64,000 bases of DNA from Thermoproteota archaeon (GTDB lineage: Archaea > Korarchaeota > Korarchaeia > Korarchaeales > Korarchaeaceae). The notes under the pieces are model-generated. The model was not told the origin of the DNA. It saw only the letters and a program-made list of their open reading frames with translations, and searched no databases. The position numbers were made by a program, and so were the translations under genes. Positions 1-64,000 of the stretch are shown in pieces. The stretch spans positions 1-64,000 of the forward strand of contig JAOZFH010000026.1 in the NCBI GenBank assembly GCA_027491415.1, in the 5' to 3' direction. The first letter of the stretch is position 1. Each line of letters opens with the position of its first letter.

Positions 1-1
1 C

Positions 2-2074
2 CGGGCGGTGGAGGCGCTCGCCGAGAGGGTCGGGATGGTCAGGGGCGCCGACGGCAGGTGGACCTTCGAGGGCAGGCCGGTCCTCCTGGTGGTGGCCTTC
101 AACGACGAAACCCTGCCGGACAGGGTCAGCCCAATGTACGACGAGTCCTCTAGGTGGATCCACAGGCTGGCCGTCTTCGACCCCCAAGACAGGGGGGAGG
201 ACCTGGCCGAGACCGTCAAGGGGCTTCTCAGGAGGCACGGCTTCGAGGTCAACGACTGGCGCGCCGGTTACGGCGGGCCCCTGAGGTCCACGCCCAGCTC
301 CCCGCACGTGCTCGTCCAGGCCATACCCCCCGGCTACCTGGTGGCCCCCGACTACATGTGGATGGGCTGGCTCTACTCCTACGACCCCCTCCCCTGGGCC
401 GACCGGGCCGACAGGTTCCTCAACCTCAGCAGGATATGGGAGCCCGTTTTCGGGCTGATCGAGGGCGTCGACTACGACGGGACCCCCTGCTCCGACCTCG
501 AGTGCACGGCCAGGCTCGCGGCTGACGTGGTGCTCAGGGGGGTGGAGGAGGGGTGGCCCAGGTGCTTCCTGTTCGAGGAGTACGACTACGTGCCGTACAG
601 CTCCGAGAGGGTGAGCTTCACCCACCTGGGGGTCGTCTACGGGCCCGTGGACCCGCTCGCCCTGATGACCGCCAGGACCCCCACGGGGACGCTCGCGGTC
701 GCCGTGCCGGAGGACGCCACCCTGTCGCCAGGCTCCCGGATCCCGGGCCTCTACCCCGGGTCGGGCCTCATACCCAACTTCGGGACCTTCGAGATGTCCC
801 AGTACGCCAAGTTCCCGCCGATCCACGAGTTCAGGGTGAGCCCCTTCTTCGCCTACAACGGCTGGGTGGGCTGGCTGGTGCACCAGCTCACGGTCTTCCA
901 GCTGGCCGTGGCCCACCCCACTCTCCTGGTCAGGGTCCCGATACCCGGGGTCGACTGGGCCGTGGCCAGGGGGTACAGGGGGCTGGGCTACACGGTGGAC
1001 GTCAGCTACCAGGGAGACCTGGGGATAAGCGCAAGGGAGGTCGAGGGGACCCTCGAGGCGCCCGTCGACCTGACGTCCTGGGACCCGATATCCCACTCTC
1101 CAATCGACGCCGAGGACTCCGGCCTGGCCAGCCTGGTGGAGATCAGGCTGCCCAACCTCAGCTACGGGTTCAGGAGCCTGGGGGAGGAGGACCTGATCTA
1201 CTGGATGCCTCAGCTCGTCGAGGAGGGCAGAGTCGTAATGGAGAATGAGAAACCTAGGTGGAGCCCCAGGGCCTGGACCCCGACCTGCTGGCTCTGGCTG
1301 CCGAGCGACAACGTTGCTGGGTGGAGCGTAGAAGGAGACAGGGTTCTTATAGGCCTCAAGGAGGCCGGGTGGCATAGAAGAGAACTTCTGGCGCACCTGC
1401 TCCCACCTCCCAATCCCGTGGCGGCCGCTTCCACGCTGGGCCAAGCCATGCCCATCTTCGGCCTGCCCTGGGAGCTTGAGGAGGCTGCGAGCAGAGTATC
1501 CGAGGGAGAGGACTACCCGACTGTAAACCTACTCGACCCGGAGTGGGCTCGGAAGATAGCCAGCGAACTCGCAAAGATGGCCAAGGAGAAATACGTCCCG
1601 CCCCAGCTGGAGGGCCTCGTCTCCCCAGGAGAGGCCGCCGAGCGCTACGTCGAGCTGGCCAGGAGGATACACGACCAGGGGCACGCCGTGATAAGCTGCG
1701 GGCCCTTCCGCGTGGAGGCCATCCTGGCCCAGGGTATCCTCATAGTCAGGAACGAGGAGTGGCCAGGCTGGAGCGGCCTGGAGGAGTGGCTGAGCATGGA
1801 CTTGGGGGACCTCTTCGCCGACTCGGGCTGGGAGCCCTGGGCCCCGTCCATACTGGAGGGCGCCCCCCGGCAAGGGGGATCCGCGCAACCCCGGCTCAAT
1901 CAGACCCCCTCCCCCGGTGGGGGGAATCGGACGCAGGCCGAGGGGACTACCCAGACACAGCCCGAGACGGGACCGAGGATTGGGGTGAGGTCCTGGCCGC
2001 TGCTGGCTGTCGGCCTGGCTGGCCTTGTCCTGAGCTTGGCCCTGGCCATCTACTGGGGCAGGAGAAGCGCGTAG
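2..2074 (+). CDS. ABC transporter solute-binding protein-like, C-terminal part (5' truncated by window edge)
   Basis: About 690 residues are visible and the frame is open to the left edge, so the N-terminus and any signal peptide lie outside the window. A GTG at base 8 is open but need not be the start. The sequence resembles the large archaeal family 5 (peptide/oligosaccharide) solute-binding proteins: Trp/Tyr-rich, with a late segment reading ISCGPFRVEAI that fits the family's GPF/GPY substrate-cleft motif. Near the end comes a low-complexity Pro/Gly/Thr/Gln linker (about residues 625-660), then one hydrophobic helix and a short basic tail (WGRRSA). This is the C-terminal anchor layout seen in archaeal binding proteins. 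Substrate cannot be read from sequence. It converges on the surface-protein gene, with 19 bases between the two stops. The family call is a motif-level judgement. Confidence 0.55.
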   Translation, partial: RAVEALAERVGMVRGADGRWTFEGRPVLLVVAFNDETLPDRVSPMYDESSRWIHRLAVFDPQDRGEDLAETVKGLLRRHGFEVNDWRAGYGGPLRSTPSSPHVLVQAIPPGYLVAPDYMWMGWLYSYDPLPWADRADRFLNLSRIWEPVFGLIEGVDYDGTPCSDLECTARLAADVVLRGVEEGWPRCFLFEEYDYVPYSSERVSFTHLGVVYGPVDPLALMTARTPTGTLAVAVPEDATLSPGSRIPGLYPGSGLIPNFGTFEMSQYAKFPPIHEFRVSPFFAYNGWVGWLVHQLTVFQLAVAHPTLLVRVPIPGVDWAVARGYRGLGYTVDVSYQGDLGISAREVEGTLEAPVDLTSWDPISHSPIDAEDSGLASLVEIRLPNLSYGFRSLGEEDLIYWMPQLVEEGRVVMENEKPRWSPRAWTPTCWLWLPSDNVAGWSVEGDRVLIGLKEAGWHRRELLAHLLPPPNPVAAASTLGQAMPIFGLPWELEEAASRVSEGEDYPTVNLLDPEWARKIASELAKMAKEKYVPPQLEGLVSPGEAAERYVELARRIHDQGHAVISCGPFRVEAILAQGILIVRNEEWPGWSGLEEWLSMDLGDLFADSGWEPWAPSILEGAPRQGGSAQPRLNQTPSPGGGNRTQAEGTTQTQPETGPRIGVRSWPLLAVGLAGLVLSLALAIYWGRRSA

Positions 2075-2093
2075 AGAATCCTTCAGGTTAACG

Positions 2094-4642
2094 CTACTTT
2101 GGCGCTCCATACACCGTATCGGAGTCGGTGTCCCTGTCCCCCCACGTCGGGACCTCGCTGCTGCCGGCCAGGGCCTCCATCCACCCCTCATAGTACCCGC
2201 GCCAGTTCACGGGGATCTCCAGGTTCACGTAGACGCATGTCCCCGGCCCGCCTGGCCCCTCGTCCCTCCCGGTCCTTATCGGCTGTCCGGGCGGCGGCGC
2301 GAGCTTTCCGAAGACCCTGACCCACGTCGCCGGATCCTCGTCCCAGCCAGCGTTGTAGCCGTAGACCGTCACGTTGCGGTCGTTCTCCACCTGCGTTTTG
2401 GCGGACACGGGACCCGGCTCCACGAAGAAGCTCGTGGTGAGCCACGGGTACGTCACCGCCATCCAGTCCCCCGCGGGCTCCCCGTAGGGTATGTCGAAAC
2501 TCAGCGCGTACAGCGCGTAGACGTACGTGGCGCCGCCGTACGTCCTGCGCTCGAAGCCGACCGGCCCGGACGGCCTGCCCTCGGCGACCACCCGCGAGGG
2601 GCTCGCGACCCTCATGACCCAGTCCTCTGACTCCACCTCCCGCCTGCAGACGTAGCAGGCGTCCTCCTCCCCCTCCCCGGGGCCGTCGACGCAGTAGGCG
2701 AAGTAGTAGGTGCCAGACCCTCCCTTGTGCAGGTCCCCGGTGACCCGGTCGTACACGCACACCGGGCCGGTGGGGCAGTCGAAGTAGAAGTACTCGTCGC
2801 CCCACCCGTTCCTCCTCACGGTAACGCTCCTGGACTCGCTCCCGTAGTCCGTGACGACCCTCACCGAGTGGGTCCCGGGGCTGGTCGGGACGCTCAGGTC
2901 GCTGCCCCTGCCAACCCAGGACCCGTCCAGGTAGACGTCCCCCTCCAGGCTCTGGCCCGAGGAGCACCTCACGTGAACGTTTACGCCCTGGTCCCCCTGG
3001 CCCCCTCCGCCTCCACCCCCGCCCTGGCACCTGACGTAGAGCAGAGTCGAAGCCGAGGCTGAGGCCCCGTAGCCCATCGAGTCGTAGGCGTCCACCGCCA
3101 CGGAGCCCCTTAGCCAGTAGTCGCAGTCGGACATGCTGGCCACGCACCCGCTCCCGAAAGACCTCGACCAGGACCCTCCCGAGGGTTCGTCGGAGCCCGA
3201 GCCGCTCCTGCCGCTGGTTCCCGAGGCGCTCCAGGTCCACTCCGCCCTCTCAAGGTTCCCGTCGGGGTCGGAGGCGGCCATCGAGAAGGCCACGCACCTC
3301 CCCGGGCACCCGCACCCCAGCCAGCCGCTCTCGGCTCTGGCCGAGGCGGACACCACGGGGGCGTCGTTGAGCGTGAAGGTGTCGGAGTCCACCAGCTCCA
3401 GCCCTCCCCCCGTCACCGCCACCCCCACCACGGTCCACTCCCCTCCCAGGCCGTCCACGTAGACCTTGGAGGGATCCGTCTCCCTCACCGGGTTACCCTG
3501 GCGGTCCCTCTCGAGCTGCCTCCACATCACGACGCACTCCGCCGAGCACCTGTACCTCCTCAGCCAATCGCCGCCCGGGATCCTCTCGCAGTCGAAGTCC
3601 CTCAGCTCCACCTGCACGCTGTCCGGGTCCACGTCGGGGTTCCTCAGGAGCTCCTCCACGACGGGCTCGGCCCTCGAGCTGCACTCGCTCTCGAGCCTTG
3701 AGTTACACGAGTGGCAGTTCCCGGACCTGGCCCGGACGGTCCCGAGGCTCCGCTCCCTGTCCTCCCACCTGTAGAGGGATCCGGGGGGAGTCACCTCCGC
3801 GACTACGTCAGCCCAGCTCCCCGTGTGGTTCAGGGTGACCCCGTACTCCTTCCACAGGGACCCGGAGGGCGCGTAGATCCTCAGGGTGACGTTCCTCTCG
3901 CTGCTGTGGATCAAGACGTTGAAAGCCTGGAGCCTCCCCACCACGTCCTCCAGGACCTCGACCTCTATGAAGGGCCGCTCCCCTCCGGATTCAACGCCCA
4001 TCACCAGCGAGCTGTCGCTCCCACCGCTGGCCGACGCGGTGAGGTTTGAGGCGAGGCCCTCGCACGTCACGTTGACCGTCACGGTGACCGTCGCGGACTC
4101 CATGTACCCCAGCGTTACCCGGGAGGGGCTGACCGACGAGCCGTATCCGCAGGCCAGGTCCCCGGCGGACAGGTATATCACGCCGGCCTCCCCGGCGTTT
4201 ATCAGGGTGAACTGGACCGACCTGACCCCCCCGACCTCCGCGCTCTCGTTCTCAGGGACGAGCACGGGGATCGGTCCATGGATCGGGGGGCCGCCACGAC
4301 CGTAGTCGCGAGCCAGCTCGAGCCCTCCGTCACGTTGAAGCTTATGGAGACCACCGAGCCCCCGGCCGCGTCGCTGGCCGAGACCGAGTAGGTAAGCCCG
4401 AGCCCCACCGCCGCCAGCTCCTCCCTGGCCCTCTCCATCTCCGCCGAGCACATGGCCTCGGCCGTCCCGGCGTCCCATTGCGCCGCGACCTGGGCCACGG
4501 ACTCAGCCCTCCTGAGCACGGAGTCGAATGCCGAGTATACGTCCGTGGGGGCGGAGATCTCCACGGGCTGGGCGAGGAAGACGGCTCCAACTGCGAGGGC
4601 CAGCGCGACGAGGAATACGGCAGCCAGCGCGACCGAAGACAT
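2094..4642 (-). pseudogene. Large secreted or surface-anchored protein with PKD-like and PEGA-like domains, frameshifted
   Basis: An ATG at 4642 opens a frame with an N-terminal hydrophobic helix (MSSVALAAVFLVALALAVG, pilin or signal-anchor like) and about 118 sensible residues. The protein sense then moves to another frame at a C6 run (4285-4290) and continues for about 730 residues to the TAG at 2094-2096. One extra C would restore a single protein of about 850 aa. The second part is rich in Ser, Thr, Gly and Asn-X-Ser/Thr sites. It has a PKD-like segment (ASDPDGNLERAEW), an eight-Gly linker, a PEGA-like segment (VYLDGSWVGRGSDL) and several Cys pairs, all typical of an exported glycoprotein. 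The gene lies downstream of the Cys-rich locus in the same direction. The break may be a sequencing error, a decayed gene or a slippery phase switch. Confidence 0.6.
4285..4290 (-). other. Homopolymer frameshift site (C6 on coding strand)
   Basis: The upstream frame reads GTG GCG GCC CCC CGA and runs into nonsense, while the downstream frame reads GGC CCC CCG ATC and continues as good protein. A run of seven C instead of six joins the frames as ...VVAAP then PIHGPIPV. This is the only place where the two halves of the surface-protein gene meet. Confidence 0.6.
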
Positions 4643-4707
4643 TCCCGGCGGCGCCGCCCGGGTAGACGTGAAAAAGTGTTCGCGCAGCCCGCGGACGGGG
4701 AGAACTG

Positions 4708-5189
4708 TTAGCCGCTATCAGTTAACGCGCACGAGGAGAGCCGAGCAGCCAGAGCCCTCCCGCCTCCGAACGGGGGCTCTTCACTCGCGATGAGGGCCTC
4801 ACCCCACACTAAGAAAGCAACCGCGAAACAGTAGTCGTAGACCCACCGCCGGTCAGGCCATGCAGGCGCAGGAGTCAGATAGACGGCAGCGGCGGCGATG
4901 GCCATGAGGAGAGAGTAGCTGCTGTCTTGGGGGTTGCTCCCCTGAAGACGGCGACGGCGACCTGATAGAAGAGCAAGGTAGCGAGGGCGAGGAGATCGTT
5001 GCCAAAGATCAATGAGGCTCCTTCGACCCTCTCCGCGCCGGAGATTAGCCAGGTTGGTGGGAAGAAGTAGGTAACAAAGAGAAAGGCGAGGAGCCACGCC
5101 TCTGGGGGGCCCAGTCTCGAGATCCAGCTTCTACTTTGTCGGCCTCTCTCAGACTTCACCAGCGCTCGCAGTGACACCTGTAGCTCCAC
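4708..5189 (-). pseudogene. Multi-pass membrane protein, paralog of the upstream gene, frameshifted
   Basis: A GTG at 5189 starts a frame with two hydrophobic helices (LLAFLFVTYFF; LALATLLFYQVAVAVFRG). Good sequence then moves to another frame at the C5 run near 4931-4935 and continues as SNPQDSSYSLLMAIAAAAVYLT, ending at 4708. The joined product of about 160 aa aligns with the neighbouring membrane protein: LLFYQVAVAVFRG against LLSYQVVVALRRR, then WVYDYCFAVAFLVWGEALIASEE against GFYWLIAYYFPLCLLAWAEWLIREG. Both also begin a conserved R-x-GP-x-E segment. It overlaps the end of the upstream gene by 41 bases. Function is unknown; as part of this locus, a role in export, maturation or immunity is an inference. 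The frame break may be a base-calling error. Confidence 0.5.
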
Positions 5190-5781
5190 CCCTCAACGCA
5201 GCATTAGGGGCCTCGACGTACCCCCACACCCGTACGGATGCTCCCCTCAGCAGCAGAACCGAATCCATCGCGACGACCGACAGCGAGGCCAATCCTAGGG
5301 CGGATGTGGTGATCGCGAGGTAGGAGGGGACGGCAGCCTCGGCTAGGCCCAGAGCCGCATGATAGAGCAGAGGTCCCCCGATGAGTGCGAAGGACAGTGA
5401 GACCAGCGGGATGAGGGTGAACCTCCTACCCTCCCGGATCAGCCACTCGGCCCAGGCCAATAGGCACAGTGGAAAGTAGTAGGCGATGAGCCAGTAAAAT
5501 CCCACGCACGCCGCTGGGCCGGAGAGGAGGGCCAAGAAAAGCAGGACCCCCGTGAGGAGCGGGTGTATCAGGCTCCAACCACTCAACCTCCTCCTCAGGG
5601 CGACGACAACCTGGTAGGAGAGCAGGACGGCTAGTATAACTGAAGGTGGGTTCAGTCTCGCGGAAATCTGAGACACTAGCCCCAGCAGGCTTCGGCCTTG
5701 GACGCAGTCGAGGCCCAAGAGAACCCCACCTAGGAGAAGTTCAAAGGGGCCAAACCTCTTTCTTCTCAATTCACTCCCCAC
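5149..5781 (-). CDS. Multi-pass membrane protein of the Cys-rich locus
   Basis: 210 residues, mostly hydrophobic, with about five or six predicted helices and Arg-rich loops (LRRRLSGW, WLIREGRR). No catalytic motif is recognised. The start is 16 bases after the stop of the Cys-rich secreted protein, so the two are almost certainly co-transcribed. The next gene is a diverged paralog of this one, which suggests tandem duplication. Immunity or processing membrane proteins often accompany precursor peptides, and that is the working guess here. The sequence alone shows only membrane topology and paralogy. Confidence 0.6.
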   Translation of the reverse strand: MGSELRRKRFGPFELLLGGVLLGLDCVQGRSLLGLVSQISARLNPPSVILAVLLSYQVVVALRRRLSGWSLIHPLLTGVLLFLALLSGPAACVGFYWLIAYYFPLCLLAWAEWLIREGRRFTLIPLVSLSFALIGGPLLYHAALGLAEAAVPSYLAITTSALGLASLSVVAMDSVLLLRGASVRVWGYVEAPNAALRGGATGVTASAGEV

Positions 5782-5797
5782 CCGCCAATTATGGTGA

Positions 5798-6670
5798 TCA
5801 CCAATGAGAACAATGGCATCGGTAGCTCCAACCGCCTGTGCAACAATACGAGCAGGAGCTAAGGCCAGCCGCGCACGTCATGCATCCTCCACAGGCTGCC
5901 CAATTCCCCAGTAAGCAAGCCAAACACACGATAGAGCATCCTATGTTTCTAGCCCCGCACCTTATCAAGCACGAGTCGTCCCAGTCGGTGCAGTACCTGC
6001 TGCAAACCCCGTAGTACCCCGGCGGGCAGTAGGGGTCGCAGTCCTCGTCCCTCTGGCAGGATATGTAGTCCGGCCTATATACGTTGGTGGGTCCCACGAC
6101 CGACTTGGTGAGAACCGGAGCGGGCGGACGCTGAGGATCCTGAAGGAGCCGAGCCAATCCCGGCAAGAGGATTAGCCTTCCCTCGTAGATGTAGGCCAGG
6201 TGGAGGAGCTCACCCCCCTCGGGCTCCCAGAGCAGCACCTCCCCTCTCCTGGTGGGGTTCTCTTCGCCCTCTATGGTCACGCCCACTATGGCAATGGGGA
6301 ACTCGGGGATTCCTCCCTTGGCCAAGGCGTGCCTGACGCCCGGGGCTCCGTAAGTCGCTATCAGCAGCCGCAACTCCCCGGAGGGAGACATGAACCTGAT
6401 CATCGAGGCATTGAGCAGCGTTGGAAGTCCAATGGCGCTGGTTAACATCTCCAGTTCTGAGGACAGACCGGCTCCAAGCAGCCCCGGAAGTTCGGTAGAC
6501 GAGACTTCAAATCCTCCGAGGTACCTCAGGTCGCCTCCGCCCCCCGCCCTGACCGCGCAACAGCATCCGCCACCCGTCTGGGTGGGCGAGGCTAACGCCG
6601 AACTGGGGGTGAGGATCATAGCCACGAGAGACGACAGGATCACGAGGCTGATGAGCTTTTTGCTCATCAT
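5798..6670 (-). CDS. Secreted Cys-rich precursor-like protein (halocin C8-like layout)
   Basis: 290 residues. A signal peptide (MMSKKLISLVILSSLVAMIL..SALA) is followed by a short Gly/Cys stretch with three Cys in a row. A middle domain of about 150 residues has no recognised motif (GEVLLWEPEGGELLHLAYIYEG is abridged from it). The C-terminal region of about 90 residues contains 18 Cys, in two parts: a disulfide-knot-like CQRDEDCDPYCPPGYYG and a hydrophobic part with GCSIVCLACLLGNW and GLSSCSYCC. The layout of signal, 150-200 residue middle and Cys-rich hydrophobic C-terminus, and the total length, match the known halocin C8 preproprotein (283 aa, immunity part plus 76-aa peptide). That resemblance is architectural, not a demonstrated homology. 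The ATG pair at 6670 follows a G6 Shine-Dalgarno run. Two membrane-protein genes follow in the same operon. Confidence 0.6.
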   Translation of the reverse strand: MMSKKLISLVILSSLVAMILTPSSALASPTQTGGGCCCAVRAGGGGDLRYLGGFEVSSTELPGLLGAGLSSELEMLTSAIGLPTLLNASMIRFMSPSGELRLLIATYGAPGVRHALAKGGIPEFPIAIVGVTIEGEENPTRRGEVLLWEPEGGELLHLAYIYEGRLILLPGLARLLQDPQRPPAPVLTKSVVGPTNVYRPDYISCQRDEDCDPYCPPGYYGVCSRYCTDWDDSCLIRCGARNIGCSIVCLACLLGNWAACGGCMTCAAGLSSCSYCCTGGWSYRCHCSHW

Positions 6671-6705
6671 CAGCCCCCCATTAAAGTGAGTTATTTTTCC
6701 TAACT

Positions 6706-6751
6706 ACACCTGTAATATGCATTTTAATATAAATGTATTTGTTACAGGTGT
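6706..6751 (-). promoter_or_regulatory. Inverted repeat flanking the TATA box of the Cys-rich operon
   Basis: ACACCTGTAA (6706-6715) and TTACAGGTGT (6742-6751) are perfect 10-bp inverted copies. The 26-bp spacer is AT-rich and contains the minus-strand TATA-like CATTTATATTAA, placed about 50 bases upstream of the ATG pair at 6670. A dyad straddling a TATA box is a common arrangement for archaeal repressors that block TBP/TFB. The protein that binds it is not identified. Confidence 0.55.
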
Positions 6752-6759
6752 TATATAAC
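6750..6759. promoter_or_regulatory. Palindromic TATA-like element GTTATATAAC
   Basis: A perfect 10-bp palindrome abuts the right arm of the 6706-6751 inverted repeat. It could be a TATA box for a plus-strand transcript starting near 6780, or part of the operator. No protein gene begins downstream on the plus strand. Confidence 0.3.
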
Positions 6760-7262
6760 GCTATATTTGCTAAATCAACCGATTGATCACCATCTTCCCC
6801 CTTAAACGTGGATTATTCGAAATAGGGGTCCCTCGAGCTGGAACGAACCGGCGGGCGCGGAGACACGGTTGGGCAGGCCACAACTGAGAGCGAAGGGCCC
6901 CCATGTTAGGTGAGGGGGAGCGGAGCGTAGGGGAACTCCCTGATCTAGGCGAGTGAGGAGGCTGAGCTGTCTTATTGAGAGCGCGCAGCCTCTGGTAGGG
7001 AACCGGGGACATTGGCCTTACTCCAAGCGCCGGGTTGGGCCTGAGCGACTGGGGAACCCTACCTCCGCGTCAACTCGCTGGCTGGGGTCTCCAGGGTGGG
7101 GCCTCTCTGAGTTCGGGAATTGACAGCAGGGCCGACTGAGGGATAAGGAACTCTCCGAATAGTAGGTATGGTTAAAGTCGTTGCGAAGGTGCCGACCGGC
7201 CTCTCTTCCCGCGGACCGCGGTGACGTGGTATAAGGAGGTGGCCGGAGAAGATGCTGAACTG
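6760..7262. other. Long intergenic region without a recognisable gene
   Basis: About 500 bases separate the Cys-rich operon promoter from the transcription factor S stop codon. I find no coding sequence with a sensible protein and no match to tRNA, 5S, RNase P or SRP consensus motifs. It contains a short perfect stem (GAGGCTG at 6958-6964 with CAGCCTC at 6986-6992) and a Sac II-like doublet, CCGCGGACCGCGG, near 7208-7220. A structured non-coding RNA or decayed gene is possible. Confidence 0.35.
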
Positions 7263-7589
7263 TCAGGAGTACTCCCGCCACGTGTACTTGCACTTGACGC
7301 AGGTGTAGATCCTGGTGGGGGGCTCGTCCGCCGACCTGGTCTGCTCTATCCTCAGGTAGGCCTCGGTGTGCCCGCACTTCGGGCACACGGCCTTGACCTT
7401 GGGGAGGGAGATGAGTTCCTCTGGGTTCTCTATCACGACGACCTTGTTCTCGGGGCTGGCGGCGACCCTCCTGGTTATGTTGAGGGCCCTCCCCTCGGTC
7501 CCCTCGTACCCGCACCTAGGGCACTTGAACACGACCTTGCCGTCCTCGACCTTGGGAGACATCAGGGCCCCGCATTTCGGGCAGATCAA
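7263..7589 (-). CDS. tfs: Transcription factor S (TFIIS/RPB9-like cleavage factor)
   Basis: 108 residues, the usual length. The N-terminal zinc ribbon (CPKCG..CPRCGY) docks on RNA polymerase, and the C-terminal ribbon (CPKCG..CVKCKYTWREY) carries the acidic DE pair in RSADEPPTRIYTC that stimulates transcript cleavage in backtracked polymerase. All eight zinc-ligand cysteines are present. An ATG start is used. The neighbour to the left is the long intergenic region; a divergent NYN-domain gene lies to the right. Confidence 0.95.
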   Translation of the reverse strand: MICPKCGALMSPKVEDGKVVFKCPRCGYEGTEGRALNITRRVAASPENKVVVIENPEELISLPKVKAVCPKCGHTEAYLRIEQTRSADEPPTRIYTCVKCKYTWREYS

Positions 7590-7686
7590 TCCTATCCCTC
7601 GGTTCGGTTCTCCGGGCGTGGCGATTAATCTAGTTTGCGCGGGCGACGGGCCAACCGTTAATTAGGTCCCGGGAAGGGGTGGTCCG

Positions 7687-8193
7687 ATGAGCCACCGCCG
7701 CGTCTCAGTCCCCAGAGTTCCGCTCAGACTTCCGTCGAGGCACAGGAGGAGGCGGGTGGCCGTCATAGTGGACGGCCCCAACATGCTCAGGAAGGAGCTG
7801 GGTGTGGACCTCGAGGAAATCTCGAAGGTGGCCTCTGATCTGGGAAACGTCAGGGTTAAGGTGGTCGTGCTGGACAGAAAGGCTCCAGAGAAGCTTGTGG
7901 AGGCCGTTATGAATGCGGGCTACAAGGCGCTGATCTCCCCGGGCAAGCCGGAGGTCGACTTCACGATCGCCGCCATGGACACGATACACGACGACAAGAT
8001 AGACGCCCTGGCCCTCGCAACGAGGTCGGCGGCCTACCTCCCGCTGGTTTACCGGGCGAAGGAGGCTGGAAAGGAGGTTGCGGTGATCGGGGCCGAGCCG
8101 GGCTTCAGCGTGGCGCTCAGGAAGGCGGCCGACGCCTCATTCACCGTGGGATCTCCTTCTCCTTCCTACGAGGGCCCTGAGGAAGAAGAGTGA
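7687..8193 (+). CDS. NYN-domain (PIN-like) putative ribonuclease
   Basis: 168 residues. After a basic N-terminal tail (RLPSRHRRRR), the core VAVIVDGPNMLR carries the first metal-binding Asp of the NYN/LabA fold. Further acidic positions follow in KPEVDFTIAAMD and DDKIDALALATRS, with the C-terminal strand KEVAVIGAEPGFS. Such archaeal proteins are predicted metal-dependent RNases; the substrate is unknown. The ATG at 7687 follows GGGGTGGTCCG. The last 57 bases overlap the convergent DUF373 gene. Confidence 0.8.
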   Translation: MSHRRVSVPRVPLRLPSRHRRRRVAVIVDGPNMLRKELGVDLEEISKVASDLGNVRVKVVVLDRKAPEKLVEAVMNAGYKALISPGKPEVDFTIAAMDTIHDDKIDALALATRSAAYLPLVYRAKEAGKEVAVIGAEPGFSVALRKAADASFTVGSPSPSYEGPEEEE

Positions 8194-9234
8194 GGCTATG
8201 GAGAACAGGAGGGCAGCCGCGAGCCCCAGGGCGAGCACCACCGCCCCCACCCTGCCGAGCAGGTACTCGCCGGCATAGTAGGCCATCAGCCAGGCAGAGA
8301 AGGAGACCGCCACCGCCAGCAGCTTCTCCACGTAGTCCCCCCGCTTCGTGGCGTACGACTCTATCGCGCTGCCGAGGAAGGCCGCTGACGTGAATAGGAA
8401 GAAGAGGTGGGACGTGTTCCTCAGCACGGTGCCGATCACCACGCCCGTCGGGTTGCTTCCTATCATGCTCGAGGCCGTCCTGTAGGCCTGAAAGGCGCTG
8501 ACGGCTATGCCAGTGAGCCCGAAGAACAGCGAGAAGATGCCGGTGGCTCCGCCGAAGTACTTGACGACCCTCACCAGTTTGCTGGTTATCGAGAAGCCCT
8601 TCTCCATCAGGAGGACCCCGAGGAAGAGTATGAACCCGGTGGCCAGGTACCTCTGGAGGTTCAGCAGGGAGAGTATGCCAGCCAGCGCCAGGAGCGCGCC
8701 GGGTATGCCCAAGGCGTAGGCCCTGGCCTCCGGGCTCTCGAGCAGCCTCTCTATGTACCTCCTTATGAGGAGGTACGTCTCCTCCAGCTGCGGGCTCTGC
8801 TGAACCACAATGCGCCTGACGCTTATCGTCGGCACGAACTTGAGGAGGAGGGGGATAACCCTCTCGTCGTCGACGCCGTCAGAGACCAGGATGGCGTGAT
8901 CCGGCCGGAACGTGGAGGTCACCTCGGCCATCTGCCTGATGATCTCCTGGTCCGCGATCAGCTCGCTGGTGTGGTGCCCGGTTATGGTGGCCACCAGCAC
9001 CTCGGCCTCCGGCAGCTCCCGCTTTACCTCTTCGGCCACCTTGACGGCCCCGAATATGGCGTTCGCGTCGGCCTCCTGAGGGTCGGCGAGCGCGAGCCTC
9101 GTCGCGGCCTCGGTGTTGGCCTCGACGCCGACCACAGGGCCCCTCAGGCCGGTCTTCAGGCCGAGATCGTCATCTCGGTCGACGCACAAGATGAGCACTC
9201 GTCGTGGAGTTCCCTCGGGGCCCCTGGTGACCAA
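8137..9234 (-). CDS. DUF373 family membrane protein
   Basis: 365 residues. The N-terminal soluble domain of about 170 residues starts VLILCVDRDDDLGLKTG and includes DGVDDERVIPLL, characteristic of the archaeal DUF373 family. The C-terminal half has about six hydrophobic helices. Function is unknown; the acidic N-terminal motifs suggest metal or nucleotide binding. A minus-strand TATA-like element (TTTTTAAT around 9262-9270) sits about 30 bases upstream, so the leader is very short. The 3' end overlaps the NYN gene. Confidence 0.85.
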   Translation of the reverse strand: MVTRGPEGTPRRVLILCVDRDDDLGLKTGLRGPVVGVEANTEAATRLALADPQEADANAIFGAVKVAEEVKRELPEAEVLVATITGHHTSELIADQEIIRQMAEVTSTFRPDHAILVSDGVDDERVIPLLLKFVPTISVRRIVVQQSPQLEETYLLIRRYIERLLESPEARAYALGIPGALLALAGILSLLNLQRYLATGFILFLGVLLMEKGFSITSKLVRVVKYFGGATGIFSLFFGLTGIAVSAFQAYRTASSMIGSNPTGVVIGTVLRNTSHLFFLFTSAAFLGSAIESYATKRGDYVEKLLAVAVSFSAWLMAYYAGEYLLGRVGAVVLALGLAAALLFSIASLFFLRALVGRRRRSHGE

Positions 9235-9288
9235 TCCTATCGCGTGCCCCCGGGCGCCCGGGAATTAAAAATGTGGGTTGAGGCGAGG

Positions 9289-10203
9289 CTAGCTGGAGGA
9301 CGCCGGGCTCCCCTCGAGGAGGCCCGCCTCCATGAGGGCCCTGAGCTCCTCCAGTGTCAGCTTCTCGCCGGCCTTGTACTTCTCCAGGGCCTCCTGGGCG
9401 AGCCTGGTCTTGATCTGCTCCTCCGTCAGCCTGGCGGCGGCCTGCATGTCCTCGTAGGCCTTCTTGAGGAACTCCCTAGTCTGCGTTATCTGCTGGAACA
9501 GCTCGTCCATCCGGGCCTTCATCTCGTCAACCTTGCCGCTCTTCTCCTCTATCTCCTTGCTGAGCTCGTCTATCTGAGGCCTTATCTCGTCGAGCTCCCT
9601 GATCAGCTCCGAGATCTCGCCGTTGATCTCCGAGATCTTAGCCTTGAGCTCCTTGATCTTCTCCCCGGTGTCCCTGATGAAGAACCTCCACCTTTCCGCC
9701 TCGGCCATGATCTCGATGTACCTCCTCTTGAGCTTCTTGGCCTCCATGAGAGTCTGGAGCTGGGCCTCCAAGTGGCTTATCCTCACCACCAGGTCCCTCT
9801 CCGCGTCCCTCGAGAGGGGCTGGGTCTCGATCCGCCTCTCCAGGGCCGCTATCCTCCTCCTCAGTACCCTCTCAGGGACACCGACCTCCGCCATGAGGCT
9901 CTCGTACCTGTTCTTTATCTCGGTAGCCTCCTTCTTGGCCTTTCGGTACTCCTCGATGACCTTCCTCCTCTCCTCAAAGAGCTTCTCGACCTCCTCCCTG
10001 ATCTTCTTTCTCTCCTCGATCAGCTCCCTTATCTTGGCCCTCTTGCTTCGCACCTGCTCGATGAGCTCCCTCCTCTTCTCCCTGAGGCCCTTCAGGTCCT
10101 CGATGATGGCCCTCCTCTCGTCCCGGATGGAGAGAAGCTTCGCTCTAAGGTCTTCAACCCTACGCCGGAGATCGTCAAGATCCTGCGCCTGTGCTGCTCC
10201 CAT
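9289..10203 (-). CDS. Archaeal coiled-coil protein (COG1340-like)
   Basis: 304 residues, almost entirely charged heptad-type coiled coil from about residue 8 to 280 (runs such as ELIEERKKIREEVEKLFEER). A C-terminal short domain contains YKAGEKLTLEELRALMEAG. This is the pattern of the uncharacterised archaeal coiled-coil family COG1340. The ATG at 10203 is preferred because GAGGAGGAGCT lies just upstream. An in-frame GTG at 10257 would add 18 unrelated residues, although a TATA-like element near 10290 would permit it. A structural or chromosome-associated role is guesswork. Confidence 0.75.
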   Translation of the reverse strand: MGAAQAQDLDDLRRRVEDLRAKLLSIRDERRAIIEDLKGLREKRRELIEQVRSKRAKIRELIEERKKIREEVEKLFEERRKVIEEYRKAKKEATEIKNRYESLMAEVGVPERVLRRRIAALERRIETQPLSRDAERDLVVRISHLEAQLQTLMEAKKLKRRYIEIMAEAERWRFFIRDTGEKIKELKAKISEINGEISELIRELDEIRPQIDELSKEIEEKSGKVDEMKARMDELFQQITQTREFLKKAYEDMQAAARLTEEQIKTRLAQEALEKYKAGEKLTLEELRALMEAGLLEGSPASSS

Positions 10204-10315
10204 GGGAGCTCCTCCTCTCTCAGCTGTTGCGTTGCCTGAAAGATCGCTCGCCACCAAGCGTGCTCGGATCGGGCCGGTGTTAGGAGATTAAAAAGGTTCG
10301 CCGCCGGGGGCCGAC

Positions 10316-10525
10316 TCACACCGACACGAGGATTATGTCGGCGCAGGCCCTTATGGCTGAGTAGGGGATCGTCCTCCTCTCCTTGCCCTTCTCGTCCAGC
10401 GCCACGATTATGGCGGCGAGACGACCCCCGGCGTCGTCGAACACTATGTCGTCCACCGTGCCTATGAACTTGCCGTCGGTGGTGTAGACCTCCAAGTCGT
10501 ATAGCTCCGACACCCTCCTCGCCAA
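10316..10525 (-). CDS. PRC-barrel domain protein
   Basis: 69 residues forming one PRC barrel: LYDLEVYTTDGKFIGTVDDIVFD followed by GGRLAAIIVALDEKG, abridged, and RRTIPYSAIRACADIILV. Stand-alone archaeal PRC-barrel proteins are thought to be adaptor or RNA-associated proteins; the partner is unknown. The start is a TTG after GGGTGAT, five bases after the stop of the acyl-CoA synthetase beta subunit, so the two form an operon. Confidence 0.85.
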   Translation of the reverse strand: MARRVSELYDLEVYTTDGKFIGTVDDIVFDDAGGRLAAIIVALDEKGKERRTIPYSAIRACADIILVSV

Positions 10526-10529
10526 GGCA

Positions 10530-11225
10530 TCACCCCAGTATGACCCTGGCGTCCACCACTTTAAGGCCGCTCGGGTAAGCCATAACGGGGTTGAGGTCCA
10601 TCTCCTTTATCTCGGGGTTCTCGACCCCTATCTGGCCCACCTTCACCAGCGCGTCTACGAGAGCCTTCTTGTCGACGGGCTCCATTCCCCTATAGCCCTC
10701 CAGGAGCTTTCTGCCCTTTATCTCGCTGATCATCTCCTCTGCGTCCCTCTCGGTCAGCGGCGCGACCCTGAAAGACACGTCCCTGAAGACCTCCACGAAC
10801 ACGCCTCCGAGACCGAACATGACGGTCGGGCCGAACTGCGGGTCCTTGATGAGGCCTATTATCACCTCGACGCCCGCCGGGGCGAACTCCTGGATGAGGA
10901 CACCCACGATCCTGGCATTCGGGACCTTCGACTTGACGGACTCTATTATCTCCCTGTAGGCCCTCCTGACCTCCTCCTCCGTCTTCAGGTTCACCTTCAC
11001 GCCGCCCACGTCGCTCTTGTGCAGGACGTCTGGTGAGACTATCTTGAGGACGACCGGGAGGCCGATCTCCCTGGCGAACTGGACGGCCTCCTCCTCGGTC
11101 TTGGCGACCTTCACCCTGGTCACGGGGATACCGTAGTCGGCGATGAGGGCCTTGGCCTCTGGCTCGAGTAGGACCTTCCTGCCCTCAGAGATGGCTCCCT
11201 GGATTATCTCCCTCCCCTTAGGCAT
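10530..11225 (-). CDS. acdB: ADP-forming acetate/acyl-CoA ligase, beta (ATP-grasp) subunit
   Basis: 231 residues, the usual size of the separate beta subunit. The ATP-grasp fold is visible: GIPVTRVKVAKTEEEAV, LPVVLKIVSPDVLHKSDVGG with the conserved Lys and His-Lys-Ser, GVEVIIGLIKDPQFGP, the Gly-rich VMFGLGGVFVEVFRD and MDLNPVMAYP near the end. With an alpha subunit it converts acyl-CoA, ADP and phosphate to acid, CoA and ATP, the main ATP-forming step of archaeal fermentation. A candidate alpha subunit lies at 62298-63689. The PRC-barrel gene follows directly. Confidence 0.9.
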   Translation of the reverse strand: MPKGREIIQGAISEGRKVLLEPEAKALIADYGIPVTRVKVAKTEEEAVQFAREIGLPVVLKIVSPDVLHKSDVGGVKVNLKTEEEVRRAYREIIESVKSKVPNARIVGVLIQEFAPAGVEVIIGLIKDPQFGPTVMFGLGGVFVEVFRDVSFRVAPLTERDAEEMISEIKGRKLLEGYRGMEPVDKKALVDALVKVGQIGVENPEIKEMDLNPVMAYPSGLKVVDARVILG

Positions 11226-11285
11226 GGACGCACGTCACCGCGACAAGCTTTGGCCCAATCCGTTAAAAGATTATCCCACGGAGTC

Positions 11286-12563
11286 TCAGCGCCTCCTGGA
11301 CCTCCTGAGAATCCTCTCTATGGACTTAGAGACTCTCCTAGCCTTTTTAGCCTCCTTCGGGGGGGCCTTGCTGAGTTTTCTCTTCGAGGGCTCCTCGCGC
11401 GCTCCTCCCGCCTCCAGCACCTCCTTGGGTATGTAGTACATGCCCGCCGCGTCCTTGGAGAGGTATCCGGCGGCGACTAGAGTCTCCAACCTCCTGTACT
11501 CCTCGTCCACCGGAACCTCCGTCGCGAGCGCCAGCTTCTCGAGGGTCGTTGGACCGCCGCCGAAGTCCCTCACCAGCGTTTCAACCTCCAGCCTGTACCT
11601 CTCCGGCACCCTGTCTAGGAAGTCCAAGAGGGGCTTCTCGGGCTCCATCACGTCGTCCACAATGACCTCGGTGACGGTAGTCCTCCTCAAGGCCACGGCG
11701 GCCTCCAGGGCCTGGGAGAGTATCTCCATCAGCCTCTTTGGCACCCCACGTGCGTACCTGTTGGCGGTCTCCACCGCCTCGGGCGTCAACGGATCGAGGT
11801 CGAACCTCGGCTCCCTCACCCTGAAGGCCGACACCCTCTTGCCCACTATCCGGATGGCCTCGTCGTCGGTCAGCGGCTGGAGCTCCACCTTGTCGTGCAT
11901 CCTCGATAATAGGGCGGAGTGCCTCTTCCTCAGGGCGTTGAAGGCGTCAGGGCTCATTGTCATGACGACCATTATCCCCTCTGGCATCACGGAAACGAGC
12001 TCCCTGATGCTCTCGAAGAAGAAGAAGGACCACCTGTCCCCGCTCAGGAGCATGTTGTGGGCGTCGTCAAGGAGGAGAGCGACTGGCCTTATTGGGTCGA
12101 GGTAGTCCACCAGAGCCTCCCCGACGCTGGCGGGGGATCTCCTCAGCCTCTCCAGCTCCTCCTCGCTCAGCTCGGATATCCCGAGGACTAGCTTCTTCAG
12201 CGCCTTCATCATGCCCCTGCTCCGCTCGTAAGTGAAGCTCAGGAGGTCGTCTATGGCGTCGGGCCCCTCCAGCGGGCTGACCTCGTAGAGTATGTACTCC
12301 CCCTCGGACTCCCAGAAGTCGTGGGCCAGGACGTTGAGCCGCGTCGTCCGGCCCATCCCGGGCTCCCCCACCACCGCTATGAACGCCGACCCGGTGCCAG
12401 CCAGCGTGTCGCTCGCCATCGCTTGGAGGCTCGAGTCCTGAGAGAGGGGGACGAACATCTGCCTCGTCAGTTCAGGGTCAAAGTCTGCTAGGGGCGTGAA
12501 CGGGTTCCTGGAGAGGCCGAGGATCACTTCGAGGCTCCTCTCCCTTCCAGCGAGGCCCGCCAA
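11286..12563 (-). CDS. AAA+ ATPase with C-terminal winged-helix region
   Basis: 425 residues. Walker A is VGEPGMGRTTRL, with Arg-Thr-Thr in place of the usual Lys-Thr. Walker B is VALLLDDAHN, and sensor-1-like VVMTMSPDAF follows. A lid with ANRYARGVPKRLMEILSQAL resembles Orc1/Cdc6 and ExeA-type AAA+ proteins. Then comes a winged-helix-like stretch (TLEKLALATEVPVDEEYRRLETLVAAGYL is abridged) and a very basic tail. The missing Walker A lysine is unusual and could impair ATP hydrolysis. The TTG start lies 23 bases from the dyad that contains its own TATA box, so the transcript is probably leaderless. Replication, DNA or chaperone roles are all possible. Confidence 0.65.
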   Translation of the reverse strand: MAGLAGRERSLEVILGLSRNPFTPLADFDPELTRQMFVPLSQDSSLQAMASDTLAGTGSAFIAVVGEPGMGRTTRLNVLAHDFWESEGEYILYEVSPLEGPDAIDDLLSFTYERSRGMMKALKKLVLGISELSEEELERLRRSPASVGEALVDYLDPIRPVALLLDDAHNMLLSGDRWSFFFFESIRELVSVMPEGIMVVMTMSPDAFNALRKRHSALLSRMHDKVELQPLTDDEAIRIVGKRVSAFRVREPRFDLDPLTPEAVETANRYARGVPKRLMEILSQALEAAVALRRTTVTEVIVDDVMEPEKPLLDFLDRVPERYRLEVETLVRDFGGGPTTLEKLALATEVPVDEEYRRLETLVAAGYLSKDAAGMYYIPKEVLEAGGAREEPSKRKLSKAPPKEAKKARRVSKSIERILRRSRRR

Positions 12564-12585
12564 TCAATCCACCGCGGAAGGGGCG

Positions 12586-12610
12586 CCCGGGCCTATATAA
12601 TAGGCCCGGG
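12586..12610. promoter_or_regulatory. Perfect 11-bp dyad centred on a TATA box between the AAA+ and EF-2 genes
   Basis: CCCGGGCCTAT (12586-12596) and ATAGGCCCGGG (12600-12610) are perfect inverted copies around ATA, giving CCTATATAATAGG in the middle. The TATA box fits the minus-strand AAA+ gene, whose start would then be leaderless. It may also serve EF-2, although a second T-rich TATA-like element at 12629-12636 fits EF-2 better. Symmetry this exact suggests an operator. Confidence 0.55.
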
Positions 12611-12679
12611 TCTCCCGGCGGCGGGGGCATTCTTTTTTAACGCAGGCGCGCGGGCTGGCCTTGGAAGGGTGAAAAGGCG

Positions 12680-14899
12680 TTGCAGAAGTACAAGAAGATC
12701 GTAGAGCACCTCCAGGGCCTGATGATGGACCCCCGGAACATAAAGAACATTGGGATCATCGCCCACATAGACCACGGCAAGACGACGCTCTCTGACAACC
12801 TGCTCTCCTCAGCCGGCATGATCAGCACGAGGATGGCGGGCGAGATGAGGTGGCTCGACTACCACGAGCTAGAGCAGGCCAGGGGAATCACGATAAAGGC
12901 CGCGAACGTCTCTCTGTACTACAAGTACGAGGGGAGGGAGTTTGCCATCAACATGGTGGACACCCCTGGCCACATAGACTTCACGGGGCACGTCACCAGG
13001 TCGCTGAGGGTGATAGACGGCGCCATAGTCGTGGTCGACGCGGTGGAGGAGGTCATGGTCCAGACCGAGACCGTGACCAGGCAGGCCTTGGAGGAGAGGG
13101 TCCGGCCGCTCCTGTTCATCAACAAGGTCGACAGGCTCATCAAGGAGCTGAGGCTGACCCCCCAGGAGACCCAGAAGAAGATCGCCAGGATCATCACCCA
13201 GTTCAACGACCTCATCGAGGCCTACGCGGAGCCGGAGTTCAGGGACAAGTGGAAGGTGAGGTGGGAGAACGACACCGTGGCCCTCGGCTCCGGGCTCCAC
13301 GGCTGGGGCCTCAACGCGTCCGTCTCCAAGAGAAAGGGCGTCACCTTCGGCGAGATACTGAAGGCCTACGCAGAGGACGACCACGTCAGGCTCAAGCACG
13401 AACTCCCGGTGCACGAGGCCATCCTGGAGATGGTCGTGAAGCACGTCCCCAGCCCGATAGAGGCCCAGCAGTACAGAATCGACAGGATATGGAAGGATAA
13501 GCACGACGAGGAGATCCTCGAAGCCCTGAAGAAGTGCGACCCCAACGGGCCGCTAATCATAGGCGTCAACGCCGCCAAGCTCGACCCGCACGCTGGCGTG
13601 GTGGTCACCGGGAGGGTGTTCAGCGGGACCGTCGGAGAGGGCCAGGAGGTCTACCTGCTCAACGCCAAGAAGACCCAGAGGATACAGCAGACCGCCATCT
13701 ACATGGGCCCGTACAGGGTCAGGATGGAGCGGATCCCGGCTGGGAACATAGCCGCCCTGCTTGGCGTGGACGCCGCCAGCTCCGGCGAGACCCTGGTCGT
13801 GCCATCGATCAGGGGGAGGGTCCAAGAGGGCTTTGAGGCCATGCACTACGTCACTGAGCCGGTCGTCACCGTGGCCATAGAGGCCAAGAGGCCGTCCGAC
13901 CTGCCCAAGCTGGTGGACGCCCTCAGGAAGCTCACGCTCCAAGACCCGAACCTGATCCTGATCCACAACACCGAGACGGGCGAGATCCTCCTGAAGGGTA
14001 CCGGCGCACTCCACCTGGAGGTGTCGCTCTACGACATCAAGAAGTCCGGCCTCGAGTTCGAGGTCAGCGAGCCAACCGTCGTCTACAGGGAGAGCATGAA
14101 GTCGTCTTCGCCAGAGCCCGTGCTGGCCAAGTCCCCCAACAAGCTCAACAGGCTCTGGGTCACCGCCGAGAGGCTGCCGGAGAAGGTCATCGAGCTCATC
14201 AAGGAGAAGAGGATCCACGAGAGGATGGACAGCAGGTCCATCGCCAAGATCCTGAGGGAGGAGGGCGGCATGGAGACCGACGACGCCAGGAACGTCTGGA
14301 AGATCGACGAGGAGAACTACAACCTGTTCATCAACAGGACCGTCGGAGTCCAGAGGCTCGACGAGGTCAGGGAGATCCTGAAGCAGGGCTTCATGTGGGC
14401 CATGAAGGAGGGCCCGCTCGCCGGGGAGCCGTCCATGGGGCTCGTCATAAGGCTGGTCAACGCGATGATTCACGAGGATCCGGCCCACAGAGGTCCGGCC
14501 CAGCTGGTGCCAGCGATCAGGAGGGCGATATTCGGCGCCATGCTCAGCGACGACCCGGTCCTGCTGGAGCCAGTCTACGAGATCCAAGTCACCGTCCCTC
14601 CAGAGCTGATAGGGAGTGTAATAGGCCTCCTCTCGCAGAAGAGGGGCAAGGTCTCCGGGGTAGAGGAGAGGGGAAGGATCAGCGTGGTAAAGGGCTACAT
14701 ACCCGTCAGGGAGACCCTCGGCGACTTCAGCAACGAGATGAGGAGCGTCACCGGCGGAAGGGCCTTCTGGCAGACGAAGTTCTCCCACTGGGAACCCCTG
14801 CCGAAGTCCCTGATGGAGCAGGTGATCCTAGAGATCAGGAGAAGGAAGGGCATGAAGGAGGAGCTCCCGAGAGCGGAGGACTACATCGACCGACTGTGA
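12680..14899 (+). CDS. fusA: Translation elongation factor 2 (EF-2)
   Basis: 739 residues, full length. The GTPase domain is intact: AHIDHGKTT (G1), RGITIKAA (G2), DTPGH (G3) and INKVD (G4). Domains II-V follow, ending in KGMKEELPRAEDYIDRL. The domain IV loop HEDPAHRGPAQ keeps the His that is converted to diphthamide in archaea and eukaryotes. EF-2 translocates tRNA and mRNA on the ribosome with GTP hydrolysis. The start is a TTG (QKYKKIVEHL) after GAAGGGTG. It is divergent from the AAA+ gene across a region with two TATA-like elements. Confidence 0.97.
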   Translation: MQKYKKIVEHLQGLMMDPRNIKNIGIIAHIDHGKTTLSDNLLSSAGMISTRMAGEMRWLDYHELEQARGITIKAANVSLYYKYEGREFAINMVDTPGHIDFTGHVTRSLRVIDGAIVVVDAVEEVMVQTETVTRQALEERVRPLLFINKVDRLIKELRLTPQETQKKIARIITQFNDLIEAYAEPEFRDKWKVRWENDTVALGSGLHGWGLNASVSKRKGVTFGEILKAYAEDDHVRLKHELPVHEAILEMVVKHVPSPIEAQQYRIDRIWKDKHDEEILEALKKCDPNGPLIIGVNAAKLDPHAGVVVTGRVFSGTVGEGQEVYLLNAKKTQRIQQTAIYMGPYRVRMERIPAGNIAALLGVDAASSGETLVVPSIRGRVQEGFEAMHYVTEPVVTVAIEAKRPSDLPKLVDALRKLTLQDPNLILIHNTETGEILLKGTGALHLEVSLYDIKKSGLEFEVSEPTVVYRESMKSSSPEPVLAKSPNKLNRLWVTAERLPEKVIELIKEKRIHERMDSRSIAKILREEGGMETDDARNVWKIDEENYNLFINRTVGVQRLDEVREILKQGFMWAMKEGPLAGEPSMGLVIRLVNAMIHEDPAHRGPAQLVPAIRRAIFGAMLSDDPVLLEPVYEIQVTVPPELIGSVIGLLSQKRGKVSGVEERGRISVVKGYIPVRETLGDFSNEMRSVTGGRAFWQTKFSHWEPLPKSLMEQVILEIRRRKGMKEELPRAEDYIDRL

Positions 14900-14940
14900 G
14901 TCCTCCTGGCCCCCTCTTTTGATCTCAGGGGGGCCCAAGC

Positions 14941-15621
14941 TCACCCCCTATTTTCGGCCCAGATGGGCTCCCCCACCCACCTCATCCTGGCTATCGCCGG
15001 CCCAACGATGGTGTAGGCCGCCGCTAAGATGACGACCGCCTTAGACAGCGGCGAGACCAGCTCGGTAGGCCCCAAGATCATGACCAGCGGGAGGATCGGC
15101 CTGAGGCCCCAGAGTAACCTCCTCCACCCGCCCCCCTCCCCCACAGACGTTGCCTGGGACCTCGGGTAGGGTATGGGGAGGCCCGTCGCCAGAATGAAGG
15201 GGAGCAGGATCAGGGGGTGCAGGTCCAGACCCGCCAGTACGGAGCACTCGATCAACAGGGCCGGGATGAACAGGGGCGCCCCCCTGAAGTATCGCGAGTC
15301 CTTGGGTATGGACAGCCTCACAATCCCTACTATCACGCGCAGGGAGGCCACCGCGCTCTCCAGAGGACCTCCGGCAGCCGCGTAGAGCACTGCCGGGGCC
15401 ACGCACTGGTTTACCCTGTCCACCGCCCTGTCCAGAACCTCCCCCCTGGGAGACTCGACCCCGAGCAGCCTGGCGGCCATCCCGTCCAGGTAGTCGAAGA
15501 AGAGGGCGAGGAAGAACAGCCTCGCGGCCTCGTAGAACCTGCCCGTCGCGGCGAGGTAGATGGACTGGAAGCCGATCTCGAGCCCGATGAGCGTTATTAA
15601 GTCTGGCAGGAGTTCCAGCAA
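14941..15621 (-). CDS. CDP-alcohol phosphatidyltransferase family enzyme
   Basis: 226 residues with several membrane helices. The signature D-x2-DG-x2-AR-x8-G-x3-D-x3-D is complete in DYLDGMAARLLGVES then GEVLDRAVD. The family joins CDP-activated lipid to a polar head group at the membrane. An inositol-1-phosphate synthase at 27582-28661 makes archaetidylinositol-phosphate synthase an attractive assignment, but serine or glycerol acceptors cannot be excluded. The start is a TTG at 15621, only 22 bases from the divergent SpoU methylase start, so the two promoters overlap the opposite coding regions. Confidence 0.8.
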   Translation of the reverse strand: MLELLPDLITLIGLEIGFQSIYLAATGRFYEAARLFFLALFFDYLDGMAARLLGVESPRGEVLDRAVDRVNQCVAPAVLYAAAGGPLESAVASLRVIVGIVRLSIPKDSRYFRGAPLFIPALLIECSVLAGLDLHPLILLPFILATGLPIPYPRSQATSVGEGGGWRRLLWGLRPILPLVMILGPTELVSPLSKAVVILAAAYTIVGPAIARMRWVGEPIWAENRG

Positions 15622-15643
15622 TCTCGGTCACCCGGTGGTTCCG

Positions 15644-16354
15644 TTGGCGACGCTGAGAGTGATCTTGGTCGAGCCCGAGAACGCAATAAACGTTGGCTCG
15701 ATAGCCAGGGCCATGAAGAACTTCGGCTTCAGGAGGCTCTACCTCGTGAATCCCATGTTCGAGTCGTTCGACAGGGCCTACGCCGCGGCCATGAGGGCGA
15801 GGGACGTCCTGGAGGGGGCGAGGGTCGTGACCTCCCTAGAGGAGGCGTTCGAGGGCGCCCACGTGGTGGTCGGCACCACCGCGAAGCCAGGCCCGCCGGG
15901 GTCAATCCTCAGGCAGGTCGTGCCGCTCAGGCAGTACGTTCAGAGCCTGAGGTGGGACGCAGAGTACGCCCTTGTGTTCGGCAGGGAGTCGACCGGCCTG
16001 ACCAACGAGGAGCTCACCAGGTGCGACGTCCTGATCACGATTCCGGCCTCGGAGGAGTACCCGACGCTGAACCTGGCCAACGCGGTGGCGGTAGTGCTAT
16101 ACGAGTTCAGGACGGCGATGGACGCCGGGGGGATGGACGTCAGGCCCCCGGAGAGAAAGACCGTCGAGATAATGCTTAAGTACCTCGACGACATCATCGA
16201 CCGCGTAGACCTGCCCGAGCACAAGAGGAGGAGGCTCCGCCTCATGGCCCGCCGGGTGATCGGGAGGGTGTTTCCCTGCGGGCTCACCGAGGAGGAGACC
16301 CTCTACGCGCTCGGGGCGGTGAGGAGGATAAGAGACGCGATGGTGGGTGATTGA
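15644..16354 (+). CDS. trmJ: SpoU (SPOUT) family RNA 2'-O-methyltransferase, TrmJ-like
   Basis: 236 residues. The three SPOUT motifs are clear: VEPENAINVGSIARAMKNFG, LVFGRESTGLTNEEL, and the knot motif IPASEEYPTLNLANAVAVVL. A C-terminal helical dimer region follows. The layout matches archaeal TrmJ, which methylates the 2'-OH of cytidine 32 in tRNA; other tRNA or rRNA targets remain possible. The TTG at 15644 (ATLRVILVEP) is chosen because GGTGG lies six bases upstream. The gene overlaps or abuts ribosomal protein L10e downstream. Confidence 0.85.
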   Translation: MATLRVILVEPENAINVGSIARAMKNFGFRRLYLVNPMFESFDRAYAAAMRARDVLEGARVVTSLEEAFEGAHVVVGTTAKPGPPGSILRQVVPLRQYVQSLRWDAEYALVFGRESTGLTNEELTRCDVLITIPASEEYPTLNLANAVAVVLYEFRTAMDAGGMDVRPPERKTVEIMLKYLDDIIDRVDLPEHKRRRLRLMARRVIGRVFPCGLTEEETLYALGAVRRIRDAMVGD

Positions 16355-16355
16355 T

Positions 16356-16868
16356 ATGTCGCTGAGACCGGCCCGGAACTACAGGGCAATCCAGAGGCCC
16401 TACACCCGCAAGGAGTACATCAAGAGCATACCCTACAGCAAGATCCAGAAGTTCGACCACGGCAACCCAAACCTGGACTACGACTACGAGATCAGGGTCG
16501 AGGCCACCGCCAGCTTCCAGCTGAGGGCCAACGCCATGGAGGCCGCCAGGATGGCCGTGCTCTCGCAGCTCAGGAAGAGGATAGTGAGCGGCGAGTACTT
16601 CTTCAAGGTGGTGCCCTACCCGCACCACATCCTCAGGAAGCACGCGATGGCGGGTGTGCACAAGGCGGAGAGGCTCCAGAAGGGCATGAGGCTCGCCTTC
16701 GGCAAGCCCGACGGTAGAGCCGCCCAGGTCAGGAGGGGGCAGACCATCCTCCTCCTCAGGGTCAAGGAGGAGGACCTAGAGGAGGGCAAGTACTGCCTGA
16801 GCGTCGGCAAGAGGAAGCTCCCCCACATGACGAGGCTGGTGGTAGAGAGGATCTCCGGTGGCGGGTAG
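16356..16868 (+). CDS. rpl10e: Ribosomal protein L10e (uL16)
   Basis: 170 residues, full length. The conserved start SLRPARNYR and the segments RPYTRKEYI, FFKVVPYPHHILRKHAM and GRAAQVRRGQ identify L10e/uL16 of the large ribosomal subunit, which sits next to the A-site tRNA elbow. The ATG at 16356 follows GGTGATTG; an in-frame GTG at 16347 is less likely. It starts one base after the SpoU stop and overlaps the next methyltransferase by 11 bases, so the genes are translationally coupled. Confidence 0.95.
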   Translation: MSLRPARNYRAIQRPYTRKEYIKSIPYSKIQKFDHGNPNLDYDYEIRVEATASFQLRANAMEAARMAVLSQLRKRIVSGEYFFKVVPYPHHILRKHAMAGVHKAERLQKGMRLAFGKPDGRAAQVRRGQTILLLRVKEEDLEEGKYCLSVGKRKLPHMTRLVVERISGGG

Positions 16869-17493
16869 GCCCTCCGAGGGGGAGCTCGCCAGGCTCCTCT
16901 CTTCCCTCGAGCCCCTTCCAAACCCGAAGCCGGAGCTGGAGCAGTACGAGACGCCCTCCGAGCTTGCGTCCCAGGTTCTCGCGTGGGCATTCGACCTGGG
17001 CGACATCGAGGGGAGGACCGTCGCCGACCTCGGCTGCGGATCGGGGGTGCTGGGGCTGGGCGCGGCCCTGCTCGGCGCGAGGGAGGTCGTCTGCATCGAC
17101 GTGGATCCGCTCGCGGTGGTCACGGCGTGGAGGAACGCCTGGAGGTTGGGCGTGGTGGATAGGGTGAGGATCTACGTGAGCGACGTGGTGGACTTCAGGG
17201 AGGCCGTGGACACGGTGGTCATGAACCCGCCGTTCGGCATCCGGGGTGACGTGCCCGACCTAACCTTCCTAGTGAGAGCGCTCAGGTCCGGGAGGGTGAT
17301 TTACTCCATTCACAGGGAGGGGAACGCCGAATTCCTCGCAGGGGCCGCCTCCAGGCTCGGCGCCAAGCTGACGCACGTGCGGCGATATCCTTTTTCCATT
17401 GCCAGGAAGTTCAAATTCCACAGAAGGAAGAGCGTCGAGGTGGGCGTTGAGGTCCTCAGATTCGAACGCTTATGCGACGAGGAGTCTCCCTGA
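16858..17493 (+). CDS. METTL5-like SAM-dependent N6-adenine methyltransferase
   Basis: 211 residues. The SAM-binding motif VADLGCGSGVLGLGAALLG, the acidic VVCIDVDP and the catalytic NPPFG (VVMNPPFGIRGD) are those of the METTL5/HemK-like group that methylates adenine N6 in small-subunit rRNA. The YETPSELASQVL opening is also typical. The GTG start overlaps L10e. The rRNA target is inferred from family; the ribosomal neighbourhood agrees with it. Confidence 0.88.
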   Translation: MAGRPSEGELARLLSSLEPLPNPKPELEQYETPSELASQVLAWAFDLGDIEGRTVADLGCGSGVLGLGAALLGAREVVCIDVDPLAVVTAWRNAWRLGVVDRVRIYVSDVVDFREAVDTVVMNPPFGIRGDVPDLTFLVRALRSGRVIYSIHREGNAEFLAGAASRLGAKLTHVRRYPFSIARKFKFHRRKSVEVGVEVLRFERLCDEESP

Positions 17494-17504
17494 GGGGTGA
17501 TTGC

Positions 17505-18071
17505 ATGTCCAAAGATCAGAAGAGGCTTGTGATCCCCGGTGAGCCGCTGGGGGTCATCGAGGAGGTTCTTCCGGGAGAGGGAGCTTACGTGGACGCTGAG
17601 GGTAAGGTCAGGTCGACCAGGCTCGGCTACTCCATCGTGGAAGGGGGCAAGGTCAGCGTTGAGCCTCTTAGGAGGCCGCTGCTCCCGCTCAAGCCCGGGA
17701 CGGAGGTTGTAGGGGTGGTGTGGGGGACTGAGAGAGCCCTGCACCACGTCAAGATTATCGGGATCGCTGGGAAGCGGCCGATCAGGCTTCAGGAGCCCAT
17801 ATCAGGGATCATGCTGAAGTCTCACCCGGCCAACCAGGGGGCCAGGCCCGGCGACCTCATCCTGGCCAGGGTGATGAGGTCAGACTCGGAGCAGGTTGTC
17901 CTGACGATGGCGGGCCCCTCGCTGGGGGTAATCCTGGCCAGGTGCCCGAAGTGTGGGGCCCCTCTGAAGAGGGTGGGCTACACACTTGTCTGCGAGGACT
18001 GCGGTAGGGTGGTTCTGGACAGGAGGGTAAGCGACTTATATGGCAAAAACCCGTTCAGGGGGACGGTGTGA
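17505..18071 (+). CDS. csl4: Exosome RNA-binding subunit Csl4
   Basis: 188 residues. The N-terminal domain has VIPGEPLGVIEEVLPGEGAY. A central S1 domain spans about residues 65-140, and the C-terminal zinc ribbon is CPKCGAPL..CEDCG. Csl4 caps the archaeal exosome and recruits RNA to the Rrp41/Rrp42 ring. The ATG at 17505 (MSKDQKRL) follows GAGGGGTGATTG; an upstream GTG would overlap the previous gene. The csl4-DUF2067-rpoL order that follows is common in archaea. Confidence 0.95.
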   Translation: MSKDQKRLVIPGEPLGVIEEVLPGEGAYVDAEGKVRSTRLGYSIVEGGKVSVEPLRRPLLPLKPGTEVVGVVWGTERALHHVKIIGIAGKRPIRLQEPISGIMLKSHPANQGARPGDLILARVMRSDSEQVVLTMAGPSLGVILARCPKCGAPLKRVGYTLVCEDCGRVVLDRRVSDLYGKNPFRGTV

Positions 18072-18075
18072 GTTG

Positions 18076-18702
18076 GTGAGGCACGGCGGCCTGAAGAGGA
18101 TCGAGAAGAGGAGCTTCGTGCTCAACGTCAGCCAGGAGAGTCTGTCGGACTTCCTCGACTACCTCGAGAGGAAGATGGAGGGGCTGGACTACAGCTACAG
18201 GTTCGCCGTGCCCGGAAAGCTCTACATCACCGTTTACGGGACCAAGGAGGAGATGACTAGGGCCGAGAGGGTCGCCCGGTCGGCCTACAGGAACTTCGCC
18301 CTCGTCCACGCAGAGGGCCCCACCAGGAGGTACCCCAGGGACTGGATAGACGAGCGCAGGGGAGGGGTGTCCTACAGCCTCTTGACGACCGCGCTGGAGG
18401 CGGCCGGTCACGAGGTCGGGTGGGTGGGCGACGAGCTGGTCACGGACGCGACGCCGGAGGAGTTCCAGGAGATGGTGGCCGAACTTCAGGACCTCGTCAC
18501 GGAGGCCAGGGCCGAGATAAGGCAGAGAAGGGTCAGGGAGACCCTCGTGGCCGCCGCGTACGTCTCCGGCAGGCCGTTCCTGGACGTCCTGGAGGAGGCC
18601 TTGGAGGAGGGCCTCATCGAGGAGGATGAGGACGGCGTCTTCTGGTTCAGGGCGCCTCCTGAAGTGGTCATCACGAGGCTCAAGGGGGAGGAGGAAAGTT
18701 GA
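18076..18702 (+). CDS. DUF2067 family protein
   Basis: 208 residues with no known catalytic motif. An N-terminal alpha/beta segment (RSFVLNVSQESLSDFLDYL) is followed by YSYRFAVPGKLYITVYG and a helical C-terminal half. The position between csl4 and rpoL is the usual one for archaeal DUF2067 proteins, whose function is unknown; the context suggests RNA metabolism. Start is GTG at 18076 or TTG at 18073, a few bases after the csl4 stop. Its TGA overlaps the TTG start of rpoL. Confidence 0.75.
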   Translation: MRHGGLKRIEKRSFVLNVSQESLSDFLDYLERKMEGLDYSYRFAVPGKLYITVYGTKEEMTRAERVARSAYRNFALVHAEGPTRRYPRDWIDERRGGVSYSLLTTALEAAGHEVGWVGDELVTDATPEEFQEMVAELQDLVTEARAEIRQRRVRETLVAAAYVSGRPFLDVLEEALEEGLIEEDEDGVFWFRAPPEVVITRLKGEEES

Positions 18703-19007
18703 GCGGCGAGCAGGGGGAGAGGGTGGAGGTCTCCATAGAGAGAGACGGAGACCTCGTCACCGTCCGGGTTCGGGGTGAGACCTACACGCTGCTGGACCCG
18801 CTGGTGAAGGCCCTGCACGAGGTGGGCGTTGACTTCGCCGGGTACGACGTTCCGCACCCGCTGAAGGAGGAGGGGGTGCTCTACGTCAGGTCCAAGGATG
18901 GGGACCCCGTTAGGAAGATCTTCGAGGCCCTTCAGCTTCTCAAAGATGAGTTTGGGGCCCTGAAGGAGTCCGTAGAAGAGGAACTGAGGCGCGTGGGGGG
19001 CTCGTGA
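18699..19007 (+). CDS. rpoL: DNA-directed RNA polymerase subunit L (Rpb11-like)
   Basis: 102 residues. The RPB11/RpoL core is plain: GETYTLLDPLVKALHEVGVDFAGYDVPHPL, abridged, and GVLYVRSKDGDPV, followed by a helix. With subunit D it forms the assembly platform of archaeal RNA polymerase. The TTG start shares four bases (TTGA) with the stop of the DUF2067 gene. Confidence 0.95.
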   Translation: MSGEQGERVEVSIERDGDLVTVRVRGETYTLLDPLVKALHEVGVDFAGYDVPHPLKEEGVLYVRSKDGDPVRKIFEALQLLKDEFGALKESVEEELRRVGGS

Positions 19008-19020
19008 TCCGTCGGGTCAA

Positions 19021-19030
19021 GTAATTTATA
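19021..19030 (+). promoter_or_regulatory. TATA box of aglB
   Basis: GTAATTTATA ends 22 bases before the GTG start of aglB. With the usual spacing of about 25 bases, transcription would begin at or within a few bases of the start codon, giving a leaderless mRNA and also supporting that start. Confidence 0.6.
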
Positions 19031-19051
19031 GACCGCCTGGCGGCCTGGCCC

Positions 19052-21112
19052 GTGCCAGCCAAGACCAGGAAGGAGAACTCGAGGGGACTTAAGGGTCATC
19101 TCATAGACTCCGCGCTAGTTCTCGCGGCTTATGCGGCCGGAGTCTTCATCCGCGCCCAGAGCGCCCTCAAATACGGGGTGAAGCTCACCTCCGACGACCC
19201 GCTCCTTCACTACATGATCACCAGGTATCTCATCGAGCACGGCCACCTTCCGCACTACTGGCCGCTTGGGTGGCACCCCTGGTCTTACGACCCCGCGAGG
19301 GTGCTTCCGGTCCTCCACTACTACCTGGGTGCGCTGATCTACCGATTGGCGGCCCTAGTCAAGCCAGGCATTTCCCTGCTGGAGGTCGTGGTATACACGC
19401 CCGCCTTCTTCGCGCCCCTCATGGTCATCCCGGTCTACCTCACCGCTAAGCTCCTGTGGGACGGCAGGAGGGTGCCAGCCTTAGCCGCCGCGATGCTGGC
19501 CAGCGTGAGCTATCCCGCGGTCATGAGGACCATCGCGGGCTTCTACAGGCACGAGCAGTTCGCCCTGCCCTTCCTGGCGGCCAGCTTCTACTTCACGCTG
19601 AGGGCAATGAAGGAGGAGGACGAGTCGAAGTCCCTGCTCTTCGCGGGGCTGAGCGGCCTGACGCTCGTGTGCGCGGCGGGGCTCTGGGCTGGGTTCAGGG
19701 CGCTCTACGACGGGTATCCGCTCTTCCTGCTCGGGCTAATGGCGTTCGACTGGGCCGACCTGAGGGACTACCTCGCGCTGGCGCTGCCCTCGGGCTACGT
19801 GATACTATCCTCGATCGCCCTGTATCCGCACCTCAACCAGAGGAGGGTCTACATCGGCATGGAGACCACGCTGGTCTACGGCGCCCTCTTGGCCGGAGCC
19901 GTCTACCTGCTCTGGCCCAGGTTGAGGTCAGACCTCGCCAGGAAGGTCGACCGGAGGATAGCCGCCCTAGCCACCTTCGGCGCTGTGATCGCCGTCCTCC
20001 TCGCCCTGGGAGTGTACAAACCGCTGACCGCCAGGCTGGCAAGGGTGGTATTCCCGTGGATCGAACTCCCCAAGGGTAGCGTGGTGGAGACCGTTGCCGA
20101 GCACAGACCGGGGGCCATCGGTCAGAGCATGAAGATCATACTGCTGCCCGCCCTCCTCGGCCTGGGGCTCATGTTCCTAGAGAGGAGGAGGGACAAGGAG
20201 CACCTCTTAGTCGTCTACTTCACGGCGCTCACGCTGTACTTCTCCTACTCCATAGTCAGGCTCCCGCCCCTGGCTTCCCCGTTCGTGGCGCTATCCGCGG
20301 CCTACCTCACCAACAGGGCCTGGGATGCCTGGGAGTCCAGGGCAAAGAGGTTCTCCGCCGGCAGGAGAGGAAAAGCCAAGAAGATAAGCCTCTCTCGCAA
20401 GATAAAGGTTCTGGCCCTCCCAATCGCCATGGTCGTCCTCTTCACGGTCCTCCCGCTCGCTGGAACCGCCTACAGGTCCTATCAGCTGGCCGCCCGCTAC
20501 AGGCTGGGGTTCACCCAGGGCTGGGACGACGCTCTCTCCTACATGAGGGAGAACGCGGAGCGGCAAACCGCGATCTCCTGGTGGGACTACGGTTACTGGT
20601 TAGCCTACGGTTCGGACGTCGTCACGCTGGCGGACGGGCTCACCATAAACAGCACCCAGATCCGGCTGATAGCGAGGGGATTCATGGGGTCGGAGGAGGA
20701 CCTCCTCGACCTAGCCATGAGGTTCAACGCCAGCTACGTCGTCATCGACTTGCTCGGGGAGGTCTACGACCCTTACACTGGCCAGTTCCTCAGCCCGCAC
20801 GGTGGAAAGTGGCTGGCGATAGGCTGGATCGCGGGGGAGTTCGAGTACAGCCCCTACACCGAGCCGTACAAGTTCGGCGAGTACGACATCCCGAGGCTCT
20901 TCCAGTATGTCCAGGAGGCGAACAGGTACTTCCCGACGGACTACGCGCTGCAGAAGTCCCTGTTCAAGCTGAGCCTGCACGCAATCTCTGAGTTCCAGAA
21001 CCAGACCTATGGGCCAGCCCCGGAGATGTTCGATCTCGTGCACATAGGCGGGAAGTCCATCGGAGTGCCGAACGTCGCAATCTACAGGGTGAGAGGGATT
21101 GAGGGCCCCTGA
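19052..21112 (+). CDS. aglB: Oligosaccharyltransferase AglB (STT3)
   Basis: 686 residues. About twelve membrane helices are followed by a C-terminal globular domain. The first acidic catalytic motif SDDPLLHY lies in external loop 1, and the signature WWDYGYW opens the soluble domain. AglB transfers lipid-linked glycan to Asn in Asn-X-Ser/Thr on the outer face of the membrane, for S-layer and other exported proteins. The GTG start is supported by the TATA box placed for a leaderless transcript. The stop overlaps the TTG start of the NDPK gene. Confidence 0.95.
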   Translation: MPAKTRKENSRGLKGHLIDSALVLAAYAAGVFIRAQSALKYGVKLTSDDPLLHYMITRYLIEHGHLPHYWPLGWHPWSYDPARVLPVLHYYLGALIYRLAALVKPGISLLEVVVYTPAFFAPLMVIPVYLTAKLLWDGRRVPALAAAMLASVSYPAVMRTIAGFYRHEQFALPFLAASFYFTLRAMKEEDESKSLLFAGLSGLTLVCAAGLWAGFRALYDGYPLFLLGLMAFDWADLRDYLALALPSGYVILSSIALYPHLNQRRVYIGMETTLVYGALLAGAVYLLWPRLRSDLARKVDRRIAALATFGAVIAVLLALGVYKPLTARLARVVFPWIELPKGSVVETVAEHRPGAIGQSMKIILLPALLGLGLMFLERRRDKEHLLVVYFTALTLYFSYSIVRLPPLASPFVALSAAYLTNRAWDAWESRAKRFSAGRRGKAKKISLSRKIKVLALPIAMVVLFTVLPLAGTAYRSYQLAARYRLGFTQGWDDALSYMRENAERQTAISWWDYGYWLAYGSDVVTLADGLTINSTQIRLIARGFMGSEEDLLDLAMRFNASYVVIDLLGEVYDPYTGQFLSPHGGKWLAIGWIAGEFEYSPYTEPYKFGEYDIPRLFQYVQEANRYFPTDYALQKSLFKLSLHAISEFQNQTYGPAPEMFDLVHIGGKSIGVPNVAIYRVRGIEGP

Positions 21113-22214
21113 CCCACTCTCATACTTCGAACGCGAGGACGAGGTGGAGAGGCAGGCCTTTGCGGAGCTCAAGAAGAGGTTCGTCGCGGAGGCCTCCCCC
21201 CGCCACCTGCGAGAGCTGCCGAACTTCACCTTCGCCCTGATAAAACCGGGGTGCTACGCGAGAGGCCTGGCGCCGGAGGTCATCAGGAGGCTGAAGTCCG
21301 CCGGATTCAGAATCGTCGACTACAGGATCGCCAGGTTCACGCCTGAGATAATCGACGAGCTTTACAAGTTCGTGAAGCTGAAGTACGCGAACTCCTGGTG
21401 GATCATGGAGAAGGTCTACACCACATCACCTACCGTGGCCCTGCTCCTCAAGGGGAACCCCGGAGCCAGCGAGCACCTCTCCGAGAGGTTGAGGGAGATA
21501 CTGGGGCCGACGACCCCCGACGCCGGCAGACCCGGTCAGATAAGGTACGACCTCAAGGGGGTCAACAGGGTCCTCAACCTCGTCCACGCCTCAGACGACC
21601 CGGCGGCCGCCGTGAGGGAGGCGCTAATCTTCTTCGACATGGGAGAGGTCCTCGACGCACTCGCGTCCGAGACGGACGTGGAGGTACCAGCTGACAGCGT
21701 AACTCCTGAGAGCGAGGTCAACATCTCCAGGTGGGGGCAGCTGAACGCGGTCAAGACCAGGGCGGCGGAGCACCTAGACGGCGGCTCCGCCCGCGTCCGC
21801 GAGTTGCTGAGCAGAGAAGCGGAGATCGTGCGGGCCAACCTTCCCATAGACGAGGAGAGGGCCGAGCTCATGCCAGTTGAGGCAGAGCTGGCCAGGTGGG
21901 CTATGGGAGAGGTCGAGAGGCTTGCCGGGGTGCTCGTGAGGGAGGCCAGGTCGCGCGCGAACGTGAGGGACAAGAGGCCGGTCTACCGGGAGGTGGACTC
22001 GCGCCTCACGGCCGCCAAGATCATCCTCGCCCTGAGCGACGAGCGTTTCCTCGCCGATTTCAGCGAGTTCGACGAGCTCCTGATGGCCTCCATTCACTAC
22101 GGGTTCGTGGAGGACGACTGGGAGGAGATAGTGGCCCACAGCACCTGGGCGGTCATGCCGCAGATGGTGAGGGACCTCGAGTCCAGGGGCAAGCCGGTGA
22201 TCTCCTCGGCGTGA
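21099..22214 (+). CDS. ndk: Nucleoside diphosphate kinase domain protein with long C-terminal extension
   Basis: 371 residues against about 150 for a normal NDPK. Residues 43-185 hold the kinase: FALIKPGCYARG, ILGPTTPDAG, QIRYDL and the active-site LNLVHASDD with His163. Residues 186-371 are an acidic, mainly helical domain I do not recognise, and 40 extra residues lie in front. The enzyme should exchange terminal phosphates between nucleoside di- and triphosphates. The TTG start overlaps the aglB stop by 14 bases, so coupling is likely; the exact start is uncertain. Confidence 0.8.
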   Translation: MRAPDPLSYFEREDEVERQAFAELKKRFVAEASPRHLRELPNFTFALIKPGCYARGLAPEVIRRLKSAGFRIVDYRIARFTPEIIDELYKFVKLKYANSWWIMEKVYTTSPTVALLLKGNPGASEHLSERLREILGPTTPDAGRPGQIRYDLKGVNRVLNLVHASDDPAAAVREALIFFDMGEVLDALASETDVEVPADSVTPESEVNISRWGQLNAVKTRAAEHLDGGSARVRELLSREAEIVRANLPIDEERAELMPVEAELARWAMGEVERLAGVLVREARSRANVRDKRPVYREVDSRLTAAKIILALSDERFLADFSEFDELLMASIHYGFVEDDWEEIVAHSTWAVMPQMVRDLESRGKPVISSA

Positions 22215-22221
22215 GGTGAAC

Positions 22222-22230
22222 CCCTTATAA
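22222..22230 (+). promoter_or_regulatory. TATA box of cdc48
   Basis: CCCTTATAA lies about 40 bases upstream of the TTG start of cdc48. It predicts a transcript start near 22253 and a leader of about 14 bases that contains the GAGGGTGG ribosome-binding site. Confidence 0.5.
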
Positions 22231-22251
22231 CTCGGGCATATCCTGCGCTAA

Positions 22252-24495
<2,244 letters not shown>

Positions 24496-24503
24496 GGGGA
24501 AAC

Positions 24504-24512
24504 CCTTTTTAT
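24504..24512 (+). promoter_or_regulatory. TATA box of tRNA-Asn
   Basis: The T-rich CTTTTTATG ends 26 bases before the first base of the tRNA, the standard archaeal position for a TATA box of a tRNA gene. Confidence 0.5.
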
Positions 24513-24537
24513 GGGGCTTTCCTCCCCCTCCCCTCCG

Positions 24538-24614
24538 GGCGGGGTAGCTCAGCTAGGTAGAGCGCCCGGCTGTTAACCGGGCGGTCGTGGGTTCGAGTCC
24601 CACCCCCGCCGCCA
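24538..24614 (+). tRNA. tRNA-Asn (GTT), CCA encoded
   Basis: All stems pair: acceptor GGCGGGG with CCCCGCC, D stem GCTC/GAGC, anticodon stem CCCGG/CCGGG with anticodon GTT at 24572-24574, and T stem GTGGG/CCCAC around TTCGAGT. G is the discriminator and CCA is encoded at 24612-24614. There is no intron. Confidence 0.97.
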
Positions 24615-24642
24615 CTTCTGATCTTTCATGCGGGACAGCGCG

Positions 24643-26481
24643 TCAGGAGGATCCAACGAACACCGGTCTCCTGCTCAGCCTCATAGGGACGTTTAGAGGC
24701 CTGAATGGCTTGCCCTCGGTGAGAGACTTGATCTCAGAGATCAGCTCCTCCACGCCAGCCTCGTATTCAGCGCCGTCTCTCCTCCTCCTGATCGAGAGCC
24801 TCCCGGTCTCCTGCTCCCGCTTGCCCACAACGACGACATAGGGAATCCACCTTCTCTCGGCTTCTCTGATCCTCTTGGCCAGAGTCAGCTCCCTATCATC
24901 GACGTCTGCCCTTATTCCGCTTGAATTCAATCTATCAGCGAGGGAGAGGGCAAATTCAACGTTGTCCATCGATATGGGGATAACCCTGACCTGCGTGGGC
25001 GCTAGCCACACCGGCAGGGAGGGCTTCTCCCCCCTGGCGGTCGACTTCGCCGCAGTCTCCAAGATGGCGTACATCAGCCTCTCGACGCTCCCCATGGAGG
25101 TGTGGACTATGACGCCCGGCCTCTTGTTTCCGTCCCGGTCGACGTAGAAGATACCGTACCTCTCAGAGTCCTCCACATCCAGCTGGACCGTGCTGAGCTG
25201 GCCGTTCCCCTCAGAGGTGTCGACGACCTGGAACTCGTGCTTTAGGGCCCAGTAGTGCTTCATCTTTGGGAGGAGCTCTATGAGGGCAGGCTTGCCTACG
25301 GCCGACAGCATCCTCACGATCGCCGGCTTGAGCCTCTCGTAGAAGCTCTCCACGATCCTGAACACGACCGCGTAATCCACGTTGAGATCTCGCAGCAGGC
25401 GGTGGTACTCCGTGAAGTACCGCTCGTACATCTCCATCCCCTGATCCACATCGGCCACGAAGGAGTGGATATCGGGCATCGTGAAGGCCCTGAGCCTCCT
25501 CAGGCCGACGCACTCCCCCCTCTGCTCGAGCCTGAAGGATGGGGAGATCTCGTAGAAGCTGAGGGGCAGATCCCTATAGGAGATGTTCATGTCTCTCATC
25601 ATGGAGAAGAGGCCGAAGTCGCCGGCGAACCTCAGTATAAGGGTGGTCTTTCCCATAGGGATCTGATAATTCCTCTCCCTGAACTTCGCCGCCTGGCCAG
25701 CTATGGCGGGATCGTCGAGCCTGTAGAGCAGGGGAGTCTCGATCTCCATGGCCCCTATCCTGTGGGCGACCTCGAACGCGAGGTCCTCGATGAGCCTCTT
25801 CACCAGCGTTCCCTCGGGGTAGAAGCGGAAGTGACCGACGTCGGAGGAGGGCTCGTAGTCGACCAGCTCCAGCCTCCTCATGAGCCGTATGTGCTCGGGC
25901 TCCCTGCCGGATGGGGGCTTGCCGAACACCTCATTTCGCACCACTATCCTGAGCTCGGGGTCCTCGATCCACTCCCAGCCGTCTACTTCACGCTCGCTTC
26001 CGTCGGGAAAGAGAATTACGAACCTGCTGACCTCCTCAGCCTCCTCCTCTACTGAGGCCTCCCCCTCCCCTTCCGGGCGGATGGTCCTCAGGGACTCGGC
26101 CAGTGGGTGACCCTTCACCTTGATCTCGAACTCCTTGTACCAGCCGATCGGCACTGGGTGAACGGTGAAGCCCGTATCGGCCAAGGACTTCAGCAGCGAG
26201 GTGTATAGATCCAGGGCTTTCTGGAACGGGGCTGGCTCCTCGGTGAGGTGGACCCAGGGATACAGCACGAGTTCGCTCACTCCGAGGCGGCTCGCCAGCG
26301 TCTTGACCTCTGAGACCGCGCTGTCAACGGAACTCTGGTCGTCAAAGGACTCAAAGGCGGTGAATAGGACGAGAACCTCCTCGTACTCGGCCTCGCGCTC
26401 CTCAGGCTCGGGGGCGGAGGCCACGGCCCTATCCCTAACCCTATACCAGATCCTGTCCGAGTGAAGCGCGAATATCTTCAC
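24643..26481 (-). CDS. thrS: Threonyl-tRNA synthetase, archaeal type
   Basis: 612 residues. The N-terminal editing domain of archaeal ThrRS (KIFALHSDRIWYRV) is related to D-aminoacyl-tRNA deacylase and removes mischarged serine. The class II catalytic core includes SFRLEQRGECVGLRRLRAF and MGSVERLMYAIL, with the anticodon-binding domain at the end (PIGDNV-like PISMDNVEFAL). The GTG at 26481 overlaps the stop of the mevalonate kinase gene as GTGA, so the two form an operon. A longer frame to 26547 would add unrelated sequence. Confidence 0.95.
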   Translation of the reverse strand: MKIFALHSDRIWYRVRDRAVASAPEPEEREAEYEEVLVLFTAFESFDDQSSVDSAVSEVKTLASRLGVSELVLYPWVHLTEEPAPFQKALDLYTSLLKSLADTGFTVHPVPIGWYKEFEIKVKGHPLAESLRTIRPEGEGEASVEEEAEEVSRFVILFPDGSEREVDGWEWIEDPELRIVVRNEVFGKPPSGREPEHIRLMRRLELVDYEPSSDVGHFRFYPEGTLVKRLIEDLAFEVAHRIGAMEIETPLLYRLDDPAIAGQAAKFRERNYQIPMGKTTLILRFAGDFGLFSMMRDMNISYRDLPLSFYEISPSFRLEQRGECVGLRRLRAFTMPDIHSFVADVDQGMEMYERYFTEYHRLLRDLNVDYAVVFRIVESFYERLKPAIVRMLSAVGKPALIELLPKMKHYWALKHEFQVVDTSEGNGQLSTVQLDVEDSERYGIFYVDRDGNKRPGVIVHTSMGSVERLMYAILETAAKSTARGEKPSLPVWLAPTQVRVIPISMDNVEFALSLADRLNSSGIRADVDDRELTLAKRIREAERRWIPYVVVVGKREQETGRLSIRRRRDGAEYEAGVEELISEIKSLTEGKPFRPLNVPMRLSRRPVFVGSS

Positions 26482-27482
26482 GATACCACCTCCTCGATTC
26501 GAACGCCCTCCTCGGCCAGGGGGGCGGGGAGAGACCTGAAGCCGCACTCCTCTATGGCCGAGGCTATCCTCTCGGCCGCACCCTTCTCGCTGAGCGAGAC
26601 GGCGCAGCCTCCCCCGCCGGCGCCCGAGAGCTTGCTGCCGAGCGCGCCGGCGGATCTGGCAGCCCAGACTATGCGGTCTAGCTCGGGTGAAGAGACGCCG
26701 AGGGCGGCGAGGAGGCCGTGGTTCACGTTCATGAGGCGGCCCAAGGCAGCCGCGTCGCCGGAAATCAGCGCCTCCTTTCCGGAGCGGACGAGGTCTCCGA
26801 TCGCGGAGACTATCTTGGCGTGGGGAGCGGGCACCTCCTCTGCCAGCTTGGCAACCCTCTCAATCATCTCTTTGGTCCTGCTGGGCCTCCCGGTAATCCC
26901 CATGACGAAGCTCAGACTCGGCGCCTCGCCAAAGGGTTCGGCGGACATACCTCCGTCCGACCACTCTATCCATATTATGCCTCCGAGGACCGCGCAGGCT
27001 GGGCCCGTCTTGCTGGCCTTCCCGTGTATAATGGTCTCGAAAGAGTAGGTCTCCTCCAAGATCTCCTCACGGGAGAGGTCCAGCCCGAGGGCCCTGGAGG
27101 CGGCGGCCACCAGCGCGGCCGAGACGCTCGCGGAGCTCGCCATCCCGCTGTTGACCGGTACGTCCGAGTCGATCTTCACCTTCAGACCGACGTCGCGTCC
27201 CATCCATCTCCCAAGGAATCCGGCAACTCCCCTAGCCAGGGGCTCGAGCGCCGGGTGCCCCCTCACATCGACCAGCGAAGACCCCCCAGACAGCCTGGCC
27301 AGGAGACCGGACTCGAAGGCTGTAGACTCTATCTCCACCACTCCCGGCTTGGGAGTCACCTCCACCGTGACGTGAGACCTCACGTCTATGGAGGCTGCCA
27401 GAGCCGGCTGCCTGTATAGGACGGCGTGCTCTCCAAGCAGGAATGCCTGAGAGGGAGCTGATGCCCTGGCCCTGATGGGCAT
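26478..27482 (-). CDS. mvk: Mevalonate kinase-like GHMP kinase with altered active site
   Basis: 334 residues. The GHMP fold is complete: LLGEHAVLY at the N-terminus, the phosphate loop VPVNSGMASSASVSA, and the C-terminal RLMNVNHGLLAALGV and KLSGAGGGGCAV, which closely resemble Methanosarcina mevalonate kinase. Two residues usually needed for catalysis differ. The Lys of APGK is Gln (APSQ), and the Asp of the HG-x-x-S-x-x-D segment is Gly (HGKASKTGPA). The protein may be a mevalonate kinase that works differently, a kinase of another mevalonate-pathway step, or inactive. It starts with ATG after a 100-base gap from inositol-1-phosphate synthase and is coupled to thrS. Confidence 0.8.
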   Translation of the reverse strand: MPIRARASAPSQAFLLGEHAVLYRQPALAASIDVRSHVTVEVTPKPGVVEIESTAFESGLLARLSGGSSLVDVRGHPALEPLARGVAGFLGRWMGRDVGLKVKIDSDVPVNSGMASSASVSAALVAAASRALGLDLSREEILEETYSFETIIHGKASKTGPACAVLGGIIWIEWSDGGMSAEPFGEAPSLSFVMGITGRPSRTKEMIERVAKLAEEVPAPHAKIVSAIGDLVRSGKEALISGDAAALGRLMNVNHGLLAALGVSSPELDRIVWAARSAGALGSKLSGAGGGGCAVSLSEKGAAERIASAIEECGFRSLPAPLAEEGVRIEEVVS

Positions 27483-27563
27483 TGTTGGTTGGTCAGCGGT
27501 CGCCCGAATATATTAACACCCCGGTCAGCCCGGGGCAGGCTCAGAATTGGAAAAGACTGTTCC

Positions 27564-27568
27564 AAAAA
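27564..27568 (-). terminator. T-run terminator after ino1
   Basis: Fourteen bases after the ino1 stop, the minus strand has TTTTT followed by a small GGAA..TTCC stem. Short T runs end transcription in archaea. Confidence 0.4.
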
Positions 27569-27581
27569 GGGGGTTGAGGGG

Positions 27582-28661
27582 TCAGCCTCCCCTGATGAAG
27601 TCCTCGACCATCTGCCTGGCCACAGGGTCGGGGTACTGTTTGGGCGGGTGCTTGAAGAAGTATGCGCTGACCCCAACCAGCGGCCCGGCGATTCCCCTGT
27701 CCTTCGCTATCTTCACGGCTCTGATCGCGTCGATCGCCACGCCTGCGGCGTTCGGCGAGTCCATGACGCTCAGCTTGACGTCGATGTAGATCGGGAACCC
27801 GCCGAACTGCTCGGCCTTGAGCCAGACGTACATGACCTTCCTGTCGCCGAGGAATGGAACGAAGTCGCTGGGGCCGATCCTTGCCTTGACCTCATACGGG
27901 ACGAGGCTGGTGACCGCCTCCGTCTTGCTGATCCTCTTGGTGGTGAGCCTGTCCTCCTCGATCATGTTGAGGAAGTCTGTGTTGCCTCCTATGTTCAGCT
28001 GGTAAGTCTCGATAATCTTGAGGCCCCTGGCCACGGCCAAGTCGACGATGGCCCTGTGGAGAATGGTCGCGCCGAGCTGGCTCTTGAAGTCGTCGCCCGC
28101 GGCGGGCACGCCAGCCTCCTCGAACTTCTTGCCCCACTCTGAGTCGCTGACGATGAACTCGGGTATCCCGTTGACGAATCCGGTGCCCGACTCCAGCGCC
28201 GCCCTGGCGTATGCCCTGCTGGCCTCGTAGGAGCCGACAGGGACCAGGTTCACGAGCACATCGGCGCCGACCTCCTTCAGGACATCGGCGACGTTGACGC
28301 TGGGCCTGGAGTCGTCCACCTTGAAGCCCTCGCCGTACTTGAAGTCCCTCATGTGCGGGGCCACCCCATCCAGCACGGGCCCCTTGAGGACCTCGACCCC
28401 CAGCTTGGGAACGTCCGCGAACTTGGGCACGCAGTTAGGAGGCGAGAATATCGCCTCAGACAGGTCCTTACCCAGCTTCCTCTCGTCCACATCAAAGGCC
28501 GCCACGAACTCGATGTCAGACACGTGGTAAGGGCCGAACTTGACATGCATCAGACCCGGAACGAAGCTGTCATCCGGGGCATCCCTGTAGAAATAGACAC
28601 CCTGCACGATCGCGGAGGCAACGTTCCCGACGCCCGCCAAGGCCACCCTGACCTTGCCCAT
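27582..28661 (-). CDS. ino1: Myo-inositol-1-phosphate synthase
   Basis: 359 residues. The Rossmann start VRVALAGVGNVASAIVQG binds NAD. Segments NLVPVGSYEAS, GIPEFIVSDSEW, GDDFKSQLGATILHR and GNTDFLNM are the conserved core of archaeal-type synthases that turn glucose 6-phosphate into inositol 1-phosphate. The product feeds archaetidylinositol and, in hyperthermophiles, compatible solutes. The ATG at 28661 follows GGGGGTGATTGG; an upstream frame start at 28685 is not needed. It is followed by a T-run terminator. Confidence 0.93.
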   Translation of the reverse strand: MGKVRVALAGVGNVASAIVQGVYFYRDAPDDSFVPGLMHVKFGPYHVSDIEFVAAFDVDERKLGKDLSEAIFSPPNCVPKFADVPKLGVEVLKGPVLDGVAPHMRDFKYGEGFKVDDSRPSVNVADVLKEVGADVLVNLVPVGSYEASRAYARAALESGTGFVNGIPEFIVSDSEWGKKFEEAGVPAAGDDFKSQLGATILHRAIVDLAVARGLKIIETYQLNIGGNTDFLNMIEEDRLTTKRISKTEAVTSLVPYEVKARIGPSDFVPFLGDRKVMYVWLKAEQFGGFPIYIDVKLSVMDSPNAAGVAIDAIRAVKIAKDRGIAGPLVGVSAYFFKHPPKQYPDPVARQMVEDFIRGG

Positions 28662-28783
28662 CCAATCACCCCCCACGCAAAGCATAAGACCCCCGCTTTT
28701 ATATTATGCGGTCGTGTAAGGTCGCCGAAAATCGGCGCCATCCCGTGCCCGGTGGGCCGAACCCCCGCAAGAAAAGTGTGAGT

Positions 28784-29011
28784 TCAGGGGGAGGCCTCCC
28801 GAACCTCCTCCTCAAGCTTGCCCTTATCGAGGGACAGGTGGGCGCTGACCGCCCGGCCCTGGTAGGATATGGACACCCAGCCGCCGTGCTTGAAGACCAC
28901 CAGGCACCCCGAGCTGGACTCGGCCACGGTCTTGGTCGGGTACCTCTTGATGACGTATCCCCTCTCCCTCAGCTTGGCTGCTACATCGTCTGAAACCAGC
29001 TTTGCCTCCAT
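28784..29011 (-). CDS. Small conserved-looking protein, unknown
   Basis: 75 residues, beginning MEAKLVSDDVAAKLRERGYV, then strands CLVVFKHGGWVSISYQG and a charged tail. It looks like a compact alpha/beta domain with an N-terminal helix. I do not recognise the family. The start is chosen for the strong Shine-Dalgarno GGAGGGGGG seven bases before the ATG. A hairpin (AAGGAG/CTCCTT, 29041-29059) lies in the leader. Confidence 0.55.
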   Translation of the reverse strand: MEAKLVSDDVAAKLRERGYVIKRYPTKTVAESSSGCLVVFKHGGWVSISYQGRAVSAHLSLDKGKLEEEVREASP

Positions 29012-29087
29012 GATTCGTCCCCCCTCCAATTTGTACCGCTAAGGAGGCGAGGTCTCCTTGTAGGTCACCATCTCTCTCAGATAAAAT

Positions 29088-29093
29088 AAAAAA
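29088..29093 (-). terminator. T-run downstream of the small secreted protein gene
   Basis: TTTTTT followed by ATTTTAT on the minus strand starts about 20 bases after the stop of the 86-residue gene, and fits an archaeal poly-T terminator. Confidence 0.35.
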
Positions 29094-29113
29094 TTCGGTA
29101 GAGAGGGGCGGCG

Positions 29114-29374
29114 TCAGATCGGCACGGGGAGAGGGGTCAGCGGGCCCCTGAGCGGCGGATGAGGCGGCACGCATATGGCCGCGGGGGGGTCGGGCGCCGG
29201 CTGGGGCGCCCCTATCCCGGTCCAATGGACAACGTGCTCCTCGGGAACCCTCTCATAAGGTAGATAAACGACTACTACTTGATACGGGAACGCTAAAGCT
29301 ACCGTTGCGCTCACCAACGCCGCCACGAGCGCCATCGCGGCGAGTCGCCTGGGCCACCCTCCCAACCGAGACAC
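29114..29374 (-). CDS. Small Pro-rich secreted or membrane-anchored protein
   Basis: 86 residues. A basic start (SRLGGWPRRL) and hydrophobic stretch AAMALVAALVSATVALAF look like a signal peptide or anchor. The rest is Pro-rich (PQPAPDPPAAICVPPHPP) with no known domain. A GTG start and a T-run after the stop support a real gene, but no family is recognised and a chance frame in GC-rich DNA is possible. Confidence 0.4.
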   Translation of the reverse strand: MSRLGGWPRRLAAMALVAALVSATVALAFPYQVVVVYLPYERVPEEHVVHWTGIGAPQPAPDPPAAICVPPHPPLRGPLTPLPVPI

Positions 29375-29441
29375 CTACGGTATCGAAGCCGAGGAGAAAA
29401 AAGAAGGGCGCTCGACGCCCGCCTTATGGTAGTAAGTTCCC

Positions 29442-30788
29442 TCAGGACAGCCCCTTCTCTCTCTCCACCTCTCCCATCTTGTCCAGGATTATGTCGATGG
29501 CCTTCCAGAGGTACTCCTCCGGTATGTTGAGGGGCGGGGCTATCCTGATTGTGCTGACGCCAGCCGTGATCACGGCTACGCCGCTCTTCCAGGCCCGCAT
29601 CATGACCTCCGCCGCCTCCTTCTTCGCTGGCTCCTTGGTCTCCCTGTCCTTGACGAGCTCAACGCCTATCATGAAGCCCTTCCCCCTGACGTCTCCCACC
29701 AGCGGGTGTTCGCTCATGGCGTCCACCAGCCGCTTCTTCACCTCCTCTCCGAGCTTCGCTGCCCTCTCAACCAGGTTTTCCCTCTCGATGACTGAGATCG
29801 TCGCGAGGCTGGCGGCGCACGAGACGGGGTTGCCGCCGAACGTGCTGGCGTGGGATCCTCCGACCCAGTCCATCAGCTCCTCCTTAGCTATCAGTGCCCC
29901 GAGCGGCAGCCCTCCACCGAGGGCCTTGGCCGAGGTGATGGCGTCGGGCACCACCCCCCAGTGCTCGATGGCCCACCACTTGCCGGACCGCCCCATGCCA
30001 GACTGGACCTCGTCCACTATCAGCAGGATCCCGTGCTTGTCTGCCAGCTTCCTGAGCCGCTCGAAGTACCCCCGGGGCGGCGGGACGTAGCCGCCCTCCC
30101 CCTGGATTGGCTCGATCACGAAGGCCGCGACCTCGTCCGGAGGGACATACTTGTTCAGCACCCACTCCTCGATGAAGTCCACGCAGTAGAGCCCGCAGTC
30201 CGGGAACTGCTGCCTGAACGGACACCTGTAGCAGTAGGGGTAGGGTACGTGGACGACGCTTGGTATGAGCGGGGAGAACCGCCCCCTCTGGACGGGCTTG
30301 CTCGACGTCAGGCTCAACGAGCCGAGGGTCCTGCCGTGAAAGGCCCCTATGAAGCCGATGAAGTACTGCCGCCTGGTGTGCCAGCGGGCCATCTTGAGCG
30401 CGGCCTCGACTGCCTCCGTCCCGCTGTTCCCGAAGTAGACCCTCTTCCTGAAGTCTCCCGGCGTGATCTCGACGAGCTTCTCGGCTAGCCTGACGGAGGG
30501 CTCGTAGTAGAAGTCCGTGTTCGAGTAGTGAAGTAGGAGATCCGCCTGCTCCTTTACGGCCTTGAGGACCTCGGGGTGCCCGTGGCCAACGTTCATGACG
30601 GCCAGGCCCGAGTTGAGGTCTATGTACACGTTGCCGTCAACGTCATAGAGGAGGGCACCCTTAGCGTGATCGACCACCAAGGGATAAAACCTCACGTAGG
30701 ACGGCGAGATGACCCTTTGATCCCGTTCGAGGAGTTCGCGAGCCTTGGGGCCGGGCGGCTCGACTAGTATCTTGGGAACCTCCTCCAA
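29442..30788 (-). CDS. Class III PLP-dependent aminotransferase (acetylornithine/4-aminobutyrate type)
   Basis: 448 residues. Fold type I, class III signature: VYFGNSGTEAVEAALKMAR, AFHGRTLGSLSL, VIEPIQGEGGYV, LLIVDEVQSGMGRSG and the PLP lysine in TSAKALGGGLPLGA. A Cys-containing insert (PYCYRCPFRQQFPDCG) is typical of the archaeal 4-aminobutyrate/omega-amino acid transaminase and amino-acid racemase group. Substrate is not decided by sequence. A TATA-like element at about 30824-30836 puts the transcript start near 30803, so the TTG at 30788 is preferred over the TTG at 30815. Confidence 0.85.
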   Translation of the reverse strand: MEEVPKILVEPPGPKARELLERDQRVISPSYVRFYPLVVDHAKGALLYDVDGNVYIDLNSGLAVMNVGHGHPEVLKAVKEQADLLLHYSNTDFYYEPSVRLAEKLVEITPGDFRKRVYFGNSGTEAVEAALKMARWHTRRQYFIGFIGAFHGRTLGSLSLTSSKPVQRGRFSPLIPSVVHVPYPYCYRCPFRQQFPDCGLYCVDFIEEWVLNKYVPPDEVAAFVIEPIQGEGGYVPPPRGYFERLRKLADKHGILLIVDEVQSGMGRSGKWWAIEHWGVVPDAITSAKALGGGLPLGALIAKEELMDWVGGSHASTFGGNPVSCAASLATISVIERENLVERAAKLGEEVKKRLVDAMSEHPLVGDVRGKGFMIGVELVKDRETKEPAKKEAAEVMMRAWKSGVAVITAGVSTIRIAPPLNIPEEYLWKAIDIILDKMGEVEREKGLS

Positions 30789-30927
30789 GAGCCGACACCC
30801 GAGGCCCCCCCTCAATGAACCGTAAAAATATTATCCCCTTTGGAGTCAGGGGAATCTCCCTAGCCCCTTGAGGGCAGGCGGAGCGAGACCGTTGGCCTTC
30901 CCCTTGGATTGGAAGTTTGGTTTAGGG

Positions 30928-31362
30928 CTAGTCAAGAGAGCCCTTAGGAGAGACCTTTTTGAGTAGCTCAGGCCTCATGGCGTCGTACTTGCAGATGAGC
31001 TGCGCCGTCTCCGCGTATTTTTCCCTGGACCCGACATCCGAGTCGCAGAAGACTCCGAGCTTACGGGCCGTGTAGCAGGCCTCGCAGACCAGGATCGCCG
31101 CCTCGTCCTTCCCGAGCTTGCCCTCGGCCAATCCTCGGGCCAACCTCTTCACGATGGAGATCACCTCTGGGTACTTGTCCAGCCTCAGCTTTCCTCCCCT
31201 GGTCCCCCTCAAGTACTGGCTAATGGCCGCCTGAGTGACTCCGAGGAGTTCGGCCGCCTCAACTTGCTTCTTCCCCGAGTTCATAACCAGCTCTCTCGCC
31301 ACCATCGCCCTTATCGCTGGGATCAGCGTCTTTACGACGAGTTCGCAGGGCTGAGCTATCAT
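30928..31362 (-). CDS. XRE-family HTH transcriptional regulator (COG2522-like)
   Basis: 144 residues. The N-terminal region PCELVVKTLIPAIRAMVA leads into a helix-turn-helix, KKQVEAAELLGVTQAAISQYL. The C-terminal part has ILVCEACYTARKLGVFC with three Cys that could bind a ligand or metal. This matches the archaeal COG2522 regulators. Start ATG at 31362, because the TATA box at 31390-31397 predicts a transcript start only about six bases upstream. Paired GTTTTAC repeats around that TATA box suggest autoregulation. The aminotransferase gene lies downstream in the same direction. Confidence 0.85.
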   Translation of the reverse strand: MIAQPCELVVKTLIPAIRAMVARELVMNSGKKQVEAAELLGVTQAAISQYLRGTRGGKLRLDKYPEVISIVKRLARGLAEGKLGKDEAAILVCEACYTARKLGVFCDSDVGSREKYAETAQLICKYDAMRPELLKKVSPKGSLD

Positions 31363-31380
31363 TCGCTTCACCTTCACGGG

Positions 31381-31408
31381 GTTTTACGATATATTACGCC
31401 CGTTTTAC
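31381..31408 (-). promoter_or_regulatory. Direct repeats GTTTTAC flanking the regulator's TATA box
   Basis: GTTTTAC occurs at 31381-31387 and 31402-31408, exactly 21 bases (two helical turns) apart, with the minus-strand TATA box TAATATAT between them. Two sites on one DNA face beside the promoter of an HTH gene suggest an autoregulatory operator. Confidence 0.45.
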
Positions 31409-31489
31409 AGGGGGCTTATTAAGTCATCGGTCCCGGCAGGATGGCTGGGAAGCTTTGAAAACTGTGACCTCCGCCCTGCGGCAGAGCGG

Positions 31490-32737
31490 GTGCCGGTGTT
31501 GGCTGTGGGACGGGTCGTCAAGGCGGTCATTATCCTGGCCGCGGCCCTCTTCGTGCTCAGCGTCGAAGTCCACTATTCCCCCATAAGTCTGGCGATCTCA
31601 CCGGCGCTGGCCGTGCTCTTCGCTTGGGCAGCCTCAGCCTGGACAACTCGGGGAGGGAGATGGAGGGGCCTCGGGCAGGCAGACATCTTGGGGCTGATGG
31701 GTGGAGGGGCGATCGCCTACACGGTCTCGCCGCTTCTGGGGGCCGCCCTGGCCGCCGTCGCAGGGTACAAACCCTGGACGGAGGGCGGAGCCCCCCTCTT
31801 AAGAGTGAATCGAGGTTCGTCGGGGGGAGGGGTCGCGGAGGCGTCGGGGGGGTGTGGCATCCCCGCTCTCCCGCGGGCATTTGAGTCCCTGCTCGTCGTC
31901 GGTCCGGACCTGAGGTCCTCGGCCAGAGTCGCCTTCAGGATGGCGGCGGCCGCCGCGGCCTCCCCCCTCAGGGTTGTGGTGGTGGACACAGCCGGCGTTG
32001 CAAGGGAGGAACTCGACGAGCTGGGTTCTCCGTATGTAGAGGTCGGCCCCGAGGATATGGACCTGGTCAGCCCCACTGCCAGGCCAGAGCACTACCTCAA
32101 GGCCGCGAGCATACTGTCGGCGGCGTGCGGAGGTAACGCCGCGGCGGTCGAGGCCGCGCTGAGGAACAGGTCGCTCGACTCGCTGGCGAGGGACCTCACC
32201 TCTCCGCCCGACCTTAGGACGCTGGCAAGGAGCTTCTCCGGCGGGGTGAGGGTCTCGGTAATAGACGCTATGCCGAGGTTCGGGGCGCTGGTGGTCGACC
32301 TTTCAGCCCTGGAGCCCGCCACGGTCAGAGAGTCGGCCGCCATCTTAGTGGCAATGCAGGGGCTCTCCACAGACTACCCACCCTTCCTCGTGGCTACCGC
32401 GCTGTCAGCTTCTGTGTCTCGGGACGCCGACAGGAGACTCAGGGCCGAGCTGATTGACCTGATCTCCAAGATGTCTGAGAGGGGCCTCATCCTCGCCGTG
32501 GACTCGAGCGCCGATGCGAGGATCTGGGACGCCTTCCCCGTGCTGGTTCTCTGCCCAGGGATGAGGGTCTCCTGGCAGTCTCAAGTTTTGGGGGGGCTCA
32601 GGCTCCTCGACAGAGACAGCCTTCGAGAGCTGAGGAAGCTCGAGAGCGATGAGGTGCTCGTCGTCTGGGGGAGTCCGCCCAAGAGAGCGAGGATTAAGCT
32701 CAGAGATATCAGGCCCCTGGCCAGTCGGAGAGAGTAA
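31490..32737 (+). CDS. Membrane protein with degenerate HerA/FtsK-like ATPase domain
   Basis: 415 residues. Two or three N-terminal helices (AVIILAAALFVLSV; ISPALAVLFAWAASAW) are followed by a soluble domain. LLVVGPDLRSSARVAFRMA sits where a Walker A would be but lacks GKT/S, and VVVVDTAGVA follows as a Walker B-like strand. The C-terminal part, MSERGLILAVDSSADARIWDAF and the ending WGSPPKRARIKL, resembles the last strands of HerA/VirB4-type ATPases. The family assignment is my inference from this order and could be wrong. GTG start. The 3' end overlaps the convergent oxidoreductase gene by 29 bases. Confidence 0.5.
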   Translation: MPVLAVGRVVKAVIILAAALFVLSVEVHYSPISLAISPALAVLFAWAASAWTTRGGRWRGLGQADILGLMGGGAIAYTVSPLLGAALAAVAGYKPWTEGGAPLLRVNRGSSGGGVAEASGGCGIPALPRAFESLLVVGPDLRSSARVAFRMAAAAAASPLRVVVVDTAGVAREELDELGSPYVEVGPEDMDLVSPTARPEHYLKAASILSAACGGNAAAVEAALRNRSLDSLARDLTSPPDLRTLARSFSGGVRVSVIDAMPRFGALVVDLSALEPATVRESAAILVAMQGLSTDYPPFLVATALSASVSRDADRRLRAELIDLISKMSERGLILAVDSSADARIWDAFPVLVLCPGMRVSWQSQVLGGLRLLDRDSLRELRKLESDEVLVVWGSPPKRARIKLRDIRPLASRRE

Positions 32738-33845
32738 CCGCCGACCTGACCAGCCTTGTGGGAAGGATCAACGACGCTAGGTCCCAGACCGGCGCGTATT
32801 TCATCAGGAGGGTGGCGATCCTCCTGAACCTCAGCGCCCTGCCCAGGATCGGCGCTATGTGGGCCCTCATCGCCGACTCGTAGGCCGCCCCCCCTCCGCC
32901 GTCGGCTATAGAACTCCCGGCCAGCGCGCCCGATATCATCCCTGTGTTTATTCCGCCCCCGTTGGAGGGTATGCACGTCCCCGCGGCGTCACCCGCAAGG
33001 AGAAGCCGACCGACGTGAAGGCGGTCCCTGAGGCCAGCCACGGGGAGGATCCTGCCCCTTAGGTCATCCTCGGGCGAAGAGTCGGATAGCTGAGGGAGCC
33101 TGGCGACAAGGTTCGAGAAGTACTCGGCCGCCGAGCGGGGGGAGGGGAGAGGGTAACCCAGCCCCACGTTTGCGGTCCCCCTCCCCCTCGGGATTATCCA
33201 GGCGTACCCGCCGGGCGCCACCCTGGAGTCGACCCACATGAGCAGGCGGTCCTCGGGGTACCTCACCCGAGACCTCTTCTGGTTGACCGCCAGGGCCACC
33301 TCCCGATACGGACCCAGGCCCGCGGATCTGGCGGCGGTGGAGAAGACCCCGTCCGCGGCCACGAGCCAGTCCACGTACAGGGAGGTGGCCTCCCTCCCCC
33401 CTTTGAGGATGAGCCTCACGCCGTCCCTCTGAAGCTCGACCCCGGACACGGTGGTTCCCAGCTTGAGCTCTGAGCCAAGCCTCTCGGCCCGACGAGCGGC
33501 TGCGCGGAGGAATCTGGCCCTGTCGAAGACCCTGGAGGGAAACTCCAGCTCGACGACCCTCCTCGATCCAAGCCTGAGTTCCAGGACGTCGATCCTCGTC
33601 AGAGTGGTCCTCGGAAGATCCAGGAGTTCATACGTGTAGTCGACGACCCACCACAGGTGCTCGGGGAGGATGGACCTCGCCCACTCTGGCTCCGGAATGA
33701 ACTCGCCGCAGATCGTGGGTCTGCCGGGCTCTCGCTCTCGGGATATCAGGACCACATCGAGACCCCTCTCGGCGAGGAGATTCGCCGCCGTGACCCCCGT
33801 CGGCCCGGCCCCCACCACGGCAACGTGGCGCCTCTCCCGGCTCAC
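32709..33845 (-). CDS. Geranylgeranyl reductase family FAD-dependent oxidoreductase
   Basis: 378 residues. The FAD-binding start VAVVGAGPTGVTAANLLAERG, the GRPTICGEFIPEPEW segment and GRLLLAGDAAGTCIPSNGGGI are the family marks. Archaeal members saturate the geranylgeranyl chains of membrane lipids; others act on chlorophyll-type or quinone side chains. Tetraether synthase lies next door, upstream in the same direction, which supports a lipid role. The GTG at 33845 is used; the frame extends to 33872 without a better start. Confidence 0.8.
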   Translation of the reverse strand: MSRERRHVAVVGAGPTGVTAANLLAERGLDVVLISREREPGRPTICGEFIPEPEWARSILPEHLWWVVDYTYELLDLPRTTLTRIDVLELRLGSRRVVELEFPSRVFDRARFLRAAARRAERLGSELKLGTTVSGVELQRDGVRLILKGGREATSLYVDWLVAADGVFSTAARSAGLGPYREVALAVNQKRSRVRYPEDRLLMWVDSRVAPGGYAWIIPRGRGTANVGLGYPLPSPRSAAEYFSNLVARLPQLSDSSPEDDLRGRILPVAGLRDRLHVGRLLLAGDAAGTCIPSNGGGINTGMISGALAGSSIADGGGGAAYESAMRAHIAPILGRALRFRRIATLLMKYAPVWDLASLILPTRLVRSAVTLSDWPGA

Positions 33846-33901
33846 CCCTACCCTCTCCCACGGTGGGAACAAAAATTGAGAAAGAGGGAGACAGCGGGCA
33901 A

Positions 33902-35614
33902 TCAGGACTTCTTCCAGAGGTGCATGAAGGGCGCGTAGGTCCTCTTGTAGGGCTCTCCGGCCTCGAGCTTCTTCACGTCCCTCCTGTACTTGCTCTCAGG
34001 CCCGATCATCTTGGCCCCGTGGGTCCTGGCGTACTCCTCCAAGGGGACCCCGTGCCGTCTCTGGATGTAGTCCCTGTAGAGGTCCGGCAGGACGTTGAAC
34101 GTGCAGAACGGGATCACCCTCCCGTCGGGCGAGAGGTAGTGGATGTTGCACCTCATAACCCTCTGCACATCGTAGTTGTAGAGGTCCATGAAGTGCATCA
34201 TGCCGAGAAACAGCGACTTGTAGTGGAACTCCGCCAGGGCATCGTAGTTCCTTCTGAGGAGGACATGCCTCATGAGCGCCAGCACGTTGATTCCCTCGGG
34301 CTGCCTCTCTCTGTCGATGAACCTGGAGAGGTTGGCGGCGATCTTGAGGAGCGTCACCCACCTGTTGGCGCCGGCCCTGAGTTCCTCTACCTTCTCCAGC
34401 ACGTACTCCCTGAATCCCTCTACGTCTATGAAGTCGGTTATCGGGACGAACCTCTTCACGCGCCTCTCCCCGTCGACCCGTTCGAACTCGGGGAACACGT
34501 ACGTCGCCGCCCCGCACGCCGGGTGATTGGTCATCTTGAACTGGGGCTTGCCGGTCAGGGCCTCAACCAGGTCGCTGAAGAAGGTCACGAATGGCACGGG
34601 GTACCAGGCGTCCATCGGGATCTGGCCGTTGGTCTGCTCCTCGATGAGCCTTATCACGTCGGGGATCGTGATCCTCAGCCTCTCCCTCTCTGACCTAGGC
34701 ACCCTGCCGGTCAGGGAGATGGGCTGGAAGTTCACCCCCCTGATGACGTCGATGTTCAGGGCCGCGAAGCGAATGATGTCTCCGAGCTCGTGTGTGTTGA
34801 ACCCGTTTATCACGGTGGGAACGAGCACTATGCTGGTCATGCCCGACTCCCTGGCTATGTCGAGGATGTAGGGGATCTCCCAGTGGTTCTTCACGTTGGT
34901 CTTCGGGCTGACCCCGTCGAAGCTCAGGTACATCGTGTTGACTCCGGCCTGCCTGACCTGCCTCATCAGCTCAGGCTTCTGTAGGAACGTTATGCCGTGG
35001 GTGTTGAGCTGGATGTGCCTTACACCCTCCCCCTTGATCATCCTGATGATGTCGACCAGATCCTCCCTCAGCGTGGGTTCGCCCCCAGTTAACTGGACGG
35101 CCAGACCTGGAACGGGCCTCTCTCTCCTGAGAACCCTCACCATCTGCCTAATCTGCTCCAGAGACGGTTCGTAGACAAATCCAGCCCTCTCCGCGTAGAA
35201 GAAGCAGTACCAGCAGTCGAGGTTGCACCTGTTGGTCAGCACTATGTTCGCGAGGGCGGTCATATCGCCGTGGGCCGGGCAGAGGCCGCAGCTGAACGGA
35301 CACGGGGCAGTCATGGGGACGATCGGCTCGATCTTCATCGGTGGAACCTCGAAGCGGAACGCCCTCTCGTAGAACCTAGCGTCTCCCCAGTAGAGCTCCT
35401 CAATCTCCCCGTGTTCGGGGCAGACTCTGCGAATGAAGACCTTACCGTCCCTCTCAAAGACCACGGCCGGGAGCAGCCTGTAGCACTCGGGGCACAGCGA
35501 GAGCGTCCTCCTTAGGAGCTTCTCACCCTCCCTCACGGACGGGGTGGGGCCCCCAATTGGTATTTCTCTCTCTGCTACCCTGACAACCCTCTCTGCGACG
35601 CTCTGTTCTACCAT
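33902..35614 (-). CDS. tes: Radical SAM tetraether lipid synthase (Tes)
   Basis: 570 residues. The N-terminal Cys region (LCPECYRLLP..RVCPEHGEIEEL) and PMTAPCPFSCGLCPAHG precede the SAM cluster motif NRCNLDCWYCFFYAE. LTGGEPTLREDL and LNTHGITF follow, as in the MJ0619-type proteins shown to be tetraether synthase. Tes couples the ends of two diether lipid tails to make tetraether lipids, using three iron-sulfur clusters, at the membrane. A zinc or cluster-like CNIHYLSPDGRVIPFCTF occurs near the C-terminus. ATG start. The neighbour is a geranylgeranyl reductase-like gene. Confidence 0.88.
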   Translation of the reverse strand: MVEQSVAERVVRVAEREIPIGGPTPSVREGEKLLRRTLSLCPECYRLLPAVVFERDGKVFIRRVCPEHGEIEELYWGDARFYERAFRFEVPPMKIEPIVPMTAPCPFSCGLCPAHGDMTALANIVLTNRCNLDCWYCFFYAERAGFVYEPSLEQIRQMVRVLRRERPVPGLAVQLTGGEPTLREDLVDIIRMIKGEGVRHIQLNTHGITFLQKPELMRQVRQAGVNTMYLSFDGVSPKTNVKNHWEIPYILDIARESGMTSIVLVPTVINGFNTHELGDIIRFAALNIDVIRGVNFQPISLTGRVPRSERERLRITIPDVIRLIEEQTNGQIPMDAWYPVPFVTFFSDLVEALTGKPQFKMTNHPACGAATYVFPEFERVDGERRVKRFVPITDFIDVEGFREYVLEKVEELRAGANRWVTLLKIAANLSRFIDRERQPEGINVLALMRHVLLRRNYDALAEFHYKSLFLGMMHFMDLYNYDVQRVMRCNIHYLSPDGRVIPFCTFNVLPDLYRDYIQRRHGVPLEEYARTHGAKMIGPESKYRRDVKKLEAGEPYKRTYAPFMHLWKKS

Positions 35615-35791
35615 ATTTCACCAACTCCCTCCGCCCGCCCCTCGAGCGGGCTGGCGGGCAGATTTCCACTATCCCCCCTCGATAAGTAATTAAAGTCTGT
35701 CGGGCCTTTTGACACTCTGTAGCACGAAGTTGACGACAGAGAGATCGTATTTTCCCATCATCACCGTTAAGAGTTTTCCGGAGGTGCGAGG

Positions 35792-36430
35792 TTGAAAGGT
35801 CGTCGTCGGGCTATTGCGCTCCGGCTCGCAGCGGAGGCAGCCGCTCTGAACTCCGGAGGGGTCGGCGAGGCCGAGGAACTCGAGGCCATCGCCGCCGCCC
35901 TTGCCAGGGGCACGCGGCCGACTGTGAAGACGAAGCGAGGGGAGGTCTTCACCAGAATCTGTGAAGCATACGCATCTGGATGGGAGGACCTCTCCAGGCT
36001 GACGGACAGCCTGTTCGAAGAGCTGGATCCCGGGTTGAGGGCGGCCCTCACGGTCTTGCTCGTGGACCTCGCGCCAGAGTTCGAGGGGCGCGCCATGGAC
36101 TCGGCCGTGAAGTGGCTCGAGCGGGTGGAACCGGACCTCCGTGTGGCGGCGGTCAAGGTCTTGGGGGCGCTCGCGGAGCTTGGAAGCAGGAGAGCGCTTG
36201 AAAGGGTTCTGAAGGTACTGAAGGCCGAGTGGGAGGTCAAGAAGGTTCGCCTCGCGGCGCTCGGGAGCCTCCTAGGCATAGCGGAGTCGAGGCCCGAGGT
36301 CGGGGAGGTGATCACCTCCGAGCTGGGGGCCGCGCTGAGTAAGGAGAGAGACCCGGAGGTGCGGATCGGCATCCTCTCCGCGCTCATCTCCCTGCTAGAG
36401 CGCCGGGCGCCTGAGTCTAGTTTTGATTAA
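35792..36430 (+). CDS. HEAT-like repeat protein
   Basis: 212 residues made of paired helices of HEAT/ARM type: LTDSLFEELDPGLRAALTVLL, abridged, then VEPDLRVAAVKVLGALAELG, abridged, and DPEVRIGILSALISLLERR. No catalytic residues are seen, so a protein-binding scaffold is likely. The TTG start is supported by GGAGGTG five bases upstream. It stands alone, followed by the promoter of the metallo-hydrolase gene (GATTAAAATC near 36424-36433). Confidence 0.65.
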   Translation: MKGRRRAIALRLAAEAAALNSGGVGEAEELEAIAAALARGTRPTVKTKRGEVFTRICEAYASGWEDLSRLTDSLFEELDPGLRAALTVLLVDLAPEFEGRAMDSAVKWLERVEPDLRVAAVKVLGALAELGSRRALERVLKVLKAEWEVKKVRLAALGSLLGIAESRPEVGEVITSELGAALSKERDPEVRIGILSALISLLERRAPESSFD

Positions 36431-36466
36431 AATCTGAGGCTCGTTCCAGACTCCGGGGTGGATGCC

Positions 36467-37141
36467 ATGGGGAGGGTGACCTTTCTAGGACACGCAAACG
36501 TGCTGATCGAGTCCGGGGGCGTTAAGGTTCTCTTTGACCCCTGGATACAGGGAAACCCGGCCTACCCCAAGGGCATGGAGGAGCCCGACGGCGTCTTGGC
36601 CTACGTCGTGACCCACGGGCACGGCGACCACGGACTCGAGGACGCCATAAGGCTCTCGAAGAAAAGGGGAGGAAAGGTCGTGGGGATATTTGAGCTGGCG
36701 AACCACGCCTCTGATAGGGGAGCAGACGCCGTGGGGGCGAACATCGGGGGGCCCTTCAAGGTGGGGGACATTGAAGTCATCCTGACCGAGGCGCTCCACA
36801 GCTCCCCCTTGGGGGCGCCGACCGGCGCCGTCGTGAAGTTCCCCGACGGGTTCACGGTCTATCACGCTGGAGACACCGGCATATTCCCGGGGATGAGCCT
36901 GATAGGTGAGCTCTACTCCCCTGAGCTCGCCATCCTGCCCATCGGCGGGCACTTTACCATGGGGCCCAGAGAGGCGGCGAAGGCCCTCGAGCTCCTGGGC
37001 AGTCCGAAGGTCCTGCCCATCCACTACGGGACATTCCCCGTCCTGTGGGGCTCTCCCGACAAGCTCAGGGACGAGATCAGGGCCCGGAAGCTGGATGTGG
37101 AGGTGGTGGAGCTCACTCCTGGGTCTTCAGCGGGGCTTTGA
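36467..37141 (+). CDS. UPF0173 metallo-beta-lactamase-fold hydrolase
   Basis: 224 residues. Metal ligands are intact: VTHGHGDHGLEDA, EALHSSPLG, VYHAGDTGIF, LPIGGHFTMG and LPIHYGTF. The family consists of predicted zinc hydrolases of unknown substrate. The ATG at 36467 is chosen over a GTG at 36458; a TATA box about 38 bases upstream predicts a short leader. It contrasts with the MBL-like protein at 50755-51447, which has lost these residues. Confidence 0.88.
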   Translation: MGRVTFLGHANVLIESGGVKVLFDPWIQGNPAYPKGMEEPDGVLAYVVTHGHGDHGLEDAIRLSKKRGGKVVGIFELANHASDRGADAVGANIGGPFKVGDIEVILTEALHSSPLGAPTGAVVKFPDGFTVYHAGDTGIFPGMSLIGELYSPELAILPIGGHFTMGPREAAKALELLGSPKVLPIHYGTFPVLWGSPDKLRDEIRARKLDVEVVELTPGSSAGL

Positions 37142-37188
37142 GCCCCGCCCAGCGGCCTTTTTTAGGTCGGATCGCCGCATTAGGCGAG

Positions 37189-37554
37189 ATGTCCCTGGAG
37201 AACCACGTGGTTGTCGAGTTCTACAACGTCGGGGAGTCTGAGATACTCGACTCCCCCAGGAAGATGGAGGCCATGCTGAGGGAACTCGCGGAGGCGGTGG
37301 GGTTAGAAGTGAAGGCCCTTCACATACATGAGTTCGAGCCGTACGGCGTCAGTTCGCTCTTGCTCACCGAGATGGGATATGTTGCCCTTCACACGTGGCC
37401 AGAACACGATTACGCGACCGTGAACATAGTCGACTTCGCCCCGGGAGAGTCTAACTGGGCGAAGGGGGCCTTGGAGTTCTTGAGGGAGAGGCTGAAGCCG
37501 GAGACCGATAGCATAGTTGAGATAAGCACGGGAAGGGTAAGGAAGAATGGGTGA
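37189..37554 (+). CDS. speD: SpeD-like protein lacking the pyruvoyl-forming serine
   Basis: 121 residues, the size of prokaryotic S-adenosylmethionine decarboxylase proenzyme. The fold marks are present: VVVEFYNVGE, LHIHEFEPYGVSSLLL, ALHTWPEHDYATVNI and the C-terminal helix. The normal self-cleavage segment SESH before xAxHTWPE is replaced by EMGY, so the Ser that becomes the pyruvoyl cofactor and the following His are missing. The catalytic Cys of the DVFTCG region is also absent (IVDFAPG). Decarboxylation by the usual route looks impossible. Its stop overlaps the ATG of bpsA, so it is made together with a polyamine synthase. It may be a regulatory pseudoenzyme or partner of an active SpeD elsewhere. 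Confidence 0.75.
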   Translation: MSLENHVVVEFYNVGESEILDSPRKMEAMLRELAEAVGLEVKALHIHEFEPYGVSSLLLTEMGYVALHTWPEHDYATVNIVDFAPGESNWAKGALEFLRERLKPETDSIVEISTGRVRKNG

Positions 37555-38644
37555 TCCCGCCGCCTATCTCCGGGGGAGATCCCCCAGAGAGGCCCTGAGG
37601 AGGGCCTTCGAGCTCTTCTCCCGCTACGACATGGAGTCCACCGTCAAGGCGGCGGGCACGGTGTACGGGAGAAAGTCACCGGAAGAGGGACGACTCTCGT
37701 GGGAGTTGGTTCACAGGCTGTCCTTCTTTCAGTACGAGGTTCTAGCGTACAGGCTCCACCAGATTGGAAGCCTAAGAGGACTCATTAAGGAGGTCCCCCT
37801 CATACCGGAGAGGGCGCTCAACCTGGCCAGGTCGCTCGAGGAGGTCGGCCTCGTTGAAATCGGCTCAAACGGGGAGGTCGAGTTCAGGGCCAACCCGTTC
37901 GGCAGGACCTCTCCGGACCCTGGCGTCCTCGGACTGGTGCCCCAGATAGATGTGAACTACGAGTTCGACCAGCTCCAAGTGTCGAAGGAGAGCCTCCTCG
38001 AGAGGATTGCGGAGATCGCGTCTGACGTCCCACTCGACGGCAAGAGCGTCGCGGTGATGGGGGATGACGACTTCCAGAGCGTGTTGCTCGCTGCCAGCTT
38101 TGACGTCAGCGTAACCGTGTTCGAGCTCGACGAGCGGGTCATTCGGAGGATAGAGGGCATAGCGAGGCAGGAGGGGCTCAGCATCAATGTGGTGAAGCAC
38201 GACCTGACAAAACCACTTCCGGAGGATCTGCGAGACAGGCACGACGTCTTCGTGGCCGATCCGACGTACACCCTCCCCGGGGTCCAGACCTTCACGCTGA
38301 GGGGTTGGGAGGCGCTGGTAAAGGAGAGGGGGCGCAGGGGATACGTCTGCCTCCTGCCCGACGAACTCGGGTCCCACATCAGCCGGGTGTTCAGGAGCTT
38401 CGGGGAGATGGGCTTTGCGGTCGAGAGGGTCGTCGTTGGACTCAACCACTATCTAGTCGCGAGAGACAGCCCCATCTACTGGCTCGCGGAAGAGGTCGCC
38501 AAGGCGATGGGCAGACCGAACCTGGCGGACTCCGTGGCGGGCTACTCAAGCAACCTCTACGTCTTGGTGCTCACGGAGCCGCGCGCCGCCGAGGGATTCC
38601 GTCCCGCCCAGTGGCCAATCTACGACTACTTCCCGACCGAGTGA
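37547..38644 (+). CDS. bpsA: Branched-chain polyamine synthase BpsA
   Basis: 365 residues. An N-terminal winged-helix-like region is followed by the aminopropyltransferase core with the diagnostic GDDDF (VAVMGDDDFQSVLLA), VFELDERVIRRIE and VFVADPTYTLPG. BpsA adds aminopropyl groups from decarboxylated SAM to spermidine, giving N4-branched polyamines that protect nucleic acids at high temperature. The ATG lies inside the SpeD-like stop region (8-base overlap). The last 74 bases overlap the convergent methylthiotransferase gene. Confidence 0.93.
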   Translation: MGDPAAYLRGRSPREALRRAFELFSRYDMESTVKAAGTVYGRKSPEEGRLSWELVHRLSFFQYEVLAYRLHQIGSLRGLIKEVPLIPERALNLARSLEEVGLVEIGSNGEVEFRANPFGRTSPDPGVLGLVPQIDVNYEFDQLQVSKESLLERIAEIASDVPLDGKSVAVMGDDDFQSVLLAASFDVSVTVFELDERVIRRIEGIARQEGLSINVVKHDLTKPLPEDLRDRHDVFVADPTYTLPGVQTFTLRGWEALVKERGRRGYVCLLPDELGSHISRVFRSFGEMGFAVERVVVGLNHYLVARDSPIYWLAEEVAKAMGRPNLADSVAGYSSNLYVLVLTEPRAAEGFRPAQWPIYDYFPTE

Positions 38645-39959
38645 CCGTTGACGTGACCTCCAGCGGCTTCACCTCCCTCTTGGCCAGTACCCTGCCCACC
38701 AGGTAGGTGGGCCTGGCCTCCTCGATGACCACGTCGTAGAAGCTGCCGAGCTCCACGTCGGGCCCCACCAAGGCAACGGGTCTGTAGAAGTCCGTCCTGC
38801 CCTGGTACCCCTTGGGGCCACGCTCCAAGGCGAGGACCGTGAGTTCATCGCCAACGTAGGCCTCATTCCCCCTACGGCTGATCTCTTTGACGAGCTCGGA
38901 AATCAGTCTGCTTCTCCGTTTGACGGTCGCAGGATTGGGGGACTTCCACCTTGAGGCCGGAGTGCCCGGCCTGGGTCCGTATCTGCTTATGTTCACGACA
39001 TCCGGCCTCGTCCTCTCCAGCAGCCCGACGGTCATCTCGAAGTCGTCCTCGGTCTCCCCGGGGAAGCCCACGATTACGTCGGTGGCCAGGGTGGTGTCGC
39101 GAAAGGCGGCCCGGAACTTCGAAACCAGCCTCTCGAACAGCTCGGCCCTGTAACCCCTGGCCATCCTCTTCAGCACGTCATCGCTCCCGCTCTGCACGGG
39201 AACGTGCAAGAACCGATACACCCGCGGGTCCCTCATGGTGACAAGGAGGTCGTCGATCACCCTCGCGAGCGTGTTCGGGTTGGCCATCCCCACCCGCAGC
39301 CTGTATTCGCCGGGGATCTCCAAGATCCTCTCGAGCAGCCCCGGCAAGGTCCAGCCGGTGTCCCAACCGTAGGCAGCCGTATCCTGAGCCGTTATCAGAA
39401 GCTCCACCGCACCTCCGGAGAGTAGTTCCCTGGCCCTCTCGACGATCGCGTCCGGAAGGAAGCTCTTCAGCCTTCCCCGGGCGAGTCTGGTGATGCAGAA
39501 GGTGCAGGCCCCCAGGCAGCCCTCCGCTATGGGCAGGGGAGCCGAGATAACCTTACCACGAGTCCTCGGCAAGCCCGCCTTGTCGAGCGGATCTCTCTCG
39601 AGGAACTCGGCCCTCTCCCCGCGCAGGGCAATCTCAACGGCGTCTACCACCCTGTGCACCGACTTAGGCCCGAGGAGGACCTTTGCGTAGGGTCTGAGCC
39701 TCCCCGGCTGGGTGAGGGCCATGCAGCCGGCGGCTACCACCGGCCGACCAATGCACGCCAGCCGGGAGATCCGGTGCGCCATCCTGTCCTCGGTGGGCTT
39801 CTTTACGTTGCAGGTGTTGAGGATTATCACGTCTGCCGCCTGGGGGGACTCCACCAGCTGAAATCCGGCGCGCTCGAGCAGCGCCGCCATGATGTCGGAG
39901 TCCGCCCTGTTCGCGGTGCAACCGTGAGTCTCTATGTACACCCTCCGGAGGCCGCCCAT
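38571..39959 (-). CDS. tRNA t6A37 methylthiotransferase (CDKAL1/MtaB-like radical SAM)
   Basis: 462 residues in three domains: the UPF0004 domain with three Cys (ETHGCTANRADS, NTCNVKKP, AAGCMALTQP); the radical SAM domain with CxxxCxxC in EGCLGACTFCITRLARG; and a C-terminal TRAM-like domain (VGDELTVLALERG). It inserts a methylthio group at C2 of N6-threonylcarbamoyladenosine 37 in tRNAs reading ANN codons. The ATG start lies about 25 bases from a TATA box (TTATTAAC), so it is nearly leaderless. Convergent overlap with bpsA. Confidence 0.93.
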   Translation of the reverse strand: MGGLRRVYIETHGCTANRADSDIMAALLERAGFQLVESPQAADVIILNTCNVKKPTEDRMAHRISRLACIGRPVVAAGCMALTQPGRLRPYAKVLLGPKSVHRVVDAVEIALRGERAEFLERDPLDKAGLPRTRGKVISAPLPIAEGCLGACTFCITRLARGRLKSFLPDAIVERARELLSGGAVELLITAQDTAAYGWDTGWTLPGLLERILEIPGEYRLRVGMANPNTLARVIDDLLVTMRDPRVYRFLHVPVQSGSDDVLKRMARGYRAELFERLVSKFRAAFRDTTLATDVIVGFPGETEDDFEMTVGLLERTRPDVVNISRYGPRPGTPASRWKSPNPATVKRRSRLISELVKEISRRGNEAYVGDELTVLALERGPKGYQGRTDFYRPVALVGPDVELGSFYDVVIEEARPTYLVGRVLAKREVKPLEVTSTVTRSGSSRRLATGRDGIPRRRAAP

Positions 39960-40016
39960 TCCGACGCGGCGCCGCCTGTCCGGGTTAATAAGGAGGCGCG
40001 CCCGCCAGGGCCGAGG

Positions 40017-40337
40017 CTAATCCGACTCCTCCTCAGAGACCGAGGTGACGCCGTCAAGGCTGGCTATGTTCCCGCCGTAGTACTTGACCACTCGGCTTAT
40101 CTCCTCGTAGTCGAGGTCCTCCCCGTCCAAGATGACCTTGAGCCTCTCTATGTTGGTGTCGTAATCCTGAACATCTATCTCAACCCTCGAGACCCCAGGA
40201 AGTTCATTGAGGGCCTCTGCCAGTTCGATTATGGTGGGATTGTGCGGCTTCACGATGTCCAGAACCAGTCTGACTATGCGTACCTCCTTCTCCTCTACCT
40301 GCGAGTCCTCTTCCGCAGACGACCTAGAGCCGAACAC
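40017..40337 (-). CDS. DUF211 family protein
   Basis: 106 residues. The core VRIVRLVLDIVKPHNPTII..LNELPGVSRVEIDVQDYD and the later YYGGNIASLDGVTS are the DUF211 ferredoxin-like fold, found widely in archaea with unknown function. The GTG at 40337 is chosen for the Shine-Dalgarno GGAGGAAGGAGGG and for a TATA box at the right distance. Longer upstream sequence in the same frame is not protein-like. Confidence 0.85.
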   Translation of the reverse strand: MFGSRSSAEEDSQVEEKEVRIVRLVLDIVKPHNPTIIELAEALNELPGVSRVEIDVQDYDTNIERLKVILDGEDLDYEEISRVVKYYGGNIASLDGVTSVSEEESD

Positions 40338-40376
40338 CGGCCCTCCTTCCCTCCTCCTCGGACCCCCCGAGGGGCA

Positions 40377-40387
40377 CAATATATAAG
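40377..40387 (-). promoter_or_regulatory. TATA box of the DUF211 gene
   Basis: ACTTATATATT on the minus strand sits about 40 bases before the GTG at 40337, predicting a leader of about 15-20 bases that contains the ribosome-binding site. Confidence 0.5.
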
Positions 40388-40411
40388 TTCGGTGCACCAA
40401 GCGCCGCTCAC

Positions 40412-40825
40412 TCAGCAGTCTATCCTCTCGCTTGGGGAAGTTCTTGTGAGCCACCGGGCGGCCGAAAAGATGTCCGCCACTATCTTGTTCACGGTCCGAG
40501 ACTTCCCACCCTTCAGCCGCAGGAGCACCATCTTCCCACGCGCCCTCTCTGGCAGGCGGGCCCTCCTGTCGAATGTCGCGAGGACCAGTATGCCCCTCGC
40601 CAAGCAGTAGTCCACGAGATCCTCAGTTCTCCTCCTCCCCCTGACGGCCGATCTAGGCGCCCAAGCCGCGCCGTAGCCCAAGTAGTTGAGCCTCCTCTGA
40701 ATGGAATAGTAGAGATCCCTCGGAACGGTCCTGTCGAACATAAAGAGCGTCTTGTATATGGGCCTCGCTCGCCGGCCGACCGGGCGACCTCCGGTCTTCG
40801 ACTCTCCCTCAAAGCGAGTGGGCAA
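40412..40825 (-). CDS. Small PIN-like (DUF5615/Mut7-C type) putative nuclease
   Basis: 137 residues. LFMFDRTVPRDLYYSIQRRL, TEDLVDYCLARGILVLATFDRRAR and GKMVLLRLKGG follow the order of Mut7-C/DUF5615 PIN-like domains. The acidic positions Asp (MFDR), Glu-Asp (TEDL) and Asp (TFDR) are in place for metal binding. Substrate is unknown. The TTG start overlaps the dtdA stop by 17 bases; an ATG at 40741 would drop a basic N-terminal tail. Confidence 0.55.
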   Translation of the reverse strand: MPTRFEGESKTGGRPVGRRARPIYKTLFMFDRTVPRDLYYSIQRRLNYLGYGAAWAPRSAVRGRRRTEDLVDYCLARGILVLATFDRRARLPERARGKMVLLRLKGGKSRTVNKIVADIFSAARWLTRTSPSERIDC

Positions 40826-41651
40826 CCTTCCTCGCCCTCAGCACCCTGACGCCCAAGTTCTCGAGAATGGCGAGTATCCTCGCCCTCTCCTCTCCCCTGA
40901 GGCCCTTCCAGTCGACTATGGCCGTGTTGGTGGGCCCGCAGCTCCTTCGGAAGGCTTGGGCGATCGCCTCTTCGCTCGCCGCGGAGGCGTCGTGCCTCCT
41001 GAGGATGTGTCCGATGGCCAGCTCCCGGGACTTGATCTGAATCTCCGTGAAGTAGTGGTTGATGTGGGGGCCGCCGAACCCGACCGCCAGCTTGTAACCG
41101 AACGTGGGGCCAGCCTCCTCAGAATTCCTCAAGTCCGTTAGAGCCTGCAGGGATGACTGAACGACGAGCTTGGCCGCCTCCCTTATCTCCCAGTGCTCGG
41201 GCTTGGATCCCACTTCGACAAACGCGAGAGGGGTCTCGAGCGTCGGGCCGTGGTGGGTCGGCTCCTGCGCGGGTTCAAACCCGATCTCCAGAGCCGAGTC
41301 GGCGACGATGCGGAGGAACGCCTTCATGAAGGGCGGGCACGCCGTCGACAGGGCCTCCGGCTCCCCGCCGTAGGGAGCCTGGCCGAAGTTCCCGGACACG
41401 TGCGTCGTGATGACCGGGCTTCCGGGGACCCCGCTGTGCCTGGACAGTATGACTATCAGATCGGCCCCGTCGGCCCCCAGATCGCTCTCGCTCCTTGCGT
41501 ATAGAACCTCACCATCCGGGCGGGACAGCCACGCCCTCACGGAACCCACGCTGAACTCCTCAGAACCAGTCTCGCTCAGGAGCTCCTCGGCCATGAGGTT
41601 TGCGGCAGGATCCACCTTGGAGGCGACGAAGGCCACCCTCTCCAGCCTCAC
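40809..41651 (-). CDS. dtdA: D-aminoacyl-tRNA deacylase DtdA (DTD2)
   Basis: 280 residues. VAFVASKVDPAANLMAEELL, LSRHSGVPGSPVITTHVSGN (20 residues), EPTHHGPTLETP and FGGPHINHYFTEIQIK are the signatures of archaeal DtdA, which hydrolyses D-aminoacyl-tRNA and also removes aldehyde-modified aminoacyl-tRNA. The start is a GTG that shares GTGA with the stop of the upstream TIM-barrel gene. The PIN-like gene overlaps its end, so the three genes form an operon. Confidence 0.93.
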   Translation of the reverse strand: MRLERVAFVASKVDPAANLMAEELLSETGSEEFSVGSVRAWLSRPDGEVLYARSESDLGADGADLIVILSRHSGVPGSPVITTHVSGNFGQAPYGGEPEALSTACPPFMKAFLRIVADSALEIGFEPAQEPTHHGPTLETPLAFVEVGSKPEHWEIREAAKLVVQSSLQALTDLRNSEEAGPTFGYKLAVGFGGPHINHYFTEIQIKSRELAIGHILRRHDASAASEEAIAQAFRRSCGPTNTAIVDWKGLRGEERARILAILENLGVRVLRARKVAHSL

Positions 41652-42451
41652 CCTTCAGACCCCCCAGCCCTCTCCCAGTACTCGATGAACTTCCTCCTCG
41701 ATACCTCCACGTACTCCAAGTCGCTGCAGTGGATCTCGAGGGTAACGGTCCCCTCGTACCCCACGCTCCTGAGGTAAGACAAGACCCTCTCCCAGGGGAC
41801 CCTCCCCGCACCGACGGGCATGTGGTCGTCACCCCTGCCGTAGTTATCGTGGGCGTGCACATGGAGTATCCTCCCTCTGGCCTTCTCAATGTAAGACCTG
41901 ACCTTCTCCACCCCTCCCAAGAAGGCGTGTCCCAAGTCAAGGGTAAATCCCATCTCCGGAAGGGCCCCTAGCAGGTAGAGAACGTCTGAGACGGAACTGA
42001 AGGCGCCGTGATCAACGTTTTCCACGTGAACCCTGACCCCGACTTCCGTTCCCCTGGCCACCAGCCTTCTCATGGCCTCCAAGTTGAGCCGCCTGGCCTC
42101 GTCCCTGTACCTAGCGAGCCAGCCGGGGGTGTAGGGGTGAACCGTCAGGAAAGGCGCGTTCAGCTCGGCGGCCAGGTCGAGTAGTCCCTCCGCGTACTTC
42201 ATCGCCCCCTCTCTGACCCCCTCGTAGGGGCTCGCTATCTCTAGGTACCAGGGGGCGTGCACGACCACATCTAAGTCCCTCGTGGAGAGGAGGCTCAGAA
42301 TGTCCCCCTCGACCTCTCGGATCCTCTCGAGGCTCGCGCCAGGCCACTCGACCGTGAGTTCCAAGTAGTCGAGATCGAGCTCGCTGAGCGTCTCAAGTTC
42401 GTCGAGCACGTCTCTCGCGGGGTTGTTCATGGCGCCGAACTTCAGCGGCAT
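41648..42451 (-). CDS. Sugar phosphate isomerase/epimerase family (AP endonuclease-like TIM barrel)
   Basis: 267 residues. The xylose-isomerase-like TIM barrel is shown by DLDYLELTVEWPG, VVVHAPWYLEIASPY, LTVHPYTPGW, VRVHVENVDHG, GFTLDLGHAFLGG, LHVHAHDNYG and VTLEIHCSDLE. The His/Glu/Asp ligands for a divalent metal are all present. Members include sugar isomerases and endonuclease IV; the acidic barrel and lack of DNA-binding loops favour a small-molecule substrate. ATG start; coupled to dtdA. Confidence 0.82.
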   Translation of the reverse strand: MPLKFGAMNNPARDVLDELETLSELDLDYLELTVEWPGASLERIREVEGDILSLLSTRDLDVVVHAPWYLEIASPYEGVREGAMKYAEGLLDLAAELNAPFLTVHPYTPGWLARYRDEARRLNLEAMRRLVARGTEVGVRVHVENVDHGAFSSVSDVLYLLGALPEMGFTLDLGHAFLGGVEKVRSYIEKARGRILHVHAHDNYGRGDDHMPVGAGRVPWERVLSYLRSVGYEGTVTLEIHCSDLEYVEVSRRKFIEYWERAGGSEG

Positions 42452-42477
42452 TTGCCCGCTGAGCGAAGGCGCGCATG

Positions 42478-42487
42478 ATCTTAAGTA
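42478..42487 (+). promoter_or_regulatory. TATA-like element of the UppP-DedA-like gene
   Basis: ATCTTAAGTA lies about 30 bases upstream of the ATG at 42514. It argues that an earlier in-frame ATG at 42475, which overlaps this element, is not the start. Confidence 0.4.
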
Positions 42488-42513
42488 GGTTAGCGGCAGA
42501 CGGCGGTCGGGAA

Positions 42514-43743
42514 ATGTGGAGGCTCATAGTGGACGCGGCGCTGGAGTGGCTGCCGCTGACCGCTCAGCTGTCGCAGAGATCTCAGGCCATCGCGGGGCTG
42601 CTGGCGGACCCTAGGATCATCGTCTCGAGAGATCTCATGCCCGCTGAGGCCTCGGCCCTCGCCACCTCGCTGACCATTACCCTCATCTGGATAAAGCTGG
42701 GATTCGGGGCCGACTGGATACTCGGGGGAGTGGCCGTACTAGGCATTAGCGTGATGACTGCCGCCGGCGCCCTCATGACGAGGTTGGGCCTCCTCCAGAC
42801 CTCGGAGTTCAGGGGAATAGGGGTGGCTGAGGGTGCGGTGGCCGGCATCGTCCAGGGGCTCAGCATGATGGGGTTCGGCGGCTCCGGCCTCAGCGTCGCC
42901 GCCCTGACCGCGATGGGAGTTCGGCTGAGGGAGGCGCTCGTCGTCTCCTCCGCCGCCGGGGTTCCGGTCGCGCTGGCATCCGGGGTCGGGTGGGAGTCCC
43001 TGATCCCCCTCGCCGTTTCGGCCGTTGGGATCGTGGTCGCCTCGAGGGCCCTAGAGGGAGTCAAACCCACCACCCTGTCGTTAGCAATATCCATTCCGAC
43101 CGTAGTGGCCAACGCGGGGAGCGTCAGGGTCCTCCTCGAGAGGCGCCTGTACTACGACCAGCTCACGAAGAGGGTGGCGTCGTGGGTGATGAGGTGGGGC
43201 CCGACGGGGCTCATCCTGGCCATGATCGTGCAGTCGGTGATCTCCCCCATTCCGGCAGACGCCATCCTCGTGGCCGCCGGCGCCCTCGGCATGGACGCTT
43301 GGACGGTCGGGGTGGTGGGTGGAGTAGGGTCCGCCCTCGGGGCGATGGCCAACTTCTACATCGCGAGGCTGGCGGGCAGGCCCTTCGTGGAGAGGGCCTT
43401 CAGGGGCGAGGTCCTGGACTCAGTGGACCGGTGGTTCAGGAGGTGGGGTCCGCTGGCCGTGGTGATCGCGAGGCTCATCCCCTTCAGCCCGATTGACCTC
43501 ATTTCCTACGCGGCCGGGCTCACCGGGATGAACCCGCTCCACTTCTTCGCCGCGAACCTTGTGGCCCTCATACCGAGGGCCGCGCTGTTCGGGTACATCG
43601 GCAACCTCCTCTCCAGGGGGAAGGTCTGGCCGGTCCTGCTGATATTGGCCGCCATCCTCGGAAGCGCCGCCGTATACGCATCGAAGGGCAGGATAAGGCG
43701 CCTACTCAGGGGGGAGAAGGGTAAATACTGGGCACCCCCCTGA
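42514..43743 (+). CDS. Membrane protein fusing a UppP/BacA-like domain to a DedA (VTT) domain
   Basis: 409 residues. The N-terminal half follows UppP/BacA (polyprenyl pyrophosphate phosphatase). LIVDAALEWLPLTAQ matches the VEGLTEFLPVSSTGH region, and AGIVQGLSMMGFGGSGLSVA matches the IGxxQxLALWPGFSRSGAT region, with similar sequence after it. Key residues differ: the first Glu is Asp, the His is lost, and SRSG is GGSG without Arg. The C-terminal half is a DedA/VTT domain (ISPIPADAILVAAGALG, RWGPLAVVIARLIPFSPID, SYAAGLTGM). DedA proteins include polyprenyl-phosphate flippases, so a fused lipid-carrier recycling protein is an attractive idea. tRNA-Arg follows six bases after the stop. Confidence 0.7.
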   Translation: MWRLIVDAALEWLPLTAQLSQRSQAIAGLLADPRIIVSRDLMPAEASALATSLTITLIWIKLGFGADWILGGVAVLGISVMTAAGALMTRLGLLQTSEFRGIGVAEGAVAGIVQGLSMMGFGGSGLSVAALTAMGVRLREALVVSSAAGVPVALASGVGWESLIPLAVSAVGIVVASRALEGVKPTTLSLAISIPTVVANAGSVRVLLERRLYYDQLTKRVASWVMRWGPTGLILAMIVQSVISPIPADAILVAAGALGMDAWTVGVVGGVGSALGAMANFYIARLAGRPFVERAFRGEVLDSVDRWFRRWGPLAVVIARLIPFSPIDLISYAAGLTGMNPLHFFAANLVALIPRAALFGYIGNLLSRGKVWPVLLILAAILGSAAVYASKGRIRRLLRGEKGKYWAPP

Positions 43744-43749
43744 TGAAGT

Positions 43750-43828
43750 GGGCCCGTAGCTCAGCACGGATCAGAGCGCCGGCCTTCGGAGCCGGTGGTC
43801 GCGGGTTCAAGTCCCGCCGGGCCCGCCA
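43750..43828 (+). tRNA. tRNA-Arg (TCG), CCA encoded
   Basis: Acceptor GGGCCCG/CGGGCCC, D stem GCTC/GAGC, anticodon stem CCGGC/GCCGG with anticodon TCG at 43786-43788, T stem GCGGG/CCCGC around TTCAAGT, discriminator G and CCA at 43826-43828. There is no intron. A TATA-like GTAAATAC about 25 bases upstream lies inside the preceding gene. The 3' part is overlapped by the antisense end of a radical SAM gene. Confidence 0.97.
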
Positions 43829-44856
43829 CCCCTAACCACCATTCTCCTCGTGAGGACCTCGAGCCTGTGCCTGTCCGGCCCCCTCAGCACGCTCCAAGAG
43901 TCCGGGGAGAGTATCACCCTGTCCTCCTCAACCCGGCCCTCCAGCCCCCACTCATCGAGCAGGCTCAGGACCTCAGACTCACGGGGGAGCTTGGAGAGGC
44001 AGTCGTTGGGACAGCCCGTGCACATGTGGTGGAGCCACTTCACATCGAAGCACGGTACTCCGTGAGCCAAGGCGCTGGCGCAGCAGGCTGAGCCCAGCGC
44101 GATCATCCCCCTCCTCCGGGCCTCCTCCATGGCGCACGCCTTGAGGTCAGCCGATGAGACGTAGACCTGCTCTCCGTCGTGAAGGGGAGCCCTCACACGG
44201 CGCTCAATCTCTGAGACGTCGACTCCGGCCTTTTTGAGCCTCTTAAGGATTTGGGGAGACACCCTGAGCGATCCAAACACGGCGCTCTCTATGCCGCTCT
44301 TCCTGGCGTAGTCCAAGATGTCCGGCAGCTCGCTCAGGGTGACGCCGGGAATTATGGGCCTCACGAAGAGAGTGGGAACGGCGCCGACTTGGGCGGCCTC
44401 GGCCGCTGAGTTCAGCCTGTCCCACGGGGGCGGAGCCGCCGGCTCCAAGAACCTGTACGATTCCCAGGCGACCACAGTCACCAAGACGTTCACGCCCGCC
44501 AGGCGGTCGTCCAGCGGGAGCTTCAGCTTTGTCGAGACTTGAAGGGGGTTGCCCAGCGCCTTCAGCGCGCTCAGGTATTCGAGCGTCCTCTCTGCAATTT
44601 TGGGAGTGAGAAACGGTTCCCCCAGACTTCCAAGGGCCAAAAAGGTCCCCCCTCGAGATTCTACGAAGTACGGGTTCCTTCTCAGTTCGAGAATGAGTCG
44701 CCCTGGAGGGAGGGGATTCGCTTGAGGCGACGGGACGATCAGCCCCATTTCCCACAGGTAGCAGTAGGCGCACCCGACGTTGCACCCCAGGGATGGGTGG
44801 ATGGTGAGTCCACAGGGCCGGGGACGCCGCCGGGGGACGGGCGGGAATTTGAGCAT
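43807..44856 (-). CDS. Radical SAM protein, unknown substrate
   Basis: 349 residues. The cluster motif is CxxxCxxC in SLGCNVGCAYCYLWEMG. LGSLGEPFLTPKIAE is the GGEP-like strand. The C-terminus has a second Cys set, GSACCASALAHGVPC and HHMCTGCPNDCLSKL, suggesting an additional iron-sulfur cluster. The ATG at 44856 is chosen; the frame extends another 73 codons upstream but that part is antisense to the HEPN gene and not protein-like. The last seven residues and the TGA are encoded by the complement of the tRNA-Arg 3' end, an unusual overlap. Confidence 0.8.
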   Translation of the reverse strand: MLKFPPVPRRRPRPCGLTIHPSLGCNVGCAYCYLWEMGLIVPSPQANPLPPGRLILELRRNPYFVESRGGTFLALGSLGEPFLTPKIAERTLEYLSALKALGNPLQVSTKLKLPLDDRLAGVNVLVTVVAWESYRFLEPAAPPPWDRLNSAAEAAQVGAVPTLFVRPIIPGVTLSELPDILDYARKSGIESAVFGSLRVSPQILKRLKKAGVDVSEIERRVRAPLHDGEQVYVSSADLKACAMEEARRRGMIALGSACCASALAHGVPCFDVKWLHHMCTGCPNDCLSKLPRESEVLSLLDEWGLEGRVEEDRVILSPDSWSVLRGPDRHRLEVLTRRMVVRGGGPGGT

Positions 44857-44929
44857 ATTGAACTCGGTGGCAGGGGTGGGTGGAGAGCTTATTACAAAAA
44901 CTATCGTCAGGCGCATCGGGGTGAGCCGC

Positions 44930-45310
44930 GTGAAGTTAGAAGAGGCCAGAGAGATCCTAGAGGAGGCGAAGAAACTCCACTCAGAGGACAAGTGCGCCTC
45001 GTCCATAAGGAAGTCCCAGGAGTCTGTTAAGGTCGCGCTGAGGGGGTTCTTGAAGAGCCTGGGCATCGAGCCCACTGGAGCGCTATCCGACCACCTGAGC
45101 AGAATACCCGCCGACTACAAGGAGAGCCTTCAACGGATACTTAAGGAGGCGTGCGGGGAGTCCGTGTGGATTACCATGGCCTGCGATGCCAGGCTCGAGA
45201 AGCCGATCGCGGGTCCAGAGGAGGGTTCGTGTACGAGGCTGGACTCTGAGGCGGCCATTCGCTCGGCCGAGAAGATCATAAGCCTCCTAGAGGAAATGCT
45301 CGGATCCTAA
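44930..45310 (+). CDS. HEPN domain protein
   Basis: 126 residues, all helical. KLEEAREILEEAKKLHSEDK, SSIRKSQESVKVALRGFLKSLG, abridged, and the C-terminal SAEKIISLLEEML fit a HEPN four-helix bundle. The catalytic R-x4-6-H of HEPN RNases is not evident, and no MNT nucleotidyltransferase lies next to it. The GTG at 44930 follows GGGGTGAG; a TATA-like CTTATTACAAAA about 40 bases upstream fits. It is divergent from the radical SAM gene. Confidence 0.6.
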   Translation: MKLEEAREILEEAKKLHSEDKCASSIRKSQESVKVALRGFLKSLGIEPTGALSDHLSRIPADYKESLQRILKEACGESVWITMACDARLEKPIAGPEEGSCTRLDSEAAIRSAEKIISLLEEMLGS

Positions 45311-45355
45311 CCCCCCGGAGGGCGTTCAAGCGACGAAAAGCTGAATTCACTATCC

Positions 45356-45362
45356 AAAAAAA
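45356..45362 (-). terminator. T7 terminator after the histone gene
   Basis: On the minus strand, TTTTTTT occurs about 20 bases after the histone stop codon, a typical archaeal termination signal for a highly expressed gene. Confidence 0.5.
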
Positions 45363-45383
45363 GGAGAAGGGTTGGAGGCCGGC

Positions 45384-45614
45384 TCACTTCTTCCAAACGG
45401 CCTCCACAGCCAGCTCGATGTCCCTGTCGGTAACGGTCTTCCTCTTGGCGTGCCGGGCGAGGTCGGCCGCGTACTTGGCGACCTCGGACCCGAACTTCTC
45501 GAGGTAGTAGGCGAGCCTCTCCTTGGCGGCGTCGCTCACCCTCTCGGCGCCGGCCTCCTTGATTATCCGGTAGACCGGAGCCAGGGGCAGATGCTTGGCA
45601 GACCTCTGAGGCAT
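45384..45614 (-). CDS. Archaeal histone
   Basis: 76 residues, one histone fold: LPLAPVYRIIKEAG, RVSDAAKERLAYYLEKFGSEVAKYAADLA (abridged from a longer helix) and RKTVTDRDIELAVEAV. The RKTVTxxDIxLA loop and paired helices are the family signature. Dimers wrap DNA into hypernucleosome-like chromatin. The ATG at 45614 has GGGGGTG upstream; a second ATG two codons earlier is also possible. A TATA-like TTAAATATAG lies near 45685-45695. Confidence 0.95.
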   Translation of the reverse strand: MPQRSAKHLPLAPVYRIIKEAGAERVSDAAKERLAYYLEKFGSEVAKYAADLARHAKRKTVTDRDIELAVEAVWKK

Positions 45615-46220
45615 ATACATACACCCCCTATATCCTGTTACACCTTGACCCCGGCGTCGCGGGGCCTGATTAGTAAGAAGGCCTTCTATATTTAAGCTCT
45701 TCGCATCAAACCTCCATAGAGGGACTTGTTCGTTGATTGCAAAATTAGGCGGGAGTCGTTGAGCCCAAGGTCTTCAAATCGAAATTGGATCCACGAGTGG
45801 GGGGTGCTCTCGGCCGAACACATTGCGATATTGTATAAGTGAATTCTGGCTAGATTAATACCCATAATTAGCCGGAATTTAAAGGCCAAAAAAACACTAA
45901 TCGGCCGTTAACTAATTGAATCTTTCAACTCCTATCTTGGCGGCTCAGGGGCGGCCCAGATCACTATTCAATGCGCGGTCGACTCATGCGAGTGAGTTGG
46001 ATGGTCACACCTAATTTCGGTGTCTTACGTTAATCGGCTAAGAGGTCCGAGGCGTGAATCTGGCCCCTCGATCGGACGGGTCCCCTTGGATATGTTTGAA
46101 GAAAATTTACCTATCTATGGAACTCTAACAAAGCTATCTCAGAGGAAGCGCCTCTATTGCACGGGATGCCTCCTTGTGTGGGCATTTCAAGAACTATTCT
46201 CCAAGGCCAGAATAGCCAGA
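45615..46220. other. AT-rich intergenic region without a convincing gene
   Basis: About 600 bases between the histone start and the pyruvate kinase stop. Its composition is clearly richer in A and T than neighbouring genes, with runs such as CCAAAAAAACACTAATC. An open frame from a GTG at 46020 gives about 80 residues before entering antisense pyruvate kinase sequence and has no recognisable domain. I see no tRNA or known RNA motif. It may hold the histone promoter, a small RNA or remnants of inserted DNA. Confidence 0.4.
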
Positions 46221-47621
46221 TCATACCTGAACTATCCTGACGGCTTCCGTGGCCCCCTCTCTTATACCGTACGCCAACACGACAATGTCACCGAAGGAGA
46301 CCGCCCTCTCCTCCCTCAGTTTGGTGATCAGCGCCTCTAGGGCTTCCTCCCGGCTCTTTAATCGACCGAGAACGATGGGAGAGACTCCCCAGAGGACTGA
46401 GAGCTGTCTCGCGACGCGCTCGCTGCTCGAGCCAGCATGGATGTCGGTCGGTGGCCTGTACCGGGAGATCCTCGCGGCAGTCCGCCCACTTCTTGTGTAG
46501 ACCGCTATCTTGGCGCCGAGGCTCTCGGCCAAGAGCGCTATCCCCCTCGCAAATCTGTCGTATAAGCCCTCCGTGGTTCCAAAACCCTGCTGCATGGGCC
46601 GCTGTTCGAACTCCGTCCGCTCTACTATCCGCCTCATCCACCTGACGGCCTCAACTGGATACCTGCCCGCCGCGGTCTCCCCCGCAAGCATGAGTGCGTC
46701 CACCCCCTCCCTGACGGCCACCATGACGTCGACCACCTCGCTCCTAGTTGGGACCGGGCTGTACATCAGGCTCTCCAGCAGCTGTGTGGCTATGATGACA
46801 GGCCTCCCGAGGTACAGCGAAGTGTCTATGATCTCCCTCTGGAGGCGGGGGATCTCCTCTAGGGGAAAGAAGTTGCCCAAGTCCCCCCTCGCCACCATTA
46901 TGGCGTCGGACTCGGCCGCTATCTCCTCAAGTCTCTTAACACCGGCCTTAGTCTCTATCTTAGAGATCACCTTCACTTCCTCGCCGCCCTCAGTCGACAG
47001 GAAGTCCCTGAGGAGCCTCACGTCGGCACCGGAGCGGACGAAGCTCATGGCCACGTAGTCAAAGCCTTGTTCGATCGCAATCCTCGCGCAGCGGGCGTCT
47101 CGCTCCGTGAAGGTGGGTATGCCGAGCTCCTTGCCGAATATTGCCAAGCTCTTCCTGGACTTGATGACGCCGTCGACGACCGCCTGAGCCTTCACGCGAT
47201 CGACTCCCACCTCCAAGACCCTCAGTCTCACCCTCCCCTCGTCGACGAGCAGCTCATCCCCCTCCTCCACGCCGTCGAAGAACTCTTCGAGGGGGACGGG
47301 CACGTATTCTCCGTCGGACTCGCGCGCCTTCTTCAGCTCGACTATCTCGCCTCTCTTCACGTAGATCGACTTGATCAGTTCGCCCAGCCTGACCGAAGGC
47401 CCCGTCAGATCCCCTATCAGGGCTACCCAGCGTCCCAGCCTTCGCTCGGCGCTTCTAACAGCCCTAGCGTAATTCTTCCAGTCTTCCTCGCTCCCGTGCG
47501 AGAAGTTTATCCTGAAGGCGTCAGCTCCCGCTCTCATCATGGCTGCGACGGTCTCCTCACTGGCCGAGGAAGGGCCCAGCGTGGCGATGATCTTAGCCCT
47601 CTTCCTCAACCCCCTCACCAA
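46221..47621 (-). CDS. pyk: Pyruvate kinase
   Basis: 466 residues. KIIATLGPSSASEETV, FRINFSHGSEEDW, VISKIETKAGVKRLEEI, IMVARGDLGNFFPLEEI and MLAGETAAGRYPVEAV are the conserved active-site segments (Arg, Asn, Lys, Glu, Asp, Thr all present). It makes pyruvate and ATP from phosphoenolpyruvate and ADP. The C-terminal regulatory domain is present. Start TTG at 47621 or GTG next to it; the start overlaps the end of the amidohydrolase gene by 29 bases, so the genes are co-transcribed. Confidence 0.95.
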   Translation of the reverse strand: MVRGLRKRAKIIATLGPSSASEETVAAMMRAGADAFRINFSHGSEEDWKNYARAVRSAERRLGRWVALIGDLTGPSVRLGELIKSIYVKRGEIVELKKARESDGEYVPVPLEEFFDGVEEGDELLVDEGRVRLRVLEVGVDRVKAQAVVDGVIKSRKSLAIFGKELGIPTFTERDARCARIAIEQGFDYVAMSFVRSGADVRLLRDFLSTEGGEEVKVISKIETKAGVKRLEEIAAESDAIMVARGDLGNFFPLEEIPRLQREIIDTSLYLGRPVIIATQLLESLMYSPVPTRSEVVDVMVAVREGVDALMLAGETAAGRYPVEAVRWMRRIVERTEFEQRPMQQGFGTTEGLYDRFARGIALLAESLGAKIAVYTRSGRTAARISRYRPPTDIHAGSSSERVARQLSVLWGVSPIVLGRLKSREEALEALITKLREERAVSFGDIVVLAYGIREGATEAVRIVQV

Positions 47622-48375
47622 TAGGTATCTCCTGATAGTCCCAGCCGTCTAAAACCCTCTCGAGCTCGGCTGCGAGGCTATCCAAGAGCTTAGAGTAGAA
47701 CTCCCGAGAGACCTCTTCACTTGGGACGTCAGCAGGCTGGTCCCTGTAGAGGAGGACTGAGCCGGGCGCGGGGAAGGGCTCAATGCCCTCGCGGACCCTG
47801 TACACCTCTCTGGCGGCCGGCCTGCCGGTCTTCACGAGCTCGGGATAGGCGGCCATCACCGCAGCGGCCTCAACTCCCGCCGCGTGGCCCCCGCCCATGG
47901 ACTCCCTGGCCAGGGTCTCGGCGTAGATCCACCAGTGAACGACGACCGTCCTAACCCCCAGCTCCCTCCACGCGCGCCTCGTGGCGGACTTGATGGCTGC
48001 CACGTGCTCCGACCCGCCGTGCCCGTTGATCAGAATGACGCGGTCAAAGCCGTTCTCCGCGAAGGCCCTGAGGACCTCGAACAGGAGCGACTCGAGCGTC
48101 GACTGGGATATTCCCATGGTGCCGGGGTAGGCCGAGAGGGAGCCCACCACGCCGTAGGGAATCGCGGGCGCCACGGCCGCGTTGAGCCTGGGCGCCAAGT
48201 CTTGCGCCAGCCTCTCGGGCAGCATGAAGTCTGTGCCCAGTGGAAGGTGAGGGCCGTGGGCCTCGACAACCCCCACCGGCAGTATGACCAAGTCCGTGTC
48301 GCCTAGGAGGTTCGCGAACTCCGGCCAGGACAGGCGCCAGATCCGCAGCTCCCTCTCGCCCCCCAACCCACTCAC
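47593..48375 (-). CDS. Creatininase family amidohydrolase
   Basis: 260 residues. Metal ligands are in place: LPVGVVEAHGPHLPLGTD (Glu, His, Asp), LINGHGGSEHVAAIK and MGGGHAAGVEAAAVMA. Family members include creatininase and the archaeal FAPy deformylase ArfB of flavin synthesis; which reaction applies here is open. The GTG start shares GTGA with the stop of the upstream GTPase gene, and pyruvate kinase overlaps its end, so the three form one operon. Confidence 0.85.
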   Translation of the reverse strand: MSGLGGERELRIWRLSWPEFANLLGDTDLVILPVGVVEAHGPHLPLGTDFMLPERLAQDLAPRLNAAVAPAIPYGVVGSLSAYPGTMGISQSTLESLLFEVLRAFAENGFDRVILINGHGGSEHVAAIKSATRRAWRELGVRTVVVHWWIYAETLARESMGGGHAAGVEAAAVMAAYPELVKTGRPAAREVYRVREGIEPFPAPGSVLLYRDQPADVPSEEVSREFYSKLLDSLAAELERVLDGWDYQEIPIGEGVEEEG

Positions 48376-49709
48376 CTCAGGCCGACCTTCGAGAGGAACT
48401 CGTCTATGACGTCCTCCAAGTTCGGCCTGCCGATCTCCTGAAGCTCGTACCTCACGTGCACCGCGGGCTTGTCTATCCGCAGGTACCTGCTGAGGTCTGT
48501 GGGCGTCCCCAAGATGACCGTGTCGGCGTCGGCGTTGTTGATTGTCTCCTCGAGCTCCCTCATCTGGCGGTCGCTGTAGCCCACCGCTGGGAGGACTGGC
48601 CCAAGGTGGGTGTACTTCTGGTAGGTCTCCCTTATCGAGCCGACGGCGTAGGGCCTAGGGTCAACGATCTCGGCGGCGCCGAACCTCCTGGCGGCCATGT
48701 AGCCCGCGCCGTATCCCATCTCCCCGTGGGTGACCGTGGGGCCGTCCTCGACCACGAGGATCCTCTTGCCTTTGATCAGCTCCGGGGCGTCGACCGTCAG
48801 GGGCATGGCGGCCTCTATTATGGTGGCCCCCGGGTTGACCCTCATCACGTTGCCCCTCACGCACTCGATCTGGTCGGCGCTGGCCACGTTCTCCTTGCTG
48901 ATTATGACCACGTCGGCCGCCCTGACGTTGACGGAGCCCGGCCAGTAGGTGAGTTCGTGACCGGCCCTGAGTGGATCGGCGACCGTGATCCAGAGGTCTG
49001 GCACGTAGAATGGGAAGTCATTGTTGCCACCGTCCCACAGTATCACGTCGGCCTCCTTCTCGGCCTCCCTCAGGATCTTCTCGTAGTCGACTCCCGCGAA
49101 CACCACATTGCCCATCTTGATGTGGGGCTCGTAGTCTTCCCTCTCCTCGATGGTGCACTCGTGCCTGTCGAGATCCTCCAGAGAGGCGAACCTCTGAACT
49201 ATCTGCTTCCTCAGGTCGCCGTATGGCATTGGGTGCCTAATCACCGCTACCCTCAGCCCCCTCTCCTTCAGGATGGCGGCGACCCTCCTGCTGGTGGGGC
49301 TCTTGCCGGCGCCGGTCCTGACGGCCGTAACCGCTATGACGGGCTTGTTTGACTTCAGCATGGTGCTCTCGGGTCCCAGGAGCATGAAGTCGGCCCCGGC
49401 CGCCTGGGCGATGGCCGCCCTATCCATCAGGTACTGGTGGGAGACGTCGCTGTAGGCGAACACCACGAGATCGACCTTCTCCCTCCTGATTATCTCTGGG
49501 AGGTCCTCCTCCCTCAGGATCGGGATCCCGTCGGGGTAGAGGCTGCCGGCCAGCTCGGGGGGATACTTCCTACCCCAGATGTCAGGGAGCTGTGCGGCTG
49601 TGAAGGCGACAACCCTGTAATCGGGGTTGTCCCTGAAGAAGACGTTGAAGTTGTGGAAGTCCCTGCCGGCGGCTCCCATGATCACGACCCGCCGAACCCG
49701 CTCACCCAT
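48372..49709 (-). CDS. Predicted GTPase, cyclic 2,3-diphosphoglycerate synthetase-like (COG2403)
   Basis: 445 residues. An N-terminal Rossmann-like domain (VVIMGAAGRDFHNFNVFFRD, 20 residues) is followed by the P-loop VTAVRTGAGKSPTSRRVA, a VILWDGGNNDFPFY segment, ISKENVASADQI as the NKxD-like position, and VEDGPTVTHGEMGYGAG. This is the COG2403/cPGS family; some members make cyclic 2,3-diphosphoglycerate, a thermoprotectant, but most are unassigned. The ATG at 49709 is chosen; upstream frame sequence is antisense to thiL. It is coupled to the amidohydrolase gene. Confidence 0.85.
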   Translation of the reverse strand: MGERVRRVVIMGAAGRDFHNFNVFFRDNPDYRVVAFTAAQLPDIWGRKYPPELAGSLYPDGIPILREEDLPEIIRREKVDLVVFAYSDVSHQYLMDRAAIAQAAGADFMLLGPESTMLKSNKPVIAVTAVRTGAGKSPTSRRVAAILKERGLRVAVIRHPMPYGDLRKQIVQRFASLEDLDRHECTIEEREDYEPHIKMGNVVFAGVDYEKILREAEKEADVILWDGGNNDFPFYVPDLWITVADPLRAGHELTYWPGSVNVRAADVVIISKENVASADQIECVRGNVMRVNPGATIIEAAMPLTVDAPELIKGKRILVVEDGPTVTHGEMGYGAGYMAARRFGAAEIVDPRPYAVGSIRETYQKYTHLGPVLPAVGYSDRQMRELEETINNADADTVILGTPTDLSRYLRIDKPAVHVRYELQEIGRPNLEDVIDEFLSKVGLR

Positions 49710-49779
49710 AGCAGGACACCGGAGCGGCGGCCCGCCAAAGTGCTCAAAATCTTTAGCTGCTGCCGAGTACGGTGAGTTC

Positions 49780-50760
49780 GTGAGGGGACTCAGCGAGGTC
49801 GAGGTTATCTCCAGGCTGGCTTCAATCAGCCGGGCCGCGAGAGGGGGCCTCCTTCCCATTGGCGTGGACGACGCCACGGCCCTCCAACTTGAGGGAACCT
49901 ACGTGGTGAACATCGACACAGTGACCGAGAGCGCCGACCTTCTCCCGGGCATGGGGCTGCGCAGACTTGCGAGGAAGGTCGTCGTCCAGACCTTCTCCGA
50001 CGTGGCCGCCAAGGGTGCCACGCCCCAGCACTTCTTCCTGTCTATGTGTATCCCCAGCTCCTTCGGGAGGGCTGAACTTGACGAGGTGGCGCGGGGAATT
50101 GAGTGGGGACTGGAGGAGGTGGATGCCCAGCTCATGGGAGGGGACGTTGACTCCTCCGGCGAGCTTGTCCTGACGGGCGTCGGCGTGGGCAGGTCCGCGG
50201 GCCGAGTAGTACCCAGAGGGGGGGCGAGGCCGGGCGACATGATCGCGGTCACCGGAACATTTGGGTGGACCTGGCTCGGGTACAGGATCGCCCTCGGCCA
50301 AATAGACGCCCCAGATCGGATTAGAGAGAGGGCACTGGCGGCCGTCTACGAGCCGCGGGCCTCGATCGAGCAGGGCAAGATCTTGGGGTCTCTTGAGGGC
50401 GTCAGGGCCTCGGCCGACAGCAGCGACGGCCTGTTCAAGACCCTGTACTCGATCGCCAAGGCGAGCGGCGTCAGGATCGTGGTCGTCGAACTACCCGTGG
50501 ACCCGGAGCTGGAGGACTTCATGTCGTCGGAGGGGGTCGACCCAGTGGACGCCGTATTCTACGGTGGGGAGGAGTTCCACCTGGCCGTGTCCGTCGACCC
50601 GGCCGAGTTCAGAACGGCGAGGCAGCGACTTCGCTCCAGGGGATACGAGCTGATTGAGATAGGGAGGGTCGAGGCGGGGGAGGGGGTCTACCTCGAGCTG
50701 GAAGGCGAGGCCGTCCCCCTGAGGGAAGGGGGATGGGACTCCGTCGCGGGGCGCCTATAG
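49780..50760 (+). CDS. thiL: Thiamine-monophosphate kinase (ThiL)
   Basis: 326 residues of the PurM/ThiL fold. GVDDATALQLEGTYVVNIDTVTE (abridged) binds substrate and metal, with RRLARKVVVQTFSDVAAKGATP, abridged, QLMGGDVDSSGELVLTGVGVG, abridged, and ASADSSDGLFKTL following. ThiL phosphorylates thiamine monophosphate to the diphosphate cofactor. The GTG at 49780 has GGTGA nine bases upstream. It is divergent from the GTPase gene; the stop overlaps the convergent MBL-like gene by six bases. Confidence 0.88.
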   Translation: MRGLSEVEVISRLASISRAARGGLLPIGVDDATALQLEGTYVVNIDTVTESADLLPGMGLRRLARKVVVQTFSDVAAKGATPQHFFLSMCIPSSFGRAELDEVARGIEWGLEEVDAQLMGGDVDSSGELVLTGVGVGRSAGRVVPRGGARPGDMIAVTGTFGWTWLGYRIALGQIDAPDRIRERALAAVYEPRASIEQGKILGSLEGVRASADSSDGLFKTLYSIAKASGVRIVVVELPVDPELEDFMSSEGVDPVDAVFYGGEEFHLAVSVDPAEFRTARQRLRSRGYELIEIGRVEAGEGVYLELEGEAVPLREGGWDSVAGRL

Positions 50761-51447
50761 GGGAATTCTGTAGGCGGCCCCGTCCTCCGGAACTATCACG
50801 TTGACGGAGGGAAGGGCCTTCTTGGCCCTCTCGGCGAACTTCGCCAGTTCGTCCTCGCTCCCGTTTATTGGGACTGTCGTGGAGGCGCTGAGGATTCTCG
50901 CTATCCTTATCGCGTCGTTGACGCTGGCGGTCGGGGAGGTCCCTCCAACCGGGACGAATGCGATGTCCACGGGAGCGAAGGCCCGGAACGCCGTTGAGTA
51001 GGCGGTCCCCGACCCGTGGAACGCAGCGGCCTCGTCGGTCTCTATCAGAAACACGAGCGGGTTCAGCCCAGGGTGGACCGCCCTGAGGGCGTGGATTCTG
51101 AGTCCGTCCAGGTCTACGGACTCTCCCGGCCTCAGCCGCGCGATATTCTCATCGGGAACTAGCCTCCTCAGGTCCTTGAACACCGCCTTATTCGTCACCA
51201 CGGCCGCGTCCGTCTGCCTGGCGAGCCTCACGACGAGGTCTCTGCTGTAGTGATAGCTTCGGTCCTGAGTCACCGCTATGACGTCTAACCTCTCTATCGC
51301 CCTTATCTCCTCCTCCGACAGCTGCGATCCCGGGTCTAGCAGGATCAAGCGGGACTCCAGATTGAGCAGGATGCAGGACGGCAGCCTGATGTAGAAGGAG
51401 TTTCGCTCCCTCAGCACCCAGCCTATTGCCTCAGTTCCCCGGATCAA
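50755..51447 (-). CDS. Metallo-beta-lactamase-fold protein with lost metal ligands
   Basis: 230 residues. Strand order and spacing follow UPF0173 (LESRLILLDPG, VIAVTQDRSYHYSRDL, LRAVHPGLNP, AAFHGSGTAYS, VPVGGTSPT, VPINGSEDE). However, THxHxDH is TQDRSYH, HAGDT is HGSGT and the PIHY His is Asn. At most two of the usual zinc ligands remain, so hydrolase activity is unlikely; a binding or regulatory role is inferred. The TTG start shares TTGA with the stop of the cyclophilin-like gene, so the two products are probably made together. Confidence 0.7.
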   Translation of the reverse strand: MIRGTEAIGWVLRERNSFYIRLPSCILLNLESRLILLDPGSQLSEEEIRAIERLDVIAVTQDRSYHYSRDLVVRLARQTDAAVVTNKAVFKDLRRLVPDENIARLRPGESVDLDGLRIHALRAVHPGLNPLVFLIETDEAAAFHGSGTAYSTAFRAFAPVDIAFVPVGGTSPTASVNDAIRIARILSASTTVPINGSEDELAKFAERAKKALPSVNVIVPEDGAAYRIPL

Positions 51448-51887
51448 GGCTCCTCCTTCCTCCTAACCTGAGCGGTCTGACCCGTGGCCGCTGACTCAAA
51501 GGCTTCTAAGCCGGAGACGACCTTTCCCAGCAGCAGGACGGGGGCGGGGAGCCTTATCCTCTTCAGCGCGATGATCAGGGCCTCCTTGGAGGGAACGAAG
51601 GCGACCTCCCCACGGCGGAGCTCACGCCTACCCTTCTCCAGCTTTGAGGTCATCTCAACGAAGAGGTAGACCTTTGGGCCGTCTCTGACGACCAGAGCCC
51701 TCTTGGGGAGATTCCTGTAGAGCCTCTCGGCTGTCAGTGGGGATAAGTGGCGCTTTATCTCAATATCAGCCGTCCCTGACGGCATTACCACCTCTACCAC
51801 GTAACTCTCAACAGACTCAACCAGCCCCCACACCTCCCGGGTAGCGAAAAAGCGGGGCTCGGTATGTGATGATGTGGGCTCCTCCAT
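51444..51887 (-). CDS. Cyclophilin-like fold protein (DUF3830/TM1367-like)
   Basis: 147 residues. VVEVVMPSGTADIEIKRHLS, LTAERLYRNLP, KVYLFVEMTSKLEKG and RRGEVAFVPSKEALIIAL match the small cyclophilin-like beta-barrel group. No prolyl isomerase residues are obvious. Downstream and overlapping is the degenerate MBL-fold gene; upstream is ribosomal protein S25e in the same direction with a 36-base gap. Function is unknown. Confidence 0.6.
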   Translation of the reverse strand: MEEPTSSHTEPRFFATREVWGLVESVESYVVEVVMPSGTADIEIKRHLSPLTAERLYRNLPKRALVVRDGPKVYLFVEMTSKLEKGRRELRRGEVAFVPSKEALIIALKRIRLPAPVLLLGKVVSGLEAFESAATGQTAQVRRKEEP

Positions 51888-51923
51888 AATAAAACACTCG
51901 CCCCCACCCGGGGGCGAGGGCTC

Positions 51924-52163
51924 TCAGGCCTTGGCGCCGCGGTAAATCCTCAGCTTGGAGTTTCCATCCACGTAGACAACCAGACCCTCCTTCTCAAAGC
52001 GTCGAAGGAGCCTCTTCGCCACGCTGACCCTGATGTCGTACTTCAGCGCGAGTGACTGGGGGGTGACGACCCTCGCCCGCTGGACGTACTTCGTTATCTC
52101 CTCTAGGAGTTCAGGTGTGACATCTGGAGCCCTGACCTTCTTCTCGGTGACCTGCGAACTCAT
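51924..52163 (-). CDS. rps25e: Ribosomal protein S25e
   Basis: 79 residues. The winged-helix S25e core is clear: PELLEEITKYVQRARVVTPQ, LALKYDIRVSVAKRLLRRFE and LVVYVDGNSKLRIYRG. This small-subunit protein occurs in eukaryotes and in TACK and Asgard-type archaea, which helps place the organism. ATG start. Confidence 0.92.
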   Translation of the reverse strand: MSSQVTEKKVRAPDVTPELLEEITKYVQRARVVTPQSLALKYDIRVSVAKRLLRRFEKEGLVVYVDGNSKLRIYRGAKA

Positions 52164-52215
52164 GCCAATCGTGTGGGGGGCTCACCACGCCTATATCAGG
52201 TTTGCGGAGCAACCG

Positions 52216-52227
52216 TGATTTATATAA
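52216..52227 (+). promoter_or_regulatory. TATA box of the CoA-binding protein gene
   Basis: TGATTTATATAA is a strong TATA box about 30-40 bases before the ATG at 52257, which itself follows GAGGAGAA. The leader is short. Confidence 0.6.
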
Positions 52228-52256
52228 CCCTCACCTCTTAGCCGGTTTGAGGAGAA

Positions 52257-52712
52257 ATGGATCTGCCTCCCGTTCCGTCAAACCTGAATAGCCTGCTAGG
52301 CGAGTTTCTGGACGTGAACAACGTCGTAGCAGTAGTCGGCGCGTCTAGAAACCCTGAGAAGTGGGGGTACAAGCTCTACAAGTTCTTCAAAGATGAGTTC
52401 TACAAGAGGGTCTATCCCGTGAACCCGAAAGCCGAGACCGTCGACGGAGACAGAGCCTACCCGTCTCTAGACAGGCTCCCGGAGAGGCCGGACGTGGTCA
52501 ACGTTGTGGTGCCCCCTGAGGTCAGTCGAAGGATCGCCAGAGAGGCTGCTGAACTCGGGATCGAGAGAATATGGTTCCAGCCAGGGTCGGAGGACGAGGA
52601 GGCTATTGGAACGTGTCTGAGGGCCGGTATGAAGGTCGTTTGGGGAGTCTGCATGATGGAAGAGAGTTTGAAGAGGGGGATAGTCCCCCCGAGGTTTGGA
52701 CCGATCGGCTAG
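52257..52712 (+). CDS. CoA-binding domain protein
   Basis: 151 residues. VAVVGASRNPEKWGYKLYKF is the Rossmann CoA-binding motif, followed by VYPVNPKAETVDG, VVNVVVPPEVSRRIAREA and IWFQPGSEDEEAI. It is the single-domain relative of the alpha subunit of ADP-forming acyl-CoA ligases. Enzymatic activity is unlikely without the ligase domain; CoA sensing or protein CoAlation partners are guesses. It converges on the M50 protease gene with a four-base overlap. Confidence 0.88.
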   Translation: MDLPPVPSNLNSLLGEFLDVNNVVAVVGASRNPEKWGYKLYKFFKDEFYKRVYPVNPKAETVDGDRAYPSLDRLPERPDVVNVVVPPEVSRRIAREAAELGIERIWFQPGSEDEEAIGTCLRAGMKVVWGVCMMEESLKRGIVPPRFGPIG

Positions 52713-53809
52713 AGGGGAAGCGGTGCCGTTAGGAGGAGTACCGCCAAGTACATCAGGGAGCCCACGACCTTCCTCGAGGTCGAGAGCGAGCTCACCTCGT
52801 CGAGCGGGGGAGGGTGCCTCGTGAACGTAAACAGCGCCACCAGGAGGGCCATGAAGGGGCTGTAAATCATGGCCACGAGTACGGCCAGCATACCCAGGGC
52901 CGCCCTCGCCCTGCCGCTGGGAATTATGGCGTATATGACGTGACCTCCATCTAGCTGGCCAGCCGGCAGCAGGTTGAGGAACGTCAGTATGAGGCCCGCC
53001 CACCCGGCGAACGCAATGGGGGACATGATTAGCGCAGTCCCCTCGGGAACCGAGAGGCCCCTCTGGATCAGGCCGAACAGCAGGGGCGTGGGAACGAATT
53101 GTAGCCCCTCCTCCTTTGCCAGCTGAGCGGCGACCTCCGAGGGCAGGACCGGGGAGGTCAGCAGGCCTATGACCGTGACGGCCACGGCAGGAATGAAGCC
53201 GGCCAGTGGACCGGAGATTCCCATGTCAAACACCTCGTCTCTGTTTACGGGGACCTTTGCGCTTCTTATGACGGCGCCGAACGTGCCCAGCGGAGGAGGC
53301 CCGGGGATGAATATTGGGGGTTCCCAGTCGCCCCCCCACCACCTAGTGGCCATCATATGCCCCAGCTCGTGCACGCCCAGTATGGCGAACAGGGGGATCA
53401 CGAAGAAGATCGGATCTATCAGCTTCATCGATCTCCCGAGTTCGCTGACGAACTGAACATCGACTCTGGTAACGAGGTCCCTGAAGCTGGAGGACAGCAT
53501 CCAACCGCTGATCCAGACCGTGGCGGCGCTCACCGCGAGCGAGAGCAGGCTCTTCCATGCGGCCAGGGGGCTGGGTCTCCTGACCCTCCTGACGAGGATC
53601 AGGTAGGCCCCCTGTTCTGTTCTAAGGAGCTTTGGTAGCATGTCCAGCTCATCCAGATCCTCAACGAGGAGGCGGAACTCCTGCTTCAGGTCGGACCCGG
53701 GCAGGAGAGTAACGAGAAAGTCGTATCCTCCAGAGACCTCTCTGACCTCCAGGACGTTGAAGTGCTTGGACACCGCACGAATTGGATCGTCAAAGAGGGG
53801 CTCGAACAT
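52709..53809 (-). CDS. Site-2 protease family (M50) membrane metalloprotease
   Basis: 366 residues. An N-terminal soluble domain (about 1-85) precedes several helices. The zinc motif HELGH is in ILGVHELGHMMATRWWGG, and the third ligand is in NLLPAGQLDGGHVIYA. Such proteases cut transmembrane substrates such as membrane-tethered regulators. The substrate is unknown. ATG start; the promoter region is shared with the divergent N-acetyltransferase. Confidence 0.9.
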   Translation of the reverse strand: MFEPLFDDPIRAVSKHFNVLEVREVSGGYDFLVTLLPGSDLKQEFRLLVEDLDELDMLPKLLRTEQGAYLILVRRVRRPSPLAAWKSLLSLAVSAATVWISGWMLSSSFRDLVTRVDVQFVSELGRSMKLIDPIFFVIPLFAILGVHELGHMMATRWWGGDWEPPIFIPGPPPLGTFGAVIRSAKVPVNRDEVFDMGISGPLAGFIPAVAVTVIGLLTSPVLPSEVAAQLAKEEGLQFVPTPLLFGLIQRGLSVPEGTALIMSPIAFAGWAGLILTFLNLLPAGQLDGGHVIYAIIPSGRARAALGMLAVLVAMIYSPFMALLVALFTFTRHPPPLDEVSSLSTSRKVVGSLMYLAVLLLTAPLPL

Positions 53810-53840
53810 CGCCTTTCGGATTTCTCCCCGGCGCGGGGGG

Positions 53841-53849
53841 TTAAAAATG
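53841..53849 (+). promoter_or_regulatory. TATA-like element of the N-acetyltransferase gene
   Basis: TTAAAAATG lies about 35 bases before the TTG at 53882. It predicts transcription from about 53870 and argues against an upstream start for the acetyltransferase. Confidence 0.45.
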
Positions 53850-53881
53850 TGGCTCGATGCGACCCCAGTGAGGGGGATCTG

Positions 53882-54424
53882 TTGGAGGGGGGCGAATACA
53901 GGATCCGCCGCTTCGATCCATCTGAAGATCTCAGCAGCGTTGTGAGGTTGAATCGGGTCTTCCTCCCGGAGAATTACCCCTCATACTTCTTCGTCGAAAA
54001 TCACAGGCGGTGCCCTGAGGGGTTCCTTGTAGCAGAGGCCGCCGACGGCTCCATAGTCGGGTACATCATGTGCAGGGTCGAGACGAAATTCACAGACGAC
54101 ATCACGCTCAGGGTGGGTCACGTCCTCTCCGTGGCGGTGGACAGGGCCCACAGGAGGAGGGGTATTGGGAGAGGGCTTATGCTGGAGGCGGAGAGGAATC
54201 TGGTGGAGGAGAGGGGGGTTGACCTGATGTACCTTGAGGTGCGCGTGTCGAACACGCCAGCCATCTCCCTCTACAGGAAGATAGGGTACGAAATCCTGGG
54301 GGTAATCCCGATGTACTACGCCGACGGGGAGGACGCCTACCTCATGTACAAGCCGACCTCTAGGTCCGCCACCCCCGACAGGATCAGGCGGGCGCTGGGG
54401 AGCAGGGTGAGGCAAGTAAATTAG
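53882..54424 (+). CDS. rimI: Protein N-terminal acetyltransferase (RimI/Naa10-like GNAT)
   Basis: 180 residues. YRIRRFDPSEDLSSVVRLNR opens the GNAT fold, PENYPSYFFVEN matches the substrate loop of archaeal Nat, and VGHVLSVAVDRAHRRRGIGRGL, abridged, contains the acetyl-CoA loop RRRGIG. YLEVRVSNTPAISLYRKIGY completes it. It should acetylate protein N-termini co-translationally. The TTG at 53882 follows GAGGGGG; sequence upstream in frame is antisense to the protease gene. Confidence 0.9.
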   Translation: MEGGEYRIRRFDPSEDLSSVVRLNRVFLPENYPSYFFVENHRRCPEGFLVAEAADGSIVGYIMCRVETKFTDDITLRVGHVLSVAVDRAHRRRGIGRGLMLEAERNLVEERGVDLMYLEVRVSNTPAISLYRKIGYEILGVIPMYYADGEDAYLMYKPTSRSATPDRIRRALGSRVRQVN

Positions 54425-54448
54425 CAACGGGGTGGGCCCGGCGCGCGG

Positions 54449-54685
54449 ATGTCCCGCGCATCCCCGCCAAGGGTGGACCTGAGGGGGAGGAAGTCGCCCC
54501 TCCCGGTGGTCAAGGTCGCGAAGGTCGTTAAGAAGATCAAGCCGGGGACGAGCGCCGAGTTCCTCGTAGACGACCTGAGGTCGCTGGAGGACATCCAGAA
54601 GTGGGCCGAGAGGACTGGCAACAAGATAACGAGGCTGGAGGATCGGGGGGGCTTCTGGAGGGTCGTGGTCAGAAAGAAGCTCTGA
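54449..54685 (+). CDS. TusA/SirA-family protein with Ser in place of the active Cys
   Basis: 78 residues. VDLRGRKSPLPVVKVAKVVKKI, abridged, aligns with the LDxxGLxCPxP signature, and the rest (GTSAEFLVDDLRSLEDIQKW, 20 residues; VVVRKKL) completes the two-layer fold. The sulfur-carrying Cys of CPxP is Ser (KSPLP), so persulfide transfer by the usual route is not possible. The stop TGA overlaps the probable CTG start of the radical SAM gene. Confidence 0.8.
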   Translation: MSRASPPRVDLRGRKSPLPVVKVAKVVKKIKPGTSAEFLVDDLRSLEDIQKWAERTGNKITRLEDRGGFWRVVVRKKL

Positions 54686-55812
54686 GGGAGGGGTCTTGGA
54701 CGGAGGAACTCGACCTAGGCGCGCTCAGGGTTAGGGGCTGGAGCAGGGGCTGCGAGATATGCTGGCGAGGGGCGAAGATGGTCCTCTTCGTCACCGGGGC
54801 CTGTCCCAAGTATGACGAGTGTCCGTACTGCACGATCTCCCCTTGGAGACGGAACAGAGATGTGATCTACGCCGACGAGGTCGAGGTGAAGTCCGACGAA
54901 GACGTTCTCAGGGAGGCTCGACTCATCGAGGCTCAAGGAGTCGGGATAACGGGTGGAGAGCCTTCGGTGGTTCCGAGGAGGGTGGAGCACTACCTGCGTG
55001 TTCTGAAGGGTGAGTTCGGGGAGGGATTCCACGCCCACCTCTACACCAACGGATGGGGGATCACAGAGGAGGTCCTAGCCAGGTGGGTCGACGCCGGGCT
55101 GGACGAGATAAGGTTCCACATCTGGGACGAGGGCGGCTGGCAGAAGATCAGGCTGGCGGTGAAGTTCGACCTGAGGGTCGGCGCCGAGATGCCCGCCATC
55201 CCTGGCTCCCCCTGGGAGGATCGTCTGAGGGACCTCGCGGTGTTCCTCGATTCGGCCGGGGCCGAGTTCATGAACCTGAACGAGCTAGAGTTCACCGAGG
55301 GAAACAGGCGGTCCCTGCTGGCTATGGGTATGAGGCCGAGGCCAGACAGCGAGGTGGCAGCCATGGGCAGCAGGGAGGCGGCCACGAGGGTTCTGGAGTT
55401 CATCGAGCGAGAGACGGGCATCGACGGGTACTTCTGTCCAGCCCAGCAGAAGGACCACCAGATGTGGATGAGGTGGCGAAGGCGCGCCAAGAACGTCGCC
55501 GAGCCCTACGAGTCTCCGGAAGAGCGCGGGTCCCTCGTATACGGCGTGTTGAAGGGGGACGAAGAGGCGCTCTCCCTAGCGCTGGATCTACTGAGGGAGA
55601 GAGGGGTCCCGAAGGAGCGAATCCTGATCAAGCGGGGCGAGATAAGAGTGGCCCCTGAAGCCCTGATTGAACTAGCCGAGGAACTCGTGTCGCTCGGTCT
55701 CGAGGGAGAACTCGTCGAGGTTGCCCCGCTCGACGAGCGAATGGTTCTAGCGGAGTACCCCCTCGCCTACGTTGCGAGGCACGGGAAGGAGTGGGAAGAG
55801 GGGGGCGGGTAG
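54682..55812 (+). CDS. Radical SAM protein related to pyruvate formate-lyase activating enzyme (COG2108-like)
   Basis: About 376 residues. The opening LRVRGWSRGCEICWRGAKMVL, abridged by its end residues, and VTGACPKYDECPYCTISPWRR carry the Cys set. GVGITGGEPSVV and LDEIRFHIWDEGG follow as in COG2108. The substrate is unknown. No ATG, GTG or TTG lies in frame between 54604 and the ATG at 54778, which would remove the conserved Cys region. A CTG at 54682 shares CTGA with the stop of the TusA-like gene, like the other NTGA overlaps in this window, and is the preferred but unusual start. A GTG at 54601 would overlap the previous gene by 85 bases. Confidence 0.75.
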   Translation: MREGSWTEELDLGALRVRGWSRGCEICWRGAKMVLFVTGACPKYDECPYCTISPWRRNRDVIYADEVEVKSDEDVLREARLIEAQGVGITGGEPSVVPRRVEHYLRVLKGEFGEGFHAHLYTNGWGITEEVLARWVDAGLDEIRFHIWDEGGWQKIRLAVKFDLRVGAEMPAIPGSPWEDRLRDLAVFLDSAGAEFMNLNELEFTEGNRRSLLAMGMRPRPDSEVAAMGSREAATRVLEFIERETGIDGYFCPAQQKDHQMWMRWRRRAKNVAEPYESPEERGSLVYGVLKGDEEALSLALDLLRERGVPKERILIKRGEIRVAPEALIELAEELVSLGLEGELVEVAPLDERMVLAEYPLAYVARHGKEWEEGGG

Positions 55813-55832
55813 AGCGGCTGACCCTCTGCGGC

Positions 55833-57107
55833 TCAGACCAGTATCTCCTCGCCCGCCTCTGAGGGGGAGATTGCGGATATCCCGAACTCTTCGGTGAGTT
55901 CCTTGGCGAACCTTGCGGAGTACTCTCCGTGGATCGTCATTATGGCCTCTGGCTCGAGCTGCTTGACGAACCTCCTCAGCCCGCTGTCGCTGGCGTGAGC
56001 GGAGAAGTTCAGCTGGTTCACCTTCATCTGTATCTCGACCTCCTCGCCGTCTACGGTCATCCTGCCCTCCTCAATGAGCCTCCTGCCTTCCGTACCCTCA
56101 ATTTGGTAGCCGGTGAGGGTGACGGAACTCTTGGGGTCGTCCTTCAGCTCCTTGAGGTAGAAGTGCACCGGTCCACCCTCCAGCATCCCGGAGGTGGTCA
56201 GTATCACGTTGGGTCTCTTGACGAGCTTCTTCCTTAGTCTCCAGCCGTCCACGGGCTTGATGAACCTCTCGACGTACCTCAGGATGTCCGGGTCCCTGAC
56301 CCTGTCCGGGTAGGCGTCGGTTATCTCGGCGCCCCTCCTAGCCATCCCGTCGAGGAACATCCTGCCCCTGAAGCCCCTGGCCTTCAGCGCCATGGCGATC
56401 TCCAGCAGCCTGCCTATGGCGAAGCCCGCTATGACCGCCACGCCGCCGCTCCTCAGGGTCTCGTCAACGACCTCCTTCAGGAGCATCTCCTGCCCCTCCC
56501 TTCGGGGGTGCTCCTTGAACGCGTACGTGGACTCCATGATCAGGAGGTCGACCTTCGGTATGGACGTGTCCGCGGGGGGCATAAGCCTCGTCTCGCGCAT
56601 GTTGAGGTCTCCCGTGTAGAGTATGGACTTCCCGTCGTACCTGAGGTAGAACATGGCGCTCCCAGGTATGTGGCCGGCGTTGTAGGCCGTGATCTCGACG
56701 TCCCCAACCCTAAAGGGGACGCCGAACTCCACCTGCCTGAAGTTCGCCAGGGACTGCCTGACCTCCCTCATCCCGTAGGGCAGCGTGTGCCCCCTGGCCT
56801 TCGCCACCTTGATGGCGTCCGCCAGCAGGACGTCGCTGTAGTCCCTGGTGATGTCCAAGGCGTAGACCTTCGGCCACTTCCCCCTAGACCTGAACAGCGC
56901 GGGTATGGCGCCCGAGTGGTCTAGGTGAGCGTGAGAGAGCAGCACCGCGTCGACATCCTCCACCTCAGGCGGGAAGAGCGGCTGGCTCTTGGGGATCAGC
57001 TTCATCCCATAGTCCAGAAGGATCCTAGTATCACCCGCCTCAAGGAGGACGGCCGAGCGTCCAACCTCATTGTACCCACTGAGCACGGAAACTGACATCT
57101 TGCTCAT
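55833..57107 (-). CDS. Beta-CASP metallo-beta-lactamase ribonuclease (aCPSF2/RNase J-like)
   Basis: 424 residues. LLSHAHLDHSGAIPAL (HxHxDH), YNAGHIPGSAMF and LYTGDLNMRE give the MBL core. LLIMESTYAFKEHPR is motif A of beta-CASP, with TTSGMLEGG, LTGYQIEGT and NFSAHASDSGL as later motifs. There is no N-terminal KH domain, so it is closer to aCPSF2 than to aCPSF1. It likely processes or degrades RNA in the cytoplasm. ATG start. Confidence 0.9.
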   Translation of the reverse strand: MSKMSVSVLSGYNEVGRSAVLLEAGDTRILLDYGMKLIPKSQPLFPPEVEDVDAVLLSHAHLDHSGAIPALFRSRGKWPKVYALDITRDYSDVLLADAIKVAKARGHTLPYGMREVRQSLANFRQVEFGVPFRVGDVEITAYNAGHIPGSAMFYLRYDGKSILYTGDLNMRETRLMPPADTSIPKVDLLIMESTYAFKEHPRREGQEMLLKEVVDETLRSGGVAVIAGFAIGRLLEIAMALKARGFRGRMFLDGMARRGAEITDAYPDRVRDPDILRYVERFIKPVDGWRLRKKLVKRPNVILTTSGMLEGGPVHFYLKELKDDPKSSVTLTGYQIEGTEGRRLIEEGRMTVDGEEVEIQMKVNQLNFSAHASDSGLRRFVKQLEPEAIMTIHGEYSARFAKELTEEFGISAISPSEAGEEILV

Positions 57108-57196
57108 GTCTCAGCTCACTCCCTTCAACACGGCGGTGGTCTCCGAGGCTCGCTGTCCTCGGGCCCCGCCTTCTCACGCTCTACTACGGCGCCTCA

Positions 57197-57205
57197 CTAT
57201 TTAAG
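57197..57205 (+). promoter_or_regulatory. TATA box of the tRNA-binding protein gene
   Basis: CTATTTAAG is placed about 30 bases upstream of the ATG at 57235, giving a leader of about 10 bases with a G-rich ribosome-binding site. Confidence 0.45.
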
Positions 57206-57234
57206 TGCGGCCCCTCAGGGGGAGGGGGGTAACC

Positions 57235-57561
57235 ATGGAGTTCGTATCCTACCAAGATTTCTCGAAGCTCGACCTCAGGGTGGCGCAGATTCTCTCCGCC
57301 AAGAAGGTGGAGGGGGCCGACAAGCTCCTCGTCCTCGAGATAGACCTGGGAGGCGAAAAGAGGCAGATCGTGGCGGGAATAGCCGAGTACTACTCCCCCG
57401 AGGAGCTGGTCGGCACCCAGATAGTCGTAGTGGCCAACCTGCAGCCCAGGAAGATCAGGGGGGTGTGGTCTCAGGGGATGCTGCTGGCGGCGGATGTGGA
57501 CGGCAGGCCCGTCCTGCTCAGGCCAGACAAGCCGGTGCCGCCCGGCAGCAAGGTCCTGTGA
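57235..57561 (+). CDS. tRNA-binding OB-fold protein (MetRS beta/EMAP II-like)
   Basis: 108 residues. YQDFSKLDLRVAQILSAKKV, ADKLLVLEIDLGGEKRQIVAG, abridged, VVVANLQPRKIRGVWSQGM, abridged, and LLAADVDG are the Trbp111/EMAP OB fold. In archaea it occurs as a separate beta subunit of methionyl-tRNA synthetase that binds tRNA in trans. The ATG at 57235 follows a run of G. Convergent with the membrane wHTH gene. Confidence 0.92.
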   Translation: MEFVSYQDFSKLDLRVAQILSAKKVEGADKLLVLEIDLGGEKRQIVAGIAEYYSPEELVGTQIVVVANLQPRKIRGVWSQGMLLAADVDGRPVLLRPDKPVPPGSKVL

Positions 57562-57571
57562 CGCCAAGAGG

Positions 57572-57961
57572 TTAGCCCAGTGCCGGGAAGCGGTAGACCT
57601 CCACTCCCCTGTCCTCTATTTCCTCAAAGTCTAGGTAGGCGACGCCCTTCCTCTCGAGAGACCTGAGGATGCTCACAGCCACGTCGACCGGAATGCCGAG
57701 CTCTAGGGCGAGCTCCTCCGCCGTAAGTCTTCCTCCCTTCTCCTTGGCCACCCTGAGGGTCTCGGCCTCGATGCGCCCAAGCGCCACGCCGGACCTCTGC
57801 CTGATCCTCAGGAGGTAGATCGAGGCCCCCGCCAGGAACAGAAAGATGAGGGAAGGGAACACCCTCACCGGATTGTAGGCCGCGGCCACCGCGAAAACTA
57901 TGCCCAGGAGGCCGAAGAGCGCGGCCGCCCCGATGAGGATGAGGGATGGGGCGTCCCTCAT
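57572..57961 (-). CDS. Membrane-anchored winged-helix protein
   Basis: 129 residues. Two N-terminal helices (LILIGAAALFGLLGIVFAVAA, abridged; VFPSLIFLFLAGASIYLL) are followed by a cytoplasmic winged helix: GRLTAEELALELGIPVDVAVS then ILRSLERKGVAYLDFEE. It begins nine bases after the PspA-like gene and so is its operon partner. A membrane-bound DNA-binding or PspA-binding sensor is a reasonable inference; the DNA target is unknown. Confidence 0.7.
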   Translation of the reverse strand: MRDAPSLILIGAAALFGLLGIVFAVAAAYNPVRVFPSLIFLFLAGASIYLLRIRQRSGVALGRIEAETLRVAKEKGGRLTAEELALELGIPVDVAVSILRSLERKGVAYLDFEEIEDRGVEVYRFPALG

Positions 57962-57970
57962 CGGATCCCC

Positions 57971-58681
57971 TCAGGCCCTTCCGAGTTCCTGCTTCAGCTT
58001 CGCCAGGTCGTCCTCGACGGCCTTCTGAATCTCAAGGGTCTTGAGTTCCTTCTCTATCTCGTCCCTCTCCTCGGGCTCCAGTATGTCCAGCTCTCCCCCT
58101 GCGGCCACGAGCTCGTCTATCGCGGCCGCGCGGGCCCTCATGTCCTCCACCTTGCTCTCCGCCCTCTCGATGGCCCTCGCCGCCGAGAGCATGTCGTCGG
58201 ACAGGCCGGAGAGGCTCTCCTTGACCTCGACCTGAGCCTTGGACACCTCGTACTCGGCCTTGAGCTTCTCCTTCTTGGCGCGGAAGAGTTCTATCCTCGT
58301 CTGGAGGGTCTCCCTGACCTGCTTCAGCTTCTCTTCGTCCTCCTTCATCTCCTCTATCTTCCGCTCGAGGGACTCCAGCTCGGCCTGCAGCACGTGCTTC
58401 CGCTCGAGGGCCTTCTTGGCCAGATCCTCCCTGCCCAGCTCGAGGGCCCTCCTGGCCTTCTCGTCGAGGTCCTCAACCTTCTCGCGAATCCTCTCGGCGT
58501 TGAACTCAAGCTTCTTCCGGGCCGTCATGGCCCTCGCGAGGGCCATGTCTACGTCGTGGAGCTGCTGGACCAGCTTGTCGTAGGCGTAGTCCAGCTGCTC
58601 CCTCGGGTCTTCAAAGCGGTCCAGAAGCTTGTTGAGTTTCGCCTCTATGCTTGCAACCAGGCGATCCCAGAAACCAGTCAT
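57971..58681 (-). CDS. PspA/IM30 (ESCRT-III-like) protein
   Basis: 236 residues, nearly all helical. The start MTGFWDRLVASIEAKLNKLL, the segment RFEDPREQLDYAYDKLVQQL and long charged helices are those of PspA/Vipp1, the bacterial and archaeal branch of the ESCRT-III superfamily that polymerises on damaged membranes. The ATG at 58681 is used; six residues upstream in frame are not conserved. Co-transcribed with the membrane wHTH gene. Confidence 0.85.
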   Translation of the reverse strand: MTGFWDRLVASIEAKLNKLLDRFEDPREQLDYAYDKLVQQLHDVDMALARAMTARKKLEFNAERIREKVEDLDEKARRALELGREDLAKKALERKHVLQAELESLERKIEEMKEDEEKLKQVRETLQTRIELFRAKKEKLKAEYEVSKAQVEVKESLSGLSDDMLSAARAIERAESKVEDMRARAAAIDELVAAGGELDILEPEERDEIEKELKTLEIQKAVEDDLAKLKQELGRA

Positions 58682-58738
58682 GGGCAATCTGATTCTCACA
58701 CCTCGCCACGGGATAAAAATCTTGGGTCGGCGTGGGAG

Positions 58739-59479
58739 CTACTCCGAGGATAGAACCCTGAGCGCGACCTCGGCCGCGCGCATCAGCGCGTCCTGCGACT
58801 CCTCAGGGAGCTCAGAGGCTGACGGCCTGACCTCCGCCTTGCCCGTCCCCTCGGCGATGTTCCCATCGACCACTAGGACGGCGGCCGATCTGGCGCCCAA
58901 TAGGCGAGAGAGGACGAATATCGTGCTGCACTCCATCTCCACGGAGAGTAGGTTGAGCTCACCGGCCTGCTCGATCAGCCACTCTTCGTCCACGTAGAAG
59001 GCGTCCAGGGTCGCGATTATGCCCTCGTAAACCGTGAGCCCTTTCAGCCTGGCCTCTCTCGACAGCGCAAGCGCGAGCCTTGGGTCGGGAACCGCCGGGT
59101 ACTCCGCGGGGGCGTAGAACTCCGAGGCCCCGTCCATCCGGAGGGAGCCGTGGGGCACGACGAGCGACCCTATCTCGATCCCCCTCTGGAGGGCGCCGGT
59201 CGTCCCCACCCGGATCAGGAGTTCCGCGCCGGCCTCTAGGAGTTCGTTGACAGCGATCGCGGTCGAGGGCCCCCCAATTCCAGTCGAGCAGATCAGAATC
59301 TCCACGCCCTCGTACTCTCCCTTCACAGACCGGAACTCCCTGTTGTGGGCCAGGACCCTGGGCTCGTCGAGCAGCCCGGCGATCCTATCCACCCTACCGG
59401 GATCGCCCGTCAGAACGACCCTCTCCGGAACCTCGTCGGGCTGCATCCTCAGGTGAAGGAGCCTCCCCAGCTTGGGCAT
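58739..59479 (-). CDS. udp: Uridine/purine nucleoside phosphorylase family
   Basis: 246 residues. VVLTGDPGRVDRIAGLLDEP, STGIGGPSTAIAVNELLEAG, abridged, RVGTTGALQ and LLSVEMECSTIFVLSRLLG, abridged, define the NP-I family (phosphate and ribose sites intact). It cleaves nucleosides with phosphate to base and ribose 1-phosphate. The motif set is nearer to archaeal uridine phosphorylase than to MTAP. ATG start; divergent from tldD. Confidence 0.9.
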   Translation of the reverse strand: MPKLGRLLHLRMQPDEVPERVVLTGDPGRVDRIAGLLDEPRVLAHNREFRSVKGEYEGVEILICSTGIGGPSTAIAVNELLEAGAELLIRVGTTGALQRGIEIGSLVVPHGSLRMDGASEFYAPAEYPAVPDPRLALALSREARLKGLTVYEGIIATLDAFYVDEEWLIEQAGELNLLSVEMECSTIFVLSRLLGARSAAVLVVDGNIAEGTGKAEVRPSASELPEESQDALMRAAEVALRVLSSE

Positions 59480-59532
59480 GGTCTAACGCTCCCTCGGAAG
59501 TTTATTATTGGACTCCCGGGTCAAACGGCTCA

Positions 59533-60954
59533 ATGGAGCTGGATAGCCTGCTCTCTCTGGTTGATAGAGCTCAGGAGATGGCCAGAAGATATGACGCGAC
59601 GTACTTCGAGGTGAGGGCCCAGCTAGACGTGTCCGATGGGCTGTTCATGCGGAACGGAGTCGTTGAGGCTTTTTCGCTGGACTCGACCTCGGGCATCTCG
59701 GTCAGGATGCTCGTAAACGGCGGGCTTGGCTTTGCGTCAACGAACAGACCCGACTCCCTGAGTTCCATGATCGAAGAGGCGTACAAGAACGCCCTAGCCG
59801 CCTCCAAGGTCGGAAAGAAGGTGGCTCTCTCGAGGGAGAGCTTTGGGAGGGCGGAGTTCTCCTCGCCCTACAGGGCAGACCCCATGGAGGTGCCGGTAGA
59901 CGAGAAAGTGGAGTACATGAAGTCGATAGACTCCCCGGCCGCCGAGAGGGGGATAGCCGCCCGGGTGCTGTGGCTGCTATCCTCCAGGTCGGTGGTCCAC
60001 TTCGTGAACAGCGAGGGGGCCGAGGTCAAGGGGGACGTGAGGCGGGTGACCCTGATGGTCAGGCTCACCCACATCTCCGGGGCCGGGGCCACGCAGGAGT
60101 TCACCCAGCCGGGGGGGAGCGGCGGATGGGAGATCGTCGACGGCTGGCGCCTGGACGAGAAGGTCGCGTACCTGTCGGACTCCATGAAGGAGAGGCTGGA
60201 GAAGGGCGTCCCAGCCCCGAGGGGCGTTAAGGTGGACGTGATAGTTGGGCCCCAGGTCGCCGGCCTGATAGCGCACGAGTCCACCGGCCACCCGTACGAG
60301 GCCGATCGGATACTGGGGAGAGAGGCCGCCCAGGCCGGGGAGTCCTTCGTGAAGCCCTACATGCTGGGGCAGCGGATCGGATCCCCCGCGGTGACCGTGA
60401 TAGACGACCCGACTATACCGGGCAGCTACGGATTCTACCTCTACGACCACGAGGGAGTCAGGGCCAGGCCGAGGGCCCTGATGAGGGAGGGCCTGATAAA
60501 CGAGTTCCTCCACAACAGGGAGACCGCGGCCGAGATGGGCGTCAGCAGCAACGCCGCCGCTAGGGCCAACAGGTTCGACAGGGAGCCCATCGTGAGGATG
60601 GCAAACACGTACATAGCGCCCGGCGACGTGTCCGTGGAGGAACTCATCGAGGGCGTCTCCGAGGGGGTCTACCTGAAGAGGTTCATGGAGTGGAACATAG
60701 ACGACCGCAGGTACAACCAGAGGTACGTCGGCTCGGAAGCTTACGCGATAAGGGGCGGGCGGCTCGCCGAGCCCGTTCTGAACCCCGTGCTGGAGGTCAC
60801 CACCCCTGCGTTCTACTCGTCGGTGGACGCCGTCGCCAAGGACCTAGAGTTCGAGGCGGCCACTTGCGGCAAGGGGGACCCGGGTCAGGGGGTTCCCGTG
60901 TGGACGGGCGGACCCAGCGTCAGGCTCAGGGGCGTCGGTCTGGGAGGTACTTGA
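59533..60954 (+). CDS. tldD: TldD metalloprotease subunit
   Basis: 473 residues. The zinc motif HExxxH is in LIAHESTGHPYEADRIL. YEFEVRAQ-like YFEVRAQLDVSDG at the start, the Cys near the end (EAATCGKGDPGQGVPVWTGG, 20 residues) and GGSGGWE are typical of TldD. With TldE it forms a heterodimer that degrades short unfolded peptides and, in bacteria, trims leader peptides of ribosomal natural products. ATG start. TldE begins one base after the stop. Confidence 0.95.
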   Translation: MELDSLLSLVDRAQEMARRYDATYFEVRAQLDVSDGLFMRNGVVEAFSLDSTSGISVRMLVNGGLGFASTNRPDSLSSMIEEAYKNALAASKVGKKVALSRESFGRAEFSSPYRADPMEVPVDEKVEYMKSIDSPAAERGIAARVLWLLSSRSVVHFVNSEGAEVKGDVRRVTLMVRLTHISGAGATQEFTQPGGSGGWEIVDGWRLDEKVAYLSDSMKERLEKGVPAPRGVKVDVIVGPQVAGLIAHESTGHPYEADRILGREAAQAGESFVKPYMLGQRIGSPAVTVIDDPTIPGSYGFYLYDHEGVRARPRALMREGLINEFLHNRETAAEMGVSSNAAARANRFDREPIVRMANTYIAPGDVSVEELIEGVSEGVYLKRFMEWNIDDRRYNQRYVGSEAYAIRGGRLAEPVLNPVLEVTTPAFYSSVDAVAKDLEFEAATCGKGDPGQGVPVWTGGPSVRLRGVGLGGT

Positions 60955-60955
60955 G

Positions 60956-62308
60956 ATGTTCCACGAGGAGAGCATCCGGCTGGCCGAGCGAATCCTCCAG
61001 CTCGCTCAGGCCAGGGGAGCCGAGGATGTGGCCGTGCACGTGGTGTCGAACAGGGCTAGGCAGGTGAGGTTCTCCAACAGCTCGGTCGACGTGGTGAAGA
61101 CCTGGATCGAGACGCTCGTGGAGGTGCAGATCGCCCTCGACAGGAGGGTGGCCGTGGTCTCCACGACCTCCCCACCGGAGGAGAGGTCCCTGGAGGGCTT
61201 CGTCGAGCGGGCGTTTGAGCGGCTGAAGAGGGTGCCGGCTAGGGACGTCTATGTCCCACTTCCGGAGGGGCCGTTCGACTACCCAGTGATTCAGGGCACC
61301 TACGACCCTCGCCTAGAGGAGGCTCAGGAGGAGCTGGTGGACGCGGCCAAGGAGGGGATCGACTCAGGACTGGCGGAGGGCGCCGAGAGGGTGGCGGGAG
61401 TGGTCAGGTCCTACGCGGGCCACGAGTGCCTCCTCACCTCCGGGGGGGCGGAGGTCTGCGAGCGCTTCAGCAGGGTAAACATGGAGGTCAGGGCCCTGGT
61501 GGACGATGAGGCCACCGGACACGGGGTCACCTGCTCCAGGTCACTGGACGGGCTCGACCCGCGGAGGGCCGGGTCAGAGGCGGGTAGAGATGCCGTCCTG
61601 GCCAGCAAGGTGGTCGACCTCCCGGCCGGGAGGCACAACGCCGCCTTCTGGTGGAGCGCCATGACCACCCTCTTGGGAGTGTTCGGCTCCATGGCGTCTG
61701 GCCTCCGGGCCCTGATGCAGATGACCCCCTACGTCGACAAGCTGGGCCAGAGGGTAGGGACCGAGCTGGTGACCATCGTCGACGACCCCTTGATCGACGG
61801 CGGGTACGCCTCACGGTCGTTCGACCTGGAGGGCCTGCCCACGAGGAGGAACGTGATCATCGAGGGCGGGGTCCTGAAGACCCTGCTCCACAACAGGCTC
61901 ACAGCAGCCCACTTCAGGGTCAGATCCACAGCAAACGCGGGCTGGGTGTTCCCCAGACCCTGGTTCCTCACAATGTCACCCGGAGACAGAACCGAGGAGG
62001 AGATCCTCGAAGACCTGGGCAGGGGAGTCGTCGTGAGGAACGCCACCTACCTCAGGTTCCAGAACTACAGGACCGGGGACTTCTCGGCGGTGATAAGGGA
62101 TGGGGTCTTCCTCGTCGAGGGCGGCGAGATAAAGGGGGAGGTCAGGGGACTCAGGCTCAGCGAGAACGTCCTCCACCTGCTGTCCAACGTGTACGCTGTC
62201 GGCAGGGAGACCAGACAGATGACCCACTGGTGGGCGGAGTTCGGGCCGCCCGTCGTGACGCCGGTGATCGCGGTCAGGGACGTGGCGTTCACGGCCGCTA
62301 CCGCCTGA
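60956..62308 (+). CDS. tldE: TldE/PmbA metalloprotease subunit
   Basis: 450 residues. It follows the TldD fold without the HExxxH motif, as expected for the partner subunit. IVDDPLIDGGYASRSFDLEG, TRRNVIIEGGVLKTLLHNR, abridged, and NAGWVFPRP match PmbA/TldE. The ATG is one base after the tldD stop. The 3' end overlaps the convergent acdA gene by 11 bases. Confidence 0.93.
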   Translation: MFHEESIRLAERILQLAQARGAEDVAVHVVSNRARQVRFSNSSVDVVKTWIETLVEVQIALDRRVAVVSTTSPPEERSLEGFVERAFERLKRVPARDVYVPLPEGPFDYPVIQGTYDPRLEEAQEELVDAAKEGIDSGLAEGAERVAGVVRSYAGHECLLTSGGAEVCERFSRVNMEVRALVDDEATGHGVTCSRSLDGLDPRRAGSEAGRDAVLASKVVDLPAGRHNAAFWWSAMTTLLGVFGSMASGLRALMQMTPYVDKLGQRVGTELVTIVDDPLIDGGYASRSFDLEGLPTRRNVIIEGGVLKTLLHNRLTAAHFRVRSTANAGWVFPRPWFLTMSPGDRTEEEILEDLGRGVVVRNATYLRFQNYRTGDFSAVIRDGVFLVEGGEIKGEVRGLRLSENVLHLLSNVYAVGRETRQMTHWWAEFGPPVVTPVIAVRDVAFTAATA

Positions 62309-63689
62309 GCCTCAGGGGCTGCGTTAGCCTAGCGTACCTCCATAGGGCGGCCAGCGCGGAGGCCGCTCTCTCGGGGGATGGAAACACAGGCACGCCCTCC
62401 GCCTCCAGCCTGGAGTTCTCCCTGGCCACCTCCGGCGTGACATCCAGCGACACGACGACTATGGGCTTGCCGTAGTCCCTCAGCACTTGGAGGATGTAGT
62501 CGGTCGTCCTCCTCGGCTCCATGAGCGGCACCGAGTAGAGCGCCATCACTATCAGCGCGTCGATCACGTCAGATCTGGCCATCTCCACCATACCGGCGAG
62601 GTACTGCTCGGGCGTCGAGCTTCCGGTCAGGTCTAGGGGGTTTCCCACGGGGTAGAATGGCGGGAGCCTCTCCCTGAGCCTCTCTGCGGTGGCCTTGTCC
62701 AGTTCAGGGACCTCCATTCCGCGCTCCTCCAGCGCGTCGACGGCTATGACCCCGTATCCTCCCCCGTTCGTGATTATTCCGACCCTTGGCCCCCTGGGCG
62801 TGGGCAGCCTGGCCAGGGCCCGCGAGGCGTCCAAGAACTCCTCCGTCGAGTAAGTCCTGACGACGCCGCACTGCTTGAAAGCCGCCTCGTACGCCGCGTC
62901 GGATCCGGCCAGGGATCCCGTGTGACTCCTGACCGCACTCGCCCCCCTCTGGCTCCTGCCCGCCTTGAACACCACCACGGGCTTCGAGGGGGTCACCTCC
63001 CGCGCCGCCTCCATGAACCCCCTCCCGTCCCTGAGGCCCTCAACGTAGATCGCTATCACCCTAGTCTCCGGATCCTCGGCGAAGTAGCGGAGCAGGTCGG
63101 CCTCGTCCACGTCGGCCCTGTTGCCGTAGCTCACGAAGGCGCTTATCCCCCTCCCCTCCATGGCCAGCCACGTCAGGATTGCGCCGCCGAAGCTCCCGCT
63201 CTGGGTGAGTATCGCAACGTCCCCTGGGCCTGGCCTCGGAAGCCTGTCGGAAGGGGTGAAGAGGGTGTCGAGCCCGACGCTGGGCCTGTATATCCCCATG
63301 CAGTTCGGGCCGATCAGCCTGACCCCGCTCCTCCTGGCCGCCTCCCTCAGCTCGCGCTCTAGCTCCTCGTTCCCGACCTCCGAGAATCCCCCCGAGATCA
63401 CTATGGCGGCTTTGACCCCCCTCCTCCCGCAGTCTTCCACGACCCTCGGGGTAACCGGGGCCGGCACCACGACCACTGCCAGGTCGACGGGCTCGGGCAG
63501 GTCGGCGACGCTGGGATAGCACCTGACGCCGAGTATCTCCTCCGCCTTGGGGTTGACCGGGTAGACCCGGCCCCTGAAGCCCTCGAGCAGCTGCCTCAGG
63601 ACCACGTGACCGAGCTTCTCAGGACTCCGAGACGCCCCGACCACCGCTATCGACTCCGGCTCGAAGAAGGCGGCGAGCTCCCTGGCCAT
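62298..63689 (-). CDS. acdA: ADP-forming acyl-CoA ligase, alpha subunit
   Basis: 463 residues, the expected length. The CoA-binding Rossmann domain (SIAVVGASRSPEKLGHVVLR, 20 residues; VYPVNPKAEEILG), the catalytic-His domain with VRSHTGSLAGSDAAYEAAFK, abridged, and the C-terminal ligase domain (ITNGGGYGVIAVD, GNPLDLTG) are in order. It pairs with the ATP-grasp beta subunit at 10530-11225, though the two are far apart. The ATG at 63689 is preferred because the TATA-like CCTTTTAAGG near 63722-63731 leaves a leader of about 10 bases. Confidence 0.9.
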   Translation of the reverse strand: MARELAAFFEPESIAVVGASRSPEKLGHVVLRQLLEGFRGRVYPVNPKAEEILGVRCYPSVADLPEPVDLAVVVVPAPVTPRVVEDCGRRGVKAAIVISGGFSEVGNEELERELREAARRSGVRLIGPNCMGIYRPSVGLDTLFTPSDRLPRPGPGDVAILTQSGSFGGAILTWLAMEGRGISAFVSYGNRADVDEADLLRYFAEDPETRVIAIYVEGLRDGRGFMEAAREVTPSKPVVVFKAGRSQRGASAVRSHTGSLAGSDAAYEAAFKQCGVVRTYSTEEFLDASRALARLPTPRGPRVGIITNGGGYGVIAVDALEERGMEVPELDKATAERLRERLPPFYPVGNPLDLTGSSTPEQYLAGMVEMARSDVIDALIVMALYSVPLMEPRRTTDYILQVLRDYGKPIVVVSLDVTPEVARENSRLEAEGVPVFPSPERAASALAALWRYARLTQPLRLRR

Positions 63690-63721
63690 CCACCGCACCG
63701 AGCTGACGGACCACTCCCTCA

Positions 63722-63731
63722 CCTTAAAAGG
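63722..63731. promoter_or_regulatory. Shared TATA-like element between acdA and nurA
   Basis: CCTTAAAAGG is a perfect 10-bp inverted match to a TTTTAA/TTAAAA box and can serve both directions. acdA starts 33 bases to the left and nurA 23 bases to the right, so both transcripts would have very short leaders. Confidence 0.4.
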
Positions 63732-63753
63732 CAGGTCAGGGGAGTCATGCCGA

Positions 63754-64000
63754 ATGGCCGAAGAGGCCCGCTTCATGGACATAGTTGAGGCCTTCTTGAG
63801 CGCGAGGGGCGACATCGAGAGGGCCCTGGGGGTCGGCCCCAGGTTCGAAGAGCTATCCGCCGCGTGGCTTCCCGTAAGGACGGATCTGAGCCCGAGGGAC
63901 GCTCTGGAGAGGATGGGCTCCATAGCGGGGATAGACGGCGGAAGCCACCTCGTGGAGGTGAACCTGGGCCAGAGCCTCTTCGCCGTGAGTTCCACCTCCG
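63754..64000 (+). CDS. nurA: NurA-like 5'-3' nuclease, N-terminal part (cut by window edge)
   Basis: 82 codons are visible, beginning MAEEARFMDIVEAFLSARG. The segment SIAGIDGGSHLVEVN has the first catalytic Asp of the NurA domain (x-x-GIDGGS). NurA works with HerA, Mre11 and Rad50 in end resection. The ATG at 63754 follows GGGGAGTC and a TATA-like box at 63722-63731. No HerA, Mre11 or Rad50 gene is in the window. Confidence 0.7.
   Translation, partial: MAEEARFMDIVEAFLSARGDIERALGVGPRFEELSAAWLPVRTDLSPRDALERMGSIAGIDGGSHLVEVNLGQSLFAVSSTS

Follow-up and report, generated by a model that had tools for sequence, protein, structure and literature searches.

A korarchaeal locus with a candidate archaeocin-type precursor, a Cys-rich tail family shared with Thermococcales and a presumed membrane immunity protein

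Does a short locus in a korarchaeal genome encode an antimicrobial of the archaeocin type, and is it a relative of halocin C8? The locus lies in the window, the whole stretch of 64,000 nucleotides analysed here (positions 1 to 64,000 of contig JAOZFH010000026.1, assembly GCA_027491415.1). From the sequence we regard it as probable that the locus encodes a precursor of archaeocin type, from which a disulfide-rich C-terminal peptide would be released, together with a separate membrane immunity protein. The computational observations behind this reading are an export signal, a conserved tail under selection, the gene order, the co-variation of tails and membrane proteins in Thermococcales, and a probable cassette duplication.

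The precursor gene (5798-6670, minus strand) encodes 290 residues, comprising a signal peptide, a first (pro) part and a Cys-rich tail, as the original prediction had described. The signal peptide (residues 1-27; 6590-6670, minus strand), read by eye and from hydropathy, is of the Sec type, with an A-x-A before residue 28 (SALA followed by S; in full, MMSKKLISLVILSSLVAMILTPSSALA followed by SP), and no twin arginine was seen by eye in the N-terminus, which begins MMSKKLISLVILSS. The C-terminal 94 residues contain 18 Cys, and the two tail segments quoted in the original prediction, GCSIVCLACLLGNW and GLSSCSYCC, are both present there. Because Cys makes up only 0.24% of seven neighbouring proteins (7 of 2,938 residues), the richness of the tail in Cys is beyond chance (P about 1e-29). 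The tail proper, the presumed active peptide, comprises residues about 203-290 (5801-6064, minus strand). Comparison of the precursor with a 57%-identical paralogue on contig C46 of the same genome gives a dN/dS of 0.33, that is, purifying selection, and the tail is the more constrained part of the precursor between these two loci (70% identity and dN/dS 0.18, versus 51% and 0.43 for the first part).

The AlphaFold model of the precursor (mean pLDDT 55) shows the tail as a helical hairpin between two short strands, at low confidence, and a disordered linker at about residues 170-218; both features are weakly supported. The structure prediction proposed originally thus yielded a model with a helical hairpin tail and no match among solved structures: Foldseek searches of the PDB with this model and with that of the membrane protein (mean pLDDT 61) returned nothing at E <= 0.001, and the same is true of the precursor model against viral structures. 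Pfam, NCBIfam, PHROGs, PADLOC and PDB sequence searches gave nothing of note. The fusellovirus toxin a291, which has a similar length, was dropped as a candidate relative because of its glucanase-like fold (PMC13431529). Upstream of the precursor, an AT-rich island (34% G+C versus 63% for the window) contains a TATA-box-like TTTATATT (6726-6733, minus strand) at a distance of 63-56 bases from the start codon. A TATA-like box is likewise found upstream of each of the other three complete precursors. The genes of the precursor locus have a lower GC3 (0.73 versus 0.91).

The presumed immunity protein, MP1 (210 residues; 5149-5781, minus strand), starts with GTG 16 bases past the stop codon of the precursor gene and contains some 5-6 hydrophobic TM helices, so that the predicted multi-pass membrane protein at this distance is indeed present; it is 69% identical to the second membrane protein of the C46 locus (C46_MP2). 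Of the two paralogous membrane genes that had been predicted, MP1 is intact, and the diverged copy, MP2 (4708-5189, minus strand), is frameshifted and truncated: it occupies two frames (4875-5189 and 4708-5097) with an early stop and aligns to MP1 in weak pieces only. MP2 is either a pseudogene or carries a sequence error. A precursor-tail remnant of 34 codons (CCVEGWSYRCHCERW-stop; 5159-5260, minus strand) overlaps MP1 at its 3' end, in a different frame, and scores 94 against the precursor tail, versus 47 for the next-scoring unrelated site of the 64 kb window. Since this remnant stands ahead of the broken MP2, a unit of tail plus membrane protein was probably duplicated and the copy then decayed, unless a sequencing error accounts for the frameshift.

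A large secreted Ig-like protein (2094-4642, minus strand) is a possible companion of the locus. Its gene runs over two overlapping frames, so this region of the window may carry more than one frameshift. The sole other copy in the genome (L007:1176-1769, minus strand) adjoins the paralogous precursor locus, and the two copies are 32% identical over their last 176 residues. Among the ORFs at 1-14000, viewed by eye and in some cases also scanned with Pfam, no modification enzyme of the lanthipeptide or modified-peptide kind was recognised, and no dedicated protease or exporter was identified near the precursor locus.

The C46 locus consists of the paralogous precursor, a membrane protein at 16 bases, and a second membrane protein. 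Among 29 genomes of the phylum, the precursor was found in three, namely the window's genome, G011 (two loci) and G022 (one locus, at a contig edge); one other genome of the window's genus is among the 26 without it. The search for the same gene order in related genomes bore out the original prediction, as a multi-pass membrane protein comes directly after the precursor in all five korarchaeal loci of these three genomes. A second paralogous membrane gene is present in four of the five; it is intact in C46 and at one of the two G011 loci, and the copies in the window and at the other G011 locus are broken. The patchy distribution (3/29 genomes), the paralogues, the decayed copies and the lower GC3 fit what is usual for conflict genes.

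Tail homology connects the window's genus with G011/G022 (score 169 versus a Cys-preserving shuffle maximum of 94), and no homology is detectable between their first parts or between their membrane proteins; a proposed homology between the first parts of the window precursor and of G011 was rejected on comparison. Homologous tails beside non-homologous membrane proteins argue against a strict pairing of tail and immunity gene, unless immunity genes have been replaced. Homologues of the G011-type membrane protein also occur alone: G007 and G003 have two each (L063 3847-4404, L065 3694-4245, L062 4080-4637 and L064 4146-4667; profile comparison, 98% probability), with no adjacent precursor and in genomes without a detectable one. 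A scan of genome contigs returned one korarchaeal MAG and a scan of viral contigs none; a phage search with the window precursor and a plasmid search with the Thermococcales relative L027 also returned none. Weak matches in G121 and G053 were set aside as chance or broken frames.

Two other elements accompany the paralogous locus on C46. A broken IS605 OrfB/TnpB-like gene (L007 1516-2856, minus strand) lies between the Ig-like fragment and the paralogous precursor, and thirteen copies of a 37-nt repeat with a spacing of 74-77 nt form a CRISPR-like array (L007 6021-6969) that begins about 500 bases past the locus and reaches the contig end.

The tail family extends to Thermococcales. A weak match in G055 proved to be a 252-residue precursor with a Cys-rich tail and an overlapping gene for a 124-residue membrane protein, and a tail alignment including it finds homologues in about 20 Thermococcales genomes. 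The carriers include what we take to be T. litoralis, T. sibiricus, P. horikoshii and P. yayanosii. To avoid circularity, an independent profile was built from the four korarchaeal tails alone and compared with 1,020 composition-matched decoys with shuffled tails. This profile scores L098 at 29.4, L080 at 26.9 and L075 at 24.5 bits, versus 7.1 bits for the best decoy; the weaker members L088 and L089 score under that decoy line. The hhalign comparison of korarchaeal with Thermococcales tails gives a probability of 98.4 and an E value of 9.5e-15. One candidate, L091, is a QueC-like enzyme and was excluded from the set.

In 19 Thermococcales loci, counted without the false match L091, a membrane ORF comes next, with at least 3 TM helices and 90 residues in 17 and with 2 TM helices in the other two. 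The background by the same rule is 1 of 50 window genes, 10 of 63 korarchaeal-locus genes (a set that includes the precursor loci themselves) and 5 of 32 Thermococcales flanking genes. Membrane partners are present beside every homologue, and the searches matched the precursor to no unrelated family; neither of the two outcomes named in advance as refuting the prediction was therefore seen. The original suggestion that such a system would be new in a thermophile was too strong, as proteins of the halocin C8 domain family TIGR04449 (halocin_C8_dom) occur in hyperthermophiles, followed in Thermococcus and other archaea by small membrane proteins, and the present tail family is common in Thermococcales.

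Eleven Thermococcales loci were compared for co-variation between the parts of the system. On average the first parts are 64% identical, the tails 47% and the membrane proteins 25%; the first half of the precursor is conserved and the tails are variable. The more alike two tails are, the more alike are their membrane proteins (r 0.84, Mantel p 0.0002; Spearman 0.52, p 0.0004), and no such relation holds for the first parts (r 0.05, p 0.35); the partial correlation of membrane protein and tail, given the first part, is 0.86. Close tail pairs supply part of this correlation: when four members of such pairs are dropped, the Spearman coefficient is 0.34 and the first-part correlation becomes negative. 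The cluster L081/L083/L088, with like tails and unlike membrane proteins, is an exception to the co-variation. T. sibiricus also has an orphan Cys-rich tail (L079, about 2348-2700) that is identical to the L080 tail at 33 of 53 positions, and the small membrane protein behind it is homologous to that of L080 (score 81, maximum of 2,000 shuffles 63).

The co-variation and the orphan cassette fit an effector and its cognate immunity protein. Because an exporter or maturation factor is expected to follow the shared first part, a membrane protein that tracks the tail disfavours such a role. The immunity part that had been placed inside the first half of the precursor found no support, as the co-variation points to the neighbouring membrane protein. 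A precursor with an adjacent, co-varying gene of immunity type is found in Thermococcales, and the corresponding gene order in Korarchaeota holds in five of five loci. Features of polymorphic toxin systems, namely a conserved N-terminal part, a variable C-terminal part, a co-varying neighbour and orphan cassettes of tail plus partner, are likewise present in the Thermococcales relatives; the window itself has the tail remnant and the broken MP2 only. The systems differ in that the effector here is a small Cys-rich peptide rather than an enzyme, and no large delivery protein is present.

The likeness to halocin C8, on which the original prediction had leaned, is one of layout. Halocin C8 has a 283-residue precursor, Tat export, the immunity peptide HalI and a 76-residue mature peptide (PMC11509114); it and the TIGR04449 proteins share with the window family an exported precursor of 240-350 residues with a Cys-rich C-terminal peptide, and TIGR04449 precursors in thermophiles are also followed by a short membrane-protein gene. 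On these grounds the window precursor might truly belong to the halocin C8 family as a diverged member, with a tail that has drifted past detection and a first part that serves as immunity domain. However, TIGR04449, which has a curated cut-off of 24 bits and recognises the control precursors L021, L032 and L035 at 37.6-46.7 bits, matches neither the window and paralogous precursors nor any korarchaeal or Thermococcales member of the tail family. The tail profile compared by hhalign with halocin C8-type tails gives probabilities of 0.1-0.4, which is chance, and alignments to 13 such tails stay within shuffle ranges. An apparent link between the first parts (30.1 versus a null maximum of 17.5) was due to the signal peptides and is lost when they are removed (15.7 versus 18.3). 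The first parts of undoubted TIGR04449 precursors from different groups do not match each other either, so the first part is uninformative. The modes of export differ as well, Tat in halocin C8 (PMC11509114) and Sec-type in the window precursor, and immunity lies in the first part of the halocin C8 precursor, whereas that of the window family appears to reside in a separate membrane protein. One protein brings the two families closer: L095 (G570) joins a halocin-C8-type first part (frameshifted, 68 of 90 residues identical to L038) to a tail that weakly matches the korarchaeal profile (9.7 bits, decoy maximum 7.1), and it is possibly a tail swap between halocin C8-type and korarchaeal-type families. 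Taken together, gene order, tail constraint and the Thermococcales co-variation support an archaeocin-type locus, as predicted, and the profile results do not support descent from halocin C8, which we consider unlikely.

A secreted disulfide-rich surface or structural protein (an adhesin, an envelope protein, or a redox or metal protein), with the membrane proteins as anchor or export partner, would account for the Sec-type signal, the many disulfide-capable Cys and the constant membrane neighbour, and the large secreted Ig-like protein adjoins both loci of the window's genome. Nevertheless, the membrane protein tracks the tail, where an anchor or exporter would be expected to vary with the shared first part, and the search of 29 phylum genomes left 26 without a detected precursor, among them the only other genome of the genus. 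In Thermococcales, moreover, the conserved first part carries differing tails, and one tail cassette stands as an orphan. These points make a surface protein improbable. The co-variation would suit a ligand and receptor equally well, that is, a system of self/non-self recognition or signalling where the membrane protein would detect its cognate variable secreted peptide and nothing is killed. The VARTIG module of Thermococcales is comparable in this respect: the accessible part of its report describes a secreted variable protein followed by small membrane proteins, with a proposed role in conflict or recognition, but its proteins are large Ig-domain proteins (arCOG07710), and that part describes no Cys-rich peptide tail (PMC8416519). 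The membrane proteins of the present family are small, no sensor or signalling domain was recognised in them, and decayed cassettes and solo membrane proteins without a detectable precursor look more like immunity genes, so that recognition without killing appears very unlikely.

For the archaeocin-type reading, which we prefer, we infer killing activity, cleavage, target, immunity and disulfide stapling as follows. The signal peptide would export the precursor, and the Cys-rich tail of about 85-90 residues would be stapled by disulfides outside the cell, cut off within the disordered linker, at about residues 170-203, and released by a protease. The released tail would inhibit related archaea, probably at the membrane or envelope, and the membrane protein encoded just downstream would shield the producing cell against the tail that it makes. 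A duplicated cassette of tail plus membrane protein would have left behind the broken second copy and the tail remnant. Whether the korarchaeal and Thermococcales loci together form an undescribed polymorphic archaeocin family, unrelated in sequence to halocin C8, with a variable disulfide-rich peptide and a cognate small membrane immunity protein shuffled as cassettes, is in our judgement evenly balanced.

Sulfolobicins are protein antimicrobials from thermophilic TACK archaea. The proposed archaeocin would resemble them in this respect, with no sequence likeness claimed, and the widely cited archaeocins comprise only halocins and sulfolobicins (PMC10105419). No description of the korarchaeal locus was found in the literature searched, with Makarova et al. 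2019 (mBio), reportedly a survey of archaeocin candidates, standing outside the comparison; that survey may already cover a portion of the Thermococcales set. What is new here is an archaeocin-like architecture with an unrelated tail family and a separate, predicted membrane immunity protein. The effector and immunity candidates can be read from the sequence, so the family is directly testable. Genetic tools exist for Thermococcus kodakarensis, and the natural pairs of tail and membrane protein from T. litoralis, T. sibiricus and Pyrococcus horikoshii offer matched and mismatched combinations for immunity. Heat-stable disulfide-rich peptides would have practical interest.

Two sets of precursors with halocin C8-like tails were seen in passing. 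In G008, a genome of the same family as the window's, a 351-residue exported precursor (L013 334-2532) has a tail that is halocin C8-like but below the cut-off, and it is followed by a 300-residue protein with about 8 TM helices and then by an orphan 80-residue tail copy. In Thermococcales, the TIGR04449 precursors L031, L030 and L038-L041 have a nearly constant first part and different tails, and a different small membrane protein comes next in most of them; a second ORF in L031 joins a portion of the first part to another Cys-rich tail. Polymorphism in Thermococcus may also extend to the true halocin C8 domain.
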